From positions 1 through 64,000 of the forward strand of contig PLZF01000047.1 of assembly GCA_003152015.1 (NCBI GenBank): a DNA stretch of 64,000 nucleotides, given 5' to 3'. Of the stretch, positions 1-64,000 are shown in pieces (positions within the stretch are counted from its first letter, which is position 1; every line of letters starts with the position of its first letter). The position numbers were made by a program, and so were the translations under genes. The notes beneath the pieces are model-generated. The model saw nothing but the letters and a program-made list of their open reading frames with translations, did not search any database and was not told where the DNA came from. Source of the DNA: Acidimicrobiaceae bacterium (GTDB taxonomy: Bacteria > Actinomycetota > Acidimicrobiia > Acidimicrobiales > RAAP-2).

Positions 1-65
1 CACTTCGGTGCTGGGTGCCCCATACAACCGGCTGAGGGCGCATTGTCACCGTCGGGGTCTTGAAG

Positions 66-464
66 TCACCGGTGCCGGGGGAGCGCCACACCTGCGAGAT
101 CCGTGAAAGCAGTTTGATCAGCGGTGAGGACGGTTCGCTGAGAGGCCAAAGCGGTGGCTGCGATCACGAGGTCATGAGCACCCCTGGGCCGGCCCTGCTG
201 GCGGACGCCAACGAGCAGGTGCGCATGGGCCTCGGCGACGTCAACGTCGTAGTCGATCACGGGAATGGTTGCGAGGACGTCGTCAACAAACGCCAAACGG
301 CTGATCCGCGCCTTACCCTGGGAAAGCTCAACACCGACCCGATGCTCAGTGATGGTGATGGCAGCGATGGCTACGTCGTCATCGTTGTCGACGGCCTCGT
401 CAAGTTCGCTACCGGCACGTTCGACATCGATGAGGAACGTGGTGTCGAACAGCAGCCGTGTCAG
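66..464 (-). CDS. vapC: VapC-type PIN-domain toxin
   Basis: Predicted PIN-domain ribonuclease toxin of a type II toxin-antitoxin pair; family members cleave RNA and are neutralised by the protein encoded just upstream. The 132-residue product has the spaced acidic residues of PIN domains: Asp7 (LLFDTTFLID), Glu40, Asp98 (GAHDLVIAATAL) and Asp116. The start I prefer is an unusual CTG at 464-462 that overlaps the antitoxin stop codon (CTGA), with GGAGG five to six bases upstream; no ATG, GTG or TTG lies between the upstream in-frame TGA and this point. The first ATG is at 296 and would remove Asp7 and Glu40. Family call is firm, start moderately so. Confidence 0.8.
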   Translation of the reverse strand: MTRLLFDTTFLIDVERAGSELDEAVDNDDDVAIAAITITEHRVGVELSQGKARISRLAFVDDVLATIPVIDYDVDVAEAHAHLLVGVRQQGRPRGAHDLVIAATALASQRTVLTADQTAFTDLAGVALPRHR

Positions 465-703
465 CTTCGCTCCTCCACTGTCACGAGGTCACGGACGGCC
501 GCCAACTCAGCGCGCCAGCTCGAATCAACCCTGTGTCGACGAAGCATCGACTTTACGTCTGAGCCGCGTCCACCCAAAACGGGTTCGATCAGGGCAACCG
601 CCTTGCCCCGTCGGACGATGGTGATCCGCTCCCCGCGGTGCTCCACTGCGTCAAGGAGATCCGCGAACCTGCGTGCGGCGTCTGTGGCGCTGATCTCGGT
701 CAT
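461..703 (-). CDS. Phd/YefM-family antitoxin
   Basis: An 80-residue protein with the Phd/YefM fold signature at its N-terminus (ATDAARRFADLLDAVEHRGE followed by ITIVRRGKAVALIEP). This type of antitoxin binds its own promoter with the N-terminal half and wraps the toxin with the C-terminal half. It lies immediately upstream of the PIN toxin and overlaps it by four bases, the usual antitoxin-first order that couples translation of the two. Its ATG sits eight bases after a GATAAT hexamer, so the mRNA is probably leaderless. Confidence 0.85.
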   Translation of the reverse strand: MTEISATDAARRFADLLDAVEHRGERITIVRRGKAVALIEPVLGGRGSDVKSMLRRHRVDSSWRAELAAVRDLVTVEERS

Positions 704-911
704 GTGATCGGATTATCAGATATACAGCCCAAAGGTGCCCCCGAATGTCGGCCGGGTCAGAGGACGAGGGAGTGTTACGCGCTCGGGTCACCCCACACTC
801 CGTCCATTTCCGGCGGGCCACTACATGGCGCCCGGCGTCCTCAGGGCGACCCTCGATACAGCCACCCTTGGGCGATGCCGGTATCGGCACGGCACCGGAA
901 ATGGTCGGAAA
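704..911. other. Intergenic, no gene recognised
   Basis: Between the antitoxin promoter and the DsbA-fold gene. Apart from the GATAAT hexamer I see no coding frame with family-like composition, no tRNA fold and no strong hairpin. Confidence 0.5.
712..717 (-). promoter_or_regulatory. Probable -10 box of the toxin-antitoxin operon
   Basis: On the minus strand GATAAT (5 of 6 matches to TATAAT) ends eight bases before the antitoxin ATG. That spacing would put the transcription start at or next to the A of the ATG, as in the leaderless transcripts common in actinobacteria. Inferred from sequence only. Confidence 0.45.
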
Positions 912-1568
912 CTAGGGCGTGGTGTTCTGAATGGAGACCCAGTCACGAGCGTCGAGATAAGGAGAGAACGCAGTGGCGATGGCATCGATGTCACCCGATC
1001 GTTTGGGGCGCTGTAGCTCGTAGAGATGGGGGAACTCGAGCCAGCCGGTGACGTGCTCCCACAGTCGGATCGCGGCATCCCCCCGGGGAGGATCGATGAG
1101 CACCGGACCGAAGAGGGCCTGTCTGTCCGGGAACACCAGTGTCGGTACGCCGAACCCTCCGAGGGCAACCACCGCGTCGTGTTCGGCGCGCACTTCGTCG
1201 CCGGTGGTGGGATCGTCGATGGCCACCCGCACCAGCCCCGGGTCGAGACCGAGTTGTCCGAGCAACTCCTCGGCCACTTCGGGACGGTGCGGCTTCTTGC
1301 CCTCGATGTGGAGTGCGTGGCCCGCGGCCTGATACCACCGGTCGAGGAGATCGCTGTCAGTCCGTCGGAGCAGGGCACCGATGCGCATCATCGACCAGCC
1401 ATAGGACCACTCCCGTTCCCACGGGTGCTTCTTGCCTTCGACCCGGTTGATCTCTTCGAGACTGAAGAAGCGCCACCTCACATCGATGCCGGCCGCGTCA
1501 CGAACCTCGCGCATCCACAACGAGGTCTGGTAGGCCCACGGGCACATGATGTCGAAGTGGAAGTCCAC
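912..1568 (-). CDS. DsbA-family (thioredoxin-fold) oxidoreductase
   Basis: A 218-residue cytoplasmic thioredoxin-fold protein of the DsbA/FrnE/HCCA-isomerase group. The N-terminal strand [11 protein letters not shown] carries CPWA at residues 9-12 in place of a CxxC active site, and the cis-Pro loop is visible as [12 protein letters not shown]. Actinobacterial relatives such as the mycothiol-dependent nitroreductase Rv2466c have CPWC; this protein keeps only the first cysteine, so a monothiol mechanism or thiol adduct is more likely than a disulfide cycle (inference). The start is GTG. It stands alone, with no operon partner. Confidence 0.75.
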
Positions 1569-1655
1569 CTGGACGGGCCCGGTCCGGCCGGCGGAATCTG
1601 ATGGGGGTCGATCCGTGATCAGACCAGGGTAGCCAACCAGGGGAGTGCTCCACCA

Positions 1656-2552
1656 TCACAAGGCGTCGACGGTGGCCAACTCGACGAAGCGGCGGGCGGC
1701 CGGGGCCAACTGTCCCCGCTGATGGATGAGCACGATGGATCGGGTGACCGGGGGATCGGGACGCACCACGGTGGCACCGTGGAGTTCGGCCACCATGGCG
1801 GTGGCCTCCGGCACCAGGGCCACTCCCGCGCCGGCGAGGACCAACGGCAGCATGGCGTCGCGTTGAGCGGTCACGACCGCGATCCGCGGGCCGGGCCCGG
1901 TGGCGAAACCCTCATCGAGCAGGCGACGGGTGGAGGTACCGGCCGGCGCGGCCACGAAGGGGAGGTCGACCAAGGCGGTGAGGGCCACGCTGGCGTGCAC
2001 CCCCGCAGGGCTCCGCAACGATGGCGGCACCATCCCCGGTGGCAGGACCAACAGCAGGGCTTGTTCGCCAATCGGATGGACGACCAGATCTTCGGGTAAC
2101 CGGTCGGAGTCGGTCATTCCGAGTTCGCTACGACCGTCGTGCACCATGGCCACCACGCCGGCTGAATCCTCGGGGGCGGCCAGGTCGACCGTCACCGCGG
2201 GGTGATCGCCACGGAACCGGCCGACGATCCCGGCCAGGGGGTCGGCGGCCAAGGTGGGGAGGCTGGCGATGGCCAGGCTGCCCGACTCCAGCCCGGCGAC
2301 CGCGGCTACCGCCGCCCTGCCCGTCTCCATGTCCCGGAGTGCCTGACGGGCGGGTCCGATGAGCGCCGCCCCGGCCGGAGTCACGACCACCCGCCGGCCC
2401 AGACGGTGAAAGAGGACTGTGCCCAGTTCGGTTTCCAACTCCTTGACCGCCAGTGACAGGGCGGGCTGGGAGACGGACACGGCCCTGGCAGCGGCGGTGA
2501 ATCCCTGGTGGTCGGCCACAGCCAAGAAATGCTCGAGTCTGCGTAGATCCAT
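1656..2552 (-). CDS. LysR-family transcriptional regulator
   Basis: A 298-residue LysR regulator: N-terminal winged HTH (about residues 1-60, with FTAAARAVSVSQPALSLAVKELE) and a type 2 periplasmic-binding-like effector domain (about 90-290). It is transcribed divergently from the MFS exporter at 2615 with 62 bases between them, the classical layout in which a LysR protein controls its neighbour and itself. The intergenic stretch is AT-rich and contains TATCGATA and an ATCG-N12-CGAT arrangement that may be the operator. The effector cannot be read from the sequence. Confidence 0.88.
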   Translation of the reverse strand: MDLRRLEHFLAVADHQGFTAAARAVSVSQPALSLAVKELETELGTVLFHRLGRRVVVTPAGAALIGPARQALRDMETGRAAVAAVAGLESGSLAIASLPTLAADPLAGIVGRFRGDHPAVTVDLAAPEDSAGVVAMVHDGRSELGMTDSDRLPEDLVVHPIGEQALLLVLPPGMVPPSLRSPAGVHASVALTALVDLPFVAAPAGTSTRRLLDEGFATGPGPRIAVVTAQRDAMLPLVLAGAGVALVPEATAMVAELHGATVVRPDPPVTRSIVLIHQRGQLAPAARRFVELATVDAL

Positions 2553-2614
2553 TTACATATCGTATCAAAACTATCGATAATCACTATTCGACTTCTGGAT
2601 CGGCATCGTGCAGC
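2553..2614. promoter_or_regulatory. Divergent LysR/MFS control region
   Basis: A 62-base, AT-rich segment separating the divergent lysR and MFS genes. It contains the perfect palindrome TATCGATA inside the larger interrupted symmetry ATCG-N12-CGAT. This is the obvious place for both promoters and for LysR binding, but no exact T-N11-A box can be assigned with confidence. Confidence 0.5.
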
Positions 2615-4132
2615 ATGGGATGGGTGGAGCCCTGCGCCGAACCCTGCGCCGAACCCAAGCCGAGCGGATGGCGCCAACTCATCATCGAGCCACGCCGTCC
2701 CGCCTCGATCAGAGATCGACCCGGGGCCTACCGCCTGGCCGTCGGGGCGGTGTGCATCGGCGCCTTCATGGGACAGCTCGACGCCAGCATCGTCACCCAG
2801 GCGTTTCCCACCCTCGAGCAGTCGTTCGGGGTCGGAGTGGGAGCTGTTACCTGGGTGGGTCTCAGCTACCTCCTGGTGTTGGTGGCCACCGTTGCCGCGG
2901 TGGGCCGTTTTGCCGACATGGTCGGCCACAAACTGCTGTACGTCTACGGGTTCCTCATTTTCATTGCTGGTTCGGCCCTCTGTGCCCTGGCGCCCAATCT
3001 GTATGTGCTGTGTGGGTTCCGGGTGCTCCAGGCCATCGGAGCGGCCATGTTGCAGGCCAACAGCGTGGCCATCATCGCCTTGGCCGTCCCGGCCTACCGG
3101 CTGGGACGTTCGATCGGGGTCCAAGGCGCGGCCCAAGCGCTGGGCTTGGCATTCGGGCCGTCGGTCGGCGGCTTATTGCTGGCGGCAGGAGGGTGGCGGC
3201 TGCTGTTTCTGGTCAATGTTCCGGTGGGGGCGGTCGGGGTGATTGCCGGATTGCTGTTCATCCCCCGTAGCCGGCACCTTCAGGCCCGGGTCGGATTCGA
3301 CTGGTCCGGTTTCGCCCTGTTCTTTCCGGCGGTGGTCGCCCTGGTGTCGGTGATCTCGCTGGGCAATGGCCAAGGGTGGACCTCACCGTTGCTTCTGGGA
3401 CTGATCGGGATGGCGGTGATCCTCGGCATTGGGTTCGTGGCCCGGGAACGGAGGTGTCCCGACCCGATGGTGGACGTGTCACTGTTCCGGCGGGTCCGTT
3501 TCAGTGCCGGGATCGTGAGCGGGATGCTCTCCTTCATGGTCATGTTCGGGGTTCTGGTGATCGTGCCGTTCCTGCTCGAACGGGGGTACGGCTTCGGCTC
3601 GGCGCGGTCCGGGATCGAGTTGATGGCCATGCCGTTGGCTTTGGGCATCATCGCCCCTCTGGCCGGTCGCTTGGCCGACAGGGTGGGGGTCGGGCCGCCG
3701 GGGGTGGGGGGGATGGCCCTGGTGGTCGTGGGGTTGGTGGGGCTCGGCGTGTTGCACCCGACGACGCCCGGCTTCGTTGCCCTCCTGGCCATGGTCGGGA
3801 TCGGGCTCGGGCTCTTCATCCCTCCGAACAATGCCGGGATCATGGCCGCCATACCCGCCCAGCAGTCCGGTCTCGCCTCGGGAATCCTGAATATGACCCG
3901 CGGGATCGGAACCGCCCTGGGGCTGGCGGTCGGCGGTGCGGTATTCGGCGACTTCGCCGGAAGTCTCGGTGATACGGGACAGGTGAGGCACGCCTTTTCG
4001 GTCACCGCGCTGGTGTTGGCCGCCGCCGCGGCGCTGGCCGCCGCCATCGCCCTCTATGGAGCCGTTGCCGACCCGGCCCCGGCCCGGAGCGCGGAGTTCG
4101 AAAAGCGGGATGGTCTCGGCGCCGGGATCTGA
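2615..4132 (+). CDS. MFS drug-efflux transporter (DHA2/EmrB-QacA type)
   Basis: A 505-residue integral membrane protein with many hydrophobic segments, consistent with the 14-helix DHA2 drug:H+ antiporters. The first helix carries the family motif as GQLDASIVTQAFP, and the helix-5 region reads GPSVGGLLLAAGGWRLLFLVNVPVG, typical of EmrB/QacA. The first 40 residues are hydrophilic and include a short tandem duplication (EPCAEPCAEP, from a 12-base DNA repeat), so the physiological start may be further in. Being divergent from a LysR regulator points to inducible export of a toxic compound. Confidence 0.88.
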   Translation: MGWVEPCAEPCAEPKPSGWRQLIIEPRRPASIRDRPGAYRLAVGAVCIGAFMGQLDASIVTQAFPTLEQSFGVGVGAVTWVGLSYLLVLVATVAAVGRFADMVGHKLLYVYGFLIFIAGSALCALAPNLYVLCGFRVLQAIGAAMLQANSVAIIALAVPAYRLGRSIGVQGAAQALGLAFGPSVGGLLLAAGGWRLLFLVNVPVGAVGVIAGLLFIPRSRHLQARVGFDWSGFALFFPAVVALVSVISLGNGQGWTSPLLLGLIGMAVILGIGFVARERRCPDPMVDVSLFRRVRFSAGIVSGMLSFMVMFGVLVIVPFLLERGYGFGSARSGIELMAMPLALGIIAPLAGRLADRVGVGPPGVGGMALVVVGLVGLGVLHPTTPGFVALLAMVGIGLGLFIPPNNAGIMAAIPAQQSGLASGILNMTRGIGTALGLAVGGAVFGDFAGSLGDTGQVRHAFSVTALVLAAAAALAAAIALYGAVADPAPARSAEFEKRDGLGAGI

Positions 4133-4179
4133 GCCGTGGTGCGGTGCTCGCCAGGCCGCTCGGGGCCGCTCGTGGTCGG

Positions 4180-5166
4180 TCAGAAGTGGCCGAGCACGGG
4201 GTGGGGGACATAGGGCTCCTCGAGCCGGGCCACCTCGTCATCGGTGAGGGTCAACTGTTCGGCCGCCAACGCGTCGGCCAGATGACCCCCTTTGGTGGCA
4301 CCCACGATCGGAGCGGTCACCCCCGGTCGTTGCAACAGCCAGGCCAGCGCCACCTGCGCCGGGGCGACCTTCCGCTCGGCCGCCACTTCTGCCACCCGTT
4401 CGACCACGTCGAAATCGGTGGGTTGGCTATAGAGGTAGTCGGTGAAGGGGTCACTCCCGGATCGAGTGGTGGACCGCTCGCCGCCTCGGCTGCGATTGCC
4501 GGCCAGCACCCCGCGGGCCAGTGGGCTCCATGGGATGATGCCGACACCCTGATCGATGCACTGGGGGATCATCTCGCGCTCCTCCTCCCGGTAGATCAGG
4601 TTGTAGTGCGGTTGCATGGATACGAACCGGGTCCAGTGATTGCTATCGGCCACGCGCTGAGCCTTGGCGAACTGCCAGGCGAACATGCTCGAGGCGCCGA
4701 TGTAACGGGCCTTGCCCGACCGCACCACGTCGTGCAGGGCCTCCATCGTCTCTTCGATCGGTGTCCGGGGGTCCCAGCGGTGGATCTGATAGAGGTCGAC
4801 GTAGTCCATCTCGAGACGGCCGAGCGAAGCGTCGATGGCAGACAGGATGTGCTTGCGGGATAGGCCACCGCCATTCTCCCCCGGCGTCATGGGCATGAAC
4901 ACCTTGGTGGCCACCACCACTTCATCGCGATGGAAGAATTTCCGTAACAGGCGGCCGGTGGCCACTTCGCTGGCGCCCTTCGAATAGGTGTCAGCGGTGT
5001 CATAGAAGGTGATGCCGCCCTCTGCCGCCGCCTTCACGATCGGCTCGGCCGCGTCTTCGGCGAGGACCCAGGGCCGGTCGCTGTCATTGCCGAAACTCAT
5101 CATGCCCAGACAAATGCGGGATACCCGCACACCGGTGTTTCCGAGATTTACGTACTCCATGGGCAC
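4180..5166 (-). CDS. Aldo/keto reductase
   Basis: A 328-residue (beta/alpha)8 NADPH-dependent oxidoreductase. The catalytic tetrad can be placed at Asp56 and Tyr61 (FYDTADTYSKG), Lys88 (VVVATKVF) and His129 (LYQIHRWDP). The sequence resembles the YghZ/YajO-type reductases that act on small aldehydes and ketones; the substrate here is unknown. It is monocistronic, converging on the MFS gene and divergent from the SnoaL-like gene at 5272. Confidence 0.88.
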   Translation of the reverse strand: MPMEYVNLGNTGVRVSRICLGMMSFGNDSDRPWVLAEDAAEPIVKAAAEGGITFYDTADTYSKGASEVATGRLLRKFFHRDEVVVATKVFMPMTPGENGGGLSRKHILSAIDASLGRLEMDYVDLYQIHRWDPRTPIEETMEALHDVVRSGKARYIGASSMFAWQFAKAQRVADSNHWTRFVSMQPHYNLIYREEEREMIPQCIDQGVGIIPWSPLARGVLAGNRSRGGERSTTRSGSDPFTDYLYSQPTDFDVVERVAEVAAERKVAPAQVALAWLLQRPGVTAPIVGATKGGHLADALAAEQLTLTDDEVARLEEPYVPHPVLGHF

Positions 5167-5271
5167 CTCGCGTCGACTAAGTGGGACAGACCGCTGATCA
5201 TCCGATCATTCCACAACCATCCACCCACTCCCACTGACAACCGCCATGGTTCGGGAAGTAGCGTTCGCGTT

Positions 5272-5802
5272 GTGATCGATGACGAACTCCTCCTCACCGC
5301 CGTGCACGACACCGGGATCCGGCGCTTGCAGCACGCCTACGCCGATGTGGTCAATCGACGGGCCTGGCCCGAGATGGAGGACCTCTTTCTCCCCGAGGCA
5401 GCCGTGGTCATCGACACCCGAAAAGGCGACCCGCTCCGATTGGTGGGAGGTGCTGCGGTGGGCGAATTCATCGGTTCCTCGGTGGCGAAGTTCTCGTTCT
5501 TCGAATTCGTCATCCTCAATGCCCACATTGTGTTCCCCGGCGGCGCAGGGGCGGGCACCGCGGTGGGCCGCCTCTATATGTGCGAGCACCGACAGGATGA
5601 GGACAGTGGGCGGTGGACCAATGCCTTCGGCCTCTATCACGATCGCTATGCCTTCGCTGTCGGGCATTGGTGGTTCGCCGAGCGGGCCTACCACTCCCTG
5701 GCCCGTCACGCCCCTGATCTCGATGTCTTTCCGTTTCCCGAGCCCGCTCCTCTCCACCTCCCCGGGCCCGGCACCCATCTCCAGGGCGGTCGCACCTCGT
5801 GA
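5272..5802 (+). CDS. SnoaL-like / NTF2-fold protein
   Basis: A 176-residue protein with the layout of the SnoaL-like superfamily: helical start (LQHAYADVVNRRAWPEMEDLF), then curved beta sheet and a WFAERAYHS element. Members include steroid isomerases, polyketide cyclases and small dehydratases; many are uncharacterised. The GTG start is the first in frame. It is co-directional with, and 39 bases upstream of, the sulfatase, so it may be the first gene of that transcript. Function cannot be assigned beyond the fold. Confidence 0.7.
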   Translation: MIDDELLLTAVHDTGIRRLQHAYADVVNRRAWPEMEDLFLPEAAVVIDTRKGDPLRLVGGAAVGEFIGSSVAKFSFFEFVILNAHIVFPGGAGAGTAVGRLYMCEHRQDEDSGRWTNAFGLYHDRYAFAVGHWWFAERAYHSLARHAPDLDVFPFPEPAPLHLPGPGTHLQGGRTS

Positions 5803-5841
5803 ACGGCATGTGACGAGACCAGCGGCGTAGGGTGCCTGACA

Positions 5842-7488
5842 ATGTCGACGACGCGACCCAACGTGCTGGTCATCATGACGGACGAGGAAAGGTATCCGCC
5901 ACCGTACGAAGATGCCACGGTGGCCGGGTTCCGCCGGGATCACCTACCGGCCCGCGAGCGGCTGCGGGCCGGTAGCGTCGAATTCCACCGTCACTACGCG
6001 GCGTCGACCGCCTGCCTTCCCAGTCGGGCATCACTGTTCACCGGCCACTACCCCTCGCTGCACGGGGTGACCGCAACTGATGGATTGGCCAAAGCCGCCA
6101 ACGATCCCGACATCTCGTGGCTGGATCCGGACGGGGTACCCACCATGGGGGATTGGTTTCGGGCTGCCGGGTACAGCACCCACTACCGGGGGAAGTGGCA
6201 TATCTCCCACGCCGACCTCATTCCGGTCGGGAGCCATGCCGGGCTGATGGCCAATGACCGGTACGGCTCTGTGTCCAGGGAGGTGACCGACCTCTACCGC
6301 CGGGCAGACCGACTCGACCGATTCGGCTTCTCGGGATGGATCGGCCGTGAGCCACACGGCGACAACCCGGCAGATACCGGATTCGTGCGCGACCCGCTCT
6401 TCGCCGATCAGGTATGCGAGCTGTTCGGTGAGTTGACCGCCGACAAGGCCGATGAGCGGCCCTTTTTGGCGGTGGCCTCCTTCGTCAATCCCCACGACAT
6501 CGGCTTCTCGGGTTTTGGATGGGATGTGCTCGGATTTCCCGCCATCGAAGACGGTGTTCCTGACGTCGCCGAAGCCCCGTCGCAGCGGGACGACTTCGGG
6601 GGGCGACCGGAGTGCCATCGGCTGTTCCGGGATCTGTGGCCTCAGCTGCTCTATCCGCAACCGACCGACAACACCTACCGTCGCTTCTATCTCTGGCTCC
6701 ACCAACTGGTGGACAGGGCCATCGAGAGGATTCTCGTAGCGTTGGACGACTCGGGGCTGGCCGAGAACACCATTGTGGTCTTCACCTCCGACCACGGGGA
6801 CCTGGTAGGTGCCCACGGCGGCATGCAGCAGAAGTGGTACAACGCCTTCGACGAGGCCATCCGGGTTCCACTGCTGGTGTCGGGCCCGGGTATCACCGCG
6901 TCCACCCGGGGAGTGTCGGCGCCGACCAGCCACGTCGACCTTCTGCCCACCCTGCTCGGTTTGATAGGGATCGAGCCCCAGTCGCTGGTGACCCAATTGT
7001 CCGAACACCATGTCGAAGTGCAGGATCTGGTGGGCCGGGACCTGAGCCCGGCGATTCACGACCCGGACGACACCTCGGTGCTGGGATCCCCGATCTACTT
7101 CACCACCGAGGACCAGATCAGCGTCGGGCTCCGTGACCGGAACCGGTTCACCGGAGAGCCGTTCGTGCCGGTGGCTCCACCGGCCAACGTCGAGTCGGTC
7201 ATCGTCCCCATGCCCGGTGTCGACGGCGGCACCACACGGCTGTGGAAACTGAGCCAGTACTACGACCGGTTGGAAGAGTGGGAGACCACCCACCACCTCT
7301 CCCCTCCGGGAGCGACTGGGTCCGAGCTGGTGCCTTCCCAGTGGGAGCTGTACGACCTGACCGGCGATCCCGAGGAGCGGAACAACCTCTCTGCATCGTC
7401 AGACGCACCGTTCGACCAGCTCCGCGAGCTGCTCGAGTCCACCCGGGAGGACAACCGCCGGGTTCCGCTGCACCGCAATGGCAGCTGA
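5842..7488 (+). CDS. Sulfatase (formylglycine-dependent)
   Basis: A 548-residue type I sulfatase that hydrolyses sulfate esters using a formylglycine made from Cys58 in CLPSRASLFTG, a good match to the C-x-P-S-R modification motif. Other metal and active-site elements are visible: IMTDEER near the N-terminus, GKWH, and TSDHGD in the middle. No signal peptide is evident, so it is probably cytoplasmic. Its stop is 26 bases before the preferred start of murL, and all genes to 12078 run the same way. The substrate class (choline, carbohydrate or steroid sulfate) cannot be decided here. Confidence 0.85.
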   Translation: MSTTRPNVLVIMTDEERYPPPYEDATVAGFRRDHLPARERLRAGSVEFHRHYAASTACLPSRASLFTGHYPSLHGVTATDGLAKAANDPDISWLDPDGVPTMGDWFRAAGYSTHYRGKWHISHADLIPVGSHAGLMANDRYGSVSREVTDLYRRADRLDRFGFSGWIGREPHGDNPADTGFVRDPLFADQVCELFGELTADKADERPFLAVASFVNPHDIGFSGFGWDVLGFPAIEDGVPDVAEAPSQRDDFGGRPECHRLFRDLWPQLLYPQPTDNTYRRFYLWLHQLVDRAIERILVALDDSGLAENTIVVFTSDHGDLVGAHGGMQQKWYNAFDEAIRVPLLVSGPGITASTRGVSAPTSHVDLLPTLLGLIGIEPQSLVTQLSEHHVEVQDLVGRDLSPAIHDPDDTSVLGSPIYFTTEDQISVGLRDRNRFTGEPFVPVAPPANVESVIVPMPGVDGGTTRLWKLSQYYDRLEEWETTHHLSPPGATGSELVPSQWELYDLTGDPEERNNLSASSDAPFDQLRELLESTREDNRRVPLHRNGS

Positions 7489-7513
7489 ACCGAGCCGGTA
7501 CGCTGAGCGCGCC

Positions 7514-8875
7514 ATGAATGACCCGAACCGGTTTGATCCGGGGTCCGTCGACACCTTCCGTATTGTCGACAATGAGTACGACCACTCCTCGCGGACCGCG
7601 TACCTCCGCTATGCGCTGGACGACAGATACTCGTTCGAGGAGACGGTGACCTTCGAAACGGTGCCCCCGCCGGGCATCCCCGTCGATGGCGGTGGTCTCG
7701 ATCGGGCCTTGCGCCACCTGCACATCGCCGCGGGCACCAGCTACTACAAGGCAGCGGCACCCCCGGTGGTCGTGGTGGAAGGAACCGGTCTCTCCGCGTC
7801 CGAGCTGGAGTTCCATCGTCGGCTCTACGACGACGGGCTGAGGGAGTTCGCGGTGGCCAACCGGCTGCCGGTCCCCCGGACGGTGGAGATCCGGGCTGCC
7901 CCGACCCTCCCGGTCGGTGCCGATCAGCTCCGGACCCTGCGACCGGGAGGTCTGGTGGTGCCCATCGGCGGCGGCAAGGACTCCATGGTGCTGATCGAAG
8001 CGGTCAGGCAGGTGGGCCCGAAGCTGTTGGCGGTGAACCCACACCCGTTGGTGATCGAGTTGGCCGGCCAGACCGGCCTCGAGCTGATCGTGATCCGCCG
8101 GAAGCTTTCTCCGGAACTTGCCCGGCTCAAGAGCGCCGGTGCGCTCAACGGTCACGTCCCCATCACCGCCATTGTGTCCCTCATCGCAGTGCTGGGAAGC
8201 TTCGTCTACGGCTACGACTCCATTGCCATGGCCATCGAGCGGTCAGCCAGCGAGGAGACCAGATTGGTCGATGGGGTGCCGGTGAACCATCAGTACTCGA
8301 AGAGCCTCGACTTCGAGAACCTCTTCCGCCGGCTGATCTCGGACTCGGTGGATCCCGGCCTGACCTATGGATCGGCGCTTCGTCGGTACTCGGAACTGGC
8401 GATTGCCCGGGCCTTCTCTCGCCTGACCGGCTACCACGCCACCTTCTGCAGTTGCAATACCGCCTTCCGTCAGCAGGCGGAGGCCGGTGACCGTTGGTGC
8501 GGTCACTGCCCCAAGTGCCGTTTCGTCGGGTTGATGCTGGCACCGTTTCTGACACCCGAGGCGCTGACCGCCATCATCGGGCGGGACATGTTCGACGATC
8601 CCGAGCAGGTCGAAGGCTTTGCCGCCCTCATGAGCGAGGATGACAAACCGTTCGAGTGCGTGGGTGAGCGGCGCGAGTCGGCGGCGGCCATGCGAATTCT
8701 CTCGGACCTGCCCGAGTGGAACGAGACGGTGGTGGTGGCCGTGCTCGGCGCCCGGGCCCGGGCCATGGTGTCGGACGCGGCGGTGGAAGAGTTGCTGGCA
8801 CCCGACCTGTCCCCGGCATTCCCCGATCCACGGGTGGACTCCGCGGTGGACCGACTCATGACCGGGGCCACGTGA
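7514..8875 (+). CDS. murL: UDP-MurNAc-L-Ala-L-Glu epimerase (MurL)
   Basis: Predicted MurL, which epimerises the terminal L-Glu of UDP-MurNAc-L-Ala-L-Glu to D-Glu with ATP, as shown for the Xanthomonas enzyme. The 453-residue protein carries an ATP-pyrophosphatase-like loop GGGKDSM at residues 152-158 and a cysteine motif near residue 325-345 (CSCNTAFR, then RWCGHCPKCRF). Start chosen at ATG 7514; an ATG at 7478 overlapping the sulfatase stop would add 12 residues. Its stop overlaps the murD2 start by four bases (GTGA). That coupling to a MurD-like ligase strongly supports the call. Confidence 0.85.
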   Translation: MNDPNRFDPGSVDTFRIVDNEYDHSSRTAYLRYALDDRYSFEETVTFETVPPPGIPVDGGGLDRALRHLHIAAGTSYYKAAAPPVVVVEGTGLSASELEFHRRLYDDGLREFAVANRLPVPRTVEIRAAPTLPVGADQLRTLRPGGLVVPIGGGKDSMVLIEAVRQVGPKLLAVNPHPLVIELAGQTGLELIVIRRKLSPELARLKSAGALNGHVPITAIVSLIAVLGSFVYGYDSIAMAIERSASEETRLVDGVPVNHQYSKSLDFENLFRRLISDSVDPGLTYGSALRRYSELAIARAFSRLTGYHATFCSCNTAFRQQAEAGDRWCGHCPKCRFVGLMLAPFLTPEALTAIIGRDMFDDPEQVEGFAALMSEDDKPFECVGERRESAAAMRILSDLPEWNETVVVAVLGARARAMVSDAAVEELLAPDLSPAFPDPRVDSAVDRLMTGAT

Positions 8876-10248
8876 CCCTCGACGACCTGTGCGACGGCAA
8901 GGTGGTGGCGGTGTGGGGCATGGGGACGGAGGGATTGGCCGTGACCCGCCTGCTCGTCGAGCGAGGTGTGTCGCCCATCCTCATCGACGATCACCCCGAG
9001 AATGCGGTCGCCCGGGTCAGAGAGGTCCTGTCGCTTCGGACACCGGTGGTGCCGCCCGACCTGGTGGCATGGAGCTCCTTGGACGTCGTGGTCCGCTCCC
9101 CGGGGGTGAGCCGGTACCGGCTGGAGCTGGTGGCGGCGGAATCTGAAGGCGTCACCGTCACCACCGCCACCGCGATCTGGTTGGAGGACTTCCACGCCGC
9201 GCCGGTGTTGGCGGTAACCGGCACCAAAGGGAAGAGCACCACCGCCTCGTTGGCGACTTCGATCCTCGAGCACCTGGGCCTCACCGTGGCACTGGTCGGA
9301 AATATCGGCGAGCCGGTGGCCGACCTGTACGGCCGGGCTCCGGTGGACGCCTACGTGGTGGAAGTCTCGTCGTACCAGGCAGCCGATGTCTCGGTCTCAC
9401 CGGGAGTGTGCGTCCTCACCAGCCTGGCTCCCGATCACCTTGACTGGCACGGGGGAGAAGAGACCTATTACCGGGACAAACTTCGGCTCATCACCGCCGG
9501 GCCACCCGGGTCGCTGGCGGTCAACGCCGGGAGTGCCGAAGCCGTACGCCGTACCGCCGGCCATCCTCACCGCACCCTCTTCGGCCCATCCGGACGGGTC
9601 CGGGTCGAATCGACAGGGACGGTCTCCATCGACGGGGAGCCGGTGGTGGAGGCGGCACGGCTCCGGGTGCCGGGTGAGCACAACGTGAACAACCTGTGTG
9701 GCGCCATCGCCGGGGTACTGCTGCTCCGAGGGGAGCCGCCCTCGGCTGACGCGGTGGCGGCAGCGGTCGACGGGTACGACGGATTACCGTCGCGGTGCCG
9801 AACGGTGGGTGAGCGAAATGGCCTGACCTTCGTTGACGATGCGCTTGCCTCCAACCCGTTCGCCACCAGTGCGTCGGTGGCGGCATTTCCCGGGCGTGAC
9901 ATCACGGTCATTCTGGGCGGGGCCGACCGGGGGATCGATCCGGGCCAGTTGGCTACCTTGCTGGCGGACCGCCATCCGCGCCCGAACGTGGTGGTAATGC
10001 CGCCGGGACCCGAGCGGATGCTGGGGGCGTTGGAGCACGCGGCATCCGGCACCGGCGGCAAGCTAGCGGTGGAGACAGCCCGTGATCTCGATGAGGCGGT
10101 GACGATGGCCATGGCGGTGACCCCGGTCGGCGGGGTCGTGCTCTTTTCCCCTGCCGCGCCCACGCCGGAGGGTGAGGGTGGCTACCGCCGGCGCAGCCGA
10201 CAGTTCATCTCCGCCATCGGCCTGCCGGTGGATCCGGCTTCCCGTTGA
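8872..10248 (+). CDS. murD2: UDP-MurNAc-L-alanine:L-glutamate ligase (MurD2)
   Basis: A 458-residue Mur ligase: N-terminal UDP-binding domain (VVAVWGMGTEGLAVTRLL), central ATPase with GTKGKSTT at residues 117-124, and C-terminal domain. Ordinary MurD adds D-Glu; a MurD paralogue coupled to MurL is known in Xanthomonas to add L-Glu to UDP-MurNAc-L-Ala, with MurL then inverting it. Adjacency, not sequence alone, makes this MurD2. It starts at GTG 8872 overlapping the murL stop; an ATG at 8716 would lie inside murL and gives non-MurD-like residues. The DrrA-like ABC gene follows after 22 bases. Confidence 0.85.
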   Translation: MTLDDLCDGKVVAVWGMGTEGLAVTRLLVERGVSPILIDDHPENAVARVREVLSLRTPVVPPDLVAWSSLDVVVRSPGVSRYRLELVAAESEGVTVTTATAIWLEDFHAAPVLAVTGTKGKSTTASLATSILEHLGLTVALVGNIGEPVADLYGRAPVDAYVVEVSSYQAADVSVSPGVCVLTSLAPDHLDWHGGEETYYRDKLRLITAGPPGSLAVNAGSAEAVRRTAGHPHRTLFGPSGRVRVESTGTVSIDGEPVVEAARLRVPGEHNVNNLCGAIAGVLLLRGEPPSADAVAAAVDGYDGLPSRCRTVGERNGLTFVDDALASNPFATSASVAAFPGRDITVILGGADRGIDPGQLATLLADRHPRPNVVVMPPGPERMLGALEHAASGTGGKLAVETARDLDEAVTMAMAVTPVGGVVLFSPAAPTPEGEGGYRRRSRQFISAIGLPVDPASR

Positions 10249-10270
10249 GGTCAGCCGAACAGACAGTGTG

Positions 10271-11254
10271 ATGGGTTCCGAGAATGCGGTGGCGGTCGAG
10301 GTTTCGGATCTGGTCAAGCGGTATCCCAAGGCGCCTGTCGATTCGGTGGCGGGAATCAGTTTCAGGGTGAAACCCGGAGAGGTGTTCGGGTTCCTCGGTC
10401 CCAACGGGGCCGGGAAGACCACCACCATTGGGATCCTCACCACCAGGATTCGCCCCACCGCCGGTCACGCCCGGGTGGCGGGTATCGACGTGGTGGCCGA
10501 CCCGGTGGGTGCCCGCCGTGTACTGGGGGTGGTGCCTCAACAGAACAACCTCGACCGTTCATTGTCGGTGCGGCAGAACCTGCTCTTTCACGCCAGCTAT
10601 CACGGAGTGCCCAGAGGTTTGCGGAAAGCCCGGGCGGATGAGCTGCTTTCTCAGTTCGGATTGGCCGACAGGTCCGACGGGCGGCCGGACGATTTCTCCG
10701 GGGGCCAGATTCAACGCATGATGATCGCCCGAGCCCTCATGCACGCCCCGACGGTGTTATTCCTCGACGAGCCCTCGACGGGACTGGATCCCGCCGCCCG
10801 CCTCTTCATGTGGGACCGGATCGCCCAGCTGAAGTCGGAGGGGACCACTGTGGTGATCACCACCCACGACATGGAGGAGGCCACCACGTTGAGCGACCGG
10901 GTGGCCATCATCGACCATGGAAAGCTGCTCGCCCTCGACGCCCCCGCCGCCCTGGTCCGGGACATGGCCGGGGAGCGGACCCTGGACTGCACGGTGGAGC
11001 CGGGACGGGCAGTTGATGGGTCCGCCGTCCAGGGGGCGCTGATGAGACTGGCCGCCGTCGACCGGGTCGAACAGCTCGACGATCCGGGGGGTGCCTGGCG
11101 CTTGCGGGTCTACGTGCAGGGCGACACCGCGCCGCTGCTGGCCGTCGTGGCCCAGGCCATCGATGATGCCGGCGGCCGGCTCACCGACGTTCGCCTCGGG
11201 GAACCGACCCTCGAGGATGTTTTCATTCATCTCACCGGGAGGGCATTGCGATGA
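10271..11254 (+). CDS. ABC transporter ATP-binding protein (DrrA type)
   Basis: A 327-residue nucleotide-binding subunit of an ABC-2 exporter. Walker A is GPNGAGKTT (about residue 40), the signature motif FSGGQIQR, and Walker B VLFLDEPSTGLDP. The extra C-terminal domain of about 100 residues is typical of DrrA/daunorubicin-resistance ATPases. It overlaps its permease by four bases (ATGA). An in-frame ATG at 10172 lies inside murD2 and gives implausible sequence, so ATG 10271 is preferred. Co-directional with sulfatase, murL and murD2, suggesting export of a compound or envelope precursor (inference). Confidence 0.85.
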   Translation: MGSENAVAVEVSDLVKRYPKAPVDSVAGISFRVKPGEVFGFLGPNGAGKTTTIGILTTRIRPTAGHARVAGIDVVADPVGARRVLGVVPQQNNLDRSLSVRQNLLFHASYHGVPRGLRKARADELLSQFGLADRSDGRPDDFSGGQIQRMMIARALMHAPTVLFLDEPSTGLDPAARLFMWDRIAQLKSEGTTVVITTHDMEEATTLSDRVAIIDHGKLLALDAPAALVRDMAGERTLDCTVEPGRAVDGSAVQGALMRLAAVDRVEQLDDPGGAWRLRVYVQGDTAPLLAVVAQAIDDAGGRLTDVRLGEPTLEDVFIHLTGRALR

Positions 11255-12078
11255 CGGCGGTCGACGATCTTGACGTCCCAGCCCTTCACTCTGAACGGGT
11301 CCGGCCATGGGGCCCATGGCAGACCGCGCTGGCCATTCTGCGCCGGGATCTCTTTGTCACCGGGCGCGAGTTCCCCATCTTCCTGGCCCAGGTGATCTTG
11401 CAACCGCTGTTTCTGCTGTTCGTGTTCGGAAAGGTGCTCACCCAGTTGGGGTACGCCCGGCCCGGATATGCCGAGGTGCTCTTCCCGGGCTTGGTGGCAC
11501 TGGCCGCGGTGCTCACCGGTCTACAGAGCACCGCGCTGCCCCTGGTCATCGAGTTCTCCTATAGCAACGAGATCGAGGACCGCTTGCTGGCCCCGCTCCC
11601 CATCGGCGCGGTGGCATTGGAGAAAGTGGTGATTGCGGCCATGCGGGCCACCATTGCCGCGGGCGTGATGTTCCCCATCGGGGTGTGGTTGCTGGGTTCG
11701 ATCCCCTGGAGTGCCGGGGCCGCTGCCGGGGTGGTGGTGATGACCCTGATCGGCGCGCTCATGGGTGCGGCCATGGGCCTCGTGCTGGGCACGTTCGTTG
11801 CCCCCAACCGAATCAACGTGACGTTTGCTCTGGTGCTCACCCCACTGTTGTTCACCGGGTCGAGTCAGTACCCATGGCCCTCCCTCAGCCACATCCGATG
11901 GTTTCAGGTGGTTTGCGCGCTCAATCCGATGACCTACGTGAGTGAGGGGCTTCGCGGGATGTTGGTGCCCAATGTCCCCCATATCCAGACCTGGATCTGC
12001 TTTGTGGCCGCGGTCGGAGCGTGCTTGGTGCTGACGGCCATCGGCATGTTCGGCTTCCTCCGCCGAGCCCTGGGCTGA
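11251..12078 (+). CDS. ABC-2 type transporter permease (DrrB type)
   Basis: A 275-residue membrane protein with about six hydrophobic segments and the ABC-2 motif region SQYPWPSLSHIRWFQVVCALNP followed by TYVSEGLRG, characteristic of DrrB/NodJ-like exporters. It overlaps the ATPase gene by four bases and together they would form a heterotetrameric exporter. It ends the co-directional run that starts at the sulfatase. The downstream gene converges on it, with seven bases between stops. Confidence 0.85.
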   Translation: MTAVDDLDVPALHSERVRPWGPWQTALAILRRDLFVTGREFPIFLAQVILQPLFLLFVFGKVLTQLGYARPGYAEVLFPGLVALAAVLTGLQSTALPLVIEFSYSNEIEDRLLAPLPIGAVALEKVVIAAMRATIAAGVMFPIGVWLLGSIPWSAGAAAGVVVMTLIGALMGAAMGLVLGTFVAPNRINVTFALVLTPLLFTGSSQYPWPSLSHIRWFQVVCALNPMTYVSEGLRGMLVPNVPHIQTWICFVAAVGACLVLTAIGMFGFLRRALG

Positions 12079-12085
12079 TCTGCGC

Positions 12086-14392
12086 TCACTGTTCGGCGAG
12101 GATGGCGGCCAACTCGGCCAATGGATCCCTGACCTGCGGCCCGATGGTTTCGACGGTTGCCATGTTGATGACCCCGTTGAATCGGAAGGGTGCCTGGTAG
12201 TCGCGCCCAACCGCCGGCCCCCATTCATACCCACAGGTAAGGCCGATCCCCACGCCGTTGAAACCCGAAGGGGTAAAGCGTGGCAACGTACCCTGAGCGA
12301 CTGTCTCACCGTCGCAGGTGAGAACAACCCGCCCTCCGAGCCCGTCGTCCTTTTCGAATTCGAACGAGACGGAGTGATCCCCCGACCCGAGGGGACCGGC
12401 GGCCTCGATGACGTGGTGCTCTTTGCCGTACAGATTGTGAACGTAGCGGAGTCGTCCTTCGTGGAGGTGGAAGGACCATCCCCCCAGGGCACACCCGAGG
12501 GCGAGTAGCACGCCCCGGGGGACCACACCGACGGGGACGCTCACTTCTACGGTGATGCGATGGGACCGGTTACGTACGTTGACTGCGACCTGCTCGGGCA
12601 CGGGAGAAACATCGGGAAAGTACCGGAAACGGGTCCGGGGACGGCGATGGTCGGGCTTGGGGTGGGTGAGTGCCCACAGCACGCGATTGTCGAGGGGGAG
12701 CACCTGATTCCGGCGCGCCTCGTCCCACCACAAGGCCACAAGTTCGGCCACCCGATCGGGATATTCGGCCGCCAGGTCTCGGGACTCGGAGATGTCCTCG
12801 GCTACGTGATAGAGCTCCCACACGTCATCTTCGAACGAAGCGTTGGGGTTCAGTCCGTCGTCATAGAGAGGCCCCACCGGATGAAAGGTGACAGCTTTCC
12901 AACCGCAGTGGTAGATGGCGCGGGAACCGAACATCTCGAAGTGTTGGGTGACGTGTTGTTCAGGAGCCGATGCACCGTCGACCCCGAGCAGATACTCGAA
13001 ACTCACCCCGTCGATAGGCGATTGGCGGACTGACTCGATCTCGGCCGGCGCCTCGATACCGGCCAGTTCGAGCACCGTCGGGAGAACGTCGATGGCGTGG
13101 GCGAACTGGGGTCGGATTTGTCCGGCACTGGCACCGAGCCGGGCCGGCCAAGTGACGATGCACGGATCGGCCACTCCTCCCTGGTGCACCTCGCGCTTCC
13201 AACGTTTGAACGGGGTGTTGCCCGCCATGGTCCAGCCCCACGGATAGTTGTTGTGGCCCAGCGGGCCACCGATCTCATCGATGCGGTCGTACATCTCACC
13301 GATCCCGGCCGGGTCGAGGTTGGAGAGTCGCACATCGTTGATGGAGCCCTCCGCACCGCCCTCCGCGCTGGCGCCGTTGTCCGACACCACCAGAATCAGC
13401 GTGTCGTCGAGCTCGCCGAGTTGGCGAAGAAAGTCGATCACCCGACCCAGCTGATGGTCGGTATGGGAGAGGAAGCCGGCGAAGCACTCCATGAATCGGG
13501 CGGCCACCGCCCGTTGGCGATCGTCGAGTGTCTCCCATGCCGGCACCCAGGGCGGCCGGGGTGAGAGGACGGTGCCGGGTGGCACGATCCCTAGCGCCAG
13601 TTGGCGTGCCAGCGTGCGTTCACGCCACGCATCCCAACCGTCATTGAACGCGCCGGCGTAGTGCCCGATCCATTCCGCCGGAGCCTGGTGAGGGGAGTGG
13701 CAGGCGCCGGTGGCCACGTAGAGGAAGAACCGTTGGTCGGCATCCACTGCCCGCAGATCGGCGACGAACTCGATGGCCCGGTCAGCCAGGTCCTCGCTGA
13801 GGTGGTATCCGTCCTCGACCGTCGCCGGTGGTCGGATGGAGTGATTGTCGTGATAGAGGGCGGGGGCGAACTGGTGTGTCTCGCCACCGTGGAATCCGTA
13901 CCAACGATCGAAACCTCGACCCAGGGGCCAGGTGGAGCGGGGCGCAGCCATATGGGTCTCATCCTCGGGGGTCAGGTGCCATTTGCCCACCGCGTAGCCG
14001 GCATAGCCGTTGGCCCGGAGAATCTCACTCAGAAAGCCGTTCTCCCTGGGAGGGCGACCCCAGTAGCCGGGGTAGCCGATGGCCAGGTCCGCCACCCGTC
14101 CCATGCCGTTCCGGTGGTGGTTACGCCCGGTCAACAGGCAGGCCCGGGTGGGGGAGCACAGCGCGGTGGTGTGGAAGTTGGACAGACGGATCCCGTTGGC
14201 GCCCAGTGCGTCCATCACCGGGGTGGCAATGTCCGATCCGTAACAACCGAGCTGGGCGAACCCGACGTCATCCAGTACGACGAGCACGACATTCGGAGCG
14301 CCGGCCGGAGGCTCGGGAACGGGTGGCCACCATGGCTCTGAATCCCGCCAGTCGTGTCCGATACGGCCTCCGAATTCAGCATCACCGCGCAT
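12086..14392 (-). CDS. Arylsulfatase-type sulfatase with C-terminal extension
   Basis: A 768-residue type I sulfatase. The metal-binding Asp pair is at 41-42 (VVLDDVGFAQLGCYG) and the formylglycine cysteine at 79 in ALCSPTRACLLTGRNHH, a perfect C-x-P-x-R motif. GKWHLTP and VVSDNGAS are further family blocks. About 200 residues after the catalytic region (LSYRVRSHRITVEV-like beta-rich sequence) look like an extra carbohydrate- or lamin-G-like domain. The ATG at 14392 has AAGGAG seven bases upstream; an ATG 32 codons earlier lacks this. No signal peptide is seen. It is the second sulfatase in the window but of a different subfamily from that at 5842. Confidence 0.85.
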   Translation of the reverse strand: MRGDAEFGGRIGHDWRDSEPWWPPVPEPPAGAPNVVLVVLDDVGFAQLGCYGSDIATPVMDALGANGIRLSNFHTTALCSPTRACLLTGRNHHRNGMGRVADLAIGYPGYWGRPPRENGFLSEILRANGYAGYAVGKWHLTPEDETHMAAPRSTWPLGRGFDRWYGFHGGETHQFAPALYHDNHSIRPPATVEDGYHLSEDLADRAIEFVADLRAVDADQRFFLYVATGACHSPHQAPAEWIGHYAGAFNDGWDAWRERTLARQLALGIVPPGTVLSPRPPWVPAWETLDDRQRAVAARFMECFAGFLSHTDHQLGRVIDFLRQLGELDDTLILVVSDNGASAEGGAEGSINDVRLSNLDPAGIGEMYDRIDEIGGPLGHNNYPWGWTMAGNTPFKRWKREVHQGGVADPCIVTWPARLGASAGQIRPQFAHAIDVLPTVLELAGIEAPAEIESVRQSPIDGVSFEYLLGVDGASAPEQHVTQHFEMFGSRAIYHCGWKAVTFHPVGPLYDDGLNPNASFEDDVWELYHVAEDISESRDLAAEYPDRVAELVALWWDEARRNQVLPLDNRVLWALTHPKPDHRRPRTRFRYFPDVSPVPEQVAVNVRNRSHRITVEVSVPVGVVPRGVLLALGCALGGWSFHLHEGRLRYVHNLYGKEHHVIEAAGPLGSGDHSVSFEFEKDDGLGGRVVLTCDGETVAQGTLPRFTPSGFNGVGIGLTCGYEWGPAVGRDYQAPFRFNGVINMATVETIGPQVRDPLAELAAILAEQ

Positions 14393-14519
14393 CGGACGAC
14401 TCCTTGGGTCTGGATGGGATTCCCCTCGTGAGCCGGGGAAGTCATGATGTAGTCCGAAGACGACGGTACCGCAGAGCCTGGCCGGCACGCCGGGTGCAGA
14501 AGAGGAAGGGTGACATCAC

Positions 14520-16115
14520 ATGAGTGGGTCGAAGGCTGGTCGCTCCGGATTGCAGGTAGGCCAGCTGGCGAGCATGGCGGACCTCTTCCCCGACGCCATT
14601 GGCTATCGGGTCATGGGAGCCGACCACCTCACCTTCGGACAGTGGGAACACCAGTCCAACCGGCTCGCCCGTGGGTTGAGTGCGGCAGGCGTGGGCCGGG
14701 GCGACCGGGTCGCCATCTGGCTGAGTGGTGGCAATGCCCTTCGCTGGGTCATCGCCTACGCCGCCATCCATAAAGCCGGAGCTGCGGTGGTGCCGCTCGA
14801 TCCTCGGTTGGCGCTTCCCGAAGTCGCCGGCATGCTCGCCCATGCCGGGGCGGTGGCACTGGTTGCCGATGACGAGCGGGTCGAGGGCACCCTGTCGATC
14901 GGCACCGGTGATTCGGACGTTCCGGCCACATTGGCCCTGGTGGTAGATGCCTCCATCGACCCCGGGACTCCTTCGGCGGCATGGTCACCGGACGCCGAAG
15001 GAGCCGGTCCGCGGTGTCGTTGGTGGGTCGACGTGCTCGACGACGACGGGACCAGTTACCAGGTCGCGGTCGACCAGGACGACCTCTCGGACATCCTGTT
15101 CACCTCGGGCACCACCGGACACCCCAAGGGTGTGGCCGTGCGGCACGCCAATGCTTCGGCGGTCCCCAACTCCGTGCCTTCGTGGAGCGGGAACCTGTGG
15201 CTCCACGCCAGCCCGTTGGCCACCTTCGCCGGGGTGAGCTTCGTCTACACCCCGATGAAGTTGGGGATGACCAGCGCGTATCAACCCCAATTCGACCCCG
15301 GGCAGTGGCTCGGGTTCGTCGAAACCGAAGCGCCTCTGGCGGTGTTCCTGGTCCCGGCGATGGTCCAACTGCTCTTCGGTCACCCGCACTTCGATGAGGC
15401 CGACCTCTCCTCCGTCCGGGTCTGTGCCGTCGGCAGCGCACCCTTGGCGCCGGCGGCCATCGATCGCCTGCAAAAGCGGATGCCCGATGCACTGGTCTCC
15501 AATAACTACGGCATGACCGAGGCCGGGTCGGTCTACTGCCTGATGCCCAAGGGCGAGGCGGTGCGTCGCCCTGGATCGGTGGGCAAGCCGCTCCCTCCCG
15601 CCGAGGTCCGCTGTGTCGACGGCGACGGGAGGGAGATCACGACCGGTGAATACGGTGAGGTACGGCTTCGGATTCCCGGTCGCCAGCGGGAGTACTTCGG
15701 CGACCCCGAAGCCACCGCGGCGACCTGGGTCGATGGCTGGCTCCGCACCGGTGACATCGGGCGTCTCGACGCGGACGGTTACCTCTACATCGGGGGTCGG
15801 GCGAAGGACGTGATCATTCGGGGCGGAAGCAACGTGTACGCCATCGACGTGGAGGATGTCATTCTCTCCCACCCGGGGATAGCCGAGGTTGCGGTGATCG
15901 GGGTGCCCCACGATGTCCTCGGTGAGGATGTGGCTGCCGTGGTGGTGCTGCGGCCGGGGTGGGAGACCGATGCCGAGGCACTCCGGCAGCACTGTCTCGT
16001 TTCGTTGGCCGCCTACAAGGCGCCGAGGCGGTGGGAGTTCATCGACGAACTGCCCCGGAATTCCGCCGGAAAAGTCCTGAAGCAGGAGTTGCAGGCCCGG
16101 TTGGCGGTCACCTGA
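14520..16115 (+). CDS. AMP-forming acyl-CoA synthetase
   Basis: A 531-residue ANL-superfamily adenylating enzyme that should activate a carboxylic acid to its CoA thioester. The P-loop reads FTSGTTGHPKGV, the A5 region NNYGMTEAGS, the hinge GWLRTGDIGRLD, and the catalytic lysine block near the C-terminus NSAGKVLKQEL. Substrate not predictable. It is divergent from the sulfatase at 14392 (127 bases between) and convergent with the SDR gene. AGGAAGG about ten bases upstream supports the ATG. Confidence 0.87.
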   Translation: MSGSKAGRSGLQVGQLASMADLFPDAIGYRVMGADHLTFGQWEHQSNRLARGLSAAGVGRGDRVAIWLSGGNALRWVIAYAAIHKAGAAVVPLDPRLALPEVAGMLAHAGAVALVADDERVEGTLSIGTGDSDVPATLALVVDASIDPGTPSAAWSPDAEGAGPRCRWWVDVLDDDGTSYQVAVDQDDLSDILFTSGTTGHPKGVAVRHANASAVPNSVPSWSGNLWLHASPLATFAGVSFVYTPMKLGMTSAYQPQFDPGQWLGFVETEAPLAVFLVPAMVQLLFGHPHFDEADLSSVRVCAVGSAPLAPAAIDRLQKRMPDALVSNNYGMTEAGSVYCLMPKGEAVRRPGSVGKPLPPAEVRCVDGDGREITTGEYGEVRLRIPGRQREYFGDPEATAATWVDGWLRTGDIGRLDADGYLYIGGRAKDVIIRGGSNVYAIDVEDVILSHPGIAEVAVIGVPHDVLGEDVAAVVVLRPGWETDAEALRQHCLVSLAAYKAPRRWEFIDELPRNSAGKVLKQELQARLAVT

Positions 16116-16140
16116 GCGGGACGCCGGATGCGCCGACGGA

Positions 16141-17031
16141 TCAGTCGCGTTTTCCCAACAGAGGATGGCTGGGCATGCCCACCGGCTGCAGGTGCTGGCC
16201 GAGCACCTCATGGAAGTGGTCGGCGACCTCTTCAGGGGTCCACCCACCCTCTTGCCACATGCTGGCGATCTGACGTGGGGTCTGGAACAGGGTGTAGGCG
16301 TAGCCGGTGCGTCCCAGGACCTGCCCGTTGACGAACGAAGCCGCCTCCGAAGCCAGAAACGCCACCAGGGGCGCATTGAGCGCAGGGTCCTCGTTGGCCG
16401 GTGGCTCGGCTCCTTGATAGAGGCCTTCGGTCATTCGGGTGGTGCCGGACGGGGCCACCGCGTTGACGGTGATCCCGTACTTGCCCAGTTCGACGGCCCA
16501 CACGAAGGTCATGCCCATGATGGCCGCCTTGGCCGCTCCGTAGTTGGTCTGCCCGAAGTTCCCTCGAAGCCCGGCTGACGACGTCATGTTGACGATGCGC
16601 CCGTACCCGGCCTCTTTCATGTGAGGGGCGGCATGCCGGGTGGCGTTGAACGTCCCCTTCTGATGGACGGCGACGACCGCGTCGTAGTCGTCTTCGGTCA
16701 TCTTCAGCAGTGATCGGTCGCGGACGATACCGGCGTTGTTCACCAGAATGTCCAACTTCCCGAAGGCGTCGATGGCGGTGCCGATCATCCGGCCGGCGGC
16801 TTCGAAGTCACTTACCGAATCGTGGTTGGGGACGGCCTCGCCTCCCAGGGACGCGATCTCTTTGCAGACTTGTGTGGCTGGGTCTTCATCCCCACCCCGG
16901 CCGTCGAGGCCGACCCCGATGTCGTTGACCACCACCTTGGCTCCCTGCGAGGCCAGACACAGGGCAACCTCGCGGCCGATTCCCCTCCCCGCGCCGGTGA
17001 CGAGAGCGACCCGATTATCAAGCAGACCCAT
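16141..17031 (-). CDS. Short-chain dehydrogenase/reductase
   Basis: A 296-residue classical SDR: TGAGRGIGREV for NAD(P) binding, NNAG, and the catalytic Tyr-x3-Lys in TNYGAAKAA after a serine in TSSAGLRG. The acceptor-loop text and length resemble the bacterial counterpart of the 3-hydroxyacyl-CoA dehydrogenase part of multifunctional enzyme type 2 (HSD17B4-like), which fits the surrounding CoA metabolism; this finer call is tentative. It is divergent from the aldolase at 17164. Confidence 0.82.
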   Translation of the reverse strand: MGLLDNRVALVTGAGRGIGREVALCLASQGAKVVVNDIGVGLDGRGGDEDPATQVCKEIASLGGEAVPNHDSVSDFEAAGRMIGTAIDAFGKLDILVNNAGIVRDRSLLKMTEDDYDAVVAVHQKGTFNATRHAAPHMKEAGYGRIVNMTSSAGLRGNFGQTNYGAAKAAIMGMTFVWAVELGKYGITVNAVAPSGTTRMTEGLYQGAEPPANEDPALNAPLVAFLASEAASFVNGQVLGRTGYAYTLFQTPRQIASMWQEGGWTPEEVADHFHEVLGQHLQPVGMPSHPLLGKRD

Positions 17032-17163
17032 TTCTTGACACTAGCCAGGTTCATACATGGGGAACCAACGAGTCGGACAGCCTGCAGCGCTACGGGATAC
17101 CATCGGCCGTTACGTGCCGTGCGGGGAACGACGGATGTCGACGACTGCCGAGGAGGTAGGGGA

Positions 17164-17817
17164 ATGGCTGCATTTGTGGAAGACGCCGCCAACGCGGTGC
17201 TGGCCGCGGCGAAGGACATGCTGGCGCGTGGCCTGGTGGAGGGCACCGCCGGCAACATCTCCGCCCGCACCGAGGATGGCAACCTCTGCATCACGCCGTC
17301 TTCGATCGACTACGCCGCCATGACACTCGAAGACCTGGTGACCGTCGACCCTAGCGGGAAGGTCATTGCCGGGACCCGTTCACCATCTTCGGAGATGGCG
17401 CTGCATCTGGCGTGTTATGCGGCTTATGACGACATCGGCTCGGTGATCCATTCCCATCCGGTCCACGCCACCATGTTCGCCGTCACCCACGAACCGATAC
17501 CGTCGTGCATCGACGAGTTTTCCATTTTTGTCGGCGGGGAAGTGCGGGTGACCGAGTACGCCGCCAGCGGCACTCCCGAGCTGGGGAGCCAGGCGGTGGC
17601 GGCGCTGAAGGATCGTGGCGCGGCGCTGATTGCCAATCATGGGATGGTGGCGGTCGGTCCCACCCCGGACAAGGTGCTCCATATCACCGCCCTGGTTGAG
17701 CGCAGCGCCCACATCCTGTGGGGTGCCCGACTGATCGGCGCTCCCCATCCGCTGCCCGACGACGTGAACGCCAACTTCGCCGGCGTCTATGGGTTCATGC
17801 GCACCTACAAGGGATGA
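17164..17817 (+). CDS. Class II aldolase/adducin-family protein
   Basis: A 217-residue zinc-dependent aldolase-fold protein related to fuculose-phosphate aldolase. The family phosphate loop is GTAGNISAR, followed by TPSSIDY, SSEMALH and the zinc-binding histidines in HSHPVHATMF and NHGMVAVG. Members cleave or decarboxylate small hydroxy/keto acids; the substrate is not evident. GGAGG eight bases before ATG 17164 fixes the start. The RraA-like gene follows on the same strand, so the two may act on the same keto-acid intermediate. Confidence 0.82.
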   Translation: MAAFVEDAANAVLAAAKDMLARGLVEGTAGNISARTEDGNLCITPSSIDYAAMTLEDLVTVDPSGKVIAGTRSPSSEMALHLACYAAYDDIGSVIHSHPVHATMFAVTHEPIPSCIDEFSIFVGGEVRVTEYAASGTPELGSQAVAALKDRGAALIANHGMVAVGPTPDKVLHITALVERSAHILWGARLIGAPHPLPDDVNANFAGVYGFMRTYKG

Positions 17818-17929
17818 CCCCGGCCGGACGGGTACCGTGGAGGAGGAGAGCGGCGGGGGTGGCTGCTCTTCTTCGGGGCGGCGCGGTGAGGATCGAGGTC
17901 ATCGTGGAGGTGCGCGGTTCCGGGCCCGG

Positions 17930-18616
17930 GTGGCGGATGAGTTGAGCGAAGCGGACCAACCCAGGAGGTCGGACCCGAAACGGGCCACGACCCGTGACGA
18001 CAGGGAAGAAGTTCTGGCCCGTTTCGGGTCTGCCACCCTGGGGGAGTGCGGCGCCCGTCTCCTGCCTCCCCGGGTGCACGCCATCTGGGCCGGATGTGCG
18101 CTGGCGGCTCCGGCGCTCCCGGTGAGGTGCACACCCGGGGACAACCTGGCGGTGCATGTGGCGGTGGCCCGTGCCGCCGCCGGTACCGCCCTGGTGGTGG
18201 ATGTGGGTGACGTCCCCGGACGGGGCTATTTCGGAGAAGTACTGACGACGGCGGCTCAGGCCCGTGGGATCGTCGGTCTGGTCATCGACGGAGGGGTTCG
18301 GGATGTCGCCGCCCTCCGAGAGCTCGGGTTTCCGGTGTTCGCGTCCCTGGTGGCGTTGCCCGGGGCGGCCAAGGTGGCGCCGGGAACCGTCGGTCGGCCC
18401 GCTCGGGTCGCCGGGGTCCCGGTCGCCCTGGGGGACTGGGTGGTCGGGGATGCCGATGGCGTCGTCATTGTGCCTGGCGAAAGGCTCGAGGAGATTGTGA
18501 CCGCCGCTCGGGGTCGGACCGAAAAAGAAGTCGGGTACTTCGAAGCACTCCGATCCGGTGCCACCACGGTGGAACTGCTCGGGCTGGACAGTTCGGTGGT
18601 GGACGTGGACCTGTAG
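17930..18616 (+). CDS. RraA-like / 4-hydroxy-4-methyl-2-oxoglutarate aldolase-fold protein
   Basis: A protein of about 228 residues whose C-terminal 180 match the RraA/HMG-aldolase family: DNLAVHVAVARAAAGTALVVDV, a Gly-rich loop and VIDGGVRDVAAL, where the Asp and Arg bind metal and substrate in the aldolases. Some members are inhibitors of RNase E or demethylmenaquinone methyltransferase-like, so activity is uncertain. The start is unclear: GTG 17930 or TTG 17942 are candidates without a good ribosome-binding site. The early coding region contains a perfect 16-base inverted repeat (17972-18030). Confidence 0.75.
   Translation: MADELSEADQPRRSDPKRATTRDDREEVLARFGSATLGECGARLLPPRVHAIWAGCALAAPALPVRCTPGDNLAVHVAVARAAAGTALVVDVGDVPGRGYFGEVLTTAAQARGIVGLVIDGGVRDVAALRELGFPVFASLVALPGAAKVAPGTVGRPARVAGVPVALGDWVVGDADGVVIVPGERLEEIVTAARGRTEKEVGYFEALRSGATTVELLGLDSSVVDVDL
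17972..18030. repeat. Perfect 16-bp inverted repeat in the 5' end of the RraA-like gene
   Basis: GACCCGAAACGGGCCA at 17972-17987 is repeated as its exact reverse complement at 18015-18030, with 27 bases between. In RNA this would form a very stable GC-rich hairpin close behind the probable start codon. AGGAGG at 17963-17968 directly precedes the left arm. A role in translation control or early termination is possible; the coding sequence runs through it. Confidence 0.8.
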
Positions 18617-18628
18617 GGGACAGGACGC

Positions 18629-19018
18629 TCAGTGGGTGGTGTAGTCGATCGGCCCGGCGTCCTTGGTGCCGATGGCGAAACAGAAGCAGTGGATGGAGGC
18701 GTTGTCGCTCACCGGCCTGAGGCTGTGGACGGCACCCGGCGGGATGTGGACCAGGTCCCCCTGGGCGATCTGTCGCTCGTCGTCCTCGACGGTCATGATG
18801 CCGCGGCCCCGGAGCACATAGTAGAACTCGTGGGTCGGGTGGGAGTGGGGGTCGACGAGTCCGCCCCCGGCCACTTCGAACTCACTCACCAACTCGAGGT
18901 AGCCCCCCCGGGTAGCCTCCTTCAGCTCTTGGGGGCTCACCATCCACCACACCGGTACCGTGCCGTTGTGCTCCACCACGGGAGCGACATTCTCGATGTT
19001 GCGCACGTCCATGGTCAT
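18629..19018 (-). CDS. Cupin-domain protein
   Basis: A 129-residue single-domain cupin. The two metal-binding motifs are visible: GLVDPHSHPTHEFYYVLRGRG (motif 1, His-x-His...Glu) and GDLVHIPPGAVHSLRPVS (motif 2, His). Such proteins are small metal-dependent enzymes (isomerases, dioxygenases) or ligand sensors. ATG 19018 has GAGAGG about 11 bases upstream; a GTG four codons earlier is adjacent to that site and less likely. It converges on the RraA-like gene (12 bases) and is divergent from the AllA-like gene, suggesting shared control of this small-acid module. Confidence 0.75.
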   Translation of the reverse strand: MTMDVRNIENVAPVVEHNGTVPVWWMVSPQELKEATRGGYLELVSEFEVAGGGLVDPHSHPTHEFYYVLRGRGIMTVEDDERQIAQGDLVHIPPGAVHSLRPVSDNASIHCFCFAIGTKDAGPIDYTTH

Positions 19019-19151
19019 GGATCTCGCCACCTCTCACTCGGTAGGTTGCACGGTGCTGACGATGCGATGATGGTGCCAGATTAGATGGTGGCGAGACGGA
19101 TCGGCCGAAGGCTCCTACGCCGTCGGCAGCCGGGGGGCGTAGGAGGAGACC

Positions 19152-19658
19152 ATGGAGCACACCGTGACACCGATCACGCCTGACCTGTTGACACCGGATG
19201 GGTGGGCACCCTACGGCTGGCTACCGGTTGCCGATTCCGACCCGTCGGACGGGACCGAGCGGTTGGCATTCTCCTGGGATGACGTTCACGTGAACCTCAT
19301 CAGCCACCGACGTGATGAGGTGCCCGAGGTTCCCGGGGGTCTGCGATGTGAGGGGTTGTTCCGCCACGCCACCCACACCCAGGTCCTGATGTCCCTCGAC
19401 GCCACCGCGGTCATCGTGGTGGCACCGGCCGATAGCCGGCCCGGCGCTCCCGGCGAGCAGCCCGGGCTTCGCGCCTTCACCCTCCCGCCGCTCTCGCCGG
19501 TGGTGCTCCATCGGGGAACCTGGCACTGGGGGCCGTACCCGCTGGCGGCAGAGGCGGTTCGGCTCTTCAACGTGCAGGGACTTCGGTACCGGGAGGATAA
19601 CGAGAGCGTCGACCTCAAGGCCATCGGGGCATCTGTCGATGTCCTGTTCGACGGCTGA
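19152..19658 (+). CDS. Ureidoglycolate lyase (AllA)-family protein
   Basis: A 168-residue beta-barrel protein of the ureidoglycolate lyase family, which splits ureidoglycolate to glyoxylate and urea in allantoin breakdown. Recognisable blocks are the C-terminal PVVLHRGTWHWGPYPL and the end motif FNVQGLRYREDNESVDL. No other purine-ring degradation gene lies beside it, so it may act on another small acid related to the neighbouring aldolase, RraA-like and cupin proteins. Ribosome-binding site GGAGGAGA precedes ATG 19152. Confidence 0.72.
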   Translation: MEHTVTPITPDLLTPDGWAPYGWLPVADSDPSDGTERLAFSWDDVHVNLISHRRDEVPEVPGGLRCEGLFRHATHTQVLMSLDATAVIVVAPADSRPGAPGEQPGLRAFTLPPLSPVVLHRGTWHWGPYPLAAEAVRLFNVQGLRYREDNESVDLKAIGASVDVLFDG

Positions 19659-19915
19659 ACGGCACCGGCGGCTCCGGAGTACGACCGACCAGATCAGCCG
19701 GTGCCCGCTCTGGCCGTCCGACCGGCGGTTCGGCTGGGTGGAGCGGGGCCACTGCCCCGGCCTCGTTCACCGGTCGCGGTCGACGACCACTGCCCTTGCC
19801 GGCGTTGGTGGTCACAGGATCGACATCGCACTCGGACCGGTGGCTAACCTGACGAGGTGGTCAGTGTCGGTCGGTTCTGTCGCGGGGTAGACCGCCCCGA
19901 GTCACAGGCGACACC
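19659..19915. other. Intergenic with small GC-rich hairpins
   Basis: No gene is recognised. It has the inverted pair GGCACCGG / CCGGTGCC just after the AllA-like stop and a CGGGGC-CACT-GCCCCG hairpin, which may end the upstream transcript. GGCTAACCT about 70 bases before the CoA-transferase start resembles an actinobacterial -10 box (TAnnnT). Confidence 0.4.
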
Positions 19916-21601
19916 GTGGTTGGGGCCGTGACCGAGGTCGGGATCAGCCTGGCCGAGGCGGTCGAACGTCATGTCCACCCCGGTGACTCGGTGCACGTGA
20001 TGCTGGGCCATAGCCGCTGGACGGCCGCCGCCCGGGAGGTGGCCCGCCAATTTTGGGGCACCGACCCGGAATTGACCCTGGTGATGACCAGCCTCGGCGC
20101 CCTCGGCGCCCTCTTCTTCCGGGGCGGGCTGGTACGTCGGGTGGTGACCGCCTATTCGGGGAACAGTTTTCCGACGTACGCGCCGAACCCCATCTTCCGC
20201 CAGGCCTACCAGTCCGGGGAAGTGGCGGTGGAGCACTGGTCCATCCTGACCCTCGCCCAGCGGTTGGAGGCCGCGGCCCGCGGGCTGCCGGCCATGGTCA
20301 CCGGTTCCCTGTCCGGGTCGGACATGGCCGTCAACGATGCCTTCTCTACAGTCGACTCCCCATATGGCCCGATCGGGCTGCTGGCGCCGCTGGCGCCCGA
20401 TGTTGCCCTGTGTCACGCCGCCGTGGCCGACGCCCAGGGGAACTTGGCGTTTTCGGAGCCACTGCTGGAGGGGGTGTGGGGAGCCTGGGCCGCCCGCAGG
20501 GGCGTGGTGGCCACCGTGGAACGGGTAGTCGACGAGCTTCCCGGGCTCGGGCACCGGGTGCGGGTACCTGCCCACCGGGTGCTCGCCGTGGTGGAGGCGC
20601 CGTTCGGCGCCCATCCCGGTGGCTTGTACGCGCCGGGCCTGCCAGTGCAGGGATACGGGGAGGACATCCCCTTCTGGGTGGAGGCGGCCGAAGCCGCCCG
20701 GGGTGACTTCGACGCCTGGGCCCGTACCGCCCTGCTCGACCCCCCCGACCACCGGGCCTACCTCGACCGGCTCGGCGACCATCGTCTCGACGAGCTGAGA
20801 CGGCGTGCCGATCCGTCTTCGTGGACCGAGGACGCCATCGCTTACCCGCTCCCCGAGGGAGAGCCGGTGAGTGACTGGGAAGTTGCCGCCAGCCTCGGGG
20901 CGAGGGAGGTGGAGACAGTGGTAGCCGGTCACCAGGCTGACGCGGTGCTGGCCGGGGCCGGGGCCGCCAATCTGGCGGCATGGGTGGCAGTGGGCAGGAT
21001 GCGGGCGGCCGGTTGGACAGGGGGGCTGACCGCCGAGCTCGGTCTGTGGCATTACACCCCGACTCCGGCCGACCCCTATATCTTCAACCAGCGGGTGTTC
21101 CCGGGCACCTCGCTCCTTTCCGATGCCTCGACGGTTCTCGGCATGGTGGTGGGGGGACCGGGGACTACAACGGTGGGCTGCCTCGGAGCCGCCGAAGTCG
21201 ATCGAAACGGCAACTTGAACTCGACCCAGTTAGTGGACGGGCGGTTTCTGGTCGGCTCCGGCGGGGCCAACGACGTGGCCACTCGGGCGGCGGCCTGCGT
21301 GGTCGTCACCCTGGCTCGTCCCGAACGGCTGCCTGATGCCGTCGGTTACATCACCGCTCCCGGGCACCGGGTGGTGAGTGTGGTCACCGACCGGGGCGTG
21401 CTCCGGCGACTCGACGGCGAGCTCCGGGTGGCGGCGGTCCCGGCCGGAGCCGAGCCGGTCGACCGTCGGGTCCAGGCGTTGGTGGCCTCGTGCGGTTGGG
21501 AGCCGGCGGTGGCCCGAACCGTTCACGAACTCGACCCGGTCGACCCGGGCGAGGTGCGGGCGCTGCGGGAGTTCGATCGAAAACGGTTGTTCCTGCGGTA
21601 A
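19916..21601 (+). CDS. Fused alpha-beta CoA-transferase (IpdAB/glutaconate type)
   Basis: A 561-residue protein joining two halves that are usually separate. Residues about 1-300 resemble subunit A of glutaconate CoA-transferase/IpdA (VHVMLGHSRWTAAAREVARQ, RVVTAYSGNSFPTYAPN); residues about 330-540 resemble subunit B/IpdB (AELGLWHYTP, VGCLGAAEVDRNGNLN, GSGGANDVATRAA, YITAPGHRVVSVVT). IpdAB opens a ring of a steroid C/D-ring CoA thioester in mycobacteria and Rhodococcus, so this may be a hydrolase rather than a transferase. The Glu in AELG is a candidate active residue. Start is GTG 19916 (alternative GTG 19928). Confidence 0.78.
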   Translation: MVGAVTEVGISLAEAVERHVHPGDSVHVMLGHSRWTAAAREVARQFWGTDPELTLVMTSLGALGALFFRGGLVRRVVTAYSGNSFPTYAPNPIFRQAYQSGEVAVEHWSILTLAQRLEAAARGLPAMVTGSLSGSDMAVNDAFSTVDSPYGPIGLLAPLAPDVALCHAAVADAQGNLAFSEPLLEGVWGAWAARRGVVATVERVVDELPGLGHRVRVPAHRVLAVVEAPFGAHPGGLYAPGLPVQGYGEDIPFWVEAAEAARGDFDAWARTALLDPPDHRAYLDRLGDHRLDELRRRADPSSWTEDAIAYPLPEGEPVSDWEVAASLGAREVETVVAGHQADAVLAGAGAANLAAWVAVGRMRAAGWTGGLTAELGLWHYTPTPADPYIFNQRVFPGTSLLSDASTVLGMVVGGPGTTTVGCLGAAEVDRNGNLNSTQLVDGRFLVGSGGANDVATRAAACVVVTLARPERLPDAVGYITAPGHRVVSVVTDRGVLRRLDGELRVAAVPAGAEPVDRRVQALVASCGWEPAVARTVHELDPVDPGEVRALREFDRKRLFLR

Positions 21602-21626
21602 GGGCCACTCCTGCGGTAAGGGCCAC
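21591..21626. repeat. 18-bp tandem duplication spanning a stop codon
   Basis: TCCTGCGGTAAGGGCCAC occurs twice in direct succession (21591-21608 and 21609-21626). The first copy contains the TAA that ends the CoA-transferase gene, so the duplication lies just outside the protein. It looks like replication slippage; no function is implied. Confidence 0.9.
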
Positions 21627-21638
21627 TTGAGGTACCGG

Positions 21639-22424
21639 TCAACCCGGCAGTCGACCCCCTCGGCTGGCCAGAACTTCTTCCATGGCGGCGAGGGCCAGGT
21701 GGGCGGGGCCGGCGAATGCGACAGCCCCGTGCTCGAGGATGACGGCGTCGGCGGCGAGGTCGAGGGCCCTGTCCACTTGCTGCTCCACCACCAGTAGCGC
21801 GGTCCCGGCCTGATTGATCTCCCGGAGCCCGCGGTAGACGGCTTCGATCACCACCGGGGCCAGACCCAGCGAGAGCTCGTCGGCCACCAGCAGGCGCGGG
21901 GGCACCACCAACACCTTGGCCAGGGAGAGGAGCCGCTGTTGACCCCCCGAGAGGGTGCCGCCCGCTTGCTTGCGACGCTGGCCGAGCACCGGGAACGCCT
22001 GGTAGGCGCGGTCCAGCGACTCGGGCACCCGTCGGCGCCCGGCCCGTTGATGGAAGGCCATCACCAGGTTCTCTTCGACCGTCAGATTGGCGAAGATCCC
22101 CCGTCCCTCGGGGACATGGGCCATGCCGGCCCGGGCGATCTTGTAGGCCGGCTGACCTGTCACGTCGTCACCGCTCAGCCTGATGGCCCCGTGGGTGCTG
22201 GGAAGGAGCCCGCTCACCACTCGGGCCACTGTGGACTTCCCGGCTCCGTTCGAGCCGAGCAGGGCGGTGATGCTCCCGGCCGGCACTGTGAAGGTGACGT
22301 CGAAGAGAGCCCGATAGGGGCCGTAAGCCGCACTGATGTGGTCCACCTCCAGAGCGGGGGGCTCGATGCCGGGGGTGCCGGCCTCACCGACCATGGTGGT
22401 CGACCGGGAGGCGGGGTCCGTCAC
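21639..22424 (-). CDS. livF: Branched-chain-type ABC transporter ATPase (LivF)
   Basis: A 261-residue LivF-type ATPase: Walker A GSNGAGKS at 57-64, signature LSGGQQRLLSLAK, Walker B LLVADELSLGL and the LivF-specific switch VVEQQVDRALDLAADAVIL. In place of the usual DEPS the Walker B region reads DELS. It starts at GTG 22424, overlapping the livG stop by four bases; a longer reading to 22718 inside livG gives unnatural sequence. Last gene of the importer operon, converging on the CoA-transferase. Confidence 0.87.
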   Translation of the reverse strand: MTDPASRSTTMVGEAGTPGIEPPALEVDHISAAYGPYRALFDVTFTVPAGSITALLGSNGAGKSTVARVVSGLLPSTHGAIRLSGDDVTGQPAYKIARAGMAHVPEGRGIFANLTVEENLVMAFHQRAGRRRVPESLDRAYQAFPVLGQRRKQAGGTLSGGQQRLLSLAKVLVVPPRLLVADELSLGLAPVVIEAVYRGLREINQAGTALLVVEQQVDRALDLAADAVILEHGAVAFAGPAHLALAAMEEVLASRGGRLPG

Positions 22425-23254
22425 CCGCTGGTCCCCAGGTAGGCGTGGCGAACAGTGGAGTCGGCCATGACCTCGTCGAACGCCCCGTGGGCGATCACCG
22501 TGCCCAGGTCCATCACGACGACCCGGTCCACCACCTGGGCCACCATGTGGAGATCGTGCTCGACCAATAGCACGGCCATCCCCCGTTCCCGCTGCAGGGT
22601 GCGCAACACGTTGGCCAACTCCTGGGTCTCCCGAACGTCGAGACCCGAGGAGGGCTCGTCCGCCAGGAGCAGGACCGGATCGGCGACCAGGGCGCGGGCC
22701 AACTCCACCAGACGACACGAGCCGAGTCCGAGGGCGGACACCGGGGTGTCGGCCCGGTCGCCGATGCCGATCAGGTCGAGTACCTCGGCCACCCGCTTCA
22801 GCTCAGCCGGGGTCGGGTGGCTGCGGTTGCACAGGTCGCGCCACAGCTGCCCACCGGTGCACCGGGCCCGCTCGGCCACCAGCAGGTGCTCGGCCACGGT
22901 CATGTCGGTGAATACCTCCACCCGCTGGTAGGTGCGCCCGATCCCGAGCCGGGCCCTTTGGAAGGTGGGCAACCGACCCAACGCCGTCCCGCCCAGCTCC
23001 ACCGTCCCGCGCTCGGGACGGAGCTGCCCGCAGATGCAATTGAAGAGCGTCGTCTTGCCCGCCCCGTTGGGCCCGACCAGCCCCACGCTCTCCCCGCTCT
23101 CCACCGTGAAGTTCACATCGCGCACCGCGGCGATGCCTCCGAACGACTTGGTCACCCCGGTGACCGACAGCAGCGAGCCGCCATCGGAGACGCCATCGGG
23201 GGCGCCGGTCGGGTCCGCCACCTCCTGGGGTCGGAGGACCTTACGCCCCCTCAA
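22421..23254 (-). CDS. livG: Branched-chain-type ABC transporter ATPase (LivG)
   Basis: A 277-residue LivG-type ATPase with about 28 extra N-terminal residues before LLSVTGVTKSFGG. Walker A is GPNGAGKTTLFNC, the signature region ALGLGSCRLVELARAL (degenerate, GLGSC instead of LSGGQ), Walker B LLLADEPSSGLD and the switch VEHDLHMV. It overlaps the permease gene by 14 bases and livF by four. The degenerate signature is common in LivG. Confidence 0.87.
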   Translation of the reverse strand: MRGRKVLRPQEVADPTGAPDGVSDGGSLLSVTGVTKSFGGIAAVRDVNFTVESGESVGLVGPNGAGKTTLFNCICGQLRPERGTVELGGTALGRLPTFQRARLGIGRTYQRVEVFTDMTVAEHLLVAERARCTGGQLWRDLCNRSHPTPAELKRVAEVLDLIGIGDRADTPVSALGLGSCRLVELARALVADPVLLLADEPSSGLDVRETQELANVLRTLQRERGMAVLLVEHDLHMVAQVVDRVVVMDLGTVIAHGAFDEVMADSTVRHAYLGTSG

Positions 23255-25316
23255 TGCCCGTCCCGCTTTCTGGCGTCACCCCGCCGGTATAGCTCCTGTC
23301 GAGCGAGGAAACGCCGAGGGGAAGCTTGGCTCCGTTGTCGTCTCCGCCGTCATTTCCCCGGGGAGCCGGCGGCCCGGATGAGGGGTCATCGGGGAAGAGC
23401 AGCCGTTGGAAGCGCATGGTCCACCGACGTTTTTGGAACTCGAGGATCCCTTCCGGGTGGGCGACGTAGGTGAGCGCCCCGGCGGCGAAGAGCACGAAGG
23501 TGAGGCCGGTGCCCCCGAACCGGGCCGGGAGGTAGGTGAGGAGCTGCTGAACCACCACGAAGCCCATGCCGGCCTGGATCGCACCCTCGATGGTGCTCAC
23601 CCCTGTGGTGATCACGATCACCACGAAGGCCAGGGACAGCTCGTAGTTGAACTGGGCGGTGTTGACCGACTGCTGTTGGATGATCAGCATGGTCCCGCCG
23701 ATGCCGGCGACCACCCCGGAAATGGCAAAGATCTGGATGCGCTGCCAGGTGATGTTGATCCCTATCCCGGCGGCCGCTGTCTCACTCCCACGCAGGGCGG
23801 CGAGGTATCGGCCGGTGGTGCCGTTGCGCACCAGCATCACTCCGGCCACGCAGATGACGAGCACGATCATGAGGACGACGAAGAGGGAGTGGCCGTTCTG
23901 ATCGAGAATCCCGAGGCCAACCCATTTCGACTGCACAGTGAGGGCCCGGCCGTTGCTCACCGCGATCTGGCTGAAGACCGAATTGTCGAAGAACAAGGCG
24001 GCCGCGATGGTCATGAGCGCCAGCCCCAGCCCCTTCAGGCGAAGCGAGGCCAGGGCCAGCACCACCGCCACCACCGCGGCCAGGACTGCCCCGACCACGG
24101 CGCCGGCCAAGAAGTTGAGGCCCAGGTGGTTGGCCAACTGCGCGGCGGTGAAGGCTCCCACGCCGGCCAGGGTGGCCTGGGCGAGGGAAAGCTGCCCGCC
24201 CATGCCGGTGATCAGGGTGATGGACAAAAAGATGGTCGAGAAGGCCAGGCCGGAGTTGAACACGCTCTCCCAGGTCTTCGGCATCCACGAGAGCATCGAG
24301 ACGATGAAGGCGGCCAGCAGCACGTACCAGGCGATCCGGATGACCCGGCTCAGCTGGGGGGCCCGGAGGGTGGCGATGGTGGGCGGGGGCGGGGGGTCCA
24401 CCGAGGCCAGGGGATCGGTGTCGTCGTGCAGCCGGCGCATGCCCGGGACCAACAACAGCGCGGCGAACAGGACGATGAACGGCAACGAGGGGAGCACCGC
24501 CGCCGACAGGCTGCTGGTGGCGGGCAGGTAGCCCTGGAGGACGGTGTCGGCCACCCCCATGAGGATGCCGACCAGAGCGGCGATGGGGAAGGAGCGCAGC
24601 GCGGCCCAGGCGGCGGCGGCGAAGGCGGCCACCAGCAGGGTGGCGTAGTCTTGCGCTTGCAGCTGGCCGTAGATGGGGGCGAGGAGCACCCCGGCCAGCC
24701 CGGCCAGGAGGCTGGACACCGCCCAGGCGGTGGCGATGACCCGGCCGGAGTTCACCCCGTCGAGTTGGACCAGCCGCCGGCTCTCGACCGCTCCCCGCAT
24801 CTGGAGGCCGAGGTTGGTGAACCGCATGAGCACCACCAGGGCGACCAGCACCACCGCGGTCACCACCACCGAGCTCAAGTAGATCCCGTTGACCGGGGTC
24901 TGGGCGATCCGGAAGTAGACGGTGTTGGGATTGAAGAGGATGCTGGGCGAGTTGTACTGGTTCTGGCTACCGAACAGCACCGGCAGCAGGGCGGGGATGC
25001 CGACGAACAGGCTGATCCCGGTGACCAGCTTGGCGGTGCCGTTGGTGTTGGGGATCTTCCGGAAGAGGAAGCGGTCGAAGATCAGCCCGAGGAGGGGCGC
25101 CAGGATGACCACCGAGAGGATGAAGGCCAGCCACACCGGGAGCTGCTCGTTCTGGACCAGCTTGGTATAGACGAACGCCGAGGTGTAGGCCTGGGCGCCG
25201 AAGGCGAAGTTGAAGACGCCGGTGGCCTGATAGGTGAGCACCAGGCCCACCGCCACGATGGCGTAGGTGCATCCGTAGGGAATGCCCGGGATGGCAAAGC
25301 CGAGGAAGTGCTCCAC
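23241..25316 (-). CDS. Fused LivH-LivM branched-chain-type ABC permease
   Basis: A 691-residue membrane protein combining both permease subunits. The first half (about 1-290) is LivH-like, beginning FAIPGIPYGCTYAIVAVGLVLTYQATGVFNFAFGA; a charged linker (about 290-320, rich in Asp and Pro) leads to the LivM-like half, with TGMGGQLSLAQATLAGVGAFTAAQL and the EAA-type loop ALRGSETAAAGIGINITWQRIQIFAISG. About 16-18 hydrophobic segments in total. Such fusions occur in actinobacterial Liv systems. Substrates of this class include branched-chain amino acids, aromatic acids and urea; the nearby CoA enzymes favour an organic acid (inference). Confidence 0.87.
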   Translation of the reverse strand: MEHFLGFAIPGIPYGCTYAIVAVGLVLTYQATGVFNFAFGAQAYTSAFVYTKLVQNEQLPVWLAFILSVVILAPLLGLIFDRFLFRKIPNTNGTAKLVTGISLFVGIPALLPVLFGSQNQYNSPSILFNPNTVYFRIAQTPVNGIYLSSVVVTAVVLVALVVLMRFTNLGLQMRGAVESRRLVQLDGVNSGRVIATAWAVSSLLAGLAGVLLAPIYGQLQAQDYATLLVAAFAAAAWAALRSFPIAALVGILMGVADTVLQGYLPATSSLSAAVLPSLPFIVLFAALLLVPGMRRLHDDTDPLASVDPPPPPTIATLRAPQLSRVIRIAWYVLLAAFIVSMLSWMPKTWESVFNSGLAFSTIFLSITLITGMGGQLSLAQATLAGVGAFTAAQLANHLGLNFLAGAVVGAVLAAVVAVVLALASLRLKGLGLALMTIAAALFFDNSVFSQIAVSNGRALTVQSKWVGLGILDQNGHSLFVVLMIVLVICVAGVMLVRNGTTGRYLAALRGSETAAAGIGINITWQRIQIFAISGVVAGIGGTMLIIQQQSVNTAQFNYELSLAFVVIVITTGVSTIEGAIQAGMGFVVVQQLLTYLPARFGGTGLTFVLFAAGALTYVAHPEGILEFQKRRWTMRFQRLLFPDDPSSGPPAPRGNDGGDDNGAKLPLGVSSLDRSYTGGVTPESGTGIEGA

Positions 25317-25345
25317 GCTCCGGCGCGCTTACGCCACGACGGGTG

Positions 25346-25367
25346 CGCACGCGGCGAGGCGCGTGCG
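25346..25367. repeat. GC-rich hairpin between the binding-protein and permease genes
   Basis: CGCACGCG (25346-25353) and CGCGTGCG (25360-25367) form a perfect 8-bp stem with a six-base loop in the 98-base gap of the Liv operon. A second, GCCGGC-rich foldable stretch lies next to it (about 25380-25410). Such hairpins behind a binding-protein gene often stabilise its mRNA or attenuate read-through so that the binding protein is made in excess. Function inferred. Confidence 0.55.
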
Positions 25368-25414
25368 GCTCGGAATCTGACCGCGCCGGCCGGCCTGCCG
25401 GCTCCCGGCCGGGG

Positions 25415-26749
25415 TCACGTGCCCGGGGTCCCCGCCGGAGGCGTGGCCAGCGTCGGGTTCTTCAGGTTCACATTCTGGGCGAAGCACCCGAAGACCTGGT
25501 GGCCCGTGGTGGCGACCGGCACGAACGTGGTGCCCTTGACCACCACGTCAGCCGAACAGCTCGGGAAGGTCTGGGTGGTGTGTCCCACCGTCCAGTTCAC
25601 GATCGAGGTGATGCCCCCGGCGGTGAAGTTGGTGATCTGGTTGGTCTGGTTGATGACGTTCTGGGGGGTCAGGTTGGCACCGGCCTTGAGGACCCCGGCG
25701 GCCAGCAGCGCCCCCGACTGCCATCCCTGGAGGGCCTGGTCGGAGTAGACGAAATTCGGCTGGTATTTCTGCATGGCGGTGAGGTAGGTCTGCATCCCCG
25801 GGTAGACGCCGGGATAGACCTTGACGGCCTGGAAGGGGACGTTCCCGTTCACGTTGATGTAGACGCCCTGCATCAGGCTGCTGTATTGGTTCAGCAGCGA
25901 CTGGTCATAGCCGTTGAGCCACAGCTGGTGGACCTTCAGCCCGTACTGTTGGATGGCGCGGGCCAAGGTGATGTTGTCGGAGGACTGCATGCAGCTGACC
26001 ACGAAGTCGGTCCCGGTCTGTTGCATCCTCTGGACCGCGGGGGTGTAGTTGCCGCCGAGACTCGCGGACAGATCGCTGTAGGTCACCGTGACGCCGGCTT
26101 TGGCCAGGTTGGTGGCGTCGCCATTGCAGGCGTTGTAGGAGGCGGTGATGGCCGAGCCGTAGCTGATGAAGGCCACCTTGGTGGCTTTGGCCTGCTTGAG
26201 CAGCCAGGCCACGGCCGACGCACCCACGTTGTAGTCCTGGACCGAGCTGCCGGCGGCGAACAGGTTGGCGGGGCCGTTCCAGTTACCGCTCACGTTGTAC
26301 CCGTAGGTGGGCGTGCCCGATTGGGCGTAGAGGGCCGGATTGAAGAAGTAGGTCGAGATTCCCACTGCGAAGACATGATCCTGTTGCAGCAGGGTGTGCG
26401 TCAACTGGGTGAACTGGCTGGGGTTCCCGCCGTCGTCCAGGTTGTCGGCCAGGACAAGCTTGTGCCCGTTCACCCCGCCGGAGGCGTTCACGTAGTCGAA
26501 GTAGGCCTGCATGCCGGGCACGAAGGCATTGAAGTCGGCGGCGATGGGCCCGGTGAGCGAGGAGATGGCGCCGATCACGATGTCCGACTTGGAGCCCGAC
26601 CCACCTGAAGTGGCGGTGGTAGCGGTGGTCGAGGTGCTCTTGGCGGCCCCGGGGCTCGAGCTCGAACAGCCGGCCAGGAGGGCAGCGGCCAAAAGCACCG
26701 CCGTTACCGTCCCGGCGAACCGTGAAGTCGTTTTCGTCTGGTCTCGCAT
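25415..26749 (-). CDS. Branched-chain-type ABC substrate-binding lipoprotein (LivK)
   Basis: A 444-residue type I periplasmic-binding-protein. It has a lipoprotein signal peptide: basic start, hydrophobic core, and lipobox LLAGC at about residues 24-28, followed by a Ser/Thr-rich linker. The mature part begins DIVIGAISSLTGPIAADF, the usual start of this family. It would be lipid-anchored on the outer face of the membrane and feed the LivHM/G/F importer encoded downstream. First gene of that operon, divergent from the thiolase at 27069. Confidence 0.88.
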   Translation of the reverse strand: MRDQTKTTSRFAGTVTAVLLAAALLAGCSSSSPGAAKSTSTTATTATSGGSGSKSDIVIGAISSLTGPIAADFNAFVPGMQAYFDYVNASGGVNGHKLVLADNLDDGGNPSQFTQLTHTLLQQDHVFAVGISTYFFNPALYAQSGTPTYGYNVSGNWNGPANLFAAGSSVQDYNVGASAVAWLLKQAKATKVAFISYGSAITASYNACNGDATNLAKAGVTVTYSDLSASLGGNYTPAVQRMQQTGTDFVVSCMQSSDNITLARAIQQYGLKVHQLWLNGYDQSLLNQYSSLMQGVYINVNGNVPFQAVKVYPGVYPGMQTYLTAMQKYQPNFVYSDQALQGWQSGALLAAGVLKAGANLTPQNVINQTNQITNFTAGGITSIVNWTVGHTTQTFPSCSADVVVKGTTFVPVATTGHQVFGCFAQNVNLKNPTLATPPAGTPGT

Positions 26750-27068
26750 GCTCCCCCACTTCGCTCAACTCTGCGCACACATGATGCTGGCCAGTACCAT
26801 CTTGCCTCTTCCCGACGTCCAGCGGGCGGAGAGTCCAGACGCAACCACCACGGGTCCTCAAGACGTGGGATGCACTGTACCTCGCTTCCCGCATCTGCTC
26901 TATGCTGCGCGTGTCAGACATCTGGCGGCCAAGGATTGGCCAGGTGATCGGCAGAATGTGCGTGTTTGCCGATTGCCCGCGTCGACCGTCCGATCCGATC
27001 TGGCCACTCGGTTGTAGCCATACCCCGGCGCGCATCGGTCGCGTGAAGTGAGGACGAGAGGAGCCGGC
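26750..27068. promoter_or_regulatory. Divergent control region (Liv importer / thiolase)
   Basis: A 319-base segment without a convincing gene. It must contain promoters for the importer (minus) and the thiolase (plus). GGCCAA-GGA-TTGGCC at 26927-26941 is a perfect 6+6 palindrome and a candidate operator. A GAGAGGAG ribosome-binding site lies just before the thiolase ATG. Confidence 0.45.
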
Positions 27069-28262
27069 ATGGTGAGCAATGGGCGTGAAGCCGTGATCGT
27101 CGACGTGATGCGAACGACATTCGGGAAGCGCAAGGGTGCGCTGGCCCATTGGCACCCGGCTGATTTGCTGGCCTTTGTCCTGTCGAATTTGGTGGAACGG
27201 ACAGGTGTGGATCCCGAGCGGGTGGACGATGTCATTGGGGGTTGCGTGAGCCAGGTAGGTGAGCAGAGCACCAATGTGGCCCGTAACGGATGGGTGGCGG
27301 CCGGGCTTCCACAGACAGTGCCGGCCACCACCGTCGATCGCCAGTGCGGCTCTTCCCAACAAGCGGTTCACTTCGCCGCGGCCGGAGTGGTGGCGGGTCA
27401 CTACGACCTGGCGGTTGCCTGTGGTGTCGAGGTCATGAGCCGGGTGCCCCTGGCCTCGAATGCCCGGGGAGGCACCGGTCCCTTTCCACCGTCATTCAGC
27501 GACGCGGTGGACGGGCGGATCTGGGCCCAGTTCCGGGTGGCACAACTTTTGGCCGACCGATGGGGCATCACCCGCCACGAGATGGATGCCTTCTCGTTGG
27601 AAAGTCATCGCCGGGCCGCCGCCGCCACCGACGCAGGTCACGTTGCCCGGGAGGCTATCCCGGTACCGATCAAGGACGAAGACGGCTCACTCACCGGAGC
27701 CATGCTGACCGAGGACGAGGGCATTCGTCGGACCGGGACCATGGAGGGGCTGGCCGCCCTGCCCCCGGCCCAGAGCTGGGAGCCCGAGACCGCCATGGAC
27801 ATCACCGCCGGGAACTCCTCCCAGATGACCGATGGGGCGGCAGCCATGCTGGTGGCCGAACGGTCGGTGGCCGAACGTCTGGGCCTGCCCATCCGGGCCC
27901 GTCTCGCCCACTTCGCGGTGGCCGCCGAAGACGCCGCCATTGTGCTCTCGGCGCCGGTTCCGGCCACTCGGCGGCTCCTCGAGCGATCGGGGATGCAGAT
28001 CGGTGACTTCGACGTCATCGAGTGCAACGAGGCATTCGCCGCCATCGCGCTCATATGGATGAAAGCCTTCACACCCGATCCGGAGCTGTTCAATCCCTGG
28101 GGCGGCGCCATCGCCATCGGCCATCCGCTGGGAGCCAGCGGGGTGCGGATCATGGGGACCATGCTCAACCATCTCGAGGCCACCGGGGGCCGATACGGAT
28201 TTCAGACGATGTGTGAAGGCGGTGGTCAGGCCAACGCCACCGTCATCGAGCGGCTGGCCTGA
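27069..28262 (+). CDS. Thiolase (acetyl-CoA C-acyltransferase)
   Basis: A 397-residue thiolase II-type enzyme that should cleave 3-ketoacyl-CoA or condense acetyl-CoA. All catalytic parts are present: nucleophile Cys93 in DRQCGSSQQAV, ECNEAFA, the His loop AIAIGHPLGASG, and the second Cys in MCEGGGQANA. Start at ATG 27069, supported by GAGAGGAG; an upstream start at 27048 is less likely. It is followed by a small hypothetical gene and a long hairpin. Divergent from the Liv importer. Confidence 0.9.
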   Translation: MVSNGREAVIVDVMRTTFGKRKGALAHWHPADLLAFVLSNLVERTGVDPERVDDVIGGCVSQVGEQSTNVARNGWVAAGLPQTVPATTVDRQCGSSQQAVHFAAAGVVAGHYDLAVACGVEVMSRVPLASNARGGTGPFPPSFSDAVDGRIWAQFRVAQLLADRWGITRHEMDAFSLESHRRAAAATDAGHVAREAIPVPIKDEDGSLTGAMLTEDEGIRRTGTMEGLAALPPAQSWEPETAMDITAGNSSQMTDGAAAMLVAERSVAERLGLPIRARLAHFAVAAEDAAIVLSAPVPATRRLLERSGMQIGDFDVIECNEAFAAIALIWMKAFTPDPELFNPWGGAIAIGHPLGASGVRIMGTMLNHLEATGGRYGFQTMCEGGGQANATVIERLA

Positions 28263-28337
28263 CGATTCGACGCCAGAGCACCTGTCTTTGTCAGAACTGG
28301 GGCCCGTCCAGGGCCTCAGACTGGTCGGACCTGGACA

Positions 28338-28634
28338 GTGGTGCGTCACCTTCGATTTCCCGGTGACAGAGACGACGACCTCGTTCCCGCGCTCGCCGAC
28401 GCTCTTGATACCGCGGCCGACGGCGTACGTTCGGCGACCGTGGCTGCGGTCCCCGACACCAACGACGGTGAACCACGGTTCAACGGACATTTGACCATCG
28501 CAGGCTCGAAAGGGCGACGACTCGATGCGTCAGCGCGGGCAGCCCTCGCCGGGATCCCCTTGGCCGCGACGTTTGAAGTCGATTGTCTCGACCAACGGAT
28601 CACCCAGCTCGAAACGGGAACCTCCGGCCAGTGA
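28338..28634 (+). CDS. Hypothetical protein
   Basis: A 98-residue reading frame with GTG start and a sensible amino-acid mix (VPALADALDTAADGVRSATVAAVP). No family is recognised, and no signal peptide or membrane segment is seen. It lies 75 bases after the thiolase on the same strand, and its stop touches a long hairpin, consistent with being the last gene of that transcript. It could also be a fragment: the overlapping frame just upstream (around 28290-28370) also reads in a protein-like way, so a frameshift near 28370 is possible. Confidence 0.4.
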   Translation: MVRHLRFPGDRDDDLVPALADALDTAADGVRSATVAAVPDTNDGEPRFNGHLTIAGSKGRRLDASARAALAGIPLAATFEVDCLDQRITQLETGTSGQ

Positions 28635-28688
28635 CAACGATCGGCTCATGCACGGGAAGTTGTTCATCCGAGCATGAGCCGATCGTTG
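28635..28688. terminator. Perfect 17-bp inverted repeat, probable terminator
   Basis: CAACGATCGGCTCATGC (28635-28651) and GCATGAGCCGATCGTTG (28672-28688) are exact reverse complements separated by 20 bases. It starts one base after the stop of the hypothetical gene. There is no U-run, so it would be a non-canonical terminator or mRNA-end stabiliser, or the imprint of a small repeat element. Confidence 0.65.
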
Positions 28689-28756
28689 AACCGAAAGCAC
28701 TCAGATACCAAGTGGGTCACATGTGGAGAAGCCGATCGGGGTCACCTTTGATCTGG

Positions 28757-28771
28757 TCGGGAGCCTCCCGA
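28757..28771. repeat. Short palindrome upstream of the lipoprotein gene
   Basis: TCGGGAG-C-CTCCCGA is a perfect 7+7 inverted repeat about 45 bases before the lipoprotein start, a plausible repressor site. TAGCGT at 28802-28807 could be its -10 box. Confidence 0.3.
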
Positions 28772-28813
28772 GAGCCCAAGAGGCGCCGGAGCAAGTCAGG
28801 GTAGCGTTCGACC

Positions 28814-29662
28814 GTGAAGCGCTCGGCGTCCCTCCTTGGCCCCGGTCTGGCGATAATGGCACTGTCGATGCTGATCGCATCCTGCGGCAAAGGGTCGACG
28901 ACGTCGAGTTCGCCCTCGGCCAACCCGTCGAGCAACATGATGACGACACCCGTTCAAACTGGATTCAGAGGCCAGGAGTACTTCTGCGCTCAGCAACCCC
29001 TCGGCGGGGAGATCGATTACAACGGCACTTCGGGCAAGGTGTTGATGCATCTCACCGTCAATGGCCTACCGTCGAAGAGCTTCGTCGTTATCAACTGGCT
29101 GAACAACACTGTCCGCGGATACACGATCGGTTCGTTCACCACCGGCAGCGACGGAAGCTCGGTCCCCACCTCGTTGCGACTGTTCCGCCCGGGTGAGTCG
29201 CGTGGTTACGAGATCATTCTGGCCACGGCATCGGACAATCCGAAGACGTTGGGCATCCTGTGGCCATGTGGCCCACCTCCGCGGGTACCTGCGCTGAGTG
29301 TGGTTGCTCCGACGGTGACAGTGACCCCTGACACGGGGCTCGGGGATGGACAGGGCGTAAGGGTGGCAGTGACGGGTTTCGGTGTGAGCGGGAAGGTATG
29401 GATCTCCGAATGTGATCACGCAGAGGACGCCAACTACCTGGGCTGCGGTGCACAGCTTGCAGCCCAACCGTTCCTCATCACGAATAGCGGCAGGTCCGGG
29501 TCGACCGATTTCAATGTCCACTCCTCAGCCCCGTCGAAGCCGCTTGAAACGAGCGTCCGGCAGCCCTGCACGAACCTATGCGTGATCGTGGCCGAGGGTG
29601 GGGGCGGTGGGTGGGCGGTAGCGCCGATTGCGTTCGGCTCCCAGCAACTGATCAACCCGTAG
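28814..29662 (+). CDS. Lipoprotein with neocarzinostatin-like C-terminal domain
   Basis: A 282-residue exported protein. The GTG start is followed by a lipoprotein signal (LAIMALSMLIASC, lipobox cysteine near residue 24) and a Ser-rich linker. Residues about 50-155 form an unknown domain with paired cysteines. Residues about 170-280 resemble the immunoglobulin-like fold of the neocarzinostatin family: VTVTPDTGLGDGQGVRVAVTGFG, two Cys pairs and CVIVAEGGGGG. That family binds enediynes in Streptomyces, but many actinobacterial homologues have no known ligand. TAGCGT six bases before the GTG suggests a leaderless message. Confidence 0.62.
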   Translation: MKRSASLLGPGLAIMALSMLIASCGKGSTTSSSPSANPSSNMMTTPVQTGFRGQEYFCAQQPLGGEIDYNGTSGKVLMHLTVNGLPSKSFVVINWLNNTVRGYTIGSFTTGSDGSSVPTSLRLFRPGESRGYEIILATASDNPKTLGILWPCGPPPRVPALSVVAPTVTVTPDTGLGDGQGVRVAVTGFGVSGKVWISECDHAEDANYLGCGAQLAAQPFLITNSGRSGSTDFNVHSSAPSKPLETSVRQPCTNLCVIVAEGGGGGWAVAPIAFGSQQLINP

Positions 29663-29713
29663 GGCAGATCAGTGGCCATACTGCCCCACCGGGCCGGCGT
29701 TGGGGGCAAGGCG

Positions 29714-29719
29714 TAAACT
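29714..29719 (+). promoter_or_regulatory. Probable -10 box, leaderless SRPBCC gene
   Basis: TAAACT (fits TAnnnT) ends six bases before ATG 29726, placing the likely transcription start at the start codon. No ribosome-binding site is present, consistent with a leaderless mRNA. Confidence 0.4.
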
Positions 29720-29725
29720 GGATGT

Positions 29726-30193
29726 ATGTATTCGACACAGAGCACTCGTCACGTTGATGCCCCGCGTTCGGCTGTCTATCGGGCGCTTCTCGATGCGAGT
29801 GCGATCGCGAAGTGGAGGGTGCCGACCGGCAGGACCAGCCACGTGCATGAGTTCGACGGCTGCGAAGGTGGCTCGTTCCGTATCTCGCTCACGTACGATG
29901 CGCCGACCGGGACCGGCAAGTCGGCCGCGCATACCGACACGTACCATGGCCACTTCGTGAAGCTTGTGCCGAACGAGCAAGTAGTCGAAGTATTCGAGTT
30001 CGAGACAACAGATTCCGAACTACGCGGCGAGATGACGTTAACTACAACGCTTGCTGATGCAGACGGCGGCACCGATGTCCTCGTCGTGCACGAAGGTATA
30101 CCCAGTAGCGTGCGCACCATCGACAACGAGACCGGCACGCGGATGGCACTTGCGAATCTCGCTACGCTCGTTGAGGCGAATCAGCTGTTATAG
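29726..30193 (+). CDS. SRPBCC-family (AHSA1-like) protein
   Basis: A 155-residue START/Bet v1-like protein of the AHSA1/polyketide-cyclase group: N-terminal strand-helix STRHVDAPRSAVYRALLDASAIAKWR, middle TYHGHFVKLVPNEQVVEVFEFE, C-terminal helix TGTRMALANLATLVEANQ. Such proteins bind hydrophobic ligands or modulate other proteins; no ligand can be inferred. It looks complete and stands alone. Confidence 0.75.
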   Translation: MYSTQSTRHVDAPRSAVYRALLDASAIAKWRVPTGRTSHVHEFDGCEGGSFRISLTYDAPTGTGKSAAHTDTYHGHFVKLVPNEQVVEVFEFETTDSELRGEMTLTTTLADADGGTDVLVVHEGIPSSVRTIDNETGTRMALANLATLVEANQLL

Positions 30194-30727
30194 ACCAAGC
30201 GGTGGAGCGCGTCACCAAGGTGCCGGTTAGCCACGTTCCATAGCGCACCCGGTCCCGGCATTGTGGTCACCCGAGCGGGACGTTCTGGGATGCGAGGTCG
30301 GGTCAGTCGGCCTGCGCGCCGAATCACGGATGGCCGTCGCGCACAAGCTTGGCGATGCTGCGGTTGACCGAGAGGTTCTCGCCGACGCCGACCATGAGTT
30401 CAGCGCCGACGTCCGCCGCGAGCTTCTCGAACAGAACTACCGTGTCCACACGACCACCCCAACCGGGGAGGTTGCCTAAACCCAGCCTCCGACAAACCCA
30501 GGGCGATTCATCACGAGGCAGGGCAGGGCCAATCCAGTGCCGTTCGACAACGCGGGACTGGTGGTGACCTACGGCTTACGCCAACTCGTGGTACTCGTTG
30601 ATGAGGCCGCCGATGACGGAACGTCGCCGCTTTCGATGGACGTCAATGGCAACCGGCGGCCCGATGGCCGAGTTCCGGGCGTCCCGTGGTCGTTGCTCGC
30701 CACTCCCGACCAGTTTTTCAGCCAACG
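30194..30727. other. Unassigned 534-bp region, possible gene remnant
   Basis: No complete gene is recognised. On the minus strand a stop-free frame at 30324-30575 reads 83 residues without an early start codon; its last 40 (VDTVVLFEKLAADVGAELMV, then GENLSVNRSIAKL) look like real protein, while plus-strand frames there look like shadows. This could be the tail of a decayed gene. The region sits between the SRPBCC gene and the frameshifted GMC gene, in DNA that seems less GC-rich than the surroundings. Confidence 0.35.
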
Positions 30728-32322
30728 TCAAGAGCGCGCCGGAACGGGAACGTCGGAACGTGCCGGGACGCCGAACTGCTGAGCCCGGGAGACAATGCCG
30801 GGGACAGACCGTTCGGCCAGGGCGGCGATGGTCAAGGAGGGATTGACACACAGTGACGTCGGTACAGCAGACCCATCGGTGACGAAGATCCCCGCGTGCC
30901 CACGCAGTTCGTGGCGATCATCGAGTGCCGACAAATCAGGGTCGTCCCCTATGCGGCAAGACGCCAAGGGGTGGGCCGTCAGCGCGTTGGGGCTTCCTGA
31001 CCACGGGAAGTGACGCCCGATCCCGTCCTTTTCGATGATCGCCTCGATCTCGATGTCCGACAGACTCCAATCATCCAGTGTCTGTTGTACCGGTTCATAC
31101 GTGATCTGACCGACCGATGCCGAAGATGCAACCCGAGTAAAGTTACCGGTCGGAGGGGGTGGACCGAAGGCTCCCTCATTCCCGTCTTCGGTCATGGCCA
31201 GCAGCGTCAGCCAAGAAGGTGCGCGTTCCGTAAGCCCTTTCTTGCCGATACCGAACCACCCCGGTGGTTCCGGTACGGCTGGCAGAATATTGGTAATCGG
31301 AGGGAAGTAGATCTGCTGAAGCCCGAATCTGGTGAACTCCGGGGCGCTCGGATCAAGCCGGTCATAGGACATGGACCCGATCGGTTTCCCTATGTAGAAC
31401 GCTTCGTAGGCAACGTCAGGTGTGCGCTGCAGTCCCAGCACGGTCTGTAGCTTTGACTCATCGAGGAGCGCCATCGACACCCGATCCCCGTTTGTGAGAA
31501 ATACCGCCCGACAGCGCTCGGCATGTCGCCTAACAGCGGCGCTGATCGTTGCAGGATGACGGGGGTGCCCATGGTCCCGGCCGCGAGGATCACAAGCTTC
31601 GCGTCGATCATGCCTGCTCCCGACGGCACGCGATAATCGCCGGGGTCCACGTGGGTGTAGGAGATGCGGTAGCGGTAACCAGACCTGGCTGAGGGCGCGA
31701 TCGCCTGAACTTCTTGGAGTGGCCTGATCTCGGCACCGTGGCCTTGGGCGGCGGGCAGATAGTTGAGCAACATGGAGCGCTTGGCTCCGAACCGACAACC
31801 GTTGAGCATCCAGTTGCAGTTGGTGCACTGATTGAGGTCGACCGCCAGCGGTACTGGATTGCAGGTGCGTCCTGCGTTGCGGCACGCCGCCGCCCACACG
31901 CCTCCGGCGTACGGGACATCGTCCCAGGTCTGCTGGCTTACCGGCAAGGTCTCCTCGACGCGGTCGTACCACGGATCGAGCGTGGCTCTTGTGAGCGCTC
32001 GCGGCCAGATCCGACGGCCCACGGTACCCTGGCGCTCGAAGACGAAACTGGGCGCACGCAATGCGGCGGCAAAGTAGACGACACTCGACCCGCCGACGCA
32101 GTTGCCGGCGATGACACTGACCCCCTGGCACTGGACGTAGTCGACGATGCGCGTGTAGGTCCCGAGCTGAAGATCGTGAGTGAAGTCCTCGGTCTCCAGC
32201 CACGGGCCACGCTCGAGAAAGACCACTTTTGCACCCGCTGCAGCGAGGTGAAAACCGGGGATCGCGCCGCCGGGACCGGTGCCGATGACAACCACATCTG
32301 CAGCTTCGACAATGCCGCTCAC
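30728..32322 (-). pseudogene. GMC-family FAD oxidoreductase, disrupted by a frameshift
   Basis: A glucose-methanol-choline oxidoreductase of about 531 residues split into two frames. The N-terminal frame has the FAD motif GTGPGG (residues 14-19), VGGSSVVYFAAALR and a cysteine-rich stretch NQCTNCNWMLNGC. After VGRYF (about 31500) the homology moves to the next frame: LTNGDRVSMALL, then HPLASCRIGDD and DGSAVPTSLCVNPSLTIAALAERSV, the GMC C-terminus with its catalytic His and Asn. One missing base near 31498-31501 would explain it. Its start overlaps the Tat-signal small subunit by four bases (ATGA). It may be a pseudogene, a sequencing error or programmed slippage. Confidence 0.8.
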
Positions 32323-33002
32323 GGTGGACTCCCCGACGCTGATGTGAGCGGGAGCTCATCGGCCAACCTCTTCCGGTACGAAAAGACCGGGAAGCGCCAG
32401 AGTCCGTCGGCATCCGGCTCCGGGAAGCCGATCGCCTTCAGTCCTGGATGCCCCTCTCGCATGGCTGTCGCCGTATCTACGTAGCCGGCTGTGTTGTACG
32501 CGAGGAATGGCATAGCTGACAACGCGAACCAGGCGATAGAGTCAGGCGCTGCCGGATCGAGCAGCTCCAGAAGGAGAGCCGTGCGCTGATCGAAATCGAG
32601 CGCCACCAACGCTGGCACAATGGGGTCGAGCACGATGCCCTGCTCCATTGCGTATGCCTCGGCCCGGGTCGTGAGCAGTGCGGCAAACGCGGGCAGGACC
32701 GGGCTGATGCCCGCTGGGGGAAAGTTCATCATCTGGATAGCGCCAGCCTGCACCGCTCCGGCACCGGGAGCGACTCCGGCCACAGCCCGGTCACCGGGCC
32801 AACGCTTGGCCCCAGGGATCACCGTGTCGGAGAAGGCTTCAAGGGTCGGGGTGATCACCGGAGCGCGGCTGGGCGGGACTCCCGAGAGTGCCGCGGCCAC
32901 GGTGTCGGGCCAGGGGGCAAGTTGCCAGGCGACTGCGGCCGAGGCCGCGAGACCCAGAAACCGACGCCGGCTGAGGAGCCGTTGCCGATCTAACTGCTGC
33001 AT
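32319..33002 (-). CDS. Tat-signal small subunit of a GMC dehydrogenase
   Basis: A 227-residue protein with a twin-arginine signal (LLSRRRFLGLAASAAVAWQLAP), followed by a helical domain resembling the gluconate 2-dehydrogenase subunit 3 / DUF5987 type (TPTLEAFSDTVIPGAKRWPGD). In known dehydrogenases such a subunit carries the FAD-containing partner through the Tat system by hitch-hiking. The partner gene overlaps by four bases downstream and lacks its own signal peptide, which fits. It overlaps the secreted protein upstream by 13 bases. Confidence 0.75.
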   Translation of the reverse strand: MQQLDRQRLLSRRRFLGLAASAAVAWQLAPWPDTVAAALSGVPPSRAPVITPTLEAFSDTVIPGAKRWPGDRAVAGVAPGAGAVQAGAIQMMNFPPAGISPVLPAFAALLTTRAEAYAMEQGIVLDPIVPALVALDFDQRTALLLELLDPAAPDSIAWFALSAMPFLAYNTAGYVDTATAMREGHPGLKAIGFPEPDADGLWRFPVFSYRKRLADELPLTSASGSPP

Positions 33003-33613
33003 TGTGGGTCACCGCCCCCGAGCGAGAATGACGCCCCCCCACCACCGGCTGGTCCTGCGCCGAACCTTCGGATGAGCGTCGCCACCTCGGGATCGGCCGC
33101 CTCGACCGCGGCGGCAGCCTGCCAAGCGCCGACCGGCTGTCCGGCCACCGTAAAGTTGCGAAGCAGGGCACCGCCCGTTCCTCGGCCTTTGTCAAACCAG
33201 TAGCTCCCGTCCCACCGCACCAGAGCGCCGTCGGTCGGCGTCAGCTGGACGCTCCAGTGGTCGAGCTGCCAGTACTGGCATTTGGGGACCGCAATCGCGA
33301 AACGCGTAGGTTCGGCAAGAGCGAACGTAACGGCCCCACCATTGGAGGCGGTGATATTCCGCTTGTCATATTCGACACATAGGGGGTCCTGCGGATAGCC
33401 CGTAAGAGCCGGCGCCTGACCGTTCCCGAACTGAACGAACTGGCAATGGAACGACGGAGGATTGTACGGCGTCATGGGCTGGGCCGCCCCGGCCGCCGCA
33501 CCCGGAGTGGCGAACAACGCCACAGCGGGCCACGCCATGGCCAGTTTCACAACGTTTCTCATCCGATGCTTGCATCCGAGCCACACATCGGGTTTCTTGC
33601 GTCTCAACCACAC
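32990..33613 (-). CDS. Secreted protein of unknown function linked to a GMC dehydrogenase
   Basis: A 207-residue protein with a long basic N-region and hydrophobic core (VVKLAMAWPAVALFATPGAAAGA), hence exported. The mature part has four cysteines (HCQF, LCVEY, KCQYW, QCSS) and aromatic-rich sheets (CQYWQLDHWSVQ, RWDGSYWFDKGRG). No family recognised. GTG 33613 is preferred because GGAGG lies five bases upstream; ATG 33562 is an alternative that still keeps the signal. First of three overlapping genes with the Tat subunit and the GMC enzyme, so probably part of the same extracytoplasmic complex. Confidence 0.62.
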   Translation of the reverse strand: MWLRRKKPDVWLGCKHRMRNVVKLAMAWPAVALFATPGAAAGAAQPMTPYNPPSFHCQFVQFGNGQAPALTGYPQDPLCVEYDKRNITASNGGAVTFALAEPTRFAIAVPKCQYWQLDHWSVQLTPTDGALVRWDGSYWFDKGRGTGGALLRNFTVAGQPVGAWQAAAAVEAADPEVATLIRRFGAGPAGGGGASFSLGGGDPQCSS

Positions 33614-33891
33614 ATGGGCCTCCTCTTGTGGCGATCCTCTGCGCCTCGGCGGGGGACCGGCGCCAGCGAACGGACATGAGACAAGTACAGATTGTTGTCT
33701 CAGGCCAAGTTCTGAGAGGAAATCCCTGCGTGTCAGGATTGAGTGAGACGCCCGCCACCGCTGATCATCCCTCCATGGACCGTGAGATACGTGCCGCACA
33801 TGGGCAGTCCGACGATCGAGAGCTCGATTCAGCCAGACCCGCCTAGTCAAAGACCGCCAGTCGCAACGGCCAACCGTTGCCGGTAGTGGCG
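33614..33891. other. Intergenic, promoter region of the secreted GMC module
   Basis: 278 bases between the enoyl-CoA hydratase stop and the secreted-protein start. It should hold the promoter of the three-gene GMC module. I see no gene in it. An imperfect duplication around CCACACAT (33581 and 33609) crosses the start of the secreted-protein gene. Confidence 0.4.
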
Positions 33892-34701
33892 CTACCGCCC
33901 CACCCAGACCGGAGGTCGTTTCTCCATGAAGGCCCGGGGCCCTTCCTTGGCATCCTCGCTCCCGAAGACCTCCGCGGCCAACTCCGACTCGATCCGGTAC
34001 GCCTCCCGCATATCGGTGGCCAGGCCGCGGAGCACCGACTCCTTGGTCTTGCGGATGGCGAGCGGGCCGTTGGCGGTGATCCGCTGCGCATAGGCGTCGG
34101 CCCGTTCCATCAGGAGCTCGGGGGAGGTCACCTCGTTCAACAGGCCCATCTCCAGGGCCCGTTGGGCTCCGATCCGATCGGCGCACAACAAGAACTCCAT
34201 GGCTGCCGGATAGGGGATCTGGCGGGGGAGGCGAACCGTGGTCCCCCCTCCGGCGAACAACCCTCGCTTGGGTTCGAGCACGCCAAAGGTGGCGGAGTCC
34301 ACCGCGATCCGGATGTCGCAGCCGCCGAGCATCTCCATGCCGCCGGCCACGCACGTCCCGTTGACGGCGGCGATGATCGGTTTGTAGAGCTTGACGCCTC
34401 GCAGCACAGCCCGCATGCCATCATCGAGGCGATAGCCGTCGATGGTACTGACCTCGCCGGAAGCGATCTTCTTTTGGTGCTCGGTTATCTGGGGGATGTA
34501 GGTCTTCAGATCGGCACCGACCAGGAATGAATCTTTGACACCGGTGATCACCGCCACCCATGCATCCTCGTCCTCGCCGAAACGATCCCACGCACTGCGG
34601 AGCTGGAAGAAGTGCTCCATGTCCATAGCGTTCTTCACTTCGGGACGGTCGATGGTGATGAGGGCGACGTGATGGTCGTCGACGTGGTAGTGGATAGGCA
34701 C
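33892..34701 (-). CDS. Enoyl-CoA hydratase/isomerase family protein
   Basis: A 269-residue crotonase-fold protein. Oxyanion-hole blocks are visible as FLVGADLKTY and NGTCVAGGMEMLGGCDIRIAV; the catalytic-glutamate positions are replaced or shifted, with VLEPKRGLFAGGG in the second block. It begins at GTG 34701, two bases after the amidohydrolase stop, so it is the last gene of the five-gene minus-strand operon (39860 to 33892). Probably hydrates or isomerises the product of the operon's acyl-CoA dehydrogenase. Confidence 0.83.
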   Translation of the reverse strand: MPIHYHVDDHHVALITIDRPEVKNAMDMEHFFQLRSAWDRFGEDEDAWVAVITGVKDSFLVGADLKTYIPQITEHQKKIASGEVSTIDGYRLDDGMRAVLRGVKLYKPIIAAVNGTCVAGGMEMLGGCDIRIAVDSATFGVLEPKRGLFAGGGTTVRLPRQIPYPAAMEFLLCADRIGAQRALEMGLLNEVTSPELLMERADAYAQRITANGPLAIRKTKESVLRGLATDMREAYRIESELAAEVFGSEDAKEGPRAFMEKRPPVWVGR

Positions 34702-34703
34702 TG

Positions 34704-36005
34704 TCAGGAATCGGTGGAGGGATTCTTGGCGCCGACGGCGCCCAGAGCGGACGCGGTCGTTCCTTTCGACCGAACCTTTCCGTCGGGGGCCGAGCGGGAC
34801 ATCAGCCCGAGATCGACGTCGCCCGCCTCGGCCCTCAGTGCCCCGACGGTGCACGTTTCGCGCGGCCGAATCGCGAACGGGTCGAACCGGAACTCCCGCA
34901 TGGCGTTGAGGTGGGTGATCTTGTTGACCTCGTCATCGGGTACGTCGGCCAGATATTTCATGGCCATCTCCGGGGCATGAGGCCAGGTGGAGTCGGAGTG
35001 CGGGTAGTCGCACTCCCAGGTGATCTTGTCGATATTCAGGTAGTGGCGGTTGGCCACGCCGAAGGCGTCATCGATGAAACAGGTGATGATCCGTTCTTTG
35101 AACAACTGGCTGGGGAGCAGATCTCCGAAGTCCTGGCCGGTCCATGCGTGATGGTGCTCGTAGACGTAGTCGACCCGTTCCAACAGGTAGGGGATCCAAC
35201 CGATTCCTCCTTCGGACAGGGCTATGCGAAGGTCGGGGAACTTCCGCAGCACCGGCGACCACAGCAGATCGGCCGCCGCCTGCACCACGTTCATTGGCTG
35301 CAGCGAGATGAGCACGTCGATAGGTGCCTCGACCGAGGTGATCACCAGCTGTGACGACGACCCGATGTGCATGCAGGCAACTGTTCCCTCATCGGCGGAG
35401 GCCTGCCAGAACGGATCCCAACTGCTGCTGTGGAGGCTGGGCCAACCCAGCTTCTCCGGGTTCTCCGAGAAGGTCACCGCATGGCACCCCTTTTTGGCCA
35501 CCCGCCTGACCTCGTCGGCGGCCAGTTCGGCATCCCACAGCACGGGCAGGGCCAGCGGGATGAACCGTCCCGGCGCCGCGCCGCACCATCCCTCGATATG
35601 CCAGTCGTTGTACGCCCGCACCATGGCCAGTGCCACGTCCTTGTCCTCGGTGCGGGCGAAGAGCTGTCCACAGAACTGCGGGAACGACGGGAAATTCATG
35701 GATCCGAGCACTCCATTGGCATTCATGTCACGGACCCGCTCGTGGACGTCGAAGCACCCCCGGCGCATGTCGTCGAGCGAGGTGGGCTCGATGCCGTACT
35801 CCTCGGGCGGCCGGCCGACAACCGCGTTGAGCCCGATGTTGGGGATCTCGTTCCCGTCGTACGTCCAGACGTCGGTGCCGTTCGGCTTCCGAATGAGCCG
35901 GGGCGCCAAGTCCTGATACTTGGCCGGGAGCCGACCGTCGAACATGTCGGGTGGCTCGACGATATGGTCGTCCACGCTCACCAGAATCAGATCCTCGGCA
36001 CGCAT
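34704..36005 (-). CDS. Amidohydrolase-2 family metal-dependent hydrolase
   Basis: A 433-residue TIM-barrel protein of the amidohydrolase_2 group (relatives of ACMSD and aromatic-acid decarboxylases). The N-terminal VSVDDHIVEPPDMF replaces the usual His-x-His by Asp-His; metal or substrate residues appear in ACMHIGSSSQ, and the end has ITWECDYPHSDSTWPH, a strong family marker. It may decarboxylate or hydrolyse a ring or CoA-linked acid. It lies between the thiolase-like gene (90 bases) and the hydratase (two bases). Confidence 0.82.
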   Translation of the reverse strand: MRAEDLILVSVDDHIVEPPDMFDGRLPAKYQDLAPRLIRKPNGTDVWTYDGNEIPNIGLNAVVGRPPEEYGIEPTSLDDMRRGCFDVHERVRDMNANGVLGSMNFPSFPQFCGQLFARTEDKDVALAMVRAYNDWHIEGWCGAAPGRFIPLALPVLWDAELAADEVRRVAKKGCHAVTFSENPEKLGWPSLHSSSWDPFWQASADEGTVACMHIGSSSQLVITSVEAPIDVLISLQPMNVVQAAADLLWSPVLRKFPDLRIALSEGGIGWIPYLLERVDYVYEHHHAWTGQDFGDLLPSQLFKERIITCFIDDAFGVANRHYLNIDKITWECDYPHSDSTWPHAPEMAMKYLADVPDDEVNKITHLNAMREFRFDPFAIRPRETCTVGALRAEAGDVDLGLMSRSAPDGKVRSKGTTASALGAVGAKNPSTDS

Positions 36006-36095
36006 CTACACCCTCCCCTTTGTGATCCGCGGCCAGACCAGTGAAGCCTGACGCCGACGTGATGCAGACTAGCCAGAGGCAGGCCAGGTTGCGAT

Positions 36096-37664
36096 TCAGA
36101 GGCTGGCTGTATTGCCACCCTGTCCGTCAGGGGAGACCTGCACGGTGCGCCCGATCAGCTCTTCGGACTCGGCAGTTCCCAACCCGCCCGGATCGGTCAT
36201 TCGGGCATAGCACCGGGCAACAGCGGTATCCGGGTCGGGGTCGGTGGCCTGGGATGGCGACGCCACGTCGCAGACCAACGCCGCCCATTCCGGTGCGCCG
36301 TCACGTCCATGGATCACCGAGTAGGTAGCCACCCGGGCCGGCCCGTCGATCGAGTCCACAACCGGCAGCTGTTCCATGGTTCCCTGTGCCGCCACCACCG
36401 CGTCGTCGGGCGGGACGAGAGGTCCCGGCGTGGTCGAATAGGCGGCGAAGACGTGCTTGTTCATGTGCATCCCGACGCCGCTGATCATTCCCAGCGCCCC
36501 GGGGTCGGCTCGAAGGGTCTCGACCATGGTGGCCAGCGAATGGGTGAGGTAGTTGCTGCCGGGCCCCCCGTGGTAGGCCAGCCCGCCGGTGACGGTGATC
36601 GGGCGATCGGGCACTACGCCCGGATCGGCACTTCGGGCCGAGTTCGAATCGATGCCGAGAGCGTCGAGGGCGAACTCGATCGAACTGGCGAAGCACGAAT
36701 ACAGGTCGAAGTGGGCGATGTCGTCCACTGCGCACCCGGCCCCATGCAGGGCCGCCGCACTCGCCGCCTCCATGGCTCCCGAGCGCCACAGGTCCGCTCG
36801 CTGGGCCACCGCCGGCGGGTCCTCGGCATATCCCCATCCCCGGAGGTAGACCCGTCGCTCCGCCGGGACTCCGAGCGAGTCAGCGGTTGCATCGCTGGCC
36901 ACCAGCACCGCCGCCGCCATGTCCACATCCATGATGGCGGTCATCAATTTGGAATACGGATAGCCGACCATCCGGTTCTGCTCGGTCGGACCGATAATCT
37001 CCTCCGCGCCACGAACGGTGGGGAACCAGGCGTGGGGGTTGGACGCGGCCACCGCCGTCATCGGCGAGAGGAGTTCACCGAGTGACTGCCGATACTCTTC
37101 CAGACCGGCACCGAGATGGGCCCGGTGGGCGTTCTCGAAGAGAGCGAAGGTGAGCCAGGCTTCGAAGATATTGTGGGCCACCTCGCCCGGATGGAAGGGA
37201 ACGTCAAAGGGGAAGGGGCGCCGCTGGTCGGGTGGGAAGCTCCATGCCGGCTTTCGCCCCTCCTTGGCCAGTCTTCGCTTGGTGGCCAAGGCCTCGCCGC
37301 CCACCACCAGGGCCAGGTCCAGATCACCACGCAGGATGTCCCGGGCGGCATTGGAGACGATGGTCTGGGGGACGTTGCCCCCGATCCCCGAGTAGGAGGC
37401 CACCCTTGGATCGGCACGTAGCCGCTCGGCCAGGCGGGTGCCCGGATCGTCGTACTGCCAGGCCTGGCAGTAGACGACCTCGACCCGTTCGACCTGTTCG
37501 ATGGCGCCGGGGTGACCGGTGTCGGCATCGGCCAGCCTCGCCACCTCCTCCCACATGTCCAATGGCTCGGGAGCACCGTCGGGACCGCAGTCTTGTGGGC
37601 GCCAGGTCCGACGCCCCACCCCGATCAGACAGGGTGCACGCCGGTCACGATTGGTGGTGGACAT
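36096..37664 (-). CDS. Thiolase-like protein lacking the nucleophilic cysteine
   Basis: A 522-residue thiolase-superfamily protein annotated in related genomes as acetyl-CoA acetyltransferase. Fold blocks are clear: GGNVPQTIVSNAARDIL, DLALVVGGEALATKRR, HFDLYSCFASSIEFAL, TVTGGLAYHGGPGSNYLTHSLATMVE. The position where thiolases carry Cys reads PQTIVSN, so classical thiolysis is unlikely; SCP2-type thiolases without Cys can act as aldolases or CoA-binding partners. The His of the GGLAYHGGP loop is kept. Starts nine bases after the acyl-CoA dehydrogenase stop. Confidence 0.78.
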   Translation of the reverse strand: MSTTNRDRRAPCLIGVGRRTWRPQDCGPDGAPEPLDMWEEVARLADADTGHPGAIEQVERVEVVYCQAWQYDDPGTRLAERLRADPRVASYSGIGGNVPQTIVSNAARDILRGDLDLALVVGGEALATKRRLAKEGRKPAWSFPPDQRRPFPFDVPFHPGEVAHNIFEAWLTFALFENAHRAHLGAGLEEYRQSLGELLSPMTAVAASNPHAWFPTVRGAEEIIGPTEQNRMVGYPYSKLMTAIMDVDMAAAVLVASDATADSLGVPAERRVYLRGWGYAEDPPAVAQRADLWRSGAMEAASAAALHGAGCAVDDIAHFDLYSCFASSIEFALDALGIDSNSARSADPGVVPDRPITVTGGLAYHGGPGSNYLTHSLATMVETLRADPGALGMISGVGMHMNKHVFAAYSTTPGPLVPPDDAVVAAQGTMEQLPVVDSIDGPARVATYSVIHGRDGAPEWAALVCDVASPSQATDPDPDTAVARCYARMTDPGGLGTAESEELIGRTVQVSPDGQGGNTASL

Positions 37665-37673
37665 GTCGACCGG

Positions 37674-38900
37674 TCAGGACAGTCGGGTTTGACCGGGCAG
37701 TTTGATGGCCCGATCGGCGATGATGTTCTTCTGAACCTCGGTGGATCCGCCCCCGATGGTCGAGTAGCGCTGGAACGAGTAGAGCCGGGTCCACTTGCCC
37801 CGGTCCACCGCGTCAGGGCCGCCCCGGGCCAGAACACCGGCCGGGCCCAGGAGATCCACCGCCAGCTCGGCCAGGGTCTGGGCCAACATCGACCACTGGA
37901 GCTTCGAGAACGGGACTTCGGGCCAGTTCTTCTCACCCCTCATGACCTTGCTCAGCGCCCGATAGACGAGGAGCCGGGTCAGCTCGATCTCCGTCCAGGC
38001 CCGAGCCAGTCGATCGGCGATGCTGGGATCGGCCAGCGCGTCCGGATTGACGGATCGCGCCATCTCCACCATGGCTCGCAGATCGGCGGCCAGGCTGGTG
38101 ATCTGGCCGGCGATGCCCACCCGTTCGAAGCCGAGGGTGCTCATGGCCACGATCCAACCCTCACCCTCTCCACCCAGCCGGCAGTCGATGGGGACATGGA
38201 CGTCGCGGAAGTAGACCTCGTTGAACATCTCGTCGCCGGACATGTCCCGGATTGGCCGGCGCTCCACGCCGGGGGACTCGAGGTCGACGATGAACGCGGT
38301 GATCCCCTCGTGTTTGGCCCCGCGTGCGATGGCGGTCGGGTCGGTGCGGAACAGGAACAGTCCCCACTTGGCCAGGTGGGCCGTCGAAATCCAGATCTTC
38401 TGTCCGTTTACCACATAATGGTCACCGTCGAGGATGGCCAGGGTGCGCAGGTTGGCCAAGTCGTTGCCGGCATCGGGCTCGGAGAACCCCTGGCACCAGT
38501 GATCATCGGCATTGATGATGGACGGGAGCCAGCGATTCTTCTGCTCCTCGGTTCCCCACTGGATGAGCATGGGGCCGATCTGCCAGATGCCGTTGGTATT
38601 GAACATCCCCGGCGTCCGGTACTCGGCCATCAGTTCGGAGTAGATGAGACGCTGGACGGCCGTCGTCTCTCTGCCGCCCCACTCGGTGGACCAGTGGACG
38701 GCGGCCCAACCCCCCTCGTTCATGAGGCGCTGCCATGCCTTTCGTCGCTCCTGGGAGGGAACGCCGGCCGCCCGCTGATCTTCATCTTCGGTGTCGGCCA
38801 GGAACTGTTGCAGATGTTCGTCGAGCCAGCTTCGCAACTCGTCGCGGAACGCCTCGTCCTCTGCATTAAGGGAAAAATCCACGGGGCGAAGCCTAGCCAA
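37674..38900 (-). CDS. Acyl-CoA dehydrogenase (alpha-type)
   Basis: A 408-residue flavoenzyme that introduces an alpha-beta double bond into an acyl-CoA. Blocks: WCQGFSEPDAGNDLANLRT (FAD contact), VYFRDVHVPIDCRLG, and the C-terminal STIGGGSTEVQKNIIADR that marks the catalytic-type subunit of actinobacterial dehydrogenases. Second gene of the minus-strand operon. The divergent dehydrogenase at 40046 is of the complementary beta type, so a heteromeric enzyme is possible though their genes are separated by a transporter. Confidence 0.87.
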   Translation of the reverse strand: MARLRPVDFSLNAEDEAFRDELRSWLDEHLQQFLADTEDEDQRAAGVPSQERRKAWQRLMNEGGWAAVHWSTEWGGRETTAVQRLIYSELMAEYRTPGMFNTNGIWQIGPMLIQWGTEEQKNRWLPSIINADDHWCQGFSEPDAGNDLANLRTLAILDGDHYVVNGQKIWISTAHLAKWGLFLFRTDPTAIARGAKHEGITAFIVDLESPGVERRPIRDMSGDEMFNEVYFRDVHVPIDCRLGGEGEGWIVAMSTLGFERVGIAGQITSLAADLRAMVEMARSVNPDALADPSIADRLARAWTEIELTRLLVYRALSKVMRGEKNWPEVPFSKLQWSMLAQTLAELAVDLLGPAGVLARGGPDAVDRGKWTRLYSFQRYSTIGGGSTEVQKNIIADRAIKLPGQTRLS

Positions 38901-38912
38901 CTACCTCGGGGG

Positions 38913-39860
38913 TCACGAGGTGGGACGAGGTGGTGCCGGGTTCGAGGGAGACGAGGCATGCAGGCGTCGGGAGCGGAAGCGGGGGGTGAGCAAGTCGGCC
39001 CCGGCCTCGCCCTCCCCCTTCAGGATGGCGATCACCGAAGAGCGTGACAGCGAGATCCCCCCGATAAAGAGGACAAGAAGGGAGAGGGCCTCGAGGGGCC
39101 CCCGGGCACCGGCCGTCTGCAGGTCGTCACCGAACAGGGCAATGCCGATGGCGATGCTGGCCAGAGGGTCGACCAGCACCAGCGCGGCCTGGGAGGCGCC
39201 GATGGGCCCGGCGTGGAAGGCGTTCTGGGTGAGAAACACCGACAGCAGTCCGAAGATCGCTAGACCGTAGGTCTCCCAGTGCGAAAAGATGCTCAACCAA
39301 TTCTGGGCGATGTAGTGGGAGACGACCTTGGTCAGCGCGGCAGTGAAGGCGAAGCCGATGGCCGCCGAGGTGCCGAACATCGATGCCCGCCACCATCTCG
39401 GGCCGCGTAGCGCCAACAGCACGGTGATCACCATCCCGGCCACGCAGGACCCACCCGCCACCACCCATCCGAGACTTCCGGGGAGTTGGTCCCCCCCGAT
39501 GGGAGCGGCGAACACCAGAAACCCGGCCAGACCGGCCGACGCCAAACCGACTCCCATCCACTCGCGGGGGCCCACCCGGTAGCCGAACCAGGCAGAGAGG
39601 ATGAAGATCAGAAACAACAGCTCGGTGACCAGAATTGGCTGGACCTGGCTGAGCCGACCGAAGTGCAAGGCCAGCGCCTGCAAGAGGAACGAGCCGATCA
39701 TCAAGGCGAACCCGGCCAGCCATACGCCGCGGCGCAAGGCGTGGGTGAGAAGACTCAGCTTGAGGGTGTGCTTCTCCTTGGCGTCCTCCACGCCCATGCG
39801 CTGGAGCACGCTGATGAGTGCATTCGAAAAAGCCGCCCCAAGGGCGAGGAAGAAGACCAT
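38913..39860 (-). CDS. DMT-superfamily (EamA-like) membrane transporter
   Basis: A 315-residue protein with about ten hydrophobic helices and two EamA-like halves, of the DMT family without the classical duplicated sequence motif (FFLALGAAFSNALISVLQRMG at the start). Direction and substrate unknown. Its stop is 12 bases from the dehydrogenase start, so it is the first gene of the operon to 33892, suggesting it moves a substrate or product of that pathway. Confidence 0.78.
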   Translation of the reverse strand: MVFFLALGAAFSNALISVLQRMGVEDAKEKHTLKLSLLTHALRRGVWLAGFALMIGSFLLQALALHFGRLSQVQPILVTELLFLIFILSAWFGYRVGPREWMGVGLASAGLAGFLVFAAPIGGDQLPGSLGWVVAGGSCVAGMVITVLLALRGPRWWRASMFGTSAAIGFAFTAALTKVVSHYIAQNWLSIFSHWETYGLAIFGLLSVFLTQNAFHAGPIGASQAALVLVDPLASIAIGIALFGDDLQTAGARGPLEALSLLVLFIGGISLSRSSVIAILKGEGEAGADLLTPRFRSRRLHASSPSNPAPPRPTS

Positions 39861-40045
39861 GGAGTTGAACTCAGTGTAGGAGGAGACCCCCGATCGGTGC
39901 GGTTCGTTGATCGTCCGCGGCCCGGTCCGCCCTGCGTGTGGGGATGCGGGCCGGTCTACACTGACGGAGCTATCAGGGTCGTGTCACCGTCGGTTCGATG
40001 TGAAGACGGCCGCCCGATCCGAAGAAAGGCTGCGGCAGCGGAACG

Positions 40046-41140
40046 ATGGACTTTACCTACGACGCCGAACAAGAGGCGCTTGGGGATGTCGCCCGGCAGG
40101 CCATGGACCGCGAGGTCGGGGGCGCGCGATTGCGACAGATGGCCGATGACCCCGATGGGATCGATGCCGACCTGTGGACGACACTGGTCGATCTGGGTTG
40201 GACAGGGCTGGTGATACCCGAAGCCTTCGGCGGTGCCGGGGGCGGCCTCTCGGATTTGAGCATTGTGCTCAACGAGACCGGGCGGGTCCCGTTGCCCGGC
40301 CCCTTCTTCTCCTCGGCGGTTATGGCCACCCTGGCGGCCAAGGCCCTCGGAGCTGATTCTCTACTGGCGGATCTCTCCACTGGGCGAACCCGGGGAACGG
40401 TGGCCCTCCACGAGTTCGGTCACGGAGATCCACTCGGCACCGTGCGAACCCGGGCCCGGCGAAAAGGCGCCACCTGGGTGCTCGATGGGGTGAAGCCGTT
40501 GGTCCTCGATGGTCACACCGCCGACTGGGCAATCGTGGTCGCCGGTACAGAGGAGGGCCGCCGTGCCTTTCTGGTGGAGAAGCCGGATGGGGAACCGGTT
40601 CCGGCTCTCGACCCGACCCGCAAGGTCGCCCGTCTGGAATTTCATGATCGCCCATGCGAACCGATCGGCCCGGGAGGGAATCAGGCGTCGATCTGGCACA
40701 GGATCATGGACGACACCTCGGTGGCATTGGCAGCCGAAACCCTGGGGACCGCGGATCGGGCGTTGGCCTTGGCCATCGATTACACCAAGGAGCGGGTGGT
40801 ATTCGATCGCCCGGTGGCATCGTTTCAGGTGGTGAAGCACAAGATTGTCGACATGTTCCATCAGATCGAAATGGCCCGGGTGGCCGTGCAGTTCGCCGCC
40901 TGGGCATCCGATGCCGAGGCCTCGGAGCGCCAACGGGCCGCGGCCATGGCGGCGGCCTATACCAGTGAGGCGGCGGTGAAGGTCACCGGAGAAGCCATCC
41001 AGTTGCACGGTGGCGTGGGCTTCACCTGGGCGTGTGACGCCCACTTCTTGTTCAAGCGGGCCAAGCAGAACGACGTGCTGATCGGTGGCCACGCCGGCCA
41101 GCGGAAGCGCCTGGCCACCATGCTGATCGACACCGCATAA
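40046..41140 (+). CDS. Acyl-CoA dehydrogenase (beta-type)
   Basis: A 364-residue acyl-CoA dehydrogenase-fold protein: N-terminal MDFTYDAEQEALGDVARQAM, C-terminal ALAIDYTKERVVFDRPVASFQVVKHK and LHGGVGFTWACDAHFLFKRAK. It lacks the GTSE/GSTE block of catalytic subunits and resembles the second partner (beta chain) of alpha2-beta2 steroid-type dehydrogenases such as ChsE. Divergent from the DMT-dehydrogenase operon, with 185 bases between. Confidence 0.84.
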   Translation: MDFTYDAEQEALGDVARQAMDREVGGARLRQMADDPDGIDADLWTTLVDLGWTGLVIPEAFGGAGGGLSDLSIVLNETGRVPLPGPFFSSAVMATLAAKALGADSLLADLSTGRTRGTVALHEFGHGDPLGTVRTRARRKGATWVLDGVKPLVLDGHTADWAIVVAGTEEGRRAFLVEKPDGEPVPALDPTRKVARLEFHDRPCEPIGPGGNQASIWHRIMDDTSVALAAETLGTADRALALAIDYTKERVVFDRPVASFQVVKHKIVDMFHQIEMARVAVQFAAWASDAEASERQRAAAMAAAYTSEAAVKVTGEAIQLHGGVGFTWACDAHFLFKRAKQNDVLIGGHAGQRKRLATMLIDTA

Positions 41141-42301
<1,161 letters not shown>

Positions 42302-42337
42302 TCAGCAGTGACGTCGATCTCGACGGGATTCTTGTTC

Positions 42338-42522
42338 TTCTCTTCGGCCGTGAAGTCGGACGGCACGGTGTGGAACTGGGTCAACAACACCACGGACAGC
42401 TGGGCAACGGGACCACCACGACGGCTGCCACACCGATGCAGGTCCCCGGTCTCACCGCTACGGTCATCAGTGCCGGGATCCCATTGAGTGGTTCTCCTGG
42501 TCAGTTCAAGGGGATCGGGTAA
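42338..42522 (+). pseudogene. RCC1-repeat gene remnant with frameshift
   Basis: A fragment of an RCC1 (beta-propeller) repeat. In one frame (42338 onward) it reads SAVKSDGTVWNWVNN, in the next frame from about 42385 it continues HHGQLGNGTTTTAATPMQVPG then LTATVISAG. Together these follow the RCC1 consensus (SDGTVWxWGxNxxGQLGxGT...PxxVxGL), so one frameshift near 42385-42392 joins them. No start or full repeat set is present, so it is the relic of a larger, probably secreted, RCC1 protein. It lies directly behind the adenine deaminase stop. Confidence 0.72.
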
Positions 42523-42584
42523 GGGAGGTCCCTCACCCGGCGGCGCGAACCACACCATCAGAGGCCGAACGAATGATTTGGCCG

Positions 42585-44471
42585 CTAGTGGCAGTGGCCA
42601 GGTGACGGGGGGACGTCGAGAGCGGGGTTGGCATCGAAGAAGCCCACGGGGACGAGGTGGAACCCGCAGTACTCCACCGGCATGACCGGCCAGTCCTCCG
42701 GGCGGGGGATATGGGTGACACCAAACGTGTGCCAGGCGACGATGTCGGTACCGGTGAGCGGTCGGTCGGCGGCCGTCCAGGCCGGTAATCCGTCGCCACC
42801 GGGATGCTGGTTGGGATAGTCGCCGGCAGCCCGGCGTTCGCTGGGATCGAACGGGGTGACCCAGAGGTTGTGGCGGGCGAAGCCGGCCCGTTGCCCGACG
42901 CTGGATTCGGGGTGGGCGAAGAGAGTGGGCGTGGAGCCCGGGACCAGCTTGTAGGCGACGGGTTCGCCCAGGCCGTTGCGGACCTCGGGGTTGATGAACT
43001 TCCAGAAGCGGCTGGCCGCCGGGTCGACGTTTCGCCGGGCGGCCAGTTCGGAGTCGAGTCGGGTGGCCACGGGGATGAAGGCGTTGGCCCACGGGTTGGC
43101 TTCTCCGACCGACAGCGCTTCGGTGGAGATCTCGTACGCCTCGTTGACGGTTCCGTCCACCTCGAAGTCGAGGCGCGCACAGAAGAGGTGTTGGTGTACG
43201 GGAGCGCCAAGCCCCGGGGCCACCACTGTCGCATAGGGGGTGAGCTCGTCCGGGTTGAGGGCCTGGGTGGAGAGGATACCCGTCAACTTGACCTCGAATT
43301 GGATGGTCCCGTCGAGGTAGAAGTACCAATAGAAGCCGTACTCGTAGTTGCCCACGGTGGCGATGGAGGACACCACCAGTCGTCGGGACCGCCTCACCTC
43401 AGTGCGTCCCCCGTGCAGATCCTGGTGTTTCCACAGGATCCCGTAGTCCTCCTCGTGGATGCAGATGGCGTTCTCCACGGAATACGGCCTTCCCTGCTCA
43501 TTGGCCAGGGTGGCGTCGAGGTAGGAGATCACTCCCAGGCAGTCACAGCCCAAGGTGAGGGAATTGGCCATCCGGCCCAGTCCCCACTCGCCGACATCGA
43601 AGGCGTTCTTCCAACCGTGCACGGGTCCGGGATCACCGTAGGGGACCACCATCTCGGTGATGGAGGCCCGGTGCAGAATCGGTCGGAGTCGGCCACCGTC
43701 GTCATAGCCGACCGAGTGCAGCACCAGCCCGTCGAGGGGATCCATCGACACCCGCAATGCCCATCGTTGCCAGCGGACCAAGTTGATGTCGATGGTGAAG
43801 CTGGCTCCCTCGGGTTGGATGATGTCCAGGGGAAGCAGGTCGGTACGCAGTGGTTGGTTGTCTTCGGGGTAGTAGCTGCCGGTTGCGGTCGGGAGTGGGA
43901 CGACTCCGTAGTCGAGAACTTCGAGGACCTCACCGCGAGCCGCGTCAACGGTGGCCACCACCCCTTCGATCGGGCGGGCATAGCCATTGTCGGTCGGGCT
44001 CTCCCGGTAGTAGGACAGGCATCGGGCAATACGCCGGTCCTGTTCGATGTCACGACCGAAATTGCCGGTGGGCCACGGGTCGATCTGCACCTTGTCGAAG
44101 TCGGTGATGCCCCGTCGTCGTATGGCCTGTTGCCAGGCGGGGTCCTCCTTGAGGGCGACGATGGAGCGGAGGGACTCCTCGAACAGGAGGGCGGGGCGCA
44201 CGCCTGACCGGACTTCCCACGAGACGATGTCCTCCGCCGGAAGGACGACAATGGCCTCGACGACAGTGCTCTCGGGCCCGGGCACGATCACCAGGCGAAC
44301 CCTGCGCTCGATCGGATCACCCGGCCGGTACGAGGACAGGGCCTCTTTGGAAGGACCGTCGAGGGTGATGGTGGCGAAGCGGGCGGCCTCGTCGAGCCGG
44401 CCGGTGGCCCGCACCGTCGTTACCGCCCTACGGATCTCGTCGGGGGTGAGGGGTTCGAGCGGGTGGGTCAC
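42585..44471 (-). CDS. Copper amine oxidase
   Basis: A 628-residue quinoprotein oxidising primary amines to aldehydes with H2O2 and ammonia. The topaquinone precursor is Tyr376 in TVGNYEYG (N-Y-E/D), the base is Asp280 in PYGDPG as in the Arthrobacter enzyme, and copper ligands are the two His in VHQHLF and one in HTFGVTHIPRPEDWP. Length is normal for bacterial forms without the N-terminal D1 domain. No signal peptide. It follows the TetR gene by 22 bases and is probably under its control. Confidence 0.9.
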   Translation of the reverse strand: MTHPLEPLTPDEIRRAVTTVRATGRLDEAARFATITLDGPSKEALSSYRPGDPIERRVRLVIVPGPESTVVEAIVVLPAEDIVSWEVRSGVRPALLFEESLRSIVALKEDPAWQQAIRRRGITDFDKVQIDPWPTGNFGRDIEQDRRIARCLSYYRESPTDNGYARPIEGVVATVDAARGEVLEVLDYGVVPLPTATGSYYPEDNQPLRTDLLPLDIIQPEGASFTIDINLVRWQRWALRVSMDPLDGLVLHSVGYDDGGRLRPILHRASITEMVVPYGDPGPVHGWKNAFDVGEWGLGRMANSLTLGCDCLGVISYLDATLANEQGRPYSVENAICIHEEDYGILWKHQDLHGGRTEVRRSRRLVVSSIATVGNYEYGFYWYFYLDGTIQFEVKLTGILSTQALNPDELTPYATVVAPGLGAPVHQHLFCARLDFEVDGTVNEAYEISTEALSVGEANPWANAFIPVATRLDSELAARRNVDPAASRFWKFINPEVRNGLGEPVAYKLVPGSTPTLFAHPESSVGQRAGFARHNLWVTPFDPSERRAAGDYPNQHPGGDGLPAWTAADRPLTGTDIVAWHTFGVTHIPRPEDWPVMPVEYCGFHLVPVGFFDANPALDVPPSPGHCH

Positions 44472-44493
44472 GCCGCCGGCCGGTGGTGCCGTC

Positions 44494-45165
44494 TCAATCC
44501 CCTCGGCCCTTGGTGACAGTGGGAGTCAGGCCCGCGGTGCGATCACCGGTGCCGAGAGACTCGACGAGATGGTCGACCACCGCCAGGGTGGCTCCCCGTT
44601 TGCCGGTGGTCAGCACGTACATGGTGGCCTCGGTGAGAGCACCGAACAACACCCGGGCCATCGCATCAGGGTCGAGTGCGACGATCTCACCGCGGGCCAT
44701 GCCACCGGTCAGGACCGCTCGCAGTAACGCCACCGCATCTTGGCCGTCGGCCACGGTGCCGACGCCGAGCTCGGGGATCGTCCAGGCATCGCGCAGGAAG
44801 AACTGTGCCTCACCCAGGTTGTCGAGGGTGTTGAGGAACACCTCCAGGGCCCGACGGATACTGGTCACGGTGTCAGCGTCGGGATCGAGCGCGGCCAGGC
44901 CCTCGCGGGTGAGCCGCTCATACAGTTCGTGTTGGAGGTCACGTCCGATGTCGTCCTTGTCGGTGAACCAGTAGTAGACAGCCCCTTTGGTCACTCCGGC
45001 TGCACTGGCGATGTCCTCGATGCTCACCGCGTGGTAGCCGCGGCTGGAGAACTGGCTGAGGGCAACGGCGAGAATGCGCTCTCGGGTCTCTTGGCCACGG
45101 GGTTGGCGACGACTCACGAGGCGCCGGTTTCCCTCGGTTGGATCCCCACTGCCTGTTCCCTCCAC
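44494..45165 (-). CDS. TetR-family transcriptional repressor
   Basis: A TetR regulator of up to 223 residues: HTH region RERILAVALSQFSSRGYHAVSIEDIASAAGVTKGAVYYWFTDKDD, then a variable ligand domain. GTG 45165 is given; a GTG 17 codons in (VSRRQPRG) is an alternative. A palindrome with a repeated half-site at 45175-45204 lies immediately upstream, so it is probably autoregulated and controls the amine oxidase behind it. The SRPBCC gene upstream on the same strand may be in the same regulon. Confidence 0.87.
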   Translation of the reverse strand: MEGTGSGDPTEGNRRLVSRRQPRGQETRERILAVALSQFSSRGYHAVSIEDIASAAGVTKGAVYYWFTDKDDIGRDLQHELYERLTREGLAALDPDADTVTSIRRALEVFLNTLDNLGEAQFFLRDAWTIPELGVGTVADGQDAVALLRAVLTGGMARGEIVALDPDAMARVLFGALTEATMYVLTTGKRGATLAVVDHLVESLGTGDRTAGLTPTVTKGRGD

Positions 45166-45174
45166 ATTGCTCGG

Positions 45175-45204
45175 ATCATACGTTGCGTATGTAAATCATA
45201 CGTT
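45175..45204. promoter_or_regulatory. TetR operator with palindrome and repeated half-site
   Basis: CATACG-TTG-CGTATG (45177-45191) is a perfect interrupted palindrome; ATCATACGTT at 45175-45184 recurs at 45195-45204, exactly 20 bases on. The block is AT-rich and ends ten bases before the TetR start. The arrangement suggests binding of two TetR dimers. Seen in sequence; assignment to this TetR is inferred from position. Confidence 0.7.
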
Positions 45205-45240
45205 CCATCAGGGTACGACGTCGAACCCCACCGGACCGGT

Positions 45241-45732
45241 TCAGGAGATCGAGGGGGTCCGGGTGCGGGCTTCGAGGAGTTCCGCCATCCTGTCGAGCTC
45301 GTCGCCGATCTGCTCGGTGCCGGTGGCAAGCAACTGCTGGTCGACTGAGGAGGGAATGGCGTCGGGCACCAGGAGGGTGAGGGTGATCGTCGCCACGCAG
45401 TTGGCCGTGCCGGGGGCGCCATCTTCATCCGGCGCTCCGGGCAATACAGTGAATTCCTCCTCCGCCGGCAGTGCGCCACCGAGTTCGATTGCCACCAGTT
45501 CAGCCGGAACCGACCGGATGACCCGTAGATCGACCCGATGAGATCCGCCTTCGATGATCAGGTCGAACCGGTAGAGGGCCCCGGTTCCGTCGGGTCCACT
45601 CTCGGACACCAGTTCGATCTGGCGAACGCTCGGGTTGTACTCGGGCAGATGGAGGAAATCGAGCCGGTAAGCCCATATGTCGTGGGAGGAAGCGGCAATG
45701 TGGCGATCGGCTCGGGTGGACAGCTTGCGCAT
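45241..45732 (-). CDS. SRPBCC-family protein
   Basis: A 163-residue START/polyketide-cyclase-like protein (RADRHIAASSHDIWAYRLDF, LPEYNPSVRQIELVSE, SVDQQLLATGTEQIGDELDRMAELLEAR). It likely binds a hydrophobic ligand; in steroid and polyketide pathways such proteins act as cyclases or carriers. It is divergent from the acyl-CoA synthetase at 45819 (86 bases) and upstream of TetR on the same strand. Confidence 0.7.
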   Translation of the reverse strand: MRKLSTRADRHIAASSHDIWAYRLDFLHLPEYNPSVRQIELVSESGPDGTGALYRFDLIIEGGSHRVDLRVIRSVPAELVAIELGGALPAEEEFTVLPGAPDEDGAPGTANCVATITLTLLVPDAIPSSVDQQLLATGTEQIGDELDRMAELLEARTRTPSIS

Positions 45733-45818
45733 GAGACGCCTTTCGGATCCGGTTGGCTAGATGTTTACACGCGCGCACATTCGGTGCCGAAGAAGCCGAA
45801 GAAGTAGCGTCGCCGACC

Positions 45819-47339
45819 ATGGAGGAACCGATCACTGCCCAGCCCCGCGGCGTCACGGCCCATGCCGAACGTGCCCCTCGCCGACCAGCTTTCGTGGTGG
45901 GTGAGGTGATCACCACCTATGGCGACCTCAACGAGCGGGCGGCACGCCTGGCCACGGTGCTGGGCGACAGAGGGGCCGGCCCCGGGCGGCCGGTGGCCAC
46001 CGTGCTGCCCAACGGAGTCGAGCCGTTCGAAGTGGCCATCGCCGCGGCCATGCTCGGGGCTCCGTACCTGCCGGTCAACTGGCACCTGAAGGCCGGCGAG
46101 CTGGCCTATATCTTCGCCGACGCCGATGTCGCCGTGGTGGTGGGACACACCGAGTTCCAGGATGAACTGCAAGCGGCGCTGACTGCCCCGGACCTCACCT
46201 GCCGCTCGCTGGTGGTGGGTGACGACTACGAACGGGCCATCGCATCGGCGGCACCCCTCCCCGATGCGGACAGCGGCCCCGGGCCGGAGTTGATGTTCTA
46301 CACGTCGGGGACCACCTCCCGTCCGAAGGGGGTTGTCCACGGAGCCATGGCCGATGTGACCGGCCGCCGGCAGGGCATGGAAGGTCAAGTGGCGCTGTGG
46401 GGTTGGACTTCCGACGACGTCTATGTCATGAGCGGACCCGCCTACCACGCCTCCCATGCCGGCTGGGCCCTCTGTGCCCTGTATGTCGGCGCCACCACCG
46501 TCATCACCGAGCGTTTCGAGGCGCGTTCGTGGCTGGCCGAGGTCAGCCGATGCCAGGGGACCCGGTCGTTCATGGTGCCGGCTCATTTCATTCGGATCTT
46601 GGAGATCCCCGAGGAGGAGCGAGCCGCGATGGACCTCACCAGTCTGTCCCTGATCGTCCACGCCGCCGCCCCGTGCCCGATCGTGGTCAAGTCCCGGATG
46701 ATGGAGGCGTTTCCCGACACGGAGATCCACGAGTTGTACGGTGCCAGCGAGGGGGGCGCGACCCGCATCTCGCCGGAGGAATGGCGGGCCCATCCCGGAA
46801 GCGTGGGTCTCCCGTGGCCCGGTGTGGAGATCCGCATCCTCGACGAAGAAGGTCGTGTGGTTGCCACCGGTGAGCCCGGGTTGGTCTACATCCGCCCTCC
46901 GGGAGGGCGTCGATTCGCCTATCGCAATGACGATGAGGCGACGTCCCGGGCATGGAGCGACGACGCCTTCACGGTGGGGGACATCGGCAGCCTCGATAGC
47001 GACGGCTATCTCACCATCACCGACCGGGTGTCCGACATGGTGTTGTGGGGCGGGGTCAACATCGCTCCCCGCGAGATCGAAGAAGTGCTCTACCAGCACC
47101 CCGCGGTGGTCGATTGTGCTGTCTTCGGTATCCCCGACGAACGGGACGGAGAGCGACTGAAGGCGATGGTGCAGCTTCGCCACCCGGTCGAGACCGAGGA
47201 ACTGGCCCAGTACATCCGGGACAGGTTGGCCGGCTACAAAGTCCCCCACACCTGGGAGATCGTCGAGGAGCTCCCACGCGATCAGAACGGGAAGGTATTG
47301 AAGCGCCTGCTGCGTCAGGCTCATCTGCCCGGCGGCTGA
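45819..47339 (+). CDS. AMP-forming acyl-CoA synthetase
   Basis: A 506-residue ANL-family enzyme: P-loop FYTSGTTSRPKGVVHG, acid-binding A5 HELYGASEGGATR, hinge AFTVGDIGSLDSDGYLTITDR, and the C-terminal lysine block RDQNGKVLKRLLR. It resembles the FadD3/FadD17/FadD19 class that activates steroid-derived acids, but substrate is unproven. Start is ATG 45819; an in-frame start at 45753 has no family residues. It leads a co-directional set with P450, ferredoxin and fused dehydrogenase. Confidence 0.87.
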   Translation: MEEPITAQPRGVTAHAERAPRRPAFVVGEVITTYGDLNERAARLATVLGDRGAGPGRPVATVLPNGVEPFEVAIAAAMLGAPYLPVNWHLKAGELAYIFADADVAVVVGHTEFQDELQAALTAPDLTCRSLVVGDDYERAIASAAPLPDADSGPGPELMFYTSGTTSRPKGVVHGAMADVTGRRQGMEGQVALWGWTSDDVYVMSGPAYHASHAGWALCALYVGATTVITERFEARSWLAEVSRCQGTRSFMVPAHFIRILEIPEEERAAMDLTSLSLIVHAAAPCPIVVKSRMMEAFPDTEIHELYGASEGGATRISPEEWRAHPGSVGLPWPGVEIRILDEEGRVVATGEPGLVYIRPPGGRRFAYRNDDEATSRAWSDDAFTVGDIGSLDSDGYLTITDRVSDMVLWGGVNIAPREIEEVLYQHPAVVDCAVFGIPDERDGERLKAMVQLRHPVETEELAQYIRDRLAGYKVPHTWEIVEELPRDQNGKVLKRLLRQAHLPGG

Positions 47340-47481
47340 GCCGTCGGCCATCCGCTCTCCGGTGTGGACATACCGAAAGCACACGGCTTCATACTGGCGG
47401 AATGTCCTCCATACGGATAGAATGTTTGGATCCGTTGGGGTGTGCCTGGATCACCTGGGACGGGACACCCGAGGGGGGACG

Positions 47482-48741
47482 ATGGTGCGCGTGTCGCTGG
47501 ACGAGACGGTTGGCGAGCCGGCGCCATTCGATCCTTTCGAACTGCAGGACACGGTTACCGGGGACATCCGCGACCCCTACCCGAGGATGGCCGACCTGCG
47601 CCGGCAGAGTGCCGTCCACTTCGGGAACATCGATTTCATCGGCTCCGACGACCCGGAACCTCCGCTGGTGAGCGAAGTGCCCGTGCCCGTCTCGGTGTTC
47701 GGCCACGATGAAGTGGTATGCGCCCTCCGGGACGACCGCACGTATTCGTCCACCGTCTATGAGGGGATCATGGGGGTGGTGATGGGGCCGACGATCCTCC
47801 AGATGGACGCTCCTCGTCACAAGGTCCAACGGGCCCTCGTCTCACCGGCATTCCGGTCACGGATTCTCGAGCGCTGGGAGACGGAGTTGGTCCGCTCGGT
47901 GGTTGATGACCTCATTGATGCCTTTGCCGCCCGGGGCCGCGCCGATCTGGTGCGTGAGTTGAACTTCGGTTTCCCGGTTCAGGTCATCGCCCGCATCCTC
48001 GGCCTGCCGATGGTCGACTACCCGAAGTTTCAGGAATGGACGATCGGGTTGATCAGCGTCGCCTCCAACTGGGATCGGGCCATGGCCGCATCGGAGGAAC
48101 TCCGGGTCTATCTGACCGCGGTGATCGGGCAACGACGCCGGCAACCGGCCGACGATCTCATCAGCGATCTCGTCGTGGCCGAGATCGAAGGAGAACGGCT
48201 CAGCGACGAGGAGATCCTGGCGTTTCTCCGGCTGCTGTTGCCGGCCGGGGTGGAGACCACCTACCGGGCCACCGGCAACCTTCTCTTCGGTCTGTTGCAA
48301 CATCCCGAGCAACTCGAAGCCCTGCGGAATGACCGGGCGCTGTTCCCCCAGGCCTTCGAGGAGTCGCTCCGATGGGAGCCGCCGGTGACGGTGATCCTGA
48401 GGAAGACTCTGAAAGACGCGGTGCTCGGGGGGGTGCCGATCCCGGCCAACAGCGACGTCGGGTTGTTTTTGGGAGCCGCCAACCGGGACGACCGGCGGTA
48501 TGCGGATCCCGATACGTTCGACATGTTCCGGCAAGCCCAACAACACGTCGGGTTCGGATTCGGCGTCCATATGTGTTTGGGCATGCATCTGGCTCGAATG
48601 GAGGCGAGGGTGGCGGTGAATGCCATCCTCGATCGTCTGGACGACATCCGGTTTGATCCGGACGCGGACGACGATCCGCACATCCACGGAATGGCCTTCC
48701 GTTCCCCGACGTCCTTGCCGGTGTGCTTCTCGCCTCGCTGA
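47482..48741 (+). CDS. Cytochrome P450
   Basis: A 419-residue soluble bacterial P450. Heme ligand Cys365 is in FGFGVHMCLGMHLARME; the oxygen-activating I-helix reads LLPAGVETTYRATG (Ala-Gly-x-Glu-Thr-Thr); Glu-x-x-Arg is in EESLRWEPP. The sequence resembles the CYP124/125/142-like and CYP107 groups in general layout, and its position beside a 3Fe-4S ferredoxin, an acyl-CoA synthetase and FadE genes fits side-chain hydroxylation of a steroid or terpenoid. GAGGGGGG precedes ATG 47482. Confidence 0.88.
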   Translation: MVRVSLDETVGEPAPFDPFELQDTVTGDIRDPYPRMADLRRQSAVHFGNIDFIGSDDPEPPLVSEVPVPVSVFGHDEVVCALRDDRTYSSTVYEGIMGVVMGPTILQMDAPRHKVQRALVSPAFRSRILERWETELVRSVVDDLIDAFAARGRADLVRELNFGFPVQVIARILGLPMVDYPKFQEWTIGLISVASNWDRAMAASEELRVYLTAVIGQRRRQPADDLISDLVVAEIEGERLSDEEILAFLRLLLPAGVETTYRATGNLLFGLLQHPEQLEALRNDRALFPQAFEESLRWEPPVTVILRKTLKDAVLGGVPIPANSDVGLFLGAANRDDRRYADPDTFDMFRQAQQHVGFGFGVHMCLGMHLARMEARVAVNAILDRLDDIRFDPDADDDPHIHGMAFRSPTSLPVCFSPR

Positions 48742-48825
48742 AGGTGGCACCCGGGTCGATCCGACCCAACCCGGCCGGCTTCCCCAGTGGTGCAGGAGAG
48801 GCTCCCAGATGAGAGGATTGACACC

Positions 48826-49041
48826 TTGAGCCTTCAGATTCTGATCGACCGCGACACGTGCATGGGTTCGGGGAACTGCGTGTTCTGGGCGCCGGGGACC
48901 TTCGACCTGGGCGACGATGGCATCTCTGTCGTGCTCGAACCGGCCGAAGGTGAAGAGCGCCAGATGTTTCTGGCCCAGGAGGGTTGCCCGACCCGAGCCA
49001 TCTCGCTGTGGCGAGATGGTGTCGAGGTGACGTCCCCGTGA
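48826..49041 (+). CDS. 3Fe-4S ferredoxin, P450 partner
   Basis: A 71-residue ferredoxin with C12, C18 and C54 in the pattern C-x5-C...CP (DTCMGSGNC and EGCPTRAI), the single 3Fe-4S cluster type that delivers electrons to actinobacterial P450s. TTG 48826 is preferred because GAGAGG lies nine bases upstream and the length is normal; GTG 48787 would add 13 residues. It lies 84 bases after the P450 gene and 40 before the dehydrogenase. Confidence 0.87.
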   Translation: MSLQILIDRDTCMGSGNCVFWAPGTFDLGDDGISVVLEPAEGEERQMFLAQEGCPTRAISLWRDGVEVTSP

Positions 49042-49081
49042 TGCGGTGGTCCCCTGATAGACAAGTTCGAAGGGTTCGATA

Positions 49082-51301
49082 ATGCCTATTGCCTTTTCCG
49101 AAGAGCACGAGGCACTGGGTCAGACGGTGCGCCGGTGGCTCGACACCCACTGCGCTCCTTCTGTCCCACGGGCACTGTTGGATGCTGAGGATGAGGAGCT
49201 CCAATCGGCATGGAAGGACTTTGCCTCACAGGGCTGGCTGGGGATCCATATCCCGGAGGAATGGGGTGGTCAGGGATACGGTCTCTTCGAGTTGGCGGTG
49301 ATACTCGAGGAGACCGGACGGTCGCTTCTTCCCGGCCCCCTTCTCCCCACCGTGGTGGTCTCCACCGCAGTGGCCGAGGCGGGCGACGGGACTCAAGCCC
49401 GCTCCCTGCTGCCGCCCCTGGTGGACGGGAGCGTGGCCGCGGCGGTCTACCTCGGTCAATCCCATCTCGATATCGTCCGGCGAGGCGACGATGGGGCCAT
49501 CGACGTCACCGGCGTGCTTCGACCCGTGCTCGGTGCCGCCACTGCCTCGGTGGTGCTGGTCCCGGCCCGGGATGGAGACGACCCGGTGATCTGGTGCCTG
49601 ATGGATGTGGGCCCTTCGGCTGATCAGGTGCAGGTGCAGGCTCTGGCCAGCCTCGACCCGACCCGTCGGGCGGGCAGTCTCGAGGCGCAGGCTGTGACCG
49701 TCGGCGCTGAACGGCAGTTCCCCTCCCTCACCATGGCGCGAGTACGGCAGGTGGCTCTGTCCCTGGCGGCGGCCGAGCACGCCGGGGGAGCCCGGTGGTG
49801 CCTCGAGACGGCTTCTGAGTATGCCAAGGTTCGCGTTCAGTTCGGGCGCCCGATCGGACAGTTCCAGGCGGTGAAGCACAAGCTGGCCAACATGCTGGTC
49901 ACGGTGGAGCAGATCACCGCGGTGGCGTGGGATGCGGTGCTGGCGGTGGCTGCCGGTGAATCGGTGGAGGCGGAGCTGGCCGCCGCCACCGCCGGCGCCA
50001 TTGTCTTCGATGGGTACGCCGACAACGCCAAGGACTGCGTGCAGCTGCTGGGGGGGATCGGGTTCACCTGGGAACACGACGTGCATCTCCACCTGAAACG
50101 GGCCGTCGCGACCCGACAGCTTTTCGGCGAGTCCGATGTCTTCCGACAGGAGGTGGCCGTCCTGGCTCGGGGAGGGGCCCGGCGTTCCCTGGCCACCGAC
50201 CTGCCCGACGGGGCTGAACAGGTGCGTGCCGAGTTGGCGCCGATCATCGAGGAGCTGAAATCGCTCGATGGCAAGGACCGGCGCCGGCGGATGGTGGAGG
50301 CCGGCCTGGTGGCTCCGCACTGGCCGAGTCCGTGGGGGCGGGATGCCACCGCAGTGGAACAACTCGTGATCGAGGAGGAGCTCGGCGCTGCCGGTATCGT
50401 CCGCCCACATATCGGTGTCGGGGCGTGGGCCCTCCCGGCGATCATCGCCCATGGTTCAGATCAGCAGTGTGAGCGGTGGGTACTCCCGACCCTGCTTGGT
50501 GAACTGACCTGGTGCCAGTTGTTTTCGGAGCCGGAAGCCGGTTCCGACCTCGCCAGTCTGACCACCCGGGCCGAACGGGTGGAGGGGGGATGGCGCCTCA
50601 CGGGTCAAAAGGTGTGGACGTCGATGGCCCACGAGGCGCAATGGTCCATCTGCCTGGCCCGGACCGACCCATCAGTGCCCAAACACCAGGGCATCACCTA
50701 CTTCATTGTCGACATGCACGCTGCCGGGGTGGACGTTCGGCCCTTGCGCGAGCTCACCGGTGACGCCATGTTCAACGAGGTATTCCTCGATAACGTCTTC
50801 GTTCCCGACGATTGCGTGATCGGGGACGAGGGCCAAGGTTGGGAGATCGCCCGGGTGACACTGGCCAACGAGCGGGTGTCGATCTCGTCGGGATCGACAT
50901 TCGGGGTCGGGGCCGAGGCATTGCTCCATCTGGCTGAACGACGGGACGGACAGTTGACGCCCGGGTTGGTGATGAGGCTCGGTGCGGTGTTGGCCGAGGC
51001 ACAATCACTCAGGCTGATGGGCCACCGCTCCACCCTCCGGTCGATATCGGGAGCCGAGCCCGGGCCCGGGACCAGTGTTCGCAAGCTCCTGGGTGCCGAA
51101 CATGAACAGCGGGTTCAGGAGCTGGGACTGGCGGTATTGGGCCCCGAAGGCTCCACCATGGAAGGCAGCGCCAAAAGGTGGGCGCACGGGTTTCTGGTCA
51201 CCCGCTGTCTCACCATCGCCGGTGGCACCAGCGAGATCCAGCGGAACGTCATCGCCGAGCGGCTCCTGGGTCTTCCCCGGGATCCCGAACCGGGGTCGTG
51301 A
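49082..51301 (+). CDS. Fused two-domain acyl-CoA dehydrogenase (FadE34-like)
   Basis: A 739-residue protein made of two acyl-CoA dehydrogenase units in tandem. The first (about 1-365) ends LLGGIGFTWEHDVHLHLKRA like a beta chain; the second (about 375-739) has WCQLFSEPEAGSDLASLTTRAE and ends ITIAGGTSEIQRNVIAERLLGLPRD like a catalytic alpha chain. Mycobacterial FadE34 (ChsE3), acting on steroid side chains with a long tail, has this same fused design at similar length. Its context with P450, ferredoxin and acyl-CoA synthetase supports a sterol-like substrate. Confidence 0.85.
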   Translation: MPIAFSEEHEALGQTVRRWLDTHCAPSVPRALLDAEDEELQSAWKDFASQGWLGIHIPEEWGGQGYGLFELAVILEETGRSLLPGPLLPTVVVSTAVAEAGDGTQARSLLPPLVDGSVAAAVYLGQSHLDIVRRGDDGAIDVTGVLRPVLGAATASVVLVPARDGDDPVIWCLMDVGPSADQVQVQALASLDPTRRAGSLEAQAVTVGAERQFPSLTMARVRQVALSLAAAEHAGGARWCLETASEYAKVRVQFGRPIGQFQAVKHKLANMLVTVEQITAVAWDAVLAVAAGESVEAELAAATAGAIVFDGYADNAKDCVQLLGGIGFTWEHDVHLHLKRAVATRQLFGESDVFRQEVAVLARGGARRSLATDLPDGAEQVRAELAPIIEELKSLDGKDRRRRMVEAGLVAPHWPSPWGRDATAVEQLVIEEELGAAGIVRPHIGVGAWALPAIIAHGSDQQCERWVLPTLLGELTWCQLFSEPEAGSDLASLTTRAERVEGGWRLTGQKVWTSMAHEAQWSICLARTDPSVPKHQGITYFIVDMHAAGVDVRPLRELTGDAMFNEVFLDNVFVPDDCVIGDEGQGWEIARVTLANERVSISSGSTFGVGAEALLHLAERRDGQLTPGLVMRLGAVLAEAQSLRLMGHRSTLRSISGAEPGPGTSVRKLLGAEHEQRVQELGLAVLGPEGSTMEGSAKRWAHGFLVTRCLTIAGGTSEIQRNVIAERLLGLPRDPEPGS

Positions 51302-51345
51302 CCGACTGGTCGGATCGGTGTACCCCGGTAGTTGTTTTTCGGACT

Positions 51346-51383
51346 GCTCTCTAATTTGATAGTCCGCTATCAAATTAGAGAGC
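51346..51383. terminator. Perfect 17-bp AT-rich inverted repeat between convergent genes
   Basis: GCTCTCTAATTTGATAG (51346-51362) and CTATCAAATTAGAGAGC (51367-51383) are exact reverse complements around a four-base centre. It lies between the stops of the fused dehydrogenase (plus) and the CoA-transferase (minus), so a bidirectional terminator is most likely, although U-tracts are weak (TTTTTC on one side). The arms are far more AT-rich than the surroundings, which would also suit an operator or an element end. Confidence 0.65.
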
Positions 51384-51445
51384 GCGTTTGAAAAGCATTA
51401 CCGGAGACCTGATGGCACCGTCGCCACGCAGTCGCTATACCGTCG

Positions 51446-52726
51446 CTACACCACGCCGGATTCGCGCAGTCGGTGCAGATCTTCCGGCGTCACTCCAACC
51501 AGGCCGCACCAGATCTCATCGTTGTGCGCGCCGAGACGGGGGGCGCCGGTTGGAGTCGGGGTCGGGCGCCCGACGAATCGGGGGAAGGGTGCCTGCTGAC
51601 GGATGGTGCCGACCACCGGGTCCTCCACGGGAACCAGGTCTTTCCTGGCGATCATGTGCGGATCGGAGAAGATGTCGGCGGCACTGTAGGCGATGCCCAC
51701 CGGTACGTCGTGGGCAATGCAGGTTGCTTCCACCTCGGAGGCGGCGAGGCCGGACGTCCACGCCGTCACGATCCCATTGATCTCGTCGCCTCGCGCTGCC
51801 CGCCGGGCCAGCGTGGAGAAACGATCGTCGCTTGCCAGGTCGGGACGATCCATGGCCTCACAGAGGCGGCGGAAGTTGGCGCCTGATCCAGCCACGATGC
51901 AGACGTAGGTGCCATCGGAGGTCGGATAGTTGTCCAGAGGAGCCGAGTTGGGAAGCCGGTTCCCTTCCCTCGTCCGCACCACGCCCAGCTTGTCGTAGCC
52001 GGCAAGTGTCCACTCCAGCACGCGAAGGACGGCCCCGTAGAGGGGAGCGTCGATGACGCTGCCGGTTCCCGTTCCGGTGCTGCCCTGAGGATCCTTCGTC
52101 GAAGTCTGCACGTCCCGTTGATAGAGGCCGGCCACCGCGGCCATGGCGGCAAAGACCCCGGTGAGATAGTCGGAGATCGTCACGCCGGGACGCACCGGAG
52201 GCCGCTCGCGCTCACCGGTCAGATGGAGCAGGCCGCCATAGGCGATCCCCAGACGATCGAGACCGGGACGGTGCGAGTACGGCCCGTCCTGGCCAAAGAT
52301 ACTGATGCGCACGAAGATCAGACGGGGGTCGAGCGAGTCGGGGCCGAGATTCCACTGCTCCATGGTGCCGGGTCGGAAGTTCTCACAGACGACGTCGGCG
52401 TGAGCGGCCAACCGACGGAAGAGGGCCTGTCCCTCCGGCTTGCGCAGGTCGCAGGTCACACTCTTTCTACCCCGGCCCTCGACCGCCCAGAAGAGCGAGT
52501 AGCCGGCCTCACTCTCGTCGGTGTCCACAAACGGCCCGATGGTCCGCATGAAGTCCCCGCCAACCGGCAGCTCGACCTTGATGACGTCGGCACCGAGCTC
52601 ACCGAGCAGCCCGGCACAGAACGGGGCCGAGATGCGGGTTCCGACGTCGAGGACCCGGATGCCCTGGAGGGGGCCGGGGGGCGTGGGCTCGCCGCTGGTG
52701 TCGTCAGTGCTCACCGCTGGGCCCAT
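51446..52726 (-). CDS. CaiB/BaiF family III CoA-transferase
   Basis: A 426-residue formyl-CoA-transferase-like protein (LQGIRVLDVGTRISAPFCAGLLGELGADVIKVE, FRPGTMEQWNLG). The aspartate that forms the acyl anhydride in this family sits in RPGLDRLGIAYGG, though the following residues are unusual. It moves CoA between acids or racemises acyl-CoA as Amacr does for sterol side chains. Start ATG 52726 or GTG 52714; both overlap the hydratase gene, the latter with a better-spaced GGGGAG. Confidence 0.85.
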   Translation of the reverse strand: MGPAVSTDDTSGEPTPPGPLQGIRVLDVGTRISAPFCAGLLGELGADVIKVELPVGGDFMRTIGPFVDTDESEAGYSLFWAVEGRGRKSVTCDLRKPEGQALFRRLAAHADVVCENFRPGTMEQWNLGPDSLDPRLIFVRISIFGQDGPYSHRPGLDRLGIAYGGLLHLTGERERPPVRPGVTISDYLTGVFAAMAAVAGLYQRDVQTSTKDPQGSTGTGTGSVIDAPLYGAVLRVLEWTLAGYDKLGVVRTREGNRLPNSAPLDNYPTSDGTYVCIVAGSGANFRRLCEAMDRPDLASDDRFSTLARRAARGDEINGIVTAWTSGLAASEVEATCIAHDVPVGIAYSAADIFSDPHMIARKDLVPVEDPVVGTIRQQAPFPRFVGRPTPTPTGAPRLGAHNDEIWCGLVGVTPEDLHRLRESGVV

Positions 52727-53552
52727 CTCCCCGGTCGCGGTCGGCGAACACCTCCTTCATGGTGGATCGCGACTTGCGTTCCTCGAGAGCGTTCAAGGCG
52801 GTGGAGGTGTTGTGCATCCAGTGATGGGCCATGAAGTGGTACTTCCACGAGGCGGACTGTCCCATGAGATCGGCAGTCTGGTTGATGGTGTCCTTCACCA
52901 GCTGTGCCGTGGCGGGAGGAACCAGGGCGATCCGCTCCGCCAACTGACGTGTCCTGGCCGAAAGCTCGTCACGAGGGACCACCTGATTGACAAGGCCGAG
53001 CCGCCACGCCTCGTTGGCATCGATGATGTCCCCGGTCCACAAGAATTCCTTGGCCTTTCGAATGCCGAGCTCCCACGGCTCGACCAGCAGCTCCACCCCG
53101 GCACCGGTCATCCGCAGCACAGGATTGGAGAACCGCGCGTCGTCGGCGGCCACGATGAGGTCGCACATGCAGGCGAGCATGAGCCCGGCAGCGATACAGC
53201 TTCCCTGGACCGAAGCAATGGTCGGCTTGCGAAAGTCATGGATGCGCTTGCAGCGATCGAAGTACATGACCTTTTCGTGATGCATTTTTCCCTCGGGCGT
53301 CTCTCGCATCAGCCGCCACTCGTCAGGCTCGGTGTCACCCACGATGGCTTTGAGATCGTGACCCGAAGAGAAGTGCTTGCCGGCACCGGCCAGGACCACG
53401 ACGCGTACGTCGTCATCCGCGTCAGCCTGGTCGAAGGCCGCATCGAGCTCATCGATGAGTCTGGTGTCCTGGGCGTTGGCCACTTCCGGGCGGTTCATGG
53501 TGATGGTGGCGACTGCACCTTCCACCTCGTATCGGATCACCTCATACCCCAC
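52704..53552 (-). CDS. Enoyl-CoA hydratase
   Basis: A 282-residue crotonase-fold protein with HFSSGHDLKAI and QGSCIAAGLMLACMCDLIVAAD for the oxyanion hole. The end of the domain (TINQTADLMGQSASWKYHFMAHHW) is like EchA groups of actinobacteria. Start is GTG 53552, with AAGGAG seven bases upstream; a start at 53594 lacks this. It lies between a dehydrogenase and a CoA-transferase gene on the same strand and should act on the enoyl-CoA made by its neighbours. Confidence 0.85.
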   Translation of the reverse strand: MGYEVIRYEVEGAVATITMNRPEVANAQDTRLIDELDAAFDQADADDDVRVVVLAGAGKHFSSGHDLKAIVGDTEPDEWRLMRETPEGKMHHEKVMYFDRCKRIHDFRKPTIASVQGSCIAAGLMLACMCDLIVAADDARFSNPVLRMTGAGVELLVEPWELGIRKAKEFLWTGDIIDANEAWRLGLVNQVVPRDELSARTRQLAERIALVPPATAQLVKDTINQTADLMGQSASWKYHFMAHHWMHNTSTALNALEERKSRSTMKEVFADRDRGDGPSGEH

Positions 53553-53609
53553 GATGCATCTCCTTGCCGTTCCCGTTCGTCCTGTCCACCACACCGGTTA
53601 TGAAGTTGT

Positions 53610-54791
53610 TCAACCCCTCGGGAGGCCCAATACCCGTTCACCGACGAGGGTGCGTTGTATCTCGTTGGTTCCGGCAAAGATCGACGCCGCCTGATAGTAG
53701 AGCCACGATCTCTGCCACGTTCCGTCCCCTGGGTTGTGGCTTGCTCCCTGCCACAGGCCGGCGGCCGGGCCCAGAACGGCGAGCACCGTCTCGTGCAGTC
53801 TCTTCGACATCTCGCTCCAGTACAGCTTGAGTGCACTTCCCTCCGGTCCGGGCGCCTCTCCCCGCTCCAGTCGGGTAAGGGTCCGCCAGTTGTGCAATTG
53901 AAAGAGTTTGACCTCGACATAGGCCTCGGCCACCCTCTGGCGTATGCCCCAGTCGTCGAACCCGTTCTCGCTCTCCTGGGCCAACTCGAGGAGTCCCAGT
54001 AGGAGTTGGCAGTGGATGCCGAGCTGGCGCGGGTTGACCCCCCGCTCGTGGGACAGGGTGGAGTTGGCGACCGTCCACCCTTCCCCGGGCCGGCCGACCA
54101 GTTGGTCCTCGGGGACGAAGACGCCATCGAGCAGCACTTCGTTGAACTCGGCCTCACCGGTGATCTGGACGAGGGGCCGGACCTCCACGCCGTCGGCGTG
54201 CATATCCACGGCCAGGCACGAGATGCCCTGCTGTCGTTTGGGGGCATCCGGCTCGCTTCGGGCCAGGCACAGTCCCCAGTCGGCAAACTGGGCATACGAG
54301 GTCCACACCTTTTGACCCGTAAGGCGCCATCCGCCGTCCACCCGTTCGGCCCGGGTGGCGAGTGACGCCAGGTCACTTCCTGCGTCCGGCTCCGAGAACA
54401 ACTGACACCACAGCTCGTCGGCGCCGAGGATGGGGGGGAGCCACCGCTGGCACTGCTCGGAGGTGCCATGTGCAGTCAAGGTGGGGCCGACCAGATTGAT
54501 GCCTATCCGCCCCACAAGTTCGGGCGCCCGTGCCCGTGCCAGTTCTTCGGTGACCACAAAATGCTCGGCGGGCCCGAGCCCACGCCCGCCCAACTCGACC
54601 GGCCAGGTGATCCCGACCCACCGGTCGGCGGCCAACCGGGCCTGCCACTCACGACCGAAGGCGACGGTCTCGTCGAGGTCGGGGAAGCGGGGGGGCAACC
54701 CGACGCCGTAATCCCACGGGAGATTGTCCACCAGCCATTGATGGAGCCCGGCTCGCAGTTGTTGCTGTTCGGGCGTGATCTGCAGGTCCAT
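53610..54791 (-). CDS. Acyl-CoA dehydrogenase (alpha-type)
   Basis: A 393-residue acyl-CoA dehydrogenase starting MDLQITPEQQQLRAGLHQWL. FAD and substrate blocks: WCQLFSEPDAGSDLASLATRAER, VLLDGVFVPEDQLVG, and the C-terminal IFAGTNEIQRTLVGERVLGL of the catalytic partner. ATG 54791 is chosen because family similarity begins there; the 196 codons upstream overlap the divergent gene. It is divergent from the beta-type dehydrogenase at 54921, only 129 bases away, which suggests an alpha2-beta2 enzyme like ChsE1-ChsE2. Confidence 0.87.
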   Translation of the reverse strand: MDLQITPEQQQLRAGLHQWLVDNLPWDYGVGLPPRFPDLDETVAFGREWQARLAADRWVGITWPVELGGRGLGPAEHFVVTEELARARAPELVGRIGINLVGPTLTAHGTSEQCQRWLPPILGADELWCQLFSEPDAGSDLASLATRAERVDGGWRLTGQKVWTSYAQFADWGLCLARSEPDAPKRQQGISCLAVDMHADGVEVRPLVQITGEAEFNEVLLDGVFVPEDQLVGRPGEGWTVANSTLSHERGVNPRQLGIHCQLLLGLLELAQESENGFDDWGIRQRVAEAYVEVKLFQLHNWRTLTRLERGEAPGPEGSALKLYWSEMSKRLHETVLAVLGPAAGLWQGASHNPGDGTWQRSWLYYQAASIFAGTNEIQRTLVGERVLGLPRG

Positions 54792-54920
54792 GTGGGCAAA
54801 GTGTGGCACATGGGTAAGGGCCGATCCCACTGGAGGTCGCCTTCGGGCTCCCGTGGCCGGTTGCCCCATGATGAGAGTCAAAACCTCCGACCTGGGATCG
54901 TGGCCGTAGACTGCCCAGCC
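54792..54920. promoter_or_regulatory. Divergent promoter region of two dehydrogenase genes
   Basis: 129 bases between the alpha- and beta-type acyl-CoA dehydrogenase starts. Balanced expression of both subunits from one control point would be expected if they form one enzyme. I see no clear TetR-like (KstR) palindrome, so the regulator is unknown. Confidence 0.4.
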
Positions 54921-56051
54921 GTGGACTTCGAGTTGTCGCCAGAGCAAACCGCCCTGCGCGAGGCCGCCGCTAGTCTGCTCGATCGATACGCGGCCCGCGA
55001 CCGCCTGCGGGAGTTCGTTGGATCGGGGTTGGACCCGGTCAGCAATGGGGGCCTGGACGCGCCTCTGTGGAACGCCATGGCCGAACAGGGCTGGCTTGCC
55101 CTCGAACGACCTGAAGAAGACGGCGGACTGGGCCTGGGGATGGTCGAGGTGAGCGTGTTGTGCGAGGAACTCGGACGTTGCCTGGCACCTGCTCCCTTCA
55201 TCGGCACCGTCCTTGCCCAGGCGGCATTCGCGGAGGCGGCCCTTGATGACGACATCTCCGCGGAGACCAGGGAGACCTCCCGTACGTGGTCGGATCACCT
55301 GGCCACCGGCGAGGTGGTGGGATGTGTGGCCTGGGCGGCCGGCCCGGGAGTGGTCACCGGTTCCACCCAGGACGGCCAATGCCGGCTCTCGGCCCGCCCG
55401 GAACCGACCATGTACGCGTCGGTCGCCAACGTGGCGGTGGTGGTGGCCGGTGATGCCGTCTACGAAGTGCCTCTCGCTGACAGCGACCGCCCGTCACCTG
55501 AGCCGGCCATGGATCGGACCCGTCCGCTGGCCTGGTTACGCCTCGATCAGAGGCCGGTTCGCCGGATCGGTGGCGTCGCCGCCGCGGCGCGTCTGCTCGA
55601 TCGGGCGGCCACCGCGCTGTCGGCGGAGATGCTCGGCGCTTCGACCCGGGTACTGGAGATGAGCGTCGAGTACGCCAAGGACCGGGTCCAGTTCGGCAAG
55701 CCCATCGGCAGCTTCCAGGCCATCAAGCACCGGTTGGCTGACGCGCTGGTAGATGTCGAGGGCATGCGGTCGACCGCGTACTACGCGGCGTGGTGTCTCG
55801 CTTCGGGAGTGCCGGATGCATCCCTGGCGGCGTCGGCGGCCAAGACCTGGTGCTCGGATGCATCTCGCCGGGTCATGGCATCGGGACTCCAGGTGCATGG
55901 CGGCGTCGGGTTCACCTGGGAACACGATCTGCATTTGTTTGTGAAACGGTCGCAACTCGATGAGTCGAGTTTCGGGGACGCGGCATTCCACCGCGAGCGC
56001 ATCGCCTCCATGCTGTCCGGGCGCCAACCGGGGGACCCGAGCCTGTTTTGA
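54921..56051 (+). CDS. Acyl-CoA dehydrogenase (beta-type)
   Basis: A 376-residue acyl-CoA dehydrogenase-fold protein starting at GTG (VDFELSPEQTALREAAASLL). It has EYAKDRVQFGKPIGSFQAIKHRLAD and VHGGVGFTWEHDLHLFVKRSQ but no GTSE/GTNE block, like the beta half of the fused protein at 49082. Probable partner of the divergent alpha-type gene. It converges on the Ltp2-like thiolase. Confidence 0.86.
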   Translation: MDFELSPEQTALREAAASLLDRYAARDRLREFVGSGLDPVSNGGLDAPLWNAMAEQGWLALERPEEDGGLGLGMVEVSVLCEELGRCLAPAPFIGTVLAQAAFAEAALDDDISAETRETSRTWSDHLATGEVVGCVAWAAGPGVVTGSTQDGQCRLSARPEPTMYASVANVAVVVAGDAVYEVPLADSDRPSPEPAMDRTRPLAWLRLDQRPVRRIGGVAAAARLLDRAATALSAEMLGASTRVLEMSVEYAKDRVQFGKPIGSFQAIKHRLADALVDVEGMRSTAYYAAWCLASGVPDASLAASAAKTWCSDASRRVMASGLQVHGGVGFTWEHDLHLFVKRSQLDESSFGDAAFHRERIASMLSGRQPGDPSLF

Positions 56052-56074
56052 ACCGGCACAAAGGCGACCGATCT

Positions 56075-57292
56075 TCAGCCTGACCCCCGGGTGAGAAGCA
56101 ACGATCCGGCGATCGGGCCGCCGCCATTGGCGACCACCGCGACCTCGTGTCGACCCGGAACCTGTCGCTCGCCACCATCCCCACGGAGTTGGACACAGGC
56201 TTCGTGCAGAAGGCCGAATCCGTGGAGCCGTCCGGCCGAGAGCTGGCCACCCGCGGTGTTGAGGGGAAGCTGGCCGTCGAGGGCAATACGTGAACCGCCA
56301 TCGACGAACTCCCCACTCTCACCCCGCCCGCAGAACCCCAGGGCCTCGAGCCAGACCAGGGTGAGAAGGCTGAAGCCGTCATAGAGCTGCGCGATATCGA
56401 CATCGGACGGAACCAGGTCGGTTCGCTCCCACATGCTGGCGCCGGCGTCCCGGGCAGCCATGGTGGTCATATCGTCGAACTGATCCCAACTCGGGCGTCC
56501 CCGCAATGCGGTGCCGACCGAATTCACGTGACAAGCGGGGTGGGGGGCGTCGGCGGCGTAGTCGACGTGGGAGACGACCAGGGCGGTGGAGCCATCGCAA
56601 GGAGCGTCGCAGTCGAACAGGCAGAGTGGGCTCGAGATCATCCGCGCGGCCAGGTAGTCATCAAGGGTCATGGGTTGGCGGTAGATGGCTTTCGGGTTGA
56701 GGGCGGCGTTTCGCCGTCCGTTCAACGCCACATGGGCCAGCTGCTCCCGGGTCAGCCCGAATTCGTGGACACGGCGCTGGCCAACCAGGGCGATCCAGTT
56801 GGCCGCGGAGACCGCGCCGAACGGGAGGGTCCATTGGAGAAATCCGGAGAAGCGGGGGACGCCCCCGGAACCCCCGCTACCACTCCCTCCGATGCCCTGC
56901 CGACCGCCTTCCCCCTGGACTGTCGACTCGGTGACCGTGCGATAGACGAGAACATGGCGGGCGGCTCCGGCGGCAATGGCGAAACATGCGGCGATCACCG
57001 CTTTCATCTGGGCCGGCCCTTCGGCGCCGCCGTCGTGCCAGTTGAGCTTGAGGCGGAGGGCATCTTGGACTTCGGGGGTTCCCGGGCCGGAAAAGCCGGC
57101 CATGCCGGTCCCGGCACCGGGGTAGGTGGCCAATCCGTCGATGTCCTCCCGGGTCAGCCCGGCGTCGGCGATGGCATCCAGGCAGGCGTCGATAGTCAGA
57201 TCGATGTCGGTTCGCCCGAGCCGGCGACCGACGTCTGATTGGCCGATACCGGTGATGGCTGCCTGACGTTCGAGCGGTGGTCCGGCACTCAC
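56075..57292 (-). CDS. Ltp2-like thiolase/aldolase (lipid-transfer type)
   Basis: A 405-residue SCP2-type thiolase homologue: ITGIGQSDVGRRLGRTDIDLTIDACLDAIADAGL, DIAQLYDGFSLLTLVWLEALGFCGRGE, LNTAGGQLSAGRLHGFGLLHEACVQLRG. The Cys-nucleophile position is not conserved, as in Ltp2, the aldolase that releases the propionyl side chain from steroid CoA thioesters together with a DUF35 partner. Such a DUF35 gene overlaps it by four bases upstream (ATGA), strongly supporting an aldolase or related C-C lyase. Confidence 0.82.
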   Translation of the reverse strand: MSAGPPLERQAAITGIGQSDVGRRLGRTDIDLTIDACLDAIADAGLTREDIDGLATYPGAGTGMAGFSGPGTPEVQDALRLKLNWHDGGAEGPAQMKAVIAACFAIAAGAARHVLVYRTVTESTVQGEGGRQGIGGSGSGGSGGVPRFSGFLQWTLPFGAVSAANWIALVGQRRVHEFGLTREQLAHVALNGRRNAALNPKAIYRQPMTLDDYLAARMISSPLCLFDCDAPCDGSTALVVSHVDYAADAPHPACHVNSVGTALRGRPSWDQFDDMTTMAARDAGASMWERTDLVPSDVDIAQLYDGFSLLTLVWLEALGFCGRGESGEFVDGGSRIALDGQLPLNTAGGQLSAGRLHGFGLLHEACVQLRGDGGERQVPGRHEVAVVANGGGPIAGSLLLTRGSG

Positions 57293-57723
57293 GAGTTGCT
57301 CTCCTTGGAGGAATCGACCGACCGGAACAGTGGCAGAAATACCTCGTCGTGTTGTTCGAAGGTCACCTCGACGTCTGACCCGATCAACCCGTCTTCGGAC
57401 TCGCAGTCAACCAGGTTCGTCGTCAATCGGACGTCGGGTTGTTCGACGATCTCCACCAGACCGATCACATACGGCTCCGAACCGGGAATCCATTGCTGGT
57501 GGTTGACCGTGTAGGCGTGAACTCTGCCCCTCCCGCTCACTGCCTCCGGTGCGAGATCCTTGCCGAGGCATGCAGGGCAGACCGGAACCGGGGGGTGGAC
57601 GAGTTGATGACACGATCCGCACTTGAGGAAGCGAAGGACTCCGTCCTTCCCTCCTGTCCAGAAGAATCGATTGTCGTCGTCGAGCCGGGGGAGGAGTCGG
57701 ATGGATGGACCGTTGGCAAACAT
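57289..57723 (-). CDS. DUF35 / OB-fold protein with rubredoxin-like zinc ribbon
   Basis: A 144-residue acyl-CoA-associated OB-fold protein. A zinc ribbon is formed by C35-x2-C38 and C49-x2-C52 (LKCGSCHQ and PVCPACLG), followed by the OB-fold (GRGRVHAYTVNHQQW, VIGLVEI, GSDVEVTFE). In steroid degradation the DUF35 domain of ChsH2 is required by Ltp2 aldolase; here a free DUF35 protein overlaps the thiolase gene. Start ATG 57723 is preferred; in-frame sequence runs back to 57858 without family content. Confidence 0.85.
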   Translation of the reverse strand: MFANGPSIRLLPRLDDDNRFFWTGGKDGVLRFLKCGSCHQLVHPPVPVCPACLGKDLAPEAVSGRGRVHAYTVNHQQWIPGSEPYVIGLVEIVEQPDVRLTTNLVDCESEDGLIGSDVEVTFEQHDEVFLPLFRSVDSSKESNS

Positions 57724-57776
57724 CGGCACGATGCTAGTGACAATGGATGGGACCGGCTCTATCCACGCCTTAGGGT

Positions 57777-58250
57777 GTGGTCGGTTCCCGCCGTCGTGAA
57801 TCTCGAGCCAGGAGAAAATCGGCTCGCCGACTGATCGGCATCGGTGGACAGCACGCAAGCGAGCAACCGTATAATCATCTTGGTGACCGCGACGGGGAAA
57901 CTCCCGCGACGACCAACCCGATCGTTGTCCTTGACGACGGGACGTCCCTGGCCTTCTCCGGTGAGGACGTGCTGCGCTATAGCGGCCCTGGAAGCCCGGC
58001 CGGTGTGGCTCTTGCCCACCAGGCGATGCAATGTGGTTTTCCGTTGCTCGACTCCGGCGCGTTGCTCGAGCGTCGGGAGATCACCACCGAGACCGCCTTC
58101 CGGGGTCCGGGGGCGCGGGACGCCTTCGAGTTGGTCACCCGCGGTGTCACCGAGGGAAGGTACATCGTCGACCGGAGCCTCGAACATCCCGAGCGGGGCA
58201 CCGCCCTCGAAGCATTCGCGTTCCGATTGGCCGATCGCCACCGGAGGTAG
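57777..58250 (+). CDS. Hypothetical protein, start or frame uncertain
   Basis: A convincing coding stretch from about 57915 to 58250 (PIVVLDDGTSLAFSGEDVLRYSG, ALAHQAMQCGFPLLDSGALLERRE, RYIVDRSLEHPERGTALEAFAFRLADRH). No family is recognised, though it looks like a small soluble protein of about 115 residues. The only in-frame usual start is GTG 57777, giving 157 residues with an unlikely Arg-rich beginning. A TATAAT box at 57870 points instead to a leaderless GTG at 57883, in the neighbouring frame; one extra G in the GGGG run at 57893-57896 would join that start to the good frame. Possible frameshift or error. Confidence 0.55.
   Translation: MVGSRRRESRARRKSARRLIGIGGQHASEQPYNHLGDRDGETPATTNPIVVLDDGTSLAFSGEDVLRYSGPGSPAGVALAHQAMQCGFPLLDSGALLERREITTETAFRGPGARDAFELVTRGVTEGRYIVDRSLEHPERGTALEAFAFRLADRHRR
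57870..57875 (+). promoter_or_regulatory. TATAAT, probable -10 box
   Basis: A perfect TATAAT with TGGACA (5 of 6 to TTGACA) 19 bases upstream at 57845-57850. Transcription would start near 57882, next to GTG 57883, in the hypothetical gene region; this conflicts with a start at 57777 and is discussed there. Confidence 0.4.
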
Positions 58251-58328
58251 TGCCTAGTCGGTTCGGCCCCGGCGGTTGAGCCCGGTCGAGGGGGTTCGCC
58301 CTGGCGGTTCTGTTAGTTTCCACTGCCA

Positions 58329-58889
58329 ATGCCGACGTGGCTGACAATCGAGGAATATCGGACGCTTACCGCTGTCTGTGAACGATTGATTCCGGCCGAC
58401 CAGACCCCGGGGGCGGCGGAGGCCGGGGTGCCCGACTATATCGACGGCTTGTTGGGGGCGTTCTCGTTTGATCCACCCCGCATCTGGGCCGGTGGATCGT
58501 TTTCGGGCCGTCACGGAGGGCAGCCCGGGTTCGCCCGATTCCATCGTCTCGCTGCCCTCGACGAGCTGGCATGGCGCACCCGGATCGAGGGGTCCCTCGG
58601 CCGGCCCGAACGGGAGTTCAACGGGGTGGTGGTCGGGCTGCAGGAGCGGTACCGGGAGGGACTCGCCGCCCTCGGACCTGACTTTTGCGACTGTGACCCC
58701 GATGAGCAGGACCTCCGCCTGCGATCTCTTGCGACGTTCACCCAGCTTGTCTACGACCACAGCTGCGAAGGTATGTACGGCGCTCCCGAGTACGGAGGCA
58801 ATCGGGACGCCGTCGCCTGGTCGGGTATCGGGTTCGCCGGTGACGTGGAGCCCCGCGGATGGACCGACCACGAGGTATCGGAGGCGTGA
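58329..58889 (+). CDS. Gluconate 2-dehydrogenase subunit 3-like protein
   Basis: A 186-residue helical protein of the gluconate 2-dehydrogenase gamma-subunit group: [35 protein letters not shown] near the start, then [15 protein letters not shown] and [18 protein letters not shown]. Unlike the Tat-dependent homologue at 32319 it has no signal peptide, so its complex should be cytoplasmic. It overlaps the GMC gene by four bases (GTGA) and is probably its essential partner. Confidence 0.82.
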
Positions 58890-60541
58890 CCGTCGACGCC
58901 ATCATCGTCGGATCCGGACCGGGAGGCTCGACGGTGGCGGACATTCTCACCGCGGCCGGCTGGTCGGTGGTGATCTTCGAGAAGGGTCGTAATCACCTCA
59001 TCGACCTCGAGCACCCGCACCGGTTGGCTGACGATTTCTCCAACGACGAGATCAAATTTACCAACCGCCATTTCCTCGGACCCGATCCCTTCCTCGAGCC
59101 CCGCACCTTCCGCACCGGGCCCGAAGACGGCGACCACTCGTTCGTGGGCGACGTGAACTCGATCCCTTCCACGGTCGGGGGAGGGGGAACCCATGCCGAT
59201 GGCAAGGTGCCGCGTTTTCGGGAAGAGGACTTCGGTCTGTTGTCGACCTATGGTCCCCAACCCGGCGCATCGGTGGCCGACTGGCCTCTCACCTACGCCG
59301 ACCTCGAGCCGTTCTACGCCAACGTGGAGCGCCGGATCGGCGTGTCCGGTGACGCGGCCGCCAACCCATTGGCAGCCTGGCGGTCGGGACCGTATCCGAT
59401 GCCCCCCGGACCCTCGATGTACGGGGCGGTCCTGTCGACAGCCGCGGCCGAAACACTCGGATACCACCCGTACCCGGCCCCAGGAGCAACCAACTCCGTC
59501 CCGTACGACGGCCGGCCGCCGTGCAATAATTGCGGCTTCTGCGCATTCTTCGGCTGCCCGATCCACGCCAAGGGAGATCCGGTGGCCATGTTGCAACGGG
59601 CCTTGATGACCGGAAACGCGGAGATCCGGCCGGAGACGTTCGTCTCACGGATCCGGACCGATGGCCGCCGGGCGACGGGCGTGGGCTTCATCGGCCCCGA
59701 TGGGGTCGAACGCTCCATGGATGCTCGATACGTGGTGGTGGCGGGCGGAGCGGTGGAGACACCCCGACTCCTGCTGCTGTCCGGGTTCGACCATCCCCTC
59801 ATCGGCCGGCATCTGATGGTCCACTTCCAGACCATCGCGGCCGGCGGATTTGCTGATCTCCGGTTCCACGCCGAACGGGGACGGGCGGTGACCCACCTCC
59901 ACGATGATGCGGTAGTCCCCGACGACGCGTCCCGGAAGGCGGCCACCCAGGCCGGGCTCCCCTGGATGCGTGGGGGCATCGTGGAGCATGGTGGCCCCGG
60001 TCTTCCCATCCTGGAGGCCAAGCTCTACCGGTGGGGACCGACCCACAAGGAAAATATGCGGAGGTCACCGCTCCGCGACCGCCTCTGGGCCTTCACCATG
60101 CAGGGGGAGGACCTTCCGGTGGCGACCAACCGGATCGATCTCGACCCTACCGTCCGCGACGTGCGCGGTTTTCCGGTGGCGCGCTATACCTACAAGCCCC
60201 ATCAACACGAGTTGGCTGCCTCTGCCCATCACGGGCCCCGTATGGCCGCCATCCTCGAAGCCATGGGGGCAGAGTGGACATCGGTCGCCACATCTCCCGG
60301 TTCGGTCGAAGGCCCGGGAGGGAGGGCATCGGTGGATGCCCCGATGAGCCGTCACGTGATGGGGACGGTGAGGATGGGGGAGGACCCGGCCACCTCAGTG
60401 GCGGACAGCAACGGGTGTCTCCACCAACTGTCCAATGTTGTGATCGCCGACTCGTCGGTCTTCGTCACTTCCTCGGGTTACGGCCCCACCCTCACCCTGG
60501 CTGCCTTGGCCGCCCGATTCGCCACCGCCATGGTCAGCTGA
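58886..60541 (+). CDS. GMC-family FAD oxidoreductase with cysteine cluster
   Basis: A 551-residue GMC oxidoreductase: FAD motif GSGPGG at 9-14, [11 protein letters not shown], and C-terminal [14 protein letters not shown] with the catalytic His. The second catalytic position, usually Asn in GxNPTLT, reads SGYGPTLT here. C213, C216, C219 and C224 ([12 protein letters not shown]) lie where FAD-glucose dehydrogenase carries its 3Fe-4S ligands, so an electron-transfer cluster is plausible. Start GTG 58886 overlaps its small subunit. Probably oxidises an alcohol or steroid hydroxyl and passes electrons to a carrier. Confidence 0.85.
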
Positions 60542-60585
60542 TCTCCGGATTCGGGACGCGGCGTTCTCTCCAAGTTGGCTACCGT

Positions 60586-60601
60586 GTGTTTCATGAAACA
60601 C
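60586..60601. repeat. 16-bp perfect palindrome over a start codon
   Basis: GTGTTTCATGAAACAC is fully self-complementary and contains the ATG of the SDR gene (60593). Such a site could bind a dimeric repressor and block a leaderless or short-leader transcript. Seen directly; function inferred. Confidence 0.5.
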
Positions 60602-61381
60602 GAGTCGCGCATCGCGCTGGTAACGGGAGCGTCGTCGGGGATCGGGGCCGCCACCGCCCGGGCGTTGGCGGCACGAGGGGTCACTGTGGGAATCGTCGCC
60701 CGGAGGTCCGAACGACTGGCCGAGGTTTTGGGGGCGTGCCGACTCCACGCGCCCAATTCGCGGTCATGGGTGGCCGATCTCTCCGATCCGGCGGGAGCCG
60801 CGGCTCTGGCGGAAGAAGCGTGGGAGACCTTCGGCCGCCTGGATGTCCTGGTCAACAACGCCGGCATCCCCATGCGCCGGCCGGTGACCCGCATCTCACT
60901 CGAGGAGGTGGAGCGGGTCATGCGGGTCAACTACCTGTCGCCGGTGGCGATGACCCTGGCCGTGCTCCCGCGGATGGTCGAACGGGGGGCGGGCACCATT
61001 GTCAATGTGTCGAGCCTGGGGGGCAGGTTGGGCATCACCACTGAAGCCGCGTACTCGGCGTCGAAGTTCGCCCTCTGTGGGTTCAGCGAGGCAATGGCCG
61101 CCGACCTCGACGGTACCGGGGTCAATGTGCGGCTGGTATTGCCGGGCGCCATCGACACCGAGATCTGGGACCAACCGGGAAACGATCCTGCCTTCTATAC
61201 CGGGCCCTTGACCCCGGCCGACGACGTGGCCGACGGAATTGTCGATGCCATCGACAGCGATCATTTTGAGCATTACGTACCCGACATGAAGGCGGTGATC
61301 GAACTCAAGACCGCCGACTTCGACAGCTTCTTGACCGGCATGCTGGCCATGGCGAAACAACCCGAGGCCGGCTCGACGTGA
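60593..61381 (+). CDS. Short-chain dehydrogenase/reductase
   Basis: A 262-residue classical SDR: TGASSGIGAATARAL, NNAGIP, Ser in VSSLGG and catalytic YSASK. The C-terminal part (TEIWDQPGNDPAFYTGP) is typical of fatty-alcohol or steroid-type SDRs. Start ATG 60593 is inside a perfect palindrome; a start at 60575 has no family residues. It lies 51 bases after the GMC gene and 22 before the zinc dehydrogenase, suggesting one transcript with two consecutive alcohol-oxidation steps. Confidence 0.85.
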   Translation: MKHESRIALVTGASSGIGAATARALAARGVTVGIVARRSERLAEVLGACRLHAPNSRSWVADLSDPAGAAALAEEAWETFGRLDVLVNNAGIPMRRPVTRISLEEVERVMRVNYLSPVAMTLAVLPRMVERGAGTIVNVSSLGGRLGITTEAAYSASKFALCGFSEAMAADLDGTGVNVRLVLPGAIDTEIWDQPGNDPAFYTGPLTPADDVADGIVDAIDSDHFEHYVPDMKAVIELKTADFDSFLTGMLAMAKQPEAGST

Positions 61382-61403
61382 CCAACGATGATGGGTCGCG
61401 TTG

Positions 61404-62645
61404 ATGAAGGCACTGGTGTTCGGGCTGGCACCTGACGGACCCGGGACACACGATCCCAGTGACGAACTGGATAGCCGTCTGGCCAAGCTTCCATTCGGTC
61501 TCCACGATGTGGACGAGGCCAAGCTGGTCCGCCCGGACTGGGTGATCACCCGGCCTCTTCTTTCGGGTGTGTGTGGGTCCGAGACCAAGCTGGTGCTGGG
61601 AGACTTCGACACCGGAGATATCGACAACCCGATGGCCGCCTTCTCGTCGATTCCCCACATCCCCGGGCATGAGGTGGTGGCCGAGGTGATGACGCTCGGC
61701 CCGGCGGCCACCGGCCTCGAAGTCGGCCAGCGTGTACTGCTCAACCCCTGGCTGACCTGTGGACCTCGAGGAGTCGATCCGCCGTGCCCGGCGTGTCAGA
61801 GCGGGGACCTGAACCTGTGTTGGAGTTTTACCGAGGGAGCCCTTGGACCTGGCGTCCATGTCGGAGTGGCCACCGATGCTCCTGGCGGTTGGGCGGAGCG
61901 GATGGCGGCCCACGACTCGATGCTCATTCCGGTTCCGGATTCCGTCAGCAACGAGGTTGCCGTCTTGGCTGACCCGTTCGCGGTATCCCTACATGCCATC
62001 GTCCGGCATCCACCTCCGCCGGGGGGCCGGGCCCTCGTCTACGGAGCCGGCGCGCTGGGGGTGACCAGCGTGGCGGTCCTACGGGCGCTCTATCCCGATG
62101 TCGAGATCGCCGTGGTCGCCCGTTTCCCCGCCCAGGCAGAGTTGGCCACCGTGTTCGGTGCCACCTTGGTGCTTGCCCACGAGCCCCGGCTCGGGTTGGT
62201 GGAGGCACTGGCCGAATGGTCGGGTGGCGTACTGCACACACCGTTCTCGGGGCTTCCGATGGCCCATCCCGGAGGCATCGACGTTATCTACGACACGGTG
62301 GCCCGGCCCGAGACCCTCGAGGTCGGTGTCCGGGTGCTGACCGAACGGGGCACCCTGGTCCAGACCGGCGTGCACACTCCGGGTCGATGGGAGTACACGC
62401 CTATCTATTTCAAGGAACTGTCCATCGTCGGCTCCAACGCTTTCGGGATAGAAGAAGTGGAAGGGGTGCGCCAACACGCCATCCGCCACTATCTCGACCT
62501 GGTGGTGGCGGGGCGGGTCGACCTGGCCGGCATGCTCACCCATCGGTTTCCGCTCGACCATTGGCACGATGCGCTACGCGCGCTGGCTGCCCAGGACGTC
62601 AGCGGGGCCGTGAAGGTGGCGTTCGGGCCCATCAACCAGGGCTAG
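61404..62645 (+). CDS. Zinc-dependent alcohol dehydrogenase
   Basis: A 413-residue MDR-family dehydrogenase. Catalytic zinc residues: SGVCGSETKL and PHIPGHEVVAEV; structural zinc Cys cluster in TCGPRGVDPPCPACQSGDLNLC; NAD loop LVYGAGALGVTSVAVLRAL. Substrate not evident. An in-frame TTG at 61401 is adjacent to the preferred ATG 61404. Its stop shares four bases (CTAG) with the stop of the convergent FGGY kinase. Confidence 0.86.
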   Translation: MKALVFGLAPDGPGTHDPSDELDSRLAKLPFGLHDVDEAKLVRPDWVITRPLLSGVCGSETKLVLGDFDTGDIDNPMAAFSSIPHIPGHEVVAEVMTLGPAATGLEVGQRVLLNPWLTCGPRGVDPPCPACQSGDLNLCWSFTEGALGPGVHVGVATDAPGGWAERMAAHDSMLIPVPDSVSNEVAVLADPFAVSLHAIVRHPPPPGGRALVYGAGALGVTSVAVLRALYPDVEIAVVARFPAQAELATVFGATLVLAHEPRLGLVEALAEWSGGVLHTPFSGLPMAHPGGIDVIYDTVARPETLEVGVRVLTERGTLVQTGVHTPGRWEYTPIYFKELSIVGSNAFGIEEVEGVRQHAIRHYLDLVVAGRVDLAGMLTHRFPLDHWHDALRALAAQDVSGAVKVAFGPINQG

Positions 62646-64000
62646 AAACCTGATCCGAGGGCGGTGAACCGTTGGTAACGGGCGTCGGTGGCCTGCCGCC
62701 ATGAGGGATCGGGGTCGATTCGCTGCCCACGCCGGGCCCAACGGGCCGAGCCCTCCAGCGAAGCCTCCAACCCCGCGGCCATCCGGGCCAGATAGGCGGC
62801 ACCGAGGGCAGCCCCCTCGGGTACCGCCACCGAATCGACCGGAAGCCCGGTGGCGTCGGCTACACCCGCCAACCATGGCGTCCGCTGGATTCCACCCCCG
62901 CTGGCCACGATCCGCCGGCCCTCGACGCCCGTGCGTTCGAGGATATTCCGCACTACGAACCCGCTCGCCTCGTAGGCGGCCCGGGACATGGTCGGGGGCC
63001 CATCGGTGATGTCGAGATCAAAGAGAGCGGCTCGTAGCGACGTGTCGTGGAACGGCACCCGTTCACCCCGGACATAGGGCAGCCACACCGGCACCCGCCG
63101 CGGATCTCCCGACCGCCCCCGGTCAGAAGGTTCGGTTGTGCGTCCTGCGCGGAGCAGTGATCGGGCCCAGTCGACGAACAGTGCACCGGCGTTACTCGGG
63201 CCACCCACCAACACCCGACCGGACACGGTGTGCGGTACCGTCCACAGTCCGGGGATCTCGACCCAGGTGTCGGTGACGACCCACACCACCAGGGTGGCGC
63301 CGAAGATGACAAGTACGTCACCCACGTCGTTGGCGCCAGCAACGATTTGATCGCAGAACGCATCGATGGTTCCGCCGGCGACCACCGTCTCGGGGTGGTC
63401 CCGCCCGCTCATCCCCCCTGGTGCGATCTCATCGGTCCCCACCACCGTGCGACTCCGGCGCAGAACTCCCGCCGATCGACCCGTTGGCACCACCTGAGGA
63501 AGCTGGCCACGGTCGACCCCGAAGCGGGTCAACAGTTCGTTATTCCACCGTCCCGACGTGTAGAGCTCCCCCAGCGTGGAAGCCACTGCGGTATCGATGG
63601 CGGGGCGTGCGGTCAGCACGTGGGTCGCTACGGCCTGCGCCGGCCAGAACCCGAACGCGTCAGGCATCTGTTGTGCCGTCCATCGGAGGAATCCTTCCGC
63701 GTCGGGCATTGGCCCACTCCGGCTGTCGCCAGGTGATCCCGGATCCGGGTTCCGCCCCCGGATGTCGCCGTAGAGGAGGCCGGGGGTGTGGGGGATGCCT
63801 CGACGATTCACCGCGGTGAGGGATGGGACCATCCCCGCCACACAGACCCCGGCGATGTAGGTGGGAACGGCGGCATCCGATTGTGTGGCATTGACGCCGG
63901 TTACTGCCTCTCGAACTGCCGTGAACGCTCGAAGCGGTCCGTGCCTCCACGCCGCCAGCGCGTTGTGCTCCATGTGGTCGCCAGACGTGTGGATCACATG
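62642..64000 (-). CDS. FGGY-family carbohydrate kinase, 5' end beyond the window
   Basis: The C-terminal 452 residues of an FGGY kinase, still open at the window edge, so the N-terminal phosphate-binding loop is missing. Visible parts: TYIAGVCVAGMVPSLTAV and YGDIRGRN near the sugar site, a middle region around TPWLAGVADATGLP, and the second ATPase block VVASGGGIQRTPW. Family members phosphorylate xylulose, ribulose or glycerol; the substrate is not decided. Convergent with the zinc dehydrogenase, with overlapping stops. Confidence 0.82.
   Translation of the reverse strand, partial: HVIHTSGDHMEHNALAAWRHGPLRAFTAVREAVTGVNATQSDAAVPTYIAGVCVAGMVPSLTAVNRRGIPHTPGLLYGDIRGRNPDPGSPGDSRSGPMPDAEGFLRWTAQQMPDAFGFWPAQAVATHVLTARPAIDTAVASTLGELYTSGRWNNELLTRFGVDRGQLPQVVPTGRSAGVLRRSRTVVGTDEIAPGGMSGRDHPETVVAGGTIDAFCDQIVAGANDVGDVLVIFGATLVVWVVTDTWVEIPGLWTVPHTVSGRVLVGGPSNAGALFVDWARSLLRAGRTTEPSDRGRSGDPRRVPVWLPYVRGERVPFHDTSLRAALFDLDITDGPPTMSRAAYEASGFVVRNILERTGVEGRRIVASGGGIQRTPWLAGVADATGLPVDSVAVPEGAALGAAYLARMAAGLEASLEGSARWARRGQRIDPDPSWRQATDARYQRFTALGSGF

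What the first reader, a model, noticed from the sequence alone, without database searches (positions are those of the whole stretch)
7514..10248. MurL-MurD2 alternative D-glutamate pathway in an actinobacterium-like genome
MurL-like and MurD-like genes overlap by four bases. The MurL candidate keeps an ATP-pyrophosphatase loop (GGGKDSM) and a Cys motif; the ligase has GTKGKST. From Xanthomonas work, such a pair ligates L-Glu to UDP-MurNAc-L-Ala and then inverts it, bypassing glutamate racemase. Whether this organism also has MurI and a normal MurD cannot be seen here.
Basis: partly seen in the sequence, partly recalled or inferred. Interest (0 to 1): 0.75.

Follow-up and report, generated by a model that had tools for sequence, protein, structure and literature searches.

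The report
MurL–MurD2 cell-wall pathway in Acidimicrobiales
This uncultured-type actinobacterium appears to make the mirror-image glutamate of its cell wall only after attaching normal glutamate to the wall precursor, using two genes known so far from Xanthomonas and Micromonospora in place of the usual racemase and ligase, both of which are missing from its genome.

Summary
murL (7514-8875) and a murD-type ligase (8872-10248) overlap by GTGA. The 3.57-Mb genome (94% complete) has no MurI, no Asp/Glu racemase family member and no dedicated D-amino-acid transaminase (the one hit is IlvE). Its only MurD is this one; canonical murD is gone from between mraY and ftsW. Across 148 genomes of the order, full-length MurL occurs in 20 and MurI in 106, never together (p=2e-13). 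All 20 MurL genomes lack murD between mraY and ftsW; 19 of 19 checked canonical genomes have it there. The ligase belongs to one MurD2 clade (100/100) and has two residues that separate MurD2 from MurD: R353 (X. oryzae R358) and L325 (E. coli K319). It keeps Asp at the third site, where X. oryzae has Glu197. The pathway itself is published, so this is a new member, in an order not named in the papers I could read. One addition may be new: the confident MurL model matches QatC/QueC (Z 18.7/13.3) with a QueC-type Cys4 site, a concrete basis for ATP-dependent adenylation in an enzyme described as lacking known domains. No activity was measured.

The parts
7514..8875 (+). [quoted passage not shown]
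   Evidence: NF041275 387 bits, E=8.5e-116; 63-68% identical to Acidimicrobiaceae MurLs, about 40% to Xanthomonas/Micromonospora
7967..7984 (+). GGGKDS pyrophosphate loop of MurL (residues 152-157), variant of SGGxDS
   Evidence: invariant in 37 MurLs; aligns with SGGLDS of QueC
8453..8518 (+). C314-x14-CxxCxxC (C314, C329, C332, C335), probable Zn site of MurL
   Evidence: invariant in 37 MurLs; aligned with Cys190/200/203/206 of QueC; QatC Zn site is C334/C354/C357/C360 (PMC13279940)
8872..10248 (+). [quoted passage not shown]
   Evidence: TIGR01087 239 bits; MurD2 clade 100/100 against canonical MurD
9220..9240 (+). GTKGKST P-loop of MurD2 (residues 117-123)
   Evidence: direct reading; K121 aligns with E. 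coli MurD K115
9433..9435 (+). MurD2 D188, site of X. oryzae E197 / E. coli D182: keeps the canonical Asp
   Evidence: mutagenesis of this site in PMC8788868
9844..9846 (+). MurD2 L325 replacing E. coli K319
   Evidence: L/I/F in every readable MurD2, K in all canonical MurDs; E. coli K319T accepts L-Glu (PMC8788868)
9928..9930 (+). MurD2 R353, equivalent of X. oryzae R358 / E. coli K348
   Evidence: R in every readable MurD2, K in all canonical MurDs

Best explanation
The pair is a MurD2-MurL bypass that is the cell's only route to the D-Glu of peptidoglycan. [quoted passage not shown] MurE and MurF continue as usual. Shown here: gene content, absence of the canonical route, clade membership, conserved residues, predicted fold. 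Shown by others for orthologues: both activities and AMP formation (Xanthomonas; Micromonospora and Salinispora orthologues confirmed in vitro). Inferred: activity of these two proteins, the adenylation step and the catalytic base.
For: No MurI, no PF01177 member, no DAT over cut-off (the hit is IlvE, 432 bits) and only one MurD in the genome. MurL and MurI mutually exclusive in the order: 20 and 106 of 148 genomes, none with both, with both states found inside six families. murD lost between mraY and ftsW in 20/20 MurL genomes and present there in 19/19 canonical genomes checked. MurD2 one clade, 100/100, with R353 and L325 diagnostic. murL and murD2 adjacent in nearly all MurL genomes. murC, murE, murF-like, murB, murG, mraY and MurT are present, so a normal D-Glu-containing wall is expected. 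MurL model pLDDT 94, pTM 0.94; QatC Z 18.7, QueC 13.3, Cap9 12.7.
Against: D188 is Asp, as in canonical MurD; in X. oryzae MurD2 the E197D change alone altered stereospecificity (PMC8788868), so this ligase may be less L-specific. The genome is a 114-contig draft, 94% complete, so single absences are soft; the pattern over 20 genomes is not. IlvE-type enzymes could in principle make some D-Glu. The fold match is structural: profile-profile support against QueC is weak (single-comparison E 0.0046, HHalign probability 7.6%), and Foldseek alone gave no hit under E 0.001.
Confidence: 0.92

Rival explanations
1. The ligase is a canonical D-Glu-adding MurD that has moved out of the dcw cluster, and MurL does something else; D-Glu comes from an unrecognised enzyme.
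For: D188 is the canonical Asp; the draft genome is incomplete; some related families (f35, f57) lack both MurI and MurL yet have canonical MurD, so an unrecognised D-Glu source may exist in this order.
Against: The ligase is inside the MurD2 clade, apart from all canonical MurDs; K319 and K348 are replaced as in all MurD2s; MurL presence predicts MurI absence in 20/20 genomes.
Confidence: 0.05
2. A variant of the main reading: the acidimicrobial MurD2 is dual-specific (accepts both L- and D-Glu) because it naturally has the X. oryzae 'E197D' residue; MurL then sets the final configuration, acting on the L-epimer only.
For: D at this site in the window and in nearly all acidimicrobial MurD2s against E in Xanthomonas, Stenotrophomonas and Micromonospora; E197D in X. 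oryzae MurD2 changed its stereospecificity (PMC8788868).
Against: R353 and L325 are kept; no free D-Glu source was found in the genome, so dual specificity would have no obvious use.
Confidence: 0.25
3. The pair is a silent or recently acquired extra copy with no role in wall synthesis.
For: It lies away from the dcw cluster, beside sulfatase and ABC-transporter genes.
Against: It is the only MurD in the genome, MurD is essential for peptidoglycan synthesis, and all 16 sampled same-family genomes carry MurL.
Confidence: 0.02

Closest known systems
MurD2 (XOO_1320) and MurL (XOO_1319) of Xanthomonas oryzae
   Same: Same two gene families, adjacent; MurI and DAT missing; R358 equivalent kept; MurL core residues kept.
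   Different: About 40% identity between this MurL and Xanthomonas-group MurLs; Asp instead of Glu at X. oryzae position 197; Leu instead of Ile at the E. coli K319 position (Xanthomonas relatives L160, L166).
MurL/MurD2 of Micromonospora and Salinispora (orthologues confirmed in vitro, PMC8788868)
   Same: Actinobacterial; similar score to the MurL model (416 against 387 bits); Leu at the K319 site and Arg at the K348 site.
   Different: Different sub-clades of both trees; Glu at the 197 site; in the Micromonospora and Symbioplanes loci murD2 is not directly downstream of murL but upstream on the other strand.
QatC (qatABCD anti-phage defence) and QueC (preQ0 synthase)
   Same: Predicted MurL fold: N-terminal extension plus PP-loop core, C-terminal helices and Cys4 site; Z 18.7 over 316 residues to QatC, 13.3 to QueC.
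   Different: About 10-14% identity; GGGxDS instead of SGGxDS; reaction is peptide epimerisation, not CDG amidation or protein conjugation; MurL does not match the QueC Pfam model.

Membership tests
[quoted passage not shown] oryzae-type MurL | tested here: met
   NF041275 residues 8-437 against model 3-436 of 447, E=8.5e-116
[quoted passage not shown]
   387 bits; the model is restricted to Xanthomonadales and a Micromonospora MurL also scores only 416, so the cut-off does not define the function
[quoted passage not shown]
   All invariant columns of 37 MurLs from several phyla are present in the window protein, which is one of the 37
[quoted passage not shown]
   needs enzyme assay
[quoted passage not shown]
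   100/100 support, 49 MurD2 rows against 21 canonical
[quoted passage not shown] oryzae R358 (E. coli K348) | tested here: met
   R353
[quoted passage not shown] coli K319 | tested here: met
   L325; L/I/F in all readable MurD2s, K in all canonical
[quoted passage not shown] oryzae E197 (reported for X. oryzae; not shown to define the family) | tested here: not met
   D188; but 11 of 76 database MurD2s and 17 of 18 from the order also have Asp, so this is not a defining feature of the clade
MurD2-MurL pathway | Host lacks MurI, DAT and canonical MurD | tested here: met
   draft genome 94.3% complete
QueC family (PF06508) | Match to the QueC Pfam model | tested here: not met
   no hit for any of 37 MurLs up to E=1
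QueC-like fold (PP-loop plus Cys4 Zn site) | Core fold and the two hallmark motifs in register | tested here: met
   Z 13.3 to QueC and 18.7 to QatC; loop and all four Cys align in register, though with weak profile probability; rests on a predicted model, metal binding not tested

The most novel reading that the evidence does not exclude
MurL is a QueC/QatC-lineage PP-loop enzyme with a Zn Cys4 site and the QatC-type N-terminal extension. A scaffold known for making preQ0 and for attaching bases to proteins in phage defence would thus also have given rise to a cell-wall peptide epimerase that works through a carboxyl adenylate. Neither 2026 QueC-family paper I searched mentions MurL. In addition, the Acidimicrobiales MurD2 keeps Asp at the stereoselectivity site and must select L-Glu through other residues, or be dual-specific.
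Probability: 0.7. Interest if true: 0.65.

Novelty: new member of a known kind. Interest (0 to 1): 0.5.

Why it matters
It extends the MurL bypass to Acidimicrobiales and shows, at the level of an order, that the pathway is a full swap: MurI and canonical murD are both absent whenever MurL-MurD2 is present, and the state varies within at least six families. That gives natural replicates for asking how an essential wall pathway is exchanged. The residue survey shows that Glu197 does not mark all MurD2s and points to the K319 and K348 sites as the general markers. The QatC/QueC-like fold turns the open question of how MurL uses ATP into a testable one.

Tried and rejected
PDB sequence searches with MurL alone found nothing and with a profile only weak PP-loop hits to TtuA (E 0.0076). 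Pfam and PADLOC gave no family for MurL. My first MurD tree mixed in wrong-strand translations of canonical MurDs; it was discarded and redone. Considered and rejected: that the DAT-like hit supplies D-Glu (it is IlvE, 432 bits over cut-off); that MurI was merely missed through an incomplete assembly (absent in all 20 MurL genomes). Atomic coordinates of the model were not available in the Python box, so I could not measure whether the four Cys cluster or which residue is the catalytic base; invariant C382, H214, H259, K263 and K378 are only candidates.

Full report
WHAT IS THERE. At 7514-8875 (+) lies a 453-aa protein that matches the NCBIfam MurL model end to end (E=8.5e-116, 387 bits). At 8872-10248 (+) lies a 458-aa MurD-type ligase (TIGR01087, 239 bits, over the cut-off of 212). 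The stop of the first and the GTG start of the second share GTGA at 8872-8875, and a four-base overlap is kept in two related MAGs, L091 and L092. The MurL cut-off of 700 is tuned to Xanthomonadales: a Stenotrophomonas MurL scores 821 but a Micromonospora one only 416, and Micromonospora is a genus with an orthologue verified in vitro (PMC8788868).

WHERE IT COMES FROM. The window is contig C52 of a 3.57-Mb, 114-contig genome, 94.3% complete. The nearest MurLs (63-68% identity) are in Acidimicrobiales and Acidimicrobiaceae MAGs. The review lists Micromonospora, Actinoplanes, Verrucosispora and Salinispora as the actinobacterial carriers; my literature search found no paper on MurL in Acidimicrobiales, with the limit that only open-access papers are held.

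THE CANONICAL ROUTE IS MISSING. In this genome MurI gives no match at E<=10, the Asp/Glu racemase family PF01177 none at E<=1, and MurD exactly one over cut-off, the window's own. The only D-amino-acid transaminase-like hit is IlvE, 432 bits against a cut-off of 246. The rest of the pathway is present: ftsI-murE-mraY-ftsW-murG-murC-murB-ftsQ-ftsZ in order on C34, a murF-like gene on C110, and MurT, the lipid II isoglutaminyl synthase subunit, on C95 (ftsQ, murB, murG and ftsZ named from their sequences and order). murD, which should sit between mraY and ftsW, is cleanly gone: the two genes are about 80 bases apart.

THE SAME PATTERN ACROSS THE ORDER. In 148 genomes, full-length MurL is in 20 and MurI in 106, with no overlap (Fisher p=1.9e-13). 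The 21st MurL-like hit, G051, is a partial match in a 322-aa frame and that genome has MurI. Genomes are related, so the p-value overstates independence. But six families (f3, f16, f18, f23, f31, f45) hold both MurL genomes and MurI genomes, and exclusion holds in each. All 16 sampled genomes of the window's family have MurL. In 20 of 20 MurL genomes ftsW follows mraY directly; in 19 of 19 canonical genomes checked, murD lies between them. So the swap is total: racemase and ligase go together.

THE LIGASE IS A MURD2. A tree of 70 proteins puts all MurD2s, the window's included, on one side of a branch with full support (100/100) and all 21 canonical MurDs on the other. Published mutagenesis (PMC8788868) implicates X. 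oryzae E197 and R358 (E. coli D182 and K348) and E. coli K319. The window has R353 at the second and L325 at the third. Every readable MurD2 has Arg at the second and Leu, Ile or Phe at the third, and every canonical MurD has Lys at both. At the first site the window has D188, as in canonical MurD. So do 17 of 18 MurD2s of the order and a few others, while Xanthomonas, Stenotrophomonas, Micromonospora and most others have Glu. Since E197D alone altered the X. oryzae enzyme, relaxed specificity is possible here and is listed as a rival.

WHAT MURL IS. Published reviews say MurL has no known conserved domain, needs ATP, and releases AMP. An AlphaFold2 model from 37 MurLs is very confident (mean pLDDT 94.3, pTM 0.94). 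Its best structural matches are QatC of the qatABCD anti-phage system (Z 18.7, 316 residues, model 11-407), QueC (13.3) and Cap9 (12.7), then other PP-loop ATP pyrophosphatases such as TtuA, LarE, TilS and NAD synthetase at Z 7-9. QatC consists of an N-terminal extension of four strands and three helices, a QueC core with Zn on C334/C354/C357/C360, and a C-terminal helical extension (PMC13279940). MurL has strands at 14-23, 28-35, 39-47 and 85-93 with helices, then GGGKDS, then C314-x14-CxxCxxC, then C-terminal helices. QueC's motifs are SGGxDS and C(x)8CxxCxxC (PMC13329287). A profile comparison of MurL with acidimicrobial QueC aligns the loop and all four Cys in register, but with weak statistics (E 0.0046, probability 7.6%); the unrelated MurD2 control aligned only 41 columns at E 0.06. 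I therefore claim a QueC/QatC-like fold (probable), not membership of PF06508 (no match). Neither 2026 QueC paper mentions MurL in its text. An ATP pyrophosphatase fold fits the published proposal that the alpha-carboxylate is adenylated before the alpha-carbon is inverted.

HOW IT MOST LIKELY WORKS. [quoted passage not shown] The activities are known for orthologues; for these proteins they are inferred. The base or bases are unknown.

EVOLUTION. The order's MurD2s fall into at least three lineages: the window's, a 13-genome lineage that includes four other same-family genomes (G022, G074, G110, G142), and one genome beside Micromonosporaceae. The MurL tree largely agrees, except G041, whose murL and murD2 are on different contigs and have different nearest kin. 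So the pair usually travels together but can be assembled from different sources.

VERDICT. The finding is real and correctly read. The pathway is known, so it is a new member of a known kind, with two useful additions: a genome-scale demonstration of complete replacement, and a structural assignment that makes the MurL mechanism testable.

Noticed in passing
genomes G035, G085, G119 (family f35) and G057 (f57), same order: Canonical MurD present but no MurI, no PF01177 member, no MurL and only about 100-bit class-IV aminotransferases well under the DAT cut-off; their D-Glu source is unclear.
   Followed up: partly
L171 and L172 (G041): murL and murD2 are unlinked in this genome and their trees disagree, suggesting the two were acquired or replaced separately.
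   Followed up: partly
L026 (G051) and L028 (G041:C3): Short MurL-like frames (about 300-320 aa) that match only the core of the model; G051 also has MurI, so this may be a related family with another function.
   Followed up: no
window 5842-7488 and 12086-14488: Two sulfatase-family genes flank the pair. In relatives L091 and L092 the slot between the SnoaL-like gene and murL holds a small ORF of about 160-175 aa instead of the first sulfatase.
   Followed up: partly
L109, L112, L114, L115, L157: MurL also occurs in Solirubrobacter, Patulibacter, Dormibacterota and a Myxococcota-type MAG, groups not in the published list.
   Followed up: partly

Follow-up and report, generated by a model that had tools for sequence, protein, structure and literature searches.

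A tandem palindrome conserved with a TetR-family regulator and predicted to be its operator, upstream of a copper amine oxidase in Acidimicrobiia

Genome comparison showed that the 15-bp palindrome CATACGnnnCGTATG and a TetR-family regulator travel together, with a weaker copy of the palindrome 20 bp away at most promoters. Because a near-identical site, usually paired, precedes the regulator's relatives in many families, the palindrome was read as the operator of this TetR, and it is very probably bound by the adjacent protein. We consider it highly likely that the pair is a tandem operator at which the TetR would act as an autorepressor and bind as two dimers, with a primary amine, or a product derived from this amine, as the releasing ligand.

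RESULTS

The operator and its genes

Direct reading of the window (the whole stretch of 64,000 nucleotides analysed) confirmed the two features on which the original prediction was built, a perfect interrupted palindrome, designated O1 (Table 1), and a half-site repeat: ATCATACGTT is found at 45175-45184 and the same letters occur again at 45195-45204, 20 bases on. The second, degenerate site was designated O2, and its score was 7/12 and 8/12 in the sister genomes L009 and L010, respectively, indicating partial retention. The full operator, O1 and O2 together, is 35 bp long and reaches 45211, beyond the previously described interval 45175-45204. The TATGAT hexamer of a promoter-like match (45195-45200) bridges the bases that separate O1 from O2 and runs into the margin of O2, and the transcription start would fall under O1.

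Table 1. Positions of the predicted operator, the neighbouring genes and the probable second target in the window
Feature	Position	Strand	Description
Copper-containing primary-amine oxidase	42585-44471	minus	Best solved matches: amine oxidase / phenylethylamine oxidase
TetR-family regulator (TetR_N + TetR_C_41)	44494-45117	minus	Likely start GTG 45117; longest ORF from 45165
O1, perfect palindrome CATACG-TTG-CGTATG (= CATACGTTGCGTATG)	45177-45191	.	Arms 6, spacer 3; conserved before orthologues
Promoter-like match TCGACG-18-TATGAT	45195-45224	minus	Based on the consensus alone; one match against 0.1 expected
O2, degenerate site CATACGTTCCATCAG	45197-45211	.	9/12 consensus positions, exactly 20 bp from O1
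SRPBCC / Polyketide_cyc2 protein	45241-45732	minus	Ends 29 bp from O2
Tandem pair CATACTGGCGGAATG-5-CATACGGATAGAATG	47390-47424	.	9/12 and 10/12, 20 bp apart
Cytochrome P450	47482-48741	plus	Start taken as ATG 47482, 419 aa; probable second target

On the minus strand the order is the SRPBCC protein, the operator, the TetR and the copper amine oxidase. The oxidase follows the TetR directly on the same strand after a gap of 22 bp, which confirms the predicted position of the operator upstream of it. The SRPBCC protein is the upstream neighbour of the operator and is not clearly controlled by it. The other neighbours in the window were an acyl-CoA ligase, the P450, acyl-CoA dehydrogenases and a CoA transferase; positions 49082-51301 hold a single ORF of 739 aa with two tandem acyl-CoA dehydrogenase units.

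The start of the TetR gene is likelier to be GTG 45117 than GTG 45165, since orthologues align from MARRxPRG at the former and the latter is not kept in L009, where it is GCA (it is retained in L010). GTG 45117 is also preceded by a GAGGG, although the distance of 13 nt is rather long for a ribosome site. The distance from the palindrome to GTG 45117 is 59 nt, so the predicted distance of ten bases before the TetR start holds for the longest ORF, from GTG 45165, and not for the likelier start.

The N-terminus of the regulator matched TetR_N (PF00440; E 1.9e-15, 56.8 bits against a threshold of 24) and the C-terminus matched TetR_C_41 (PF21351; 34.8 bits against a threshold of 27). Its AlphaFold model had a mean pLDDT of 87 and nine helices, and the best PDB match was EthR2. 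With the NCBIfam model of the ScbR / gamma-butyrolactone receptors it scored 66.9 bits, below the cut-off of 150. When its own genome was searched with the orthologue profile, the TetR was found with an E value of 4e-98 and the next protein with 5e-18. The catalytic domain of the amine oxidase matched PF01179 (E 4e-156), and the protein scored 891 bits with NF008559 against a cut-off of 651; among solved structures it is nearest to phenylethylamine oxidases. It contains VGNYEYG, and the topaquinone motif of copper amine oxidases is Asn-Tyr-Glu/Asp.

Conservation of the site with TetR orthologues

Orthologues of the TetR were collected from 150 genomes of the family, from genome contigs and, by means of an alignment, from 395 genomes of the class Acidimicrobiia. 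The TetR was found in 6 of the 150 and in 15 of the 395 genomes (own genome included in both), and the contig search gave at least 13 TetR loci, among them at least eight over most of the protein. After contigs equal in length were merged, the set comprised at least 22 TetR genes in at least 21 genomes and at least 10 families.

The site or a close variant was present at 22 of the 22 orthologue loci collected, either before the TetR gene or before an SDR gene heading the TetR operon; a palindromic operator-like site near the regulator's own gene is what is expected of the TetR family. The core TACGnnnCGTA was intact at 19 loci and slightly off at two (CGTACGGGAAGTATG in L058, 10/12, and CATACGGAGAGTATG in L074, 11/12), and the remaining locus, L073, which had the weakest TetR profile score, carried the symmetric variant CATACCTGCGGTATG (palindrome form CATACCtgcGGTATG). 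Three of the loci (G200, G365 and G311) were first found through the palindrome scan and were also used in the alignment for the class search; without them the count is 19/19. L070 was counted for the core and not for the spacing, as its contig ends inside the site. The prediction that the palindrome is the operator of this TetR is supported by these counts; absence of the motif upstream of orthologues, which had been named as the outcome that would speak against it, was looked for, and the motif was present at every locus collected.

The core occurred 23 times in 287,773 bases from 23 sources, and all 23 matches were at promoters of this module (TetR, SDR, aminotransferase or amine oxidase), compared to a mean of 0.425 and a maximum of 2 in 40 shuffles. 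One locus, the aminotransferase of G296 (L067), had been fetched because of its palindrome. In a scan of the class, perfect palindromes were found in 17 of 296 genomes and the reversed control in 8. They were present in 6 of 15 TetR-bearing genomes compared to 11 of 281 others (Fisher p 5e-5), a test that assumes that the set of 395 genomes includes the 296; all 15 TetR genomes were confirmed in the 296. A 6+3+6 palindrome is by itself unremarkable, because such palindromes of any sequence are common both in the window (40) and in shuffles (30), and to that extent the site could be a chance inverted repeat or belong to another regulator. However, its conservation with this TetR at all 22 loci and the co-occurrence of the two in genomes make this explanation exceedingly improbable. 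The exact motif was absent from 300 of 300 shuffled windows.

Lys44 of the TetR was invariant in 13 of 13 aligned regulators and was aligned, by manual count, with Arg48 of Rv0078. According to the available part of the published account, the guanines with which Arg48 interacts matter for binding (PMC6016246), and because of this alignment Lys44 may read the CG steps of the operator.

The alphaproteobacterial loci L018-L020 were dropped as orthologues, because the similarity was only 29-36% and covered just a part of the protein, and the orthologue counts exclude L017-L021. At L018-L020, palindromes CATACA-TGTATG around CATACAnnnTGTATG precede a weakly similar TetR-like gene, and an acyl-CoA-ligase-like match is found close by; this operator is a separate, similar-looking one.

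The 20-bp tandem spacing

The spacing was examined in 19 rows, obtained from 24 site rows by removing the near-duplicates L009, L010, L066b, L072 and L072b; for L073, the variant pattern of that locus was used in the scoring. The mean score of a second site at 20 bp was 7.47/12, compared to 4.63 or less at the other spacings from 15 to 45 bp. In shuffled flanks the score was at most 4.79, but this null shuffles single bases, and other spacings and random positions are the better controls. When one row was kept per genus and promoter, which also removed L065 (4/12), L068 (8/12) and L069 (5/12) as second genus members, two of them contrary rows, the mean was 7.81 (16 rows), compared to 4.62 or less at other spacings up to 60 bp. 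Scores of 7/12 or more at 20 bp were found in 15 of 19 rows and in 14 of 16 rows, compared to 2% of random positions. Without the window, L071 and L073, the mean was still 7.31 (13 rows). In a separate scan that also covered offsets below 15 bp, an offset of 9 bp in either direction ranked after 20 bp (5.95 and 5.64, compared to 6.05 at -20), which is explained by the resemblance of the two half-sites to each other. The spacing of 20 bp is about two helical turns.

The most regular pairs were found in G311 (L071), where both members of the pair, at the 20-bp spacing, are perfect palindromes, and in G267 (L073), with the symmetric variant pair CGTACCTCTGGTACC-N5-CATACCTGCGGTATG. As the second site recurs at plus or minus 20 bp, these two pairs included, the predicted binding by two dimers gains comparative support. 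It could instead be that O1 is the sole working operator, occupied either by a single dimer or, in the manner of Rv0078, by an overlapping pair, and that the partner at 20 bp is a relic or a weak, non-cooperative helper. O2 has only 9/12 positions, and fewer in the sister genomes, and a good partner at 20 bp is missing in four rows (L062, 6/12; L065, 4/12; L069, 5/12; and L075, 4/12), all of which would fit such an arrangement. In contrast, the recurrence of the partner in both row sets, with no other spacing from 15 to 60 bp standing out, argues for two sites, and a single working operator appears rather improbable.

The regulon in the own genome and the P450 promoter

A genome scan for the motif, which had been proposed as the way to define the regulon, recovered this promoter and, probably, that of the P450; a wide regulon was not seen with the patterns searched. 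The own assembly (3.57 Mb, 94% complete) contained one perfect copy of CATACGNNNCGTATG. Allowing one mismatch added one further place, and the reversed control gave an equal number. For the strong motif, a wide regulon in the own genome was rejected on the basis of this one perfect place and of 15 places with the core compared to 37 for the reversed control; of the 15, only that in the window scored more than 10/12 with a partner above 5/12 at 20 bp. Individual candidates also failed. The one-mismatch place (contig C26; L002, L077) is situated 3' of an SDR-like match, with a tandem score below 18/24, and an SDR relative in the window at 60611 (49%) has only a 9/12 site approximately 380 bases upstream. 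For the SDR relative on contig C6 of the own genome (65%), none of the nearby sites scored above 9/12.

When the window was scored for tandem pairs at 20 bp, the TetR promoter came first (21/24) and a pair 57 nt before the likely P450 start came second (19/24), compared to a maximum of 18/24 in 300 shuffled windows. In 754,483 bases of loci, overlaps included, no pair scoring 19 or more lay outside this module and the P450 promoter. In a search of the own genome with a pattern made from both pairs, only these two, 2.2 kb apart, were found with two mismatches or fewer, and the remaining eight places scored 17 or less; this uniqueness is partly by design, since the pattern was written after both window pairs had been seen. 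In the sister genomes L009 and L010 the P450 pair differs by one spacer base only, but conservation of the flanks is high as well. The pair would fall inside the longest P450 ORF, which starts at GTG 47362, but in L010 the frame of that stretch is shifted by one insertion and a later deletion. Taken together, these results make the P450 a probable second target of the regulator.

Partner genes of the regulator

Counting only genes that resemble the query set, an SDR gene lay beside the TetR at 13 of 22 loci and an aminotransferase was adjacent at 13 of 22. The two aminotransferases scanned were of class III with an SCP2 domain. That at L016:2302-4080, a class III aminotransferase fused to the SCP2 lipid-binding domain, represents the regulator's most frequent partner. 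In the genus of the window (the window, L009 and L010) a copper amine oxidase stands in the place of the aminotransferase. No close relative of the aminotransferase-SCP2 protein was found in the own genome, where the best match (36%) aligned to residue 463 of 592, and the longest-reaching of four matches ended at 476. G296 has both an aminotransferase and an amine oxidase, and both genes are preceded by a perfect operator whose partner scores 9/12, the aminotransferase being on another contig under its own operator. The aminotransferase matches L130 (G296:C19:8049-9800) and L142 (G260:C25:4843-6261) each contain one TGA stop according to the search table.

A search for the amine oxidase gave 48 matches in 46 genomes, from which 30 loci were fetched. 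The operator was found at two of these loci, those of the window and of G296, and not at the other 28; among the fetched loci, the amine oxidase was without the site in four of six TetR-bearing genomes (G343, G378, G331 and G200). The amine oxidase is not the regulator's usual target. The core was likewise absent from the fetched flanks of all four aminotransferase loci (of 16) that came from genomes without a TetR match (G292, G456, G345 and G263). In these comparisons the operator tracks the regulator, not the enzyme.

In G292, an assembly of 85% completeness that yielded no TetR orthologue, a pair scoring 18/24 lies at L139:408-442 before a unit resembling SDR and aminotransferase-SCP2; the regulator may be missing from this assembly.

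DISCUSSION

In the mechanism that we propose, two TetR dimers would lie side by side on O1 and O2 and cover the promoter, so that TATGAT would be hidden and the TetR-amine oxidase operon repressed; the weaker pair 2.2 kb away would allow the P450 to be repressed too. An accumulating primary amine, or the aldehyde or acid derived from it, would enter the C-terminal pocket of the regulator, the ligand-bound dimers would leave the DNA and the amine-removing enzyme would be made. As the TetR would also repress its own gene, the switch would stay balanced. We infer repression rather than activation from the habit of the family and from the overlap with one promoter-like match.

An amine or aldehyde is a plausible ligand, and the proposal is strengthened by the fact that both linked enzymes, the class III aminotransferase and the copper amine oxidase, act on amines. 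The main rival to it is an acyl-CoA or fatty-acid-like ligand, with the same operator and repressor serving the surrounding acyl-CoA cluster. The acyl-CoA-related genes and the P450 nearby, the SCP2 lipid-binding domain on both scanned aminotransferases and the presence of FadR-type regulators among the fold matches of the TetR are consistent with such a ligand; the site, however, was not found before the acyl-CoA ligase at 45753, and among the query-set-like genes the commonest neighbours across the class are the SDR and the aminotransferase. An acyl-CoA ligand is regarded as unlikely, and the amine or its aldehyde is preferred.

The arrangement can be compared with known systems. Classical TetR shows autorepression beside its target. 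Its operator, tetO, is described in the available part of one report as 15 bp long and bound by a single dimer (PMC6016246); the system of the window differs from it in sequence and ligand and has two sites 20 bp apart. Rv0078 (EthR2 / LoaR) of Mycobacterium tuberculosis was the best solved match of the TetR both by sequence (approximately 25% identity) and by the fold of the predicted model. The same part of that report proposes that Rv0078 uses a single promoter operator to repress both its own gene and a divergent target, and describes two dimers that bind a 21-bp operator on opposite faces of the DNA with a stagger of 7 bp, cooperatively in the authors' reading (PMC6016246). Rv0078 thus has one 21-bp operator and the target Rv0077c, whereas here there are two separate 15-bp sites 20 bp apart. 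An offset of 7 bp was not among the eight best here, although a second dimer bound in such a staggered position would not necessarily be marked by another copy of the motif. The TetR fold is also shared with the gamma-butyrolactone receptors CprB and ArpA of Streptomyces, which, as far as the accessible part of the source goes, have a role in antibiotic and differentiation pathways; CprB binds as two dimers on opposite sides of one 22-bp element, ACATACGGGACGCCCCGTTTAT, which also begins with ACATACG, like the site in the window (PMC4150764).

A search of the literature for the regulator, the motif, TetR regulators of amine oxidases and an aminotransferase-SCP2 regulon, with subscription papers mostly outside its reach, found no description among the papers listed. 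The switch is of an ordinary, common kind, and the regulon is new.

Tentatively, and short of calling it probable, we suggest a regulon extending across the class, with the regulator and the 20-bp tandem operator held constant and the amine-removing enzyme exchanged: an aminotransferase-SCP2 protein in most families, a copper amine oxidase and a P450 in the genus of the window, and both amine enzymes in G296. If the enzymes are exchanged in this way, the defining element of the switch would be the ligand and not the enzyme, and this ligand would be a primary amine, perhaps a lipophilic one, that the enzymes share. A palindrome noticed by eye has become a testable regulon with a 35-bp operator in the little-studied actinobacterial class Acidimicrobiia. 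Primary amines and their aldehydes are the class of ligand to screen, and the exchange of enzymes under a fixed operator would be a clue to what the regulator senses.
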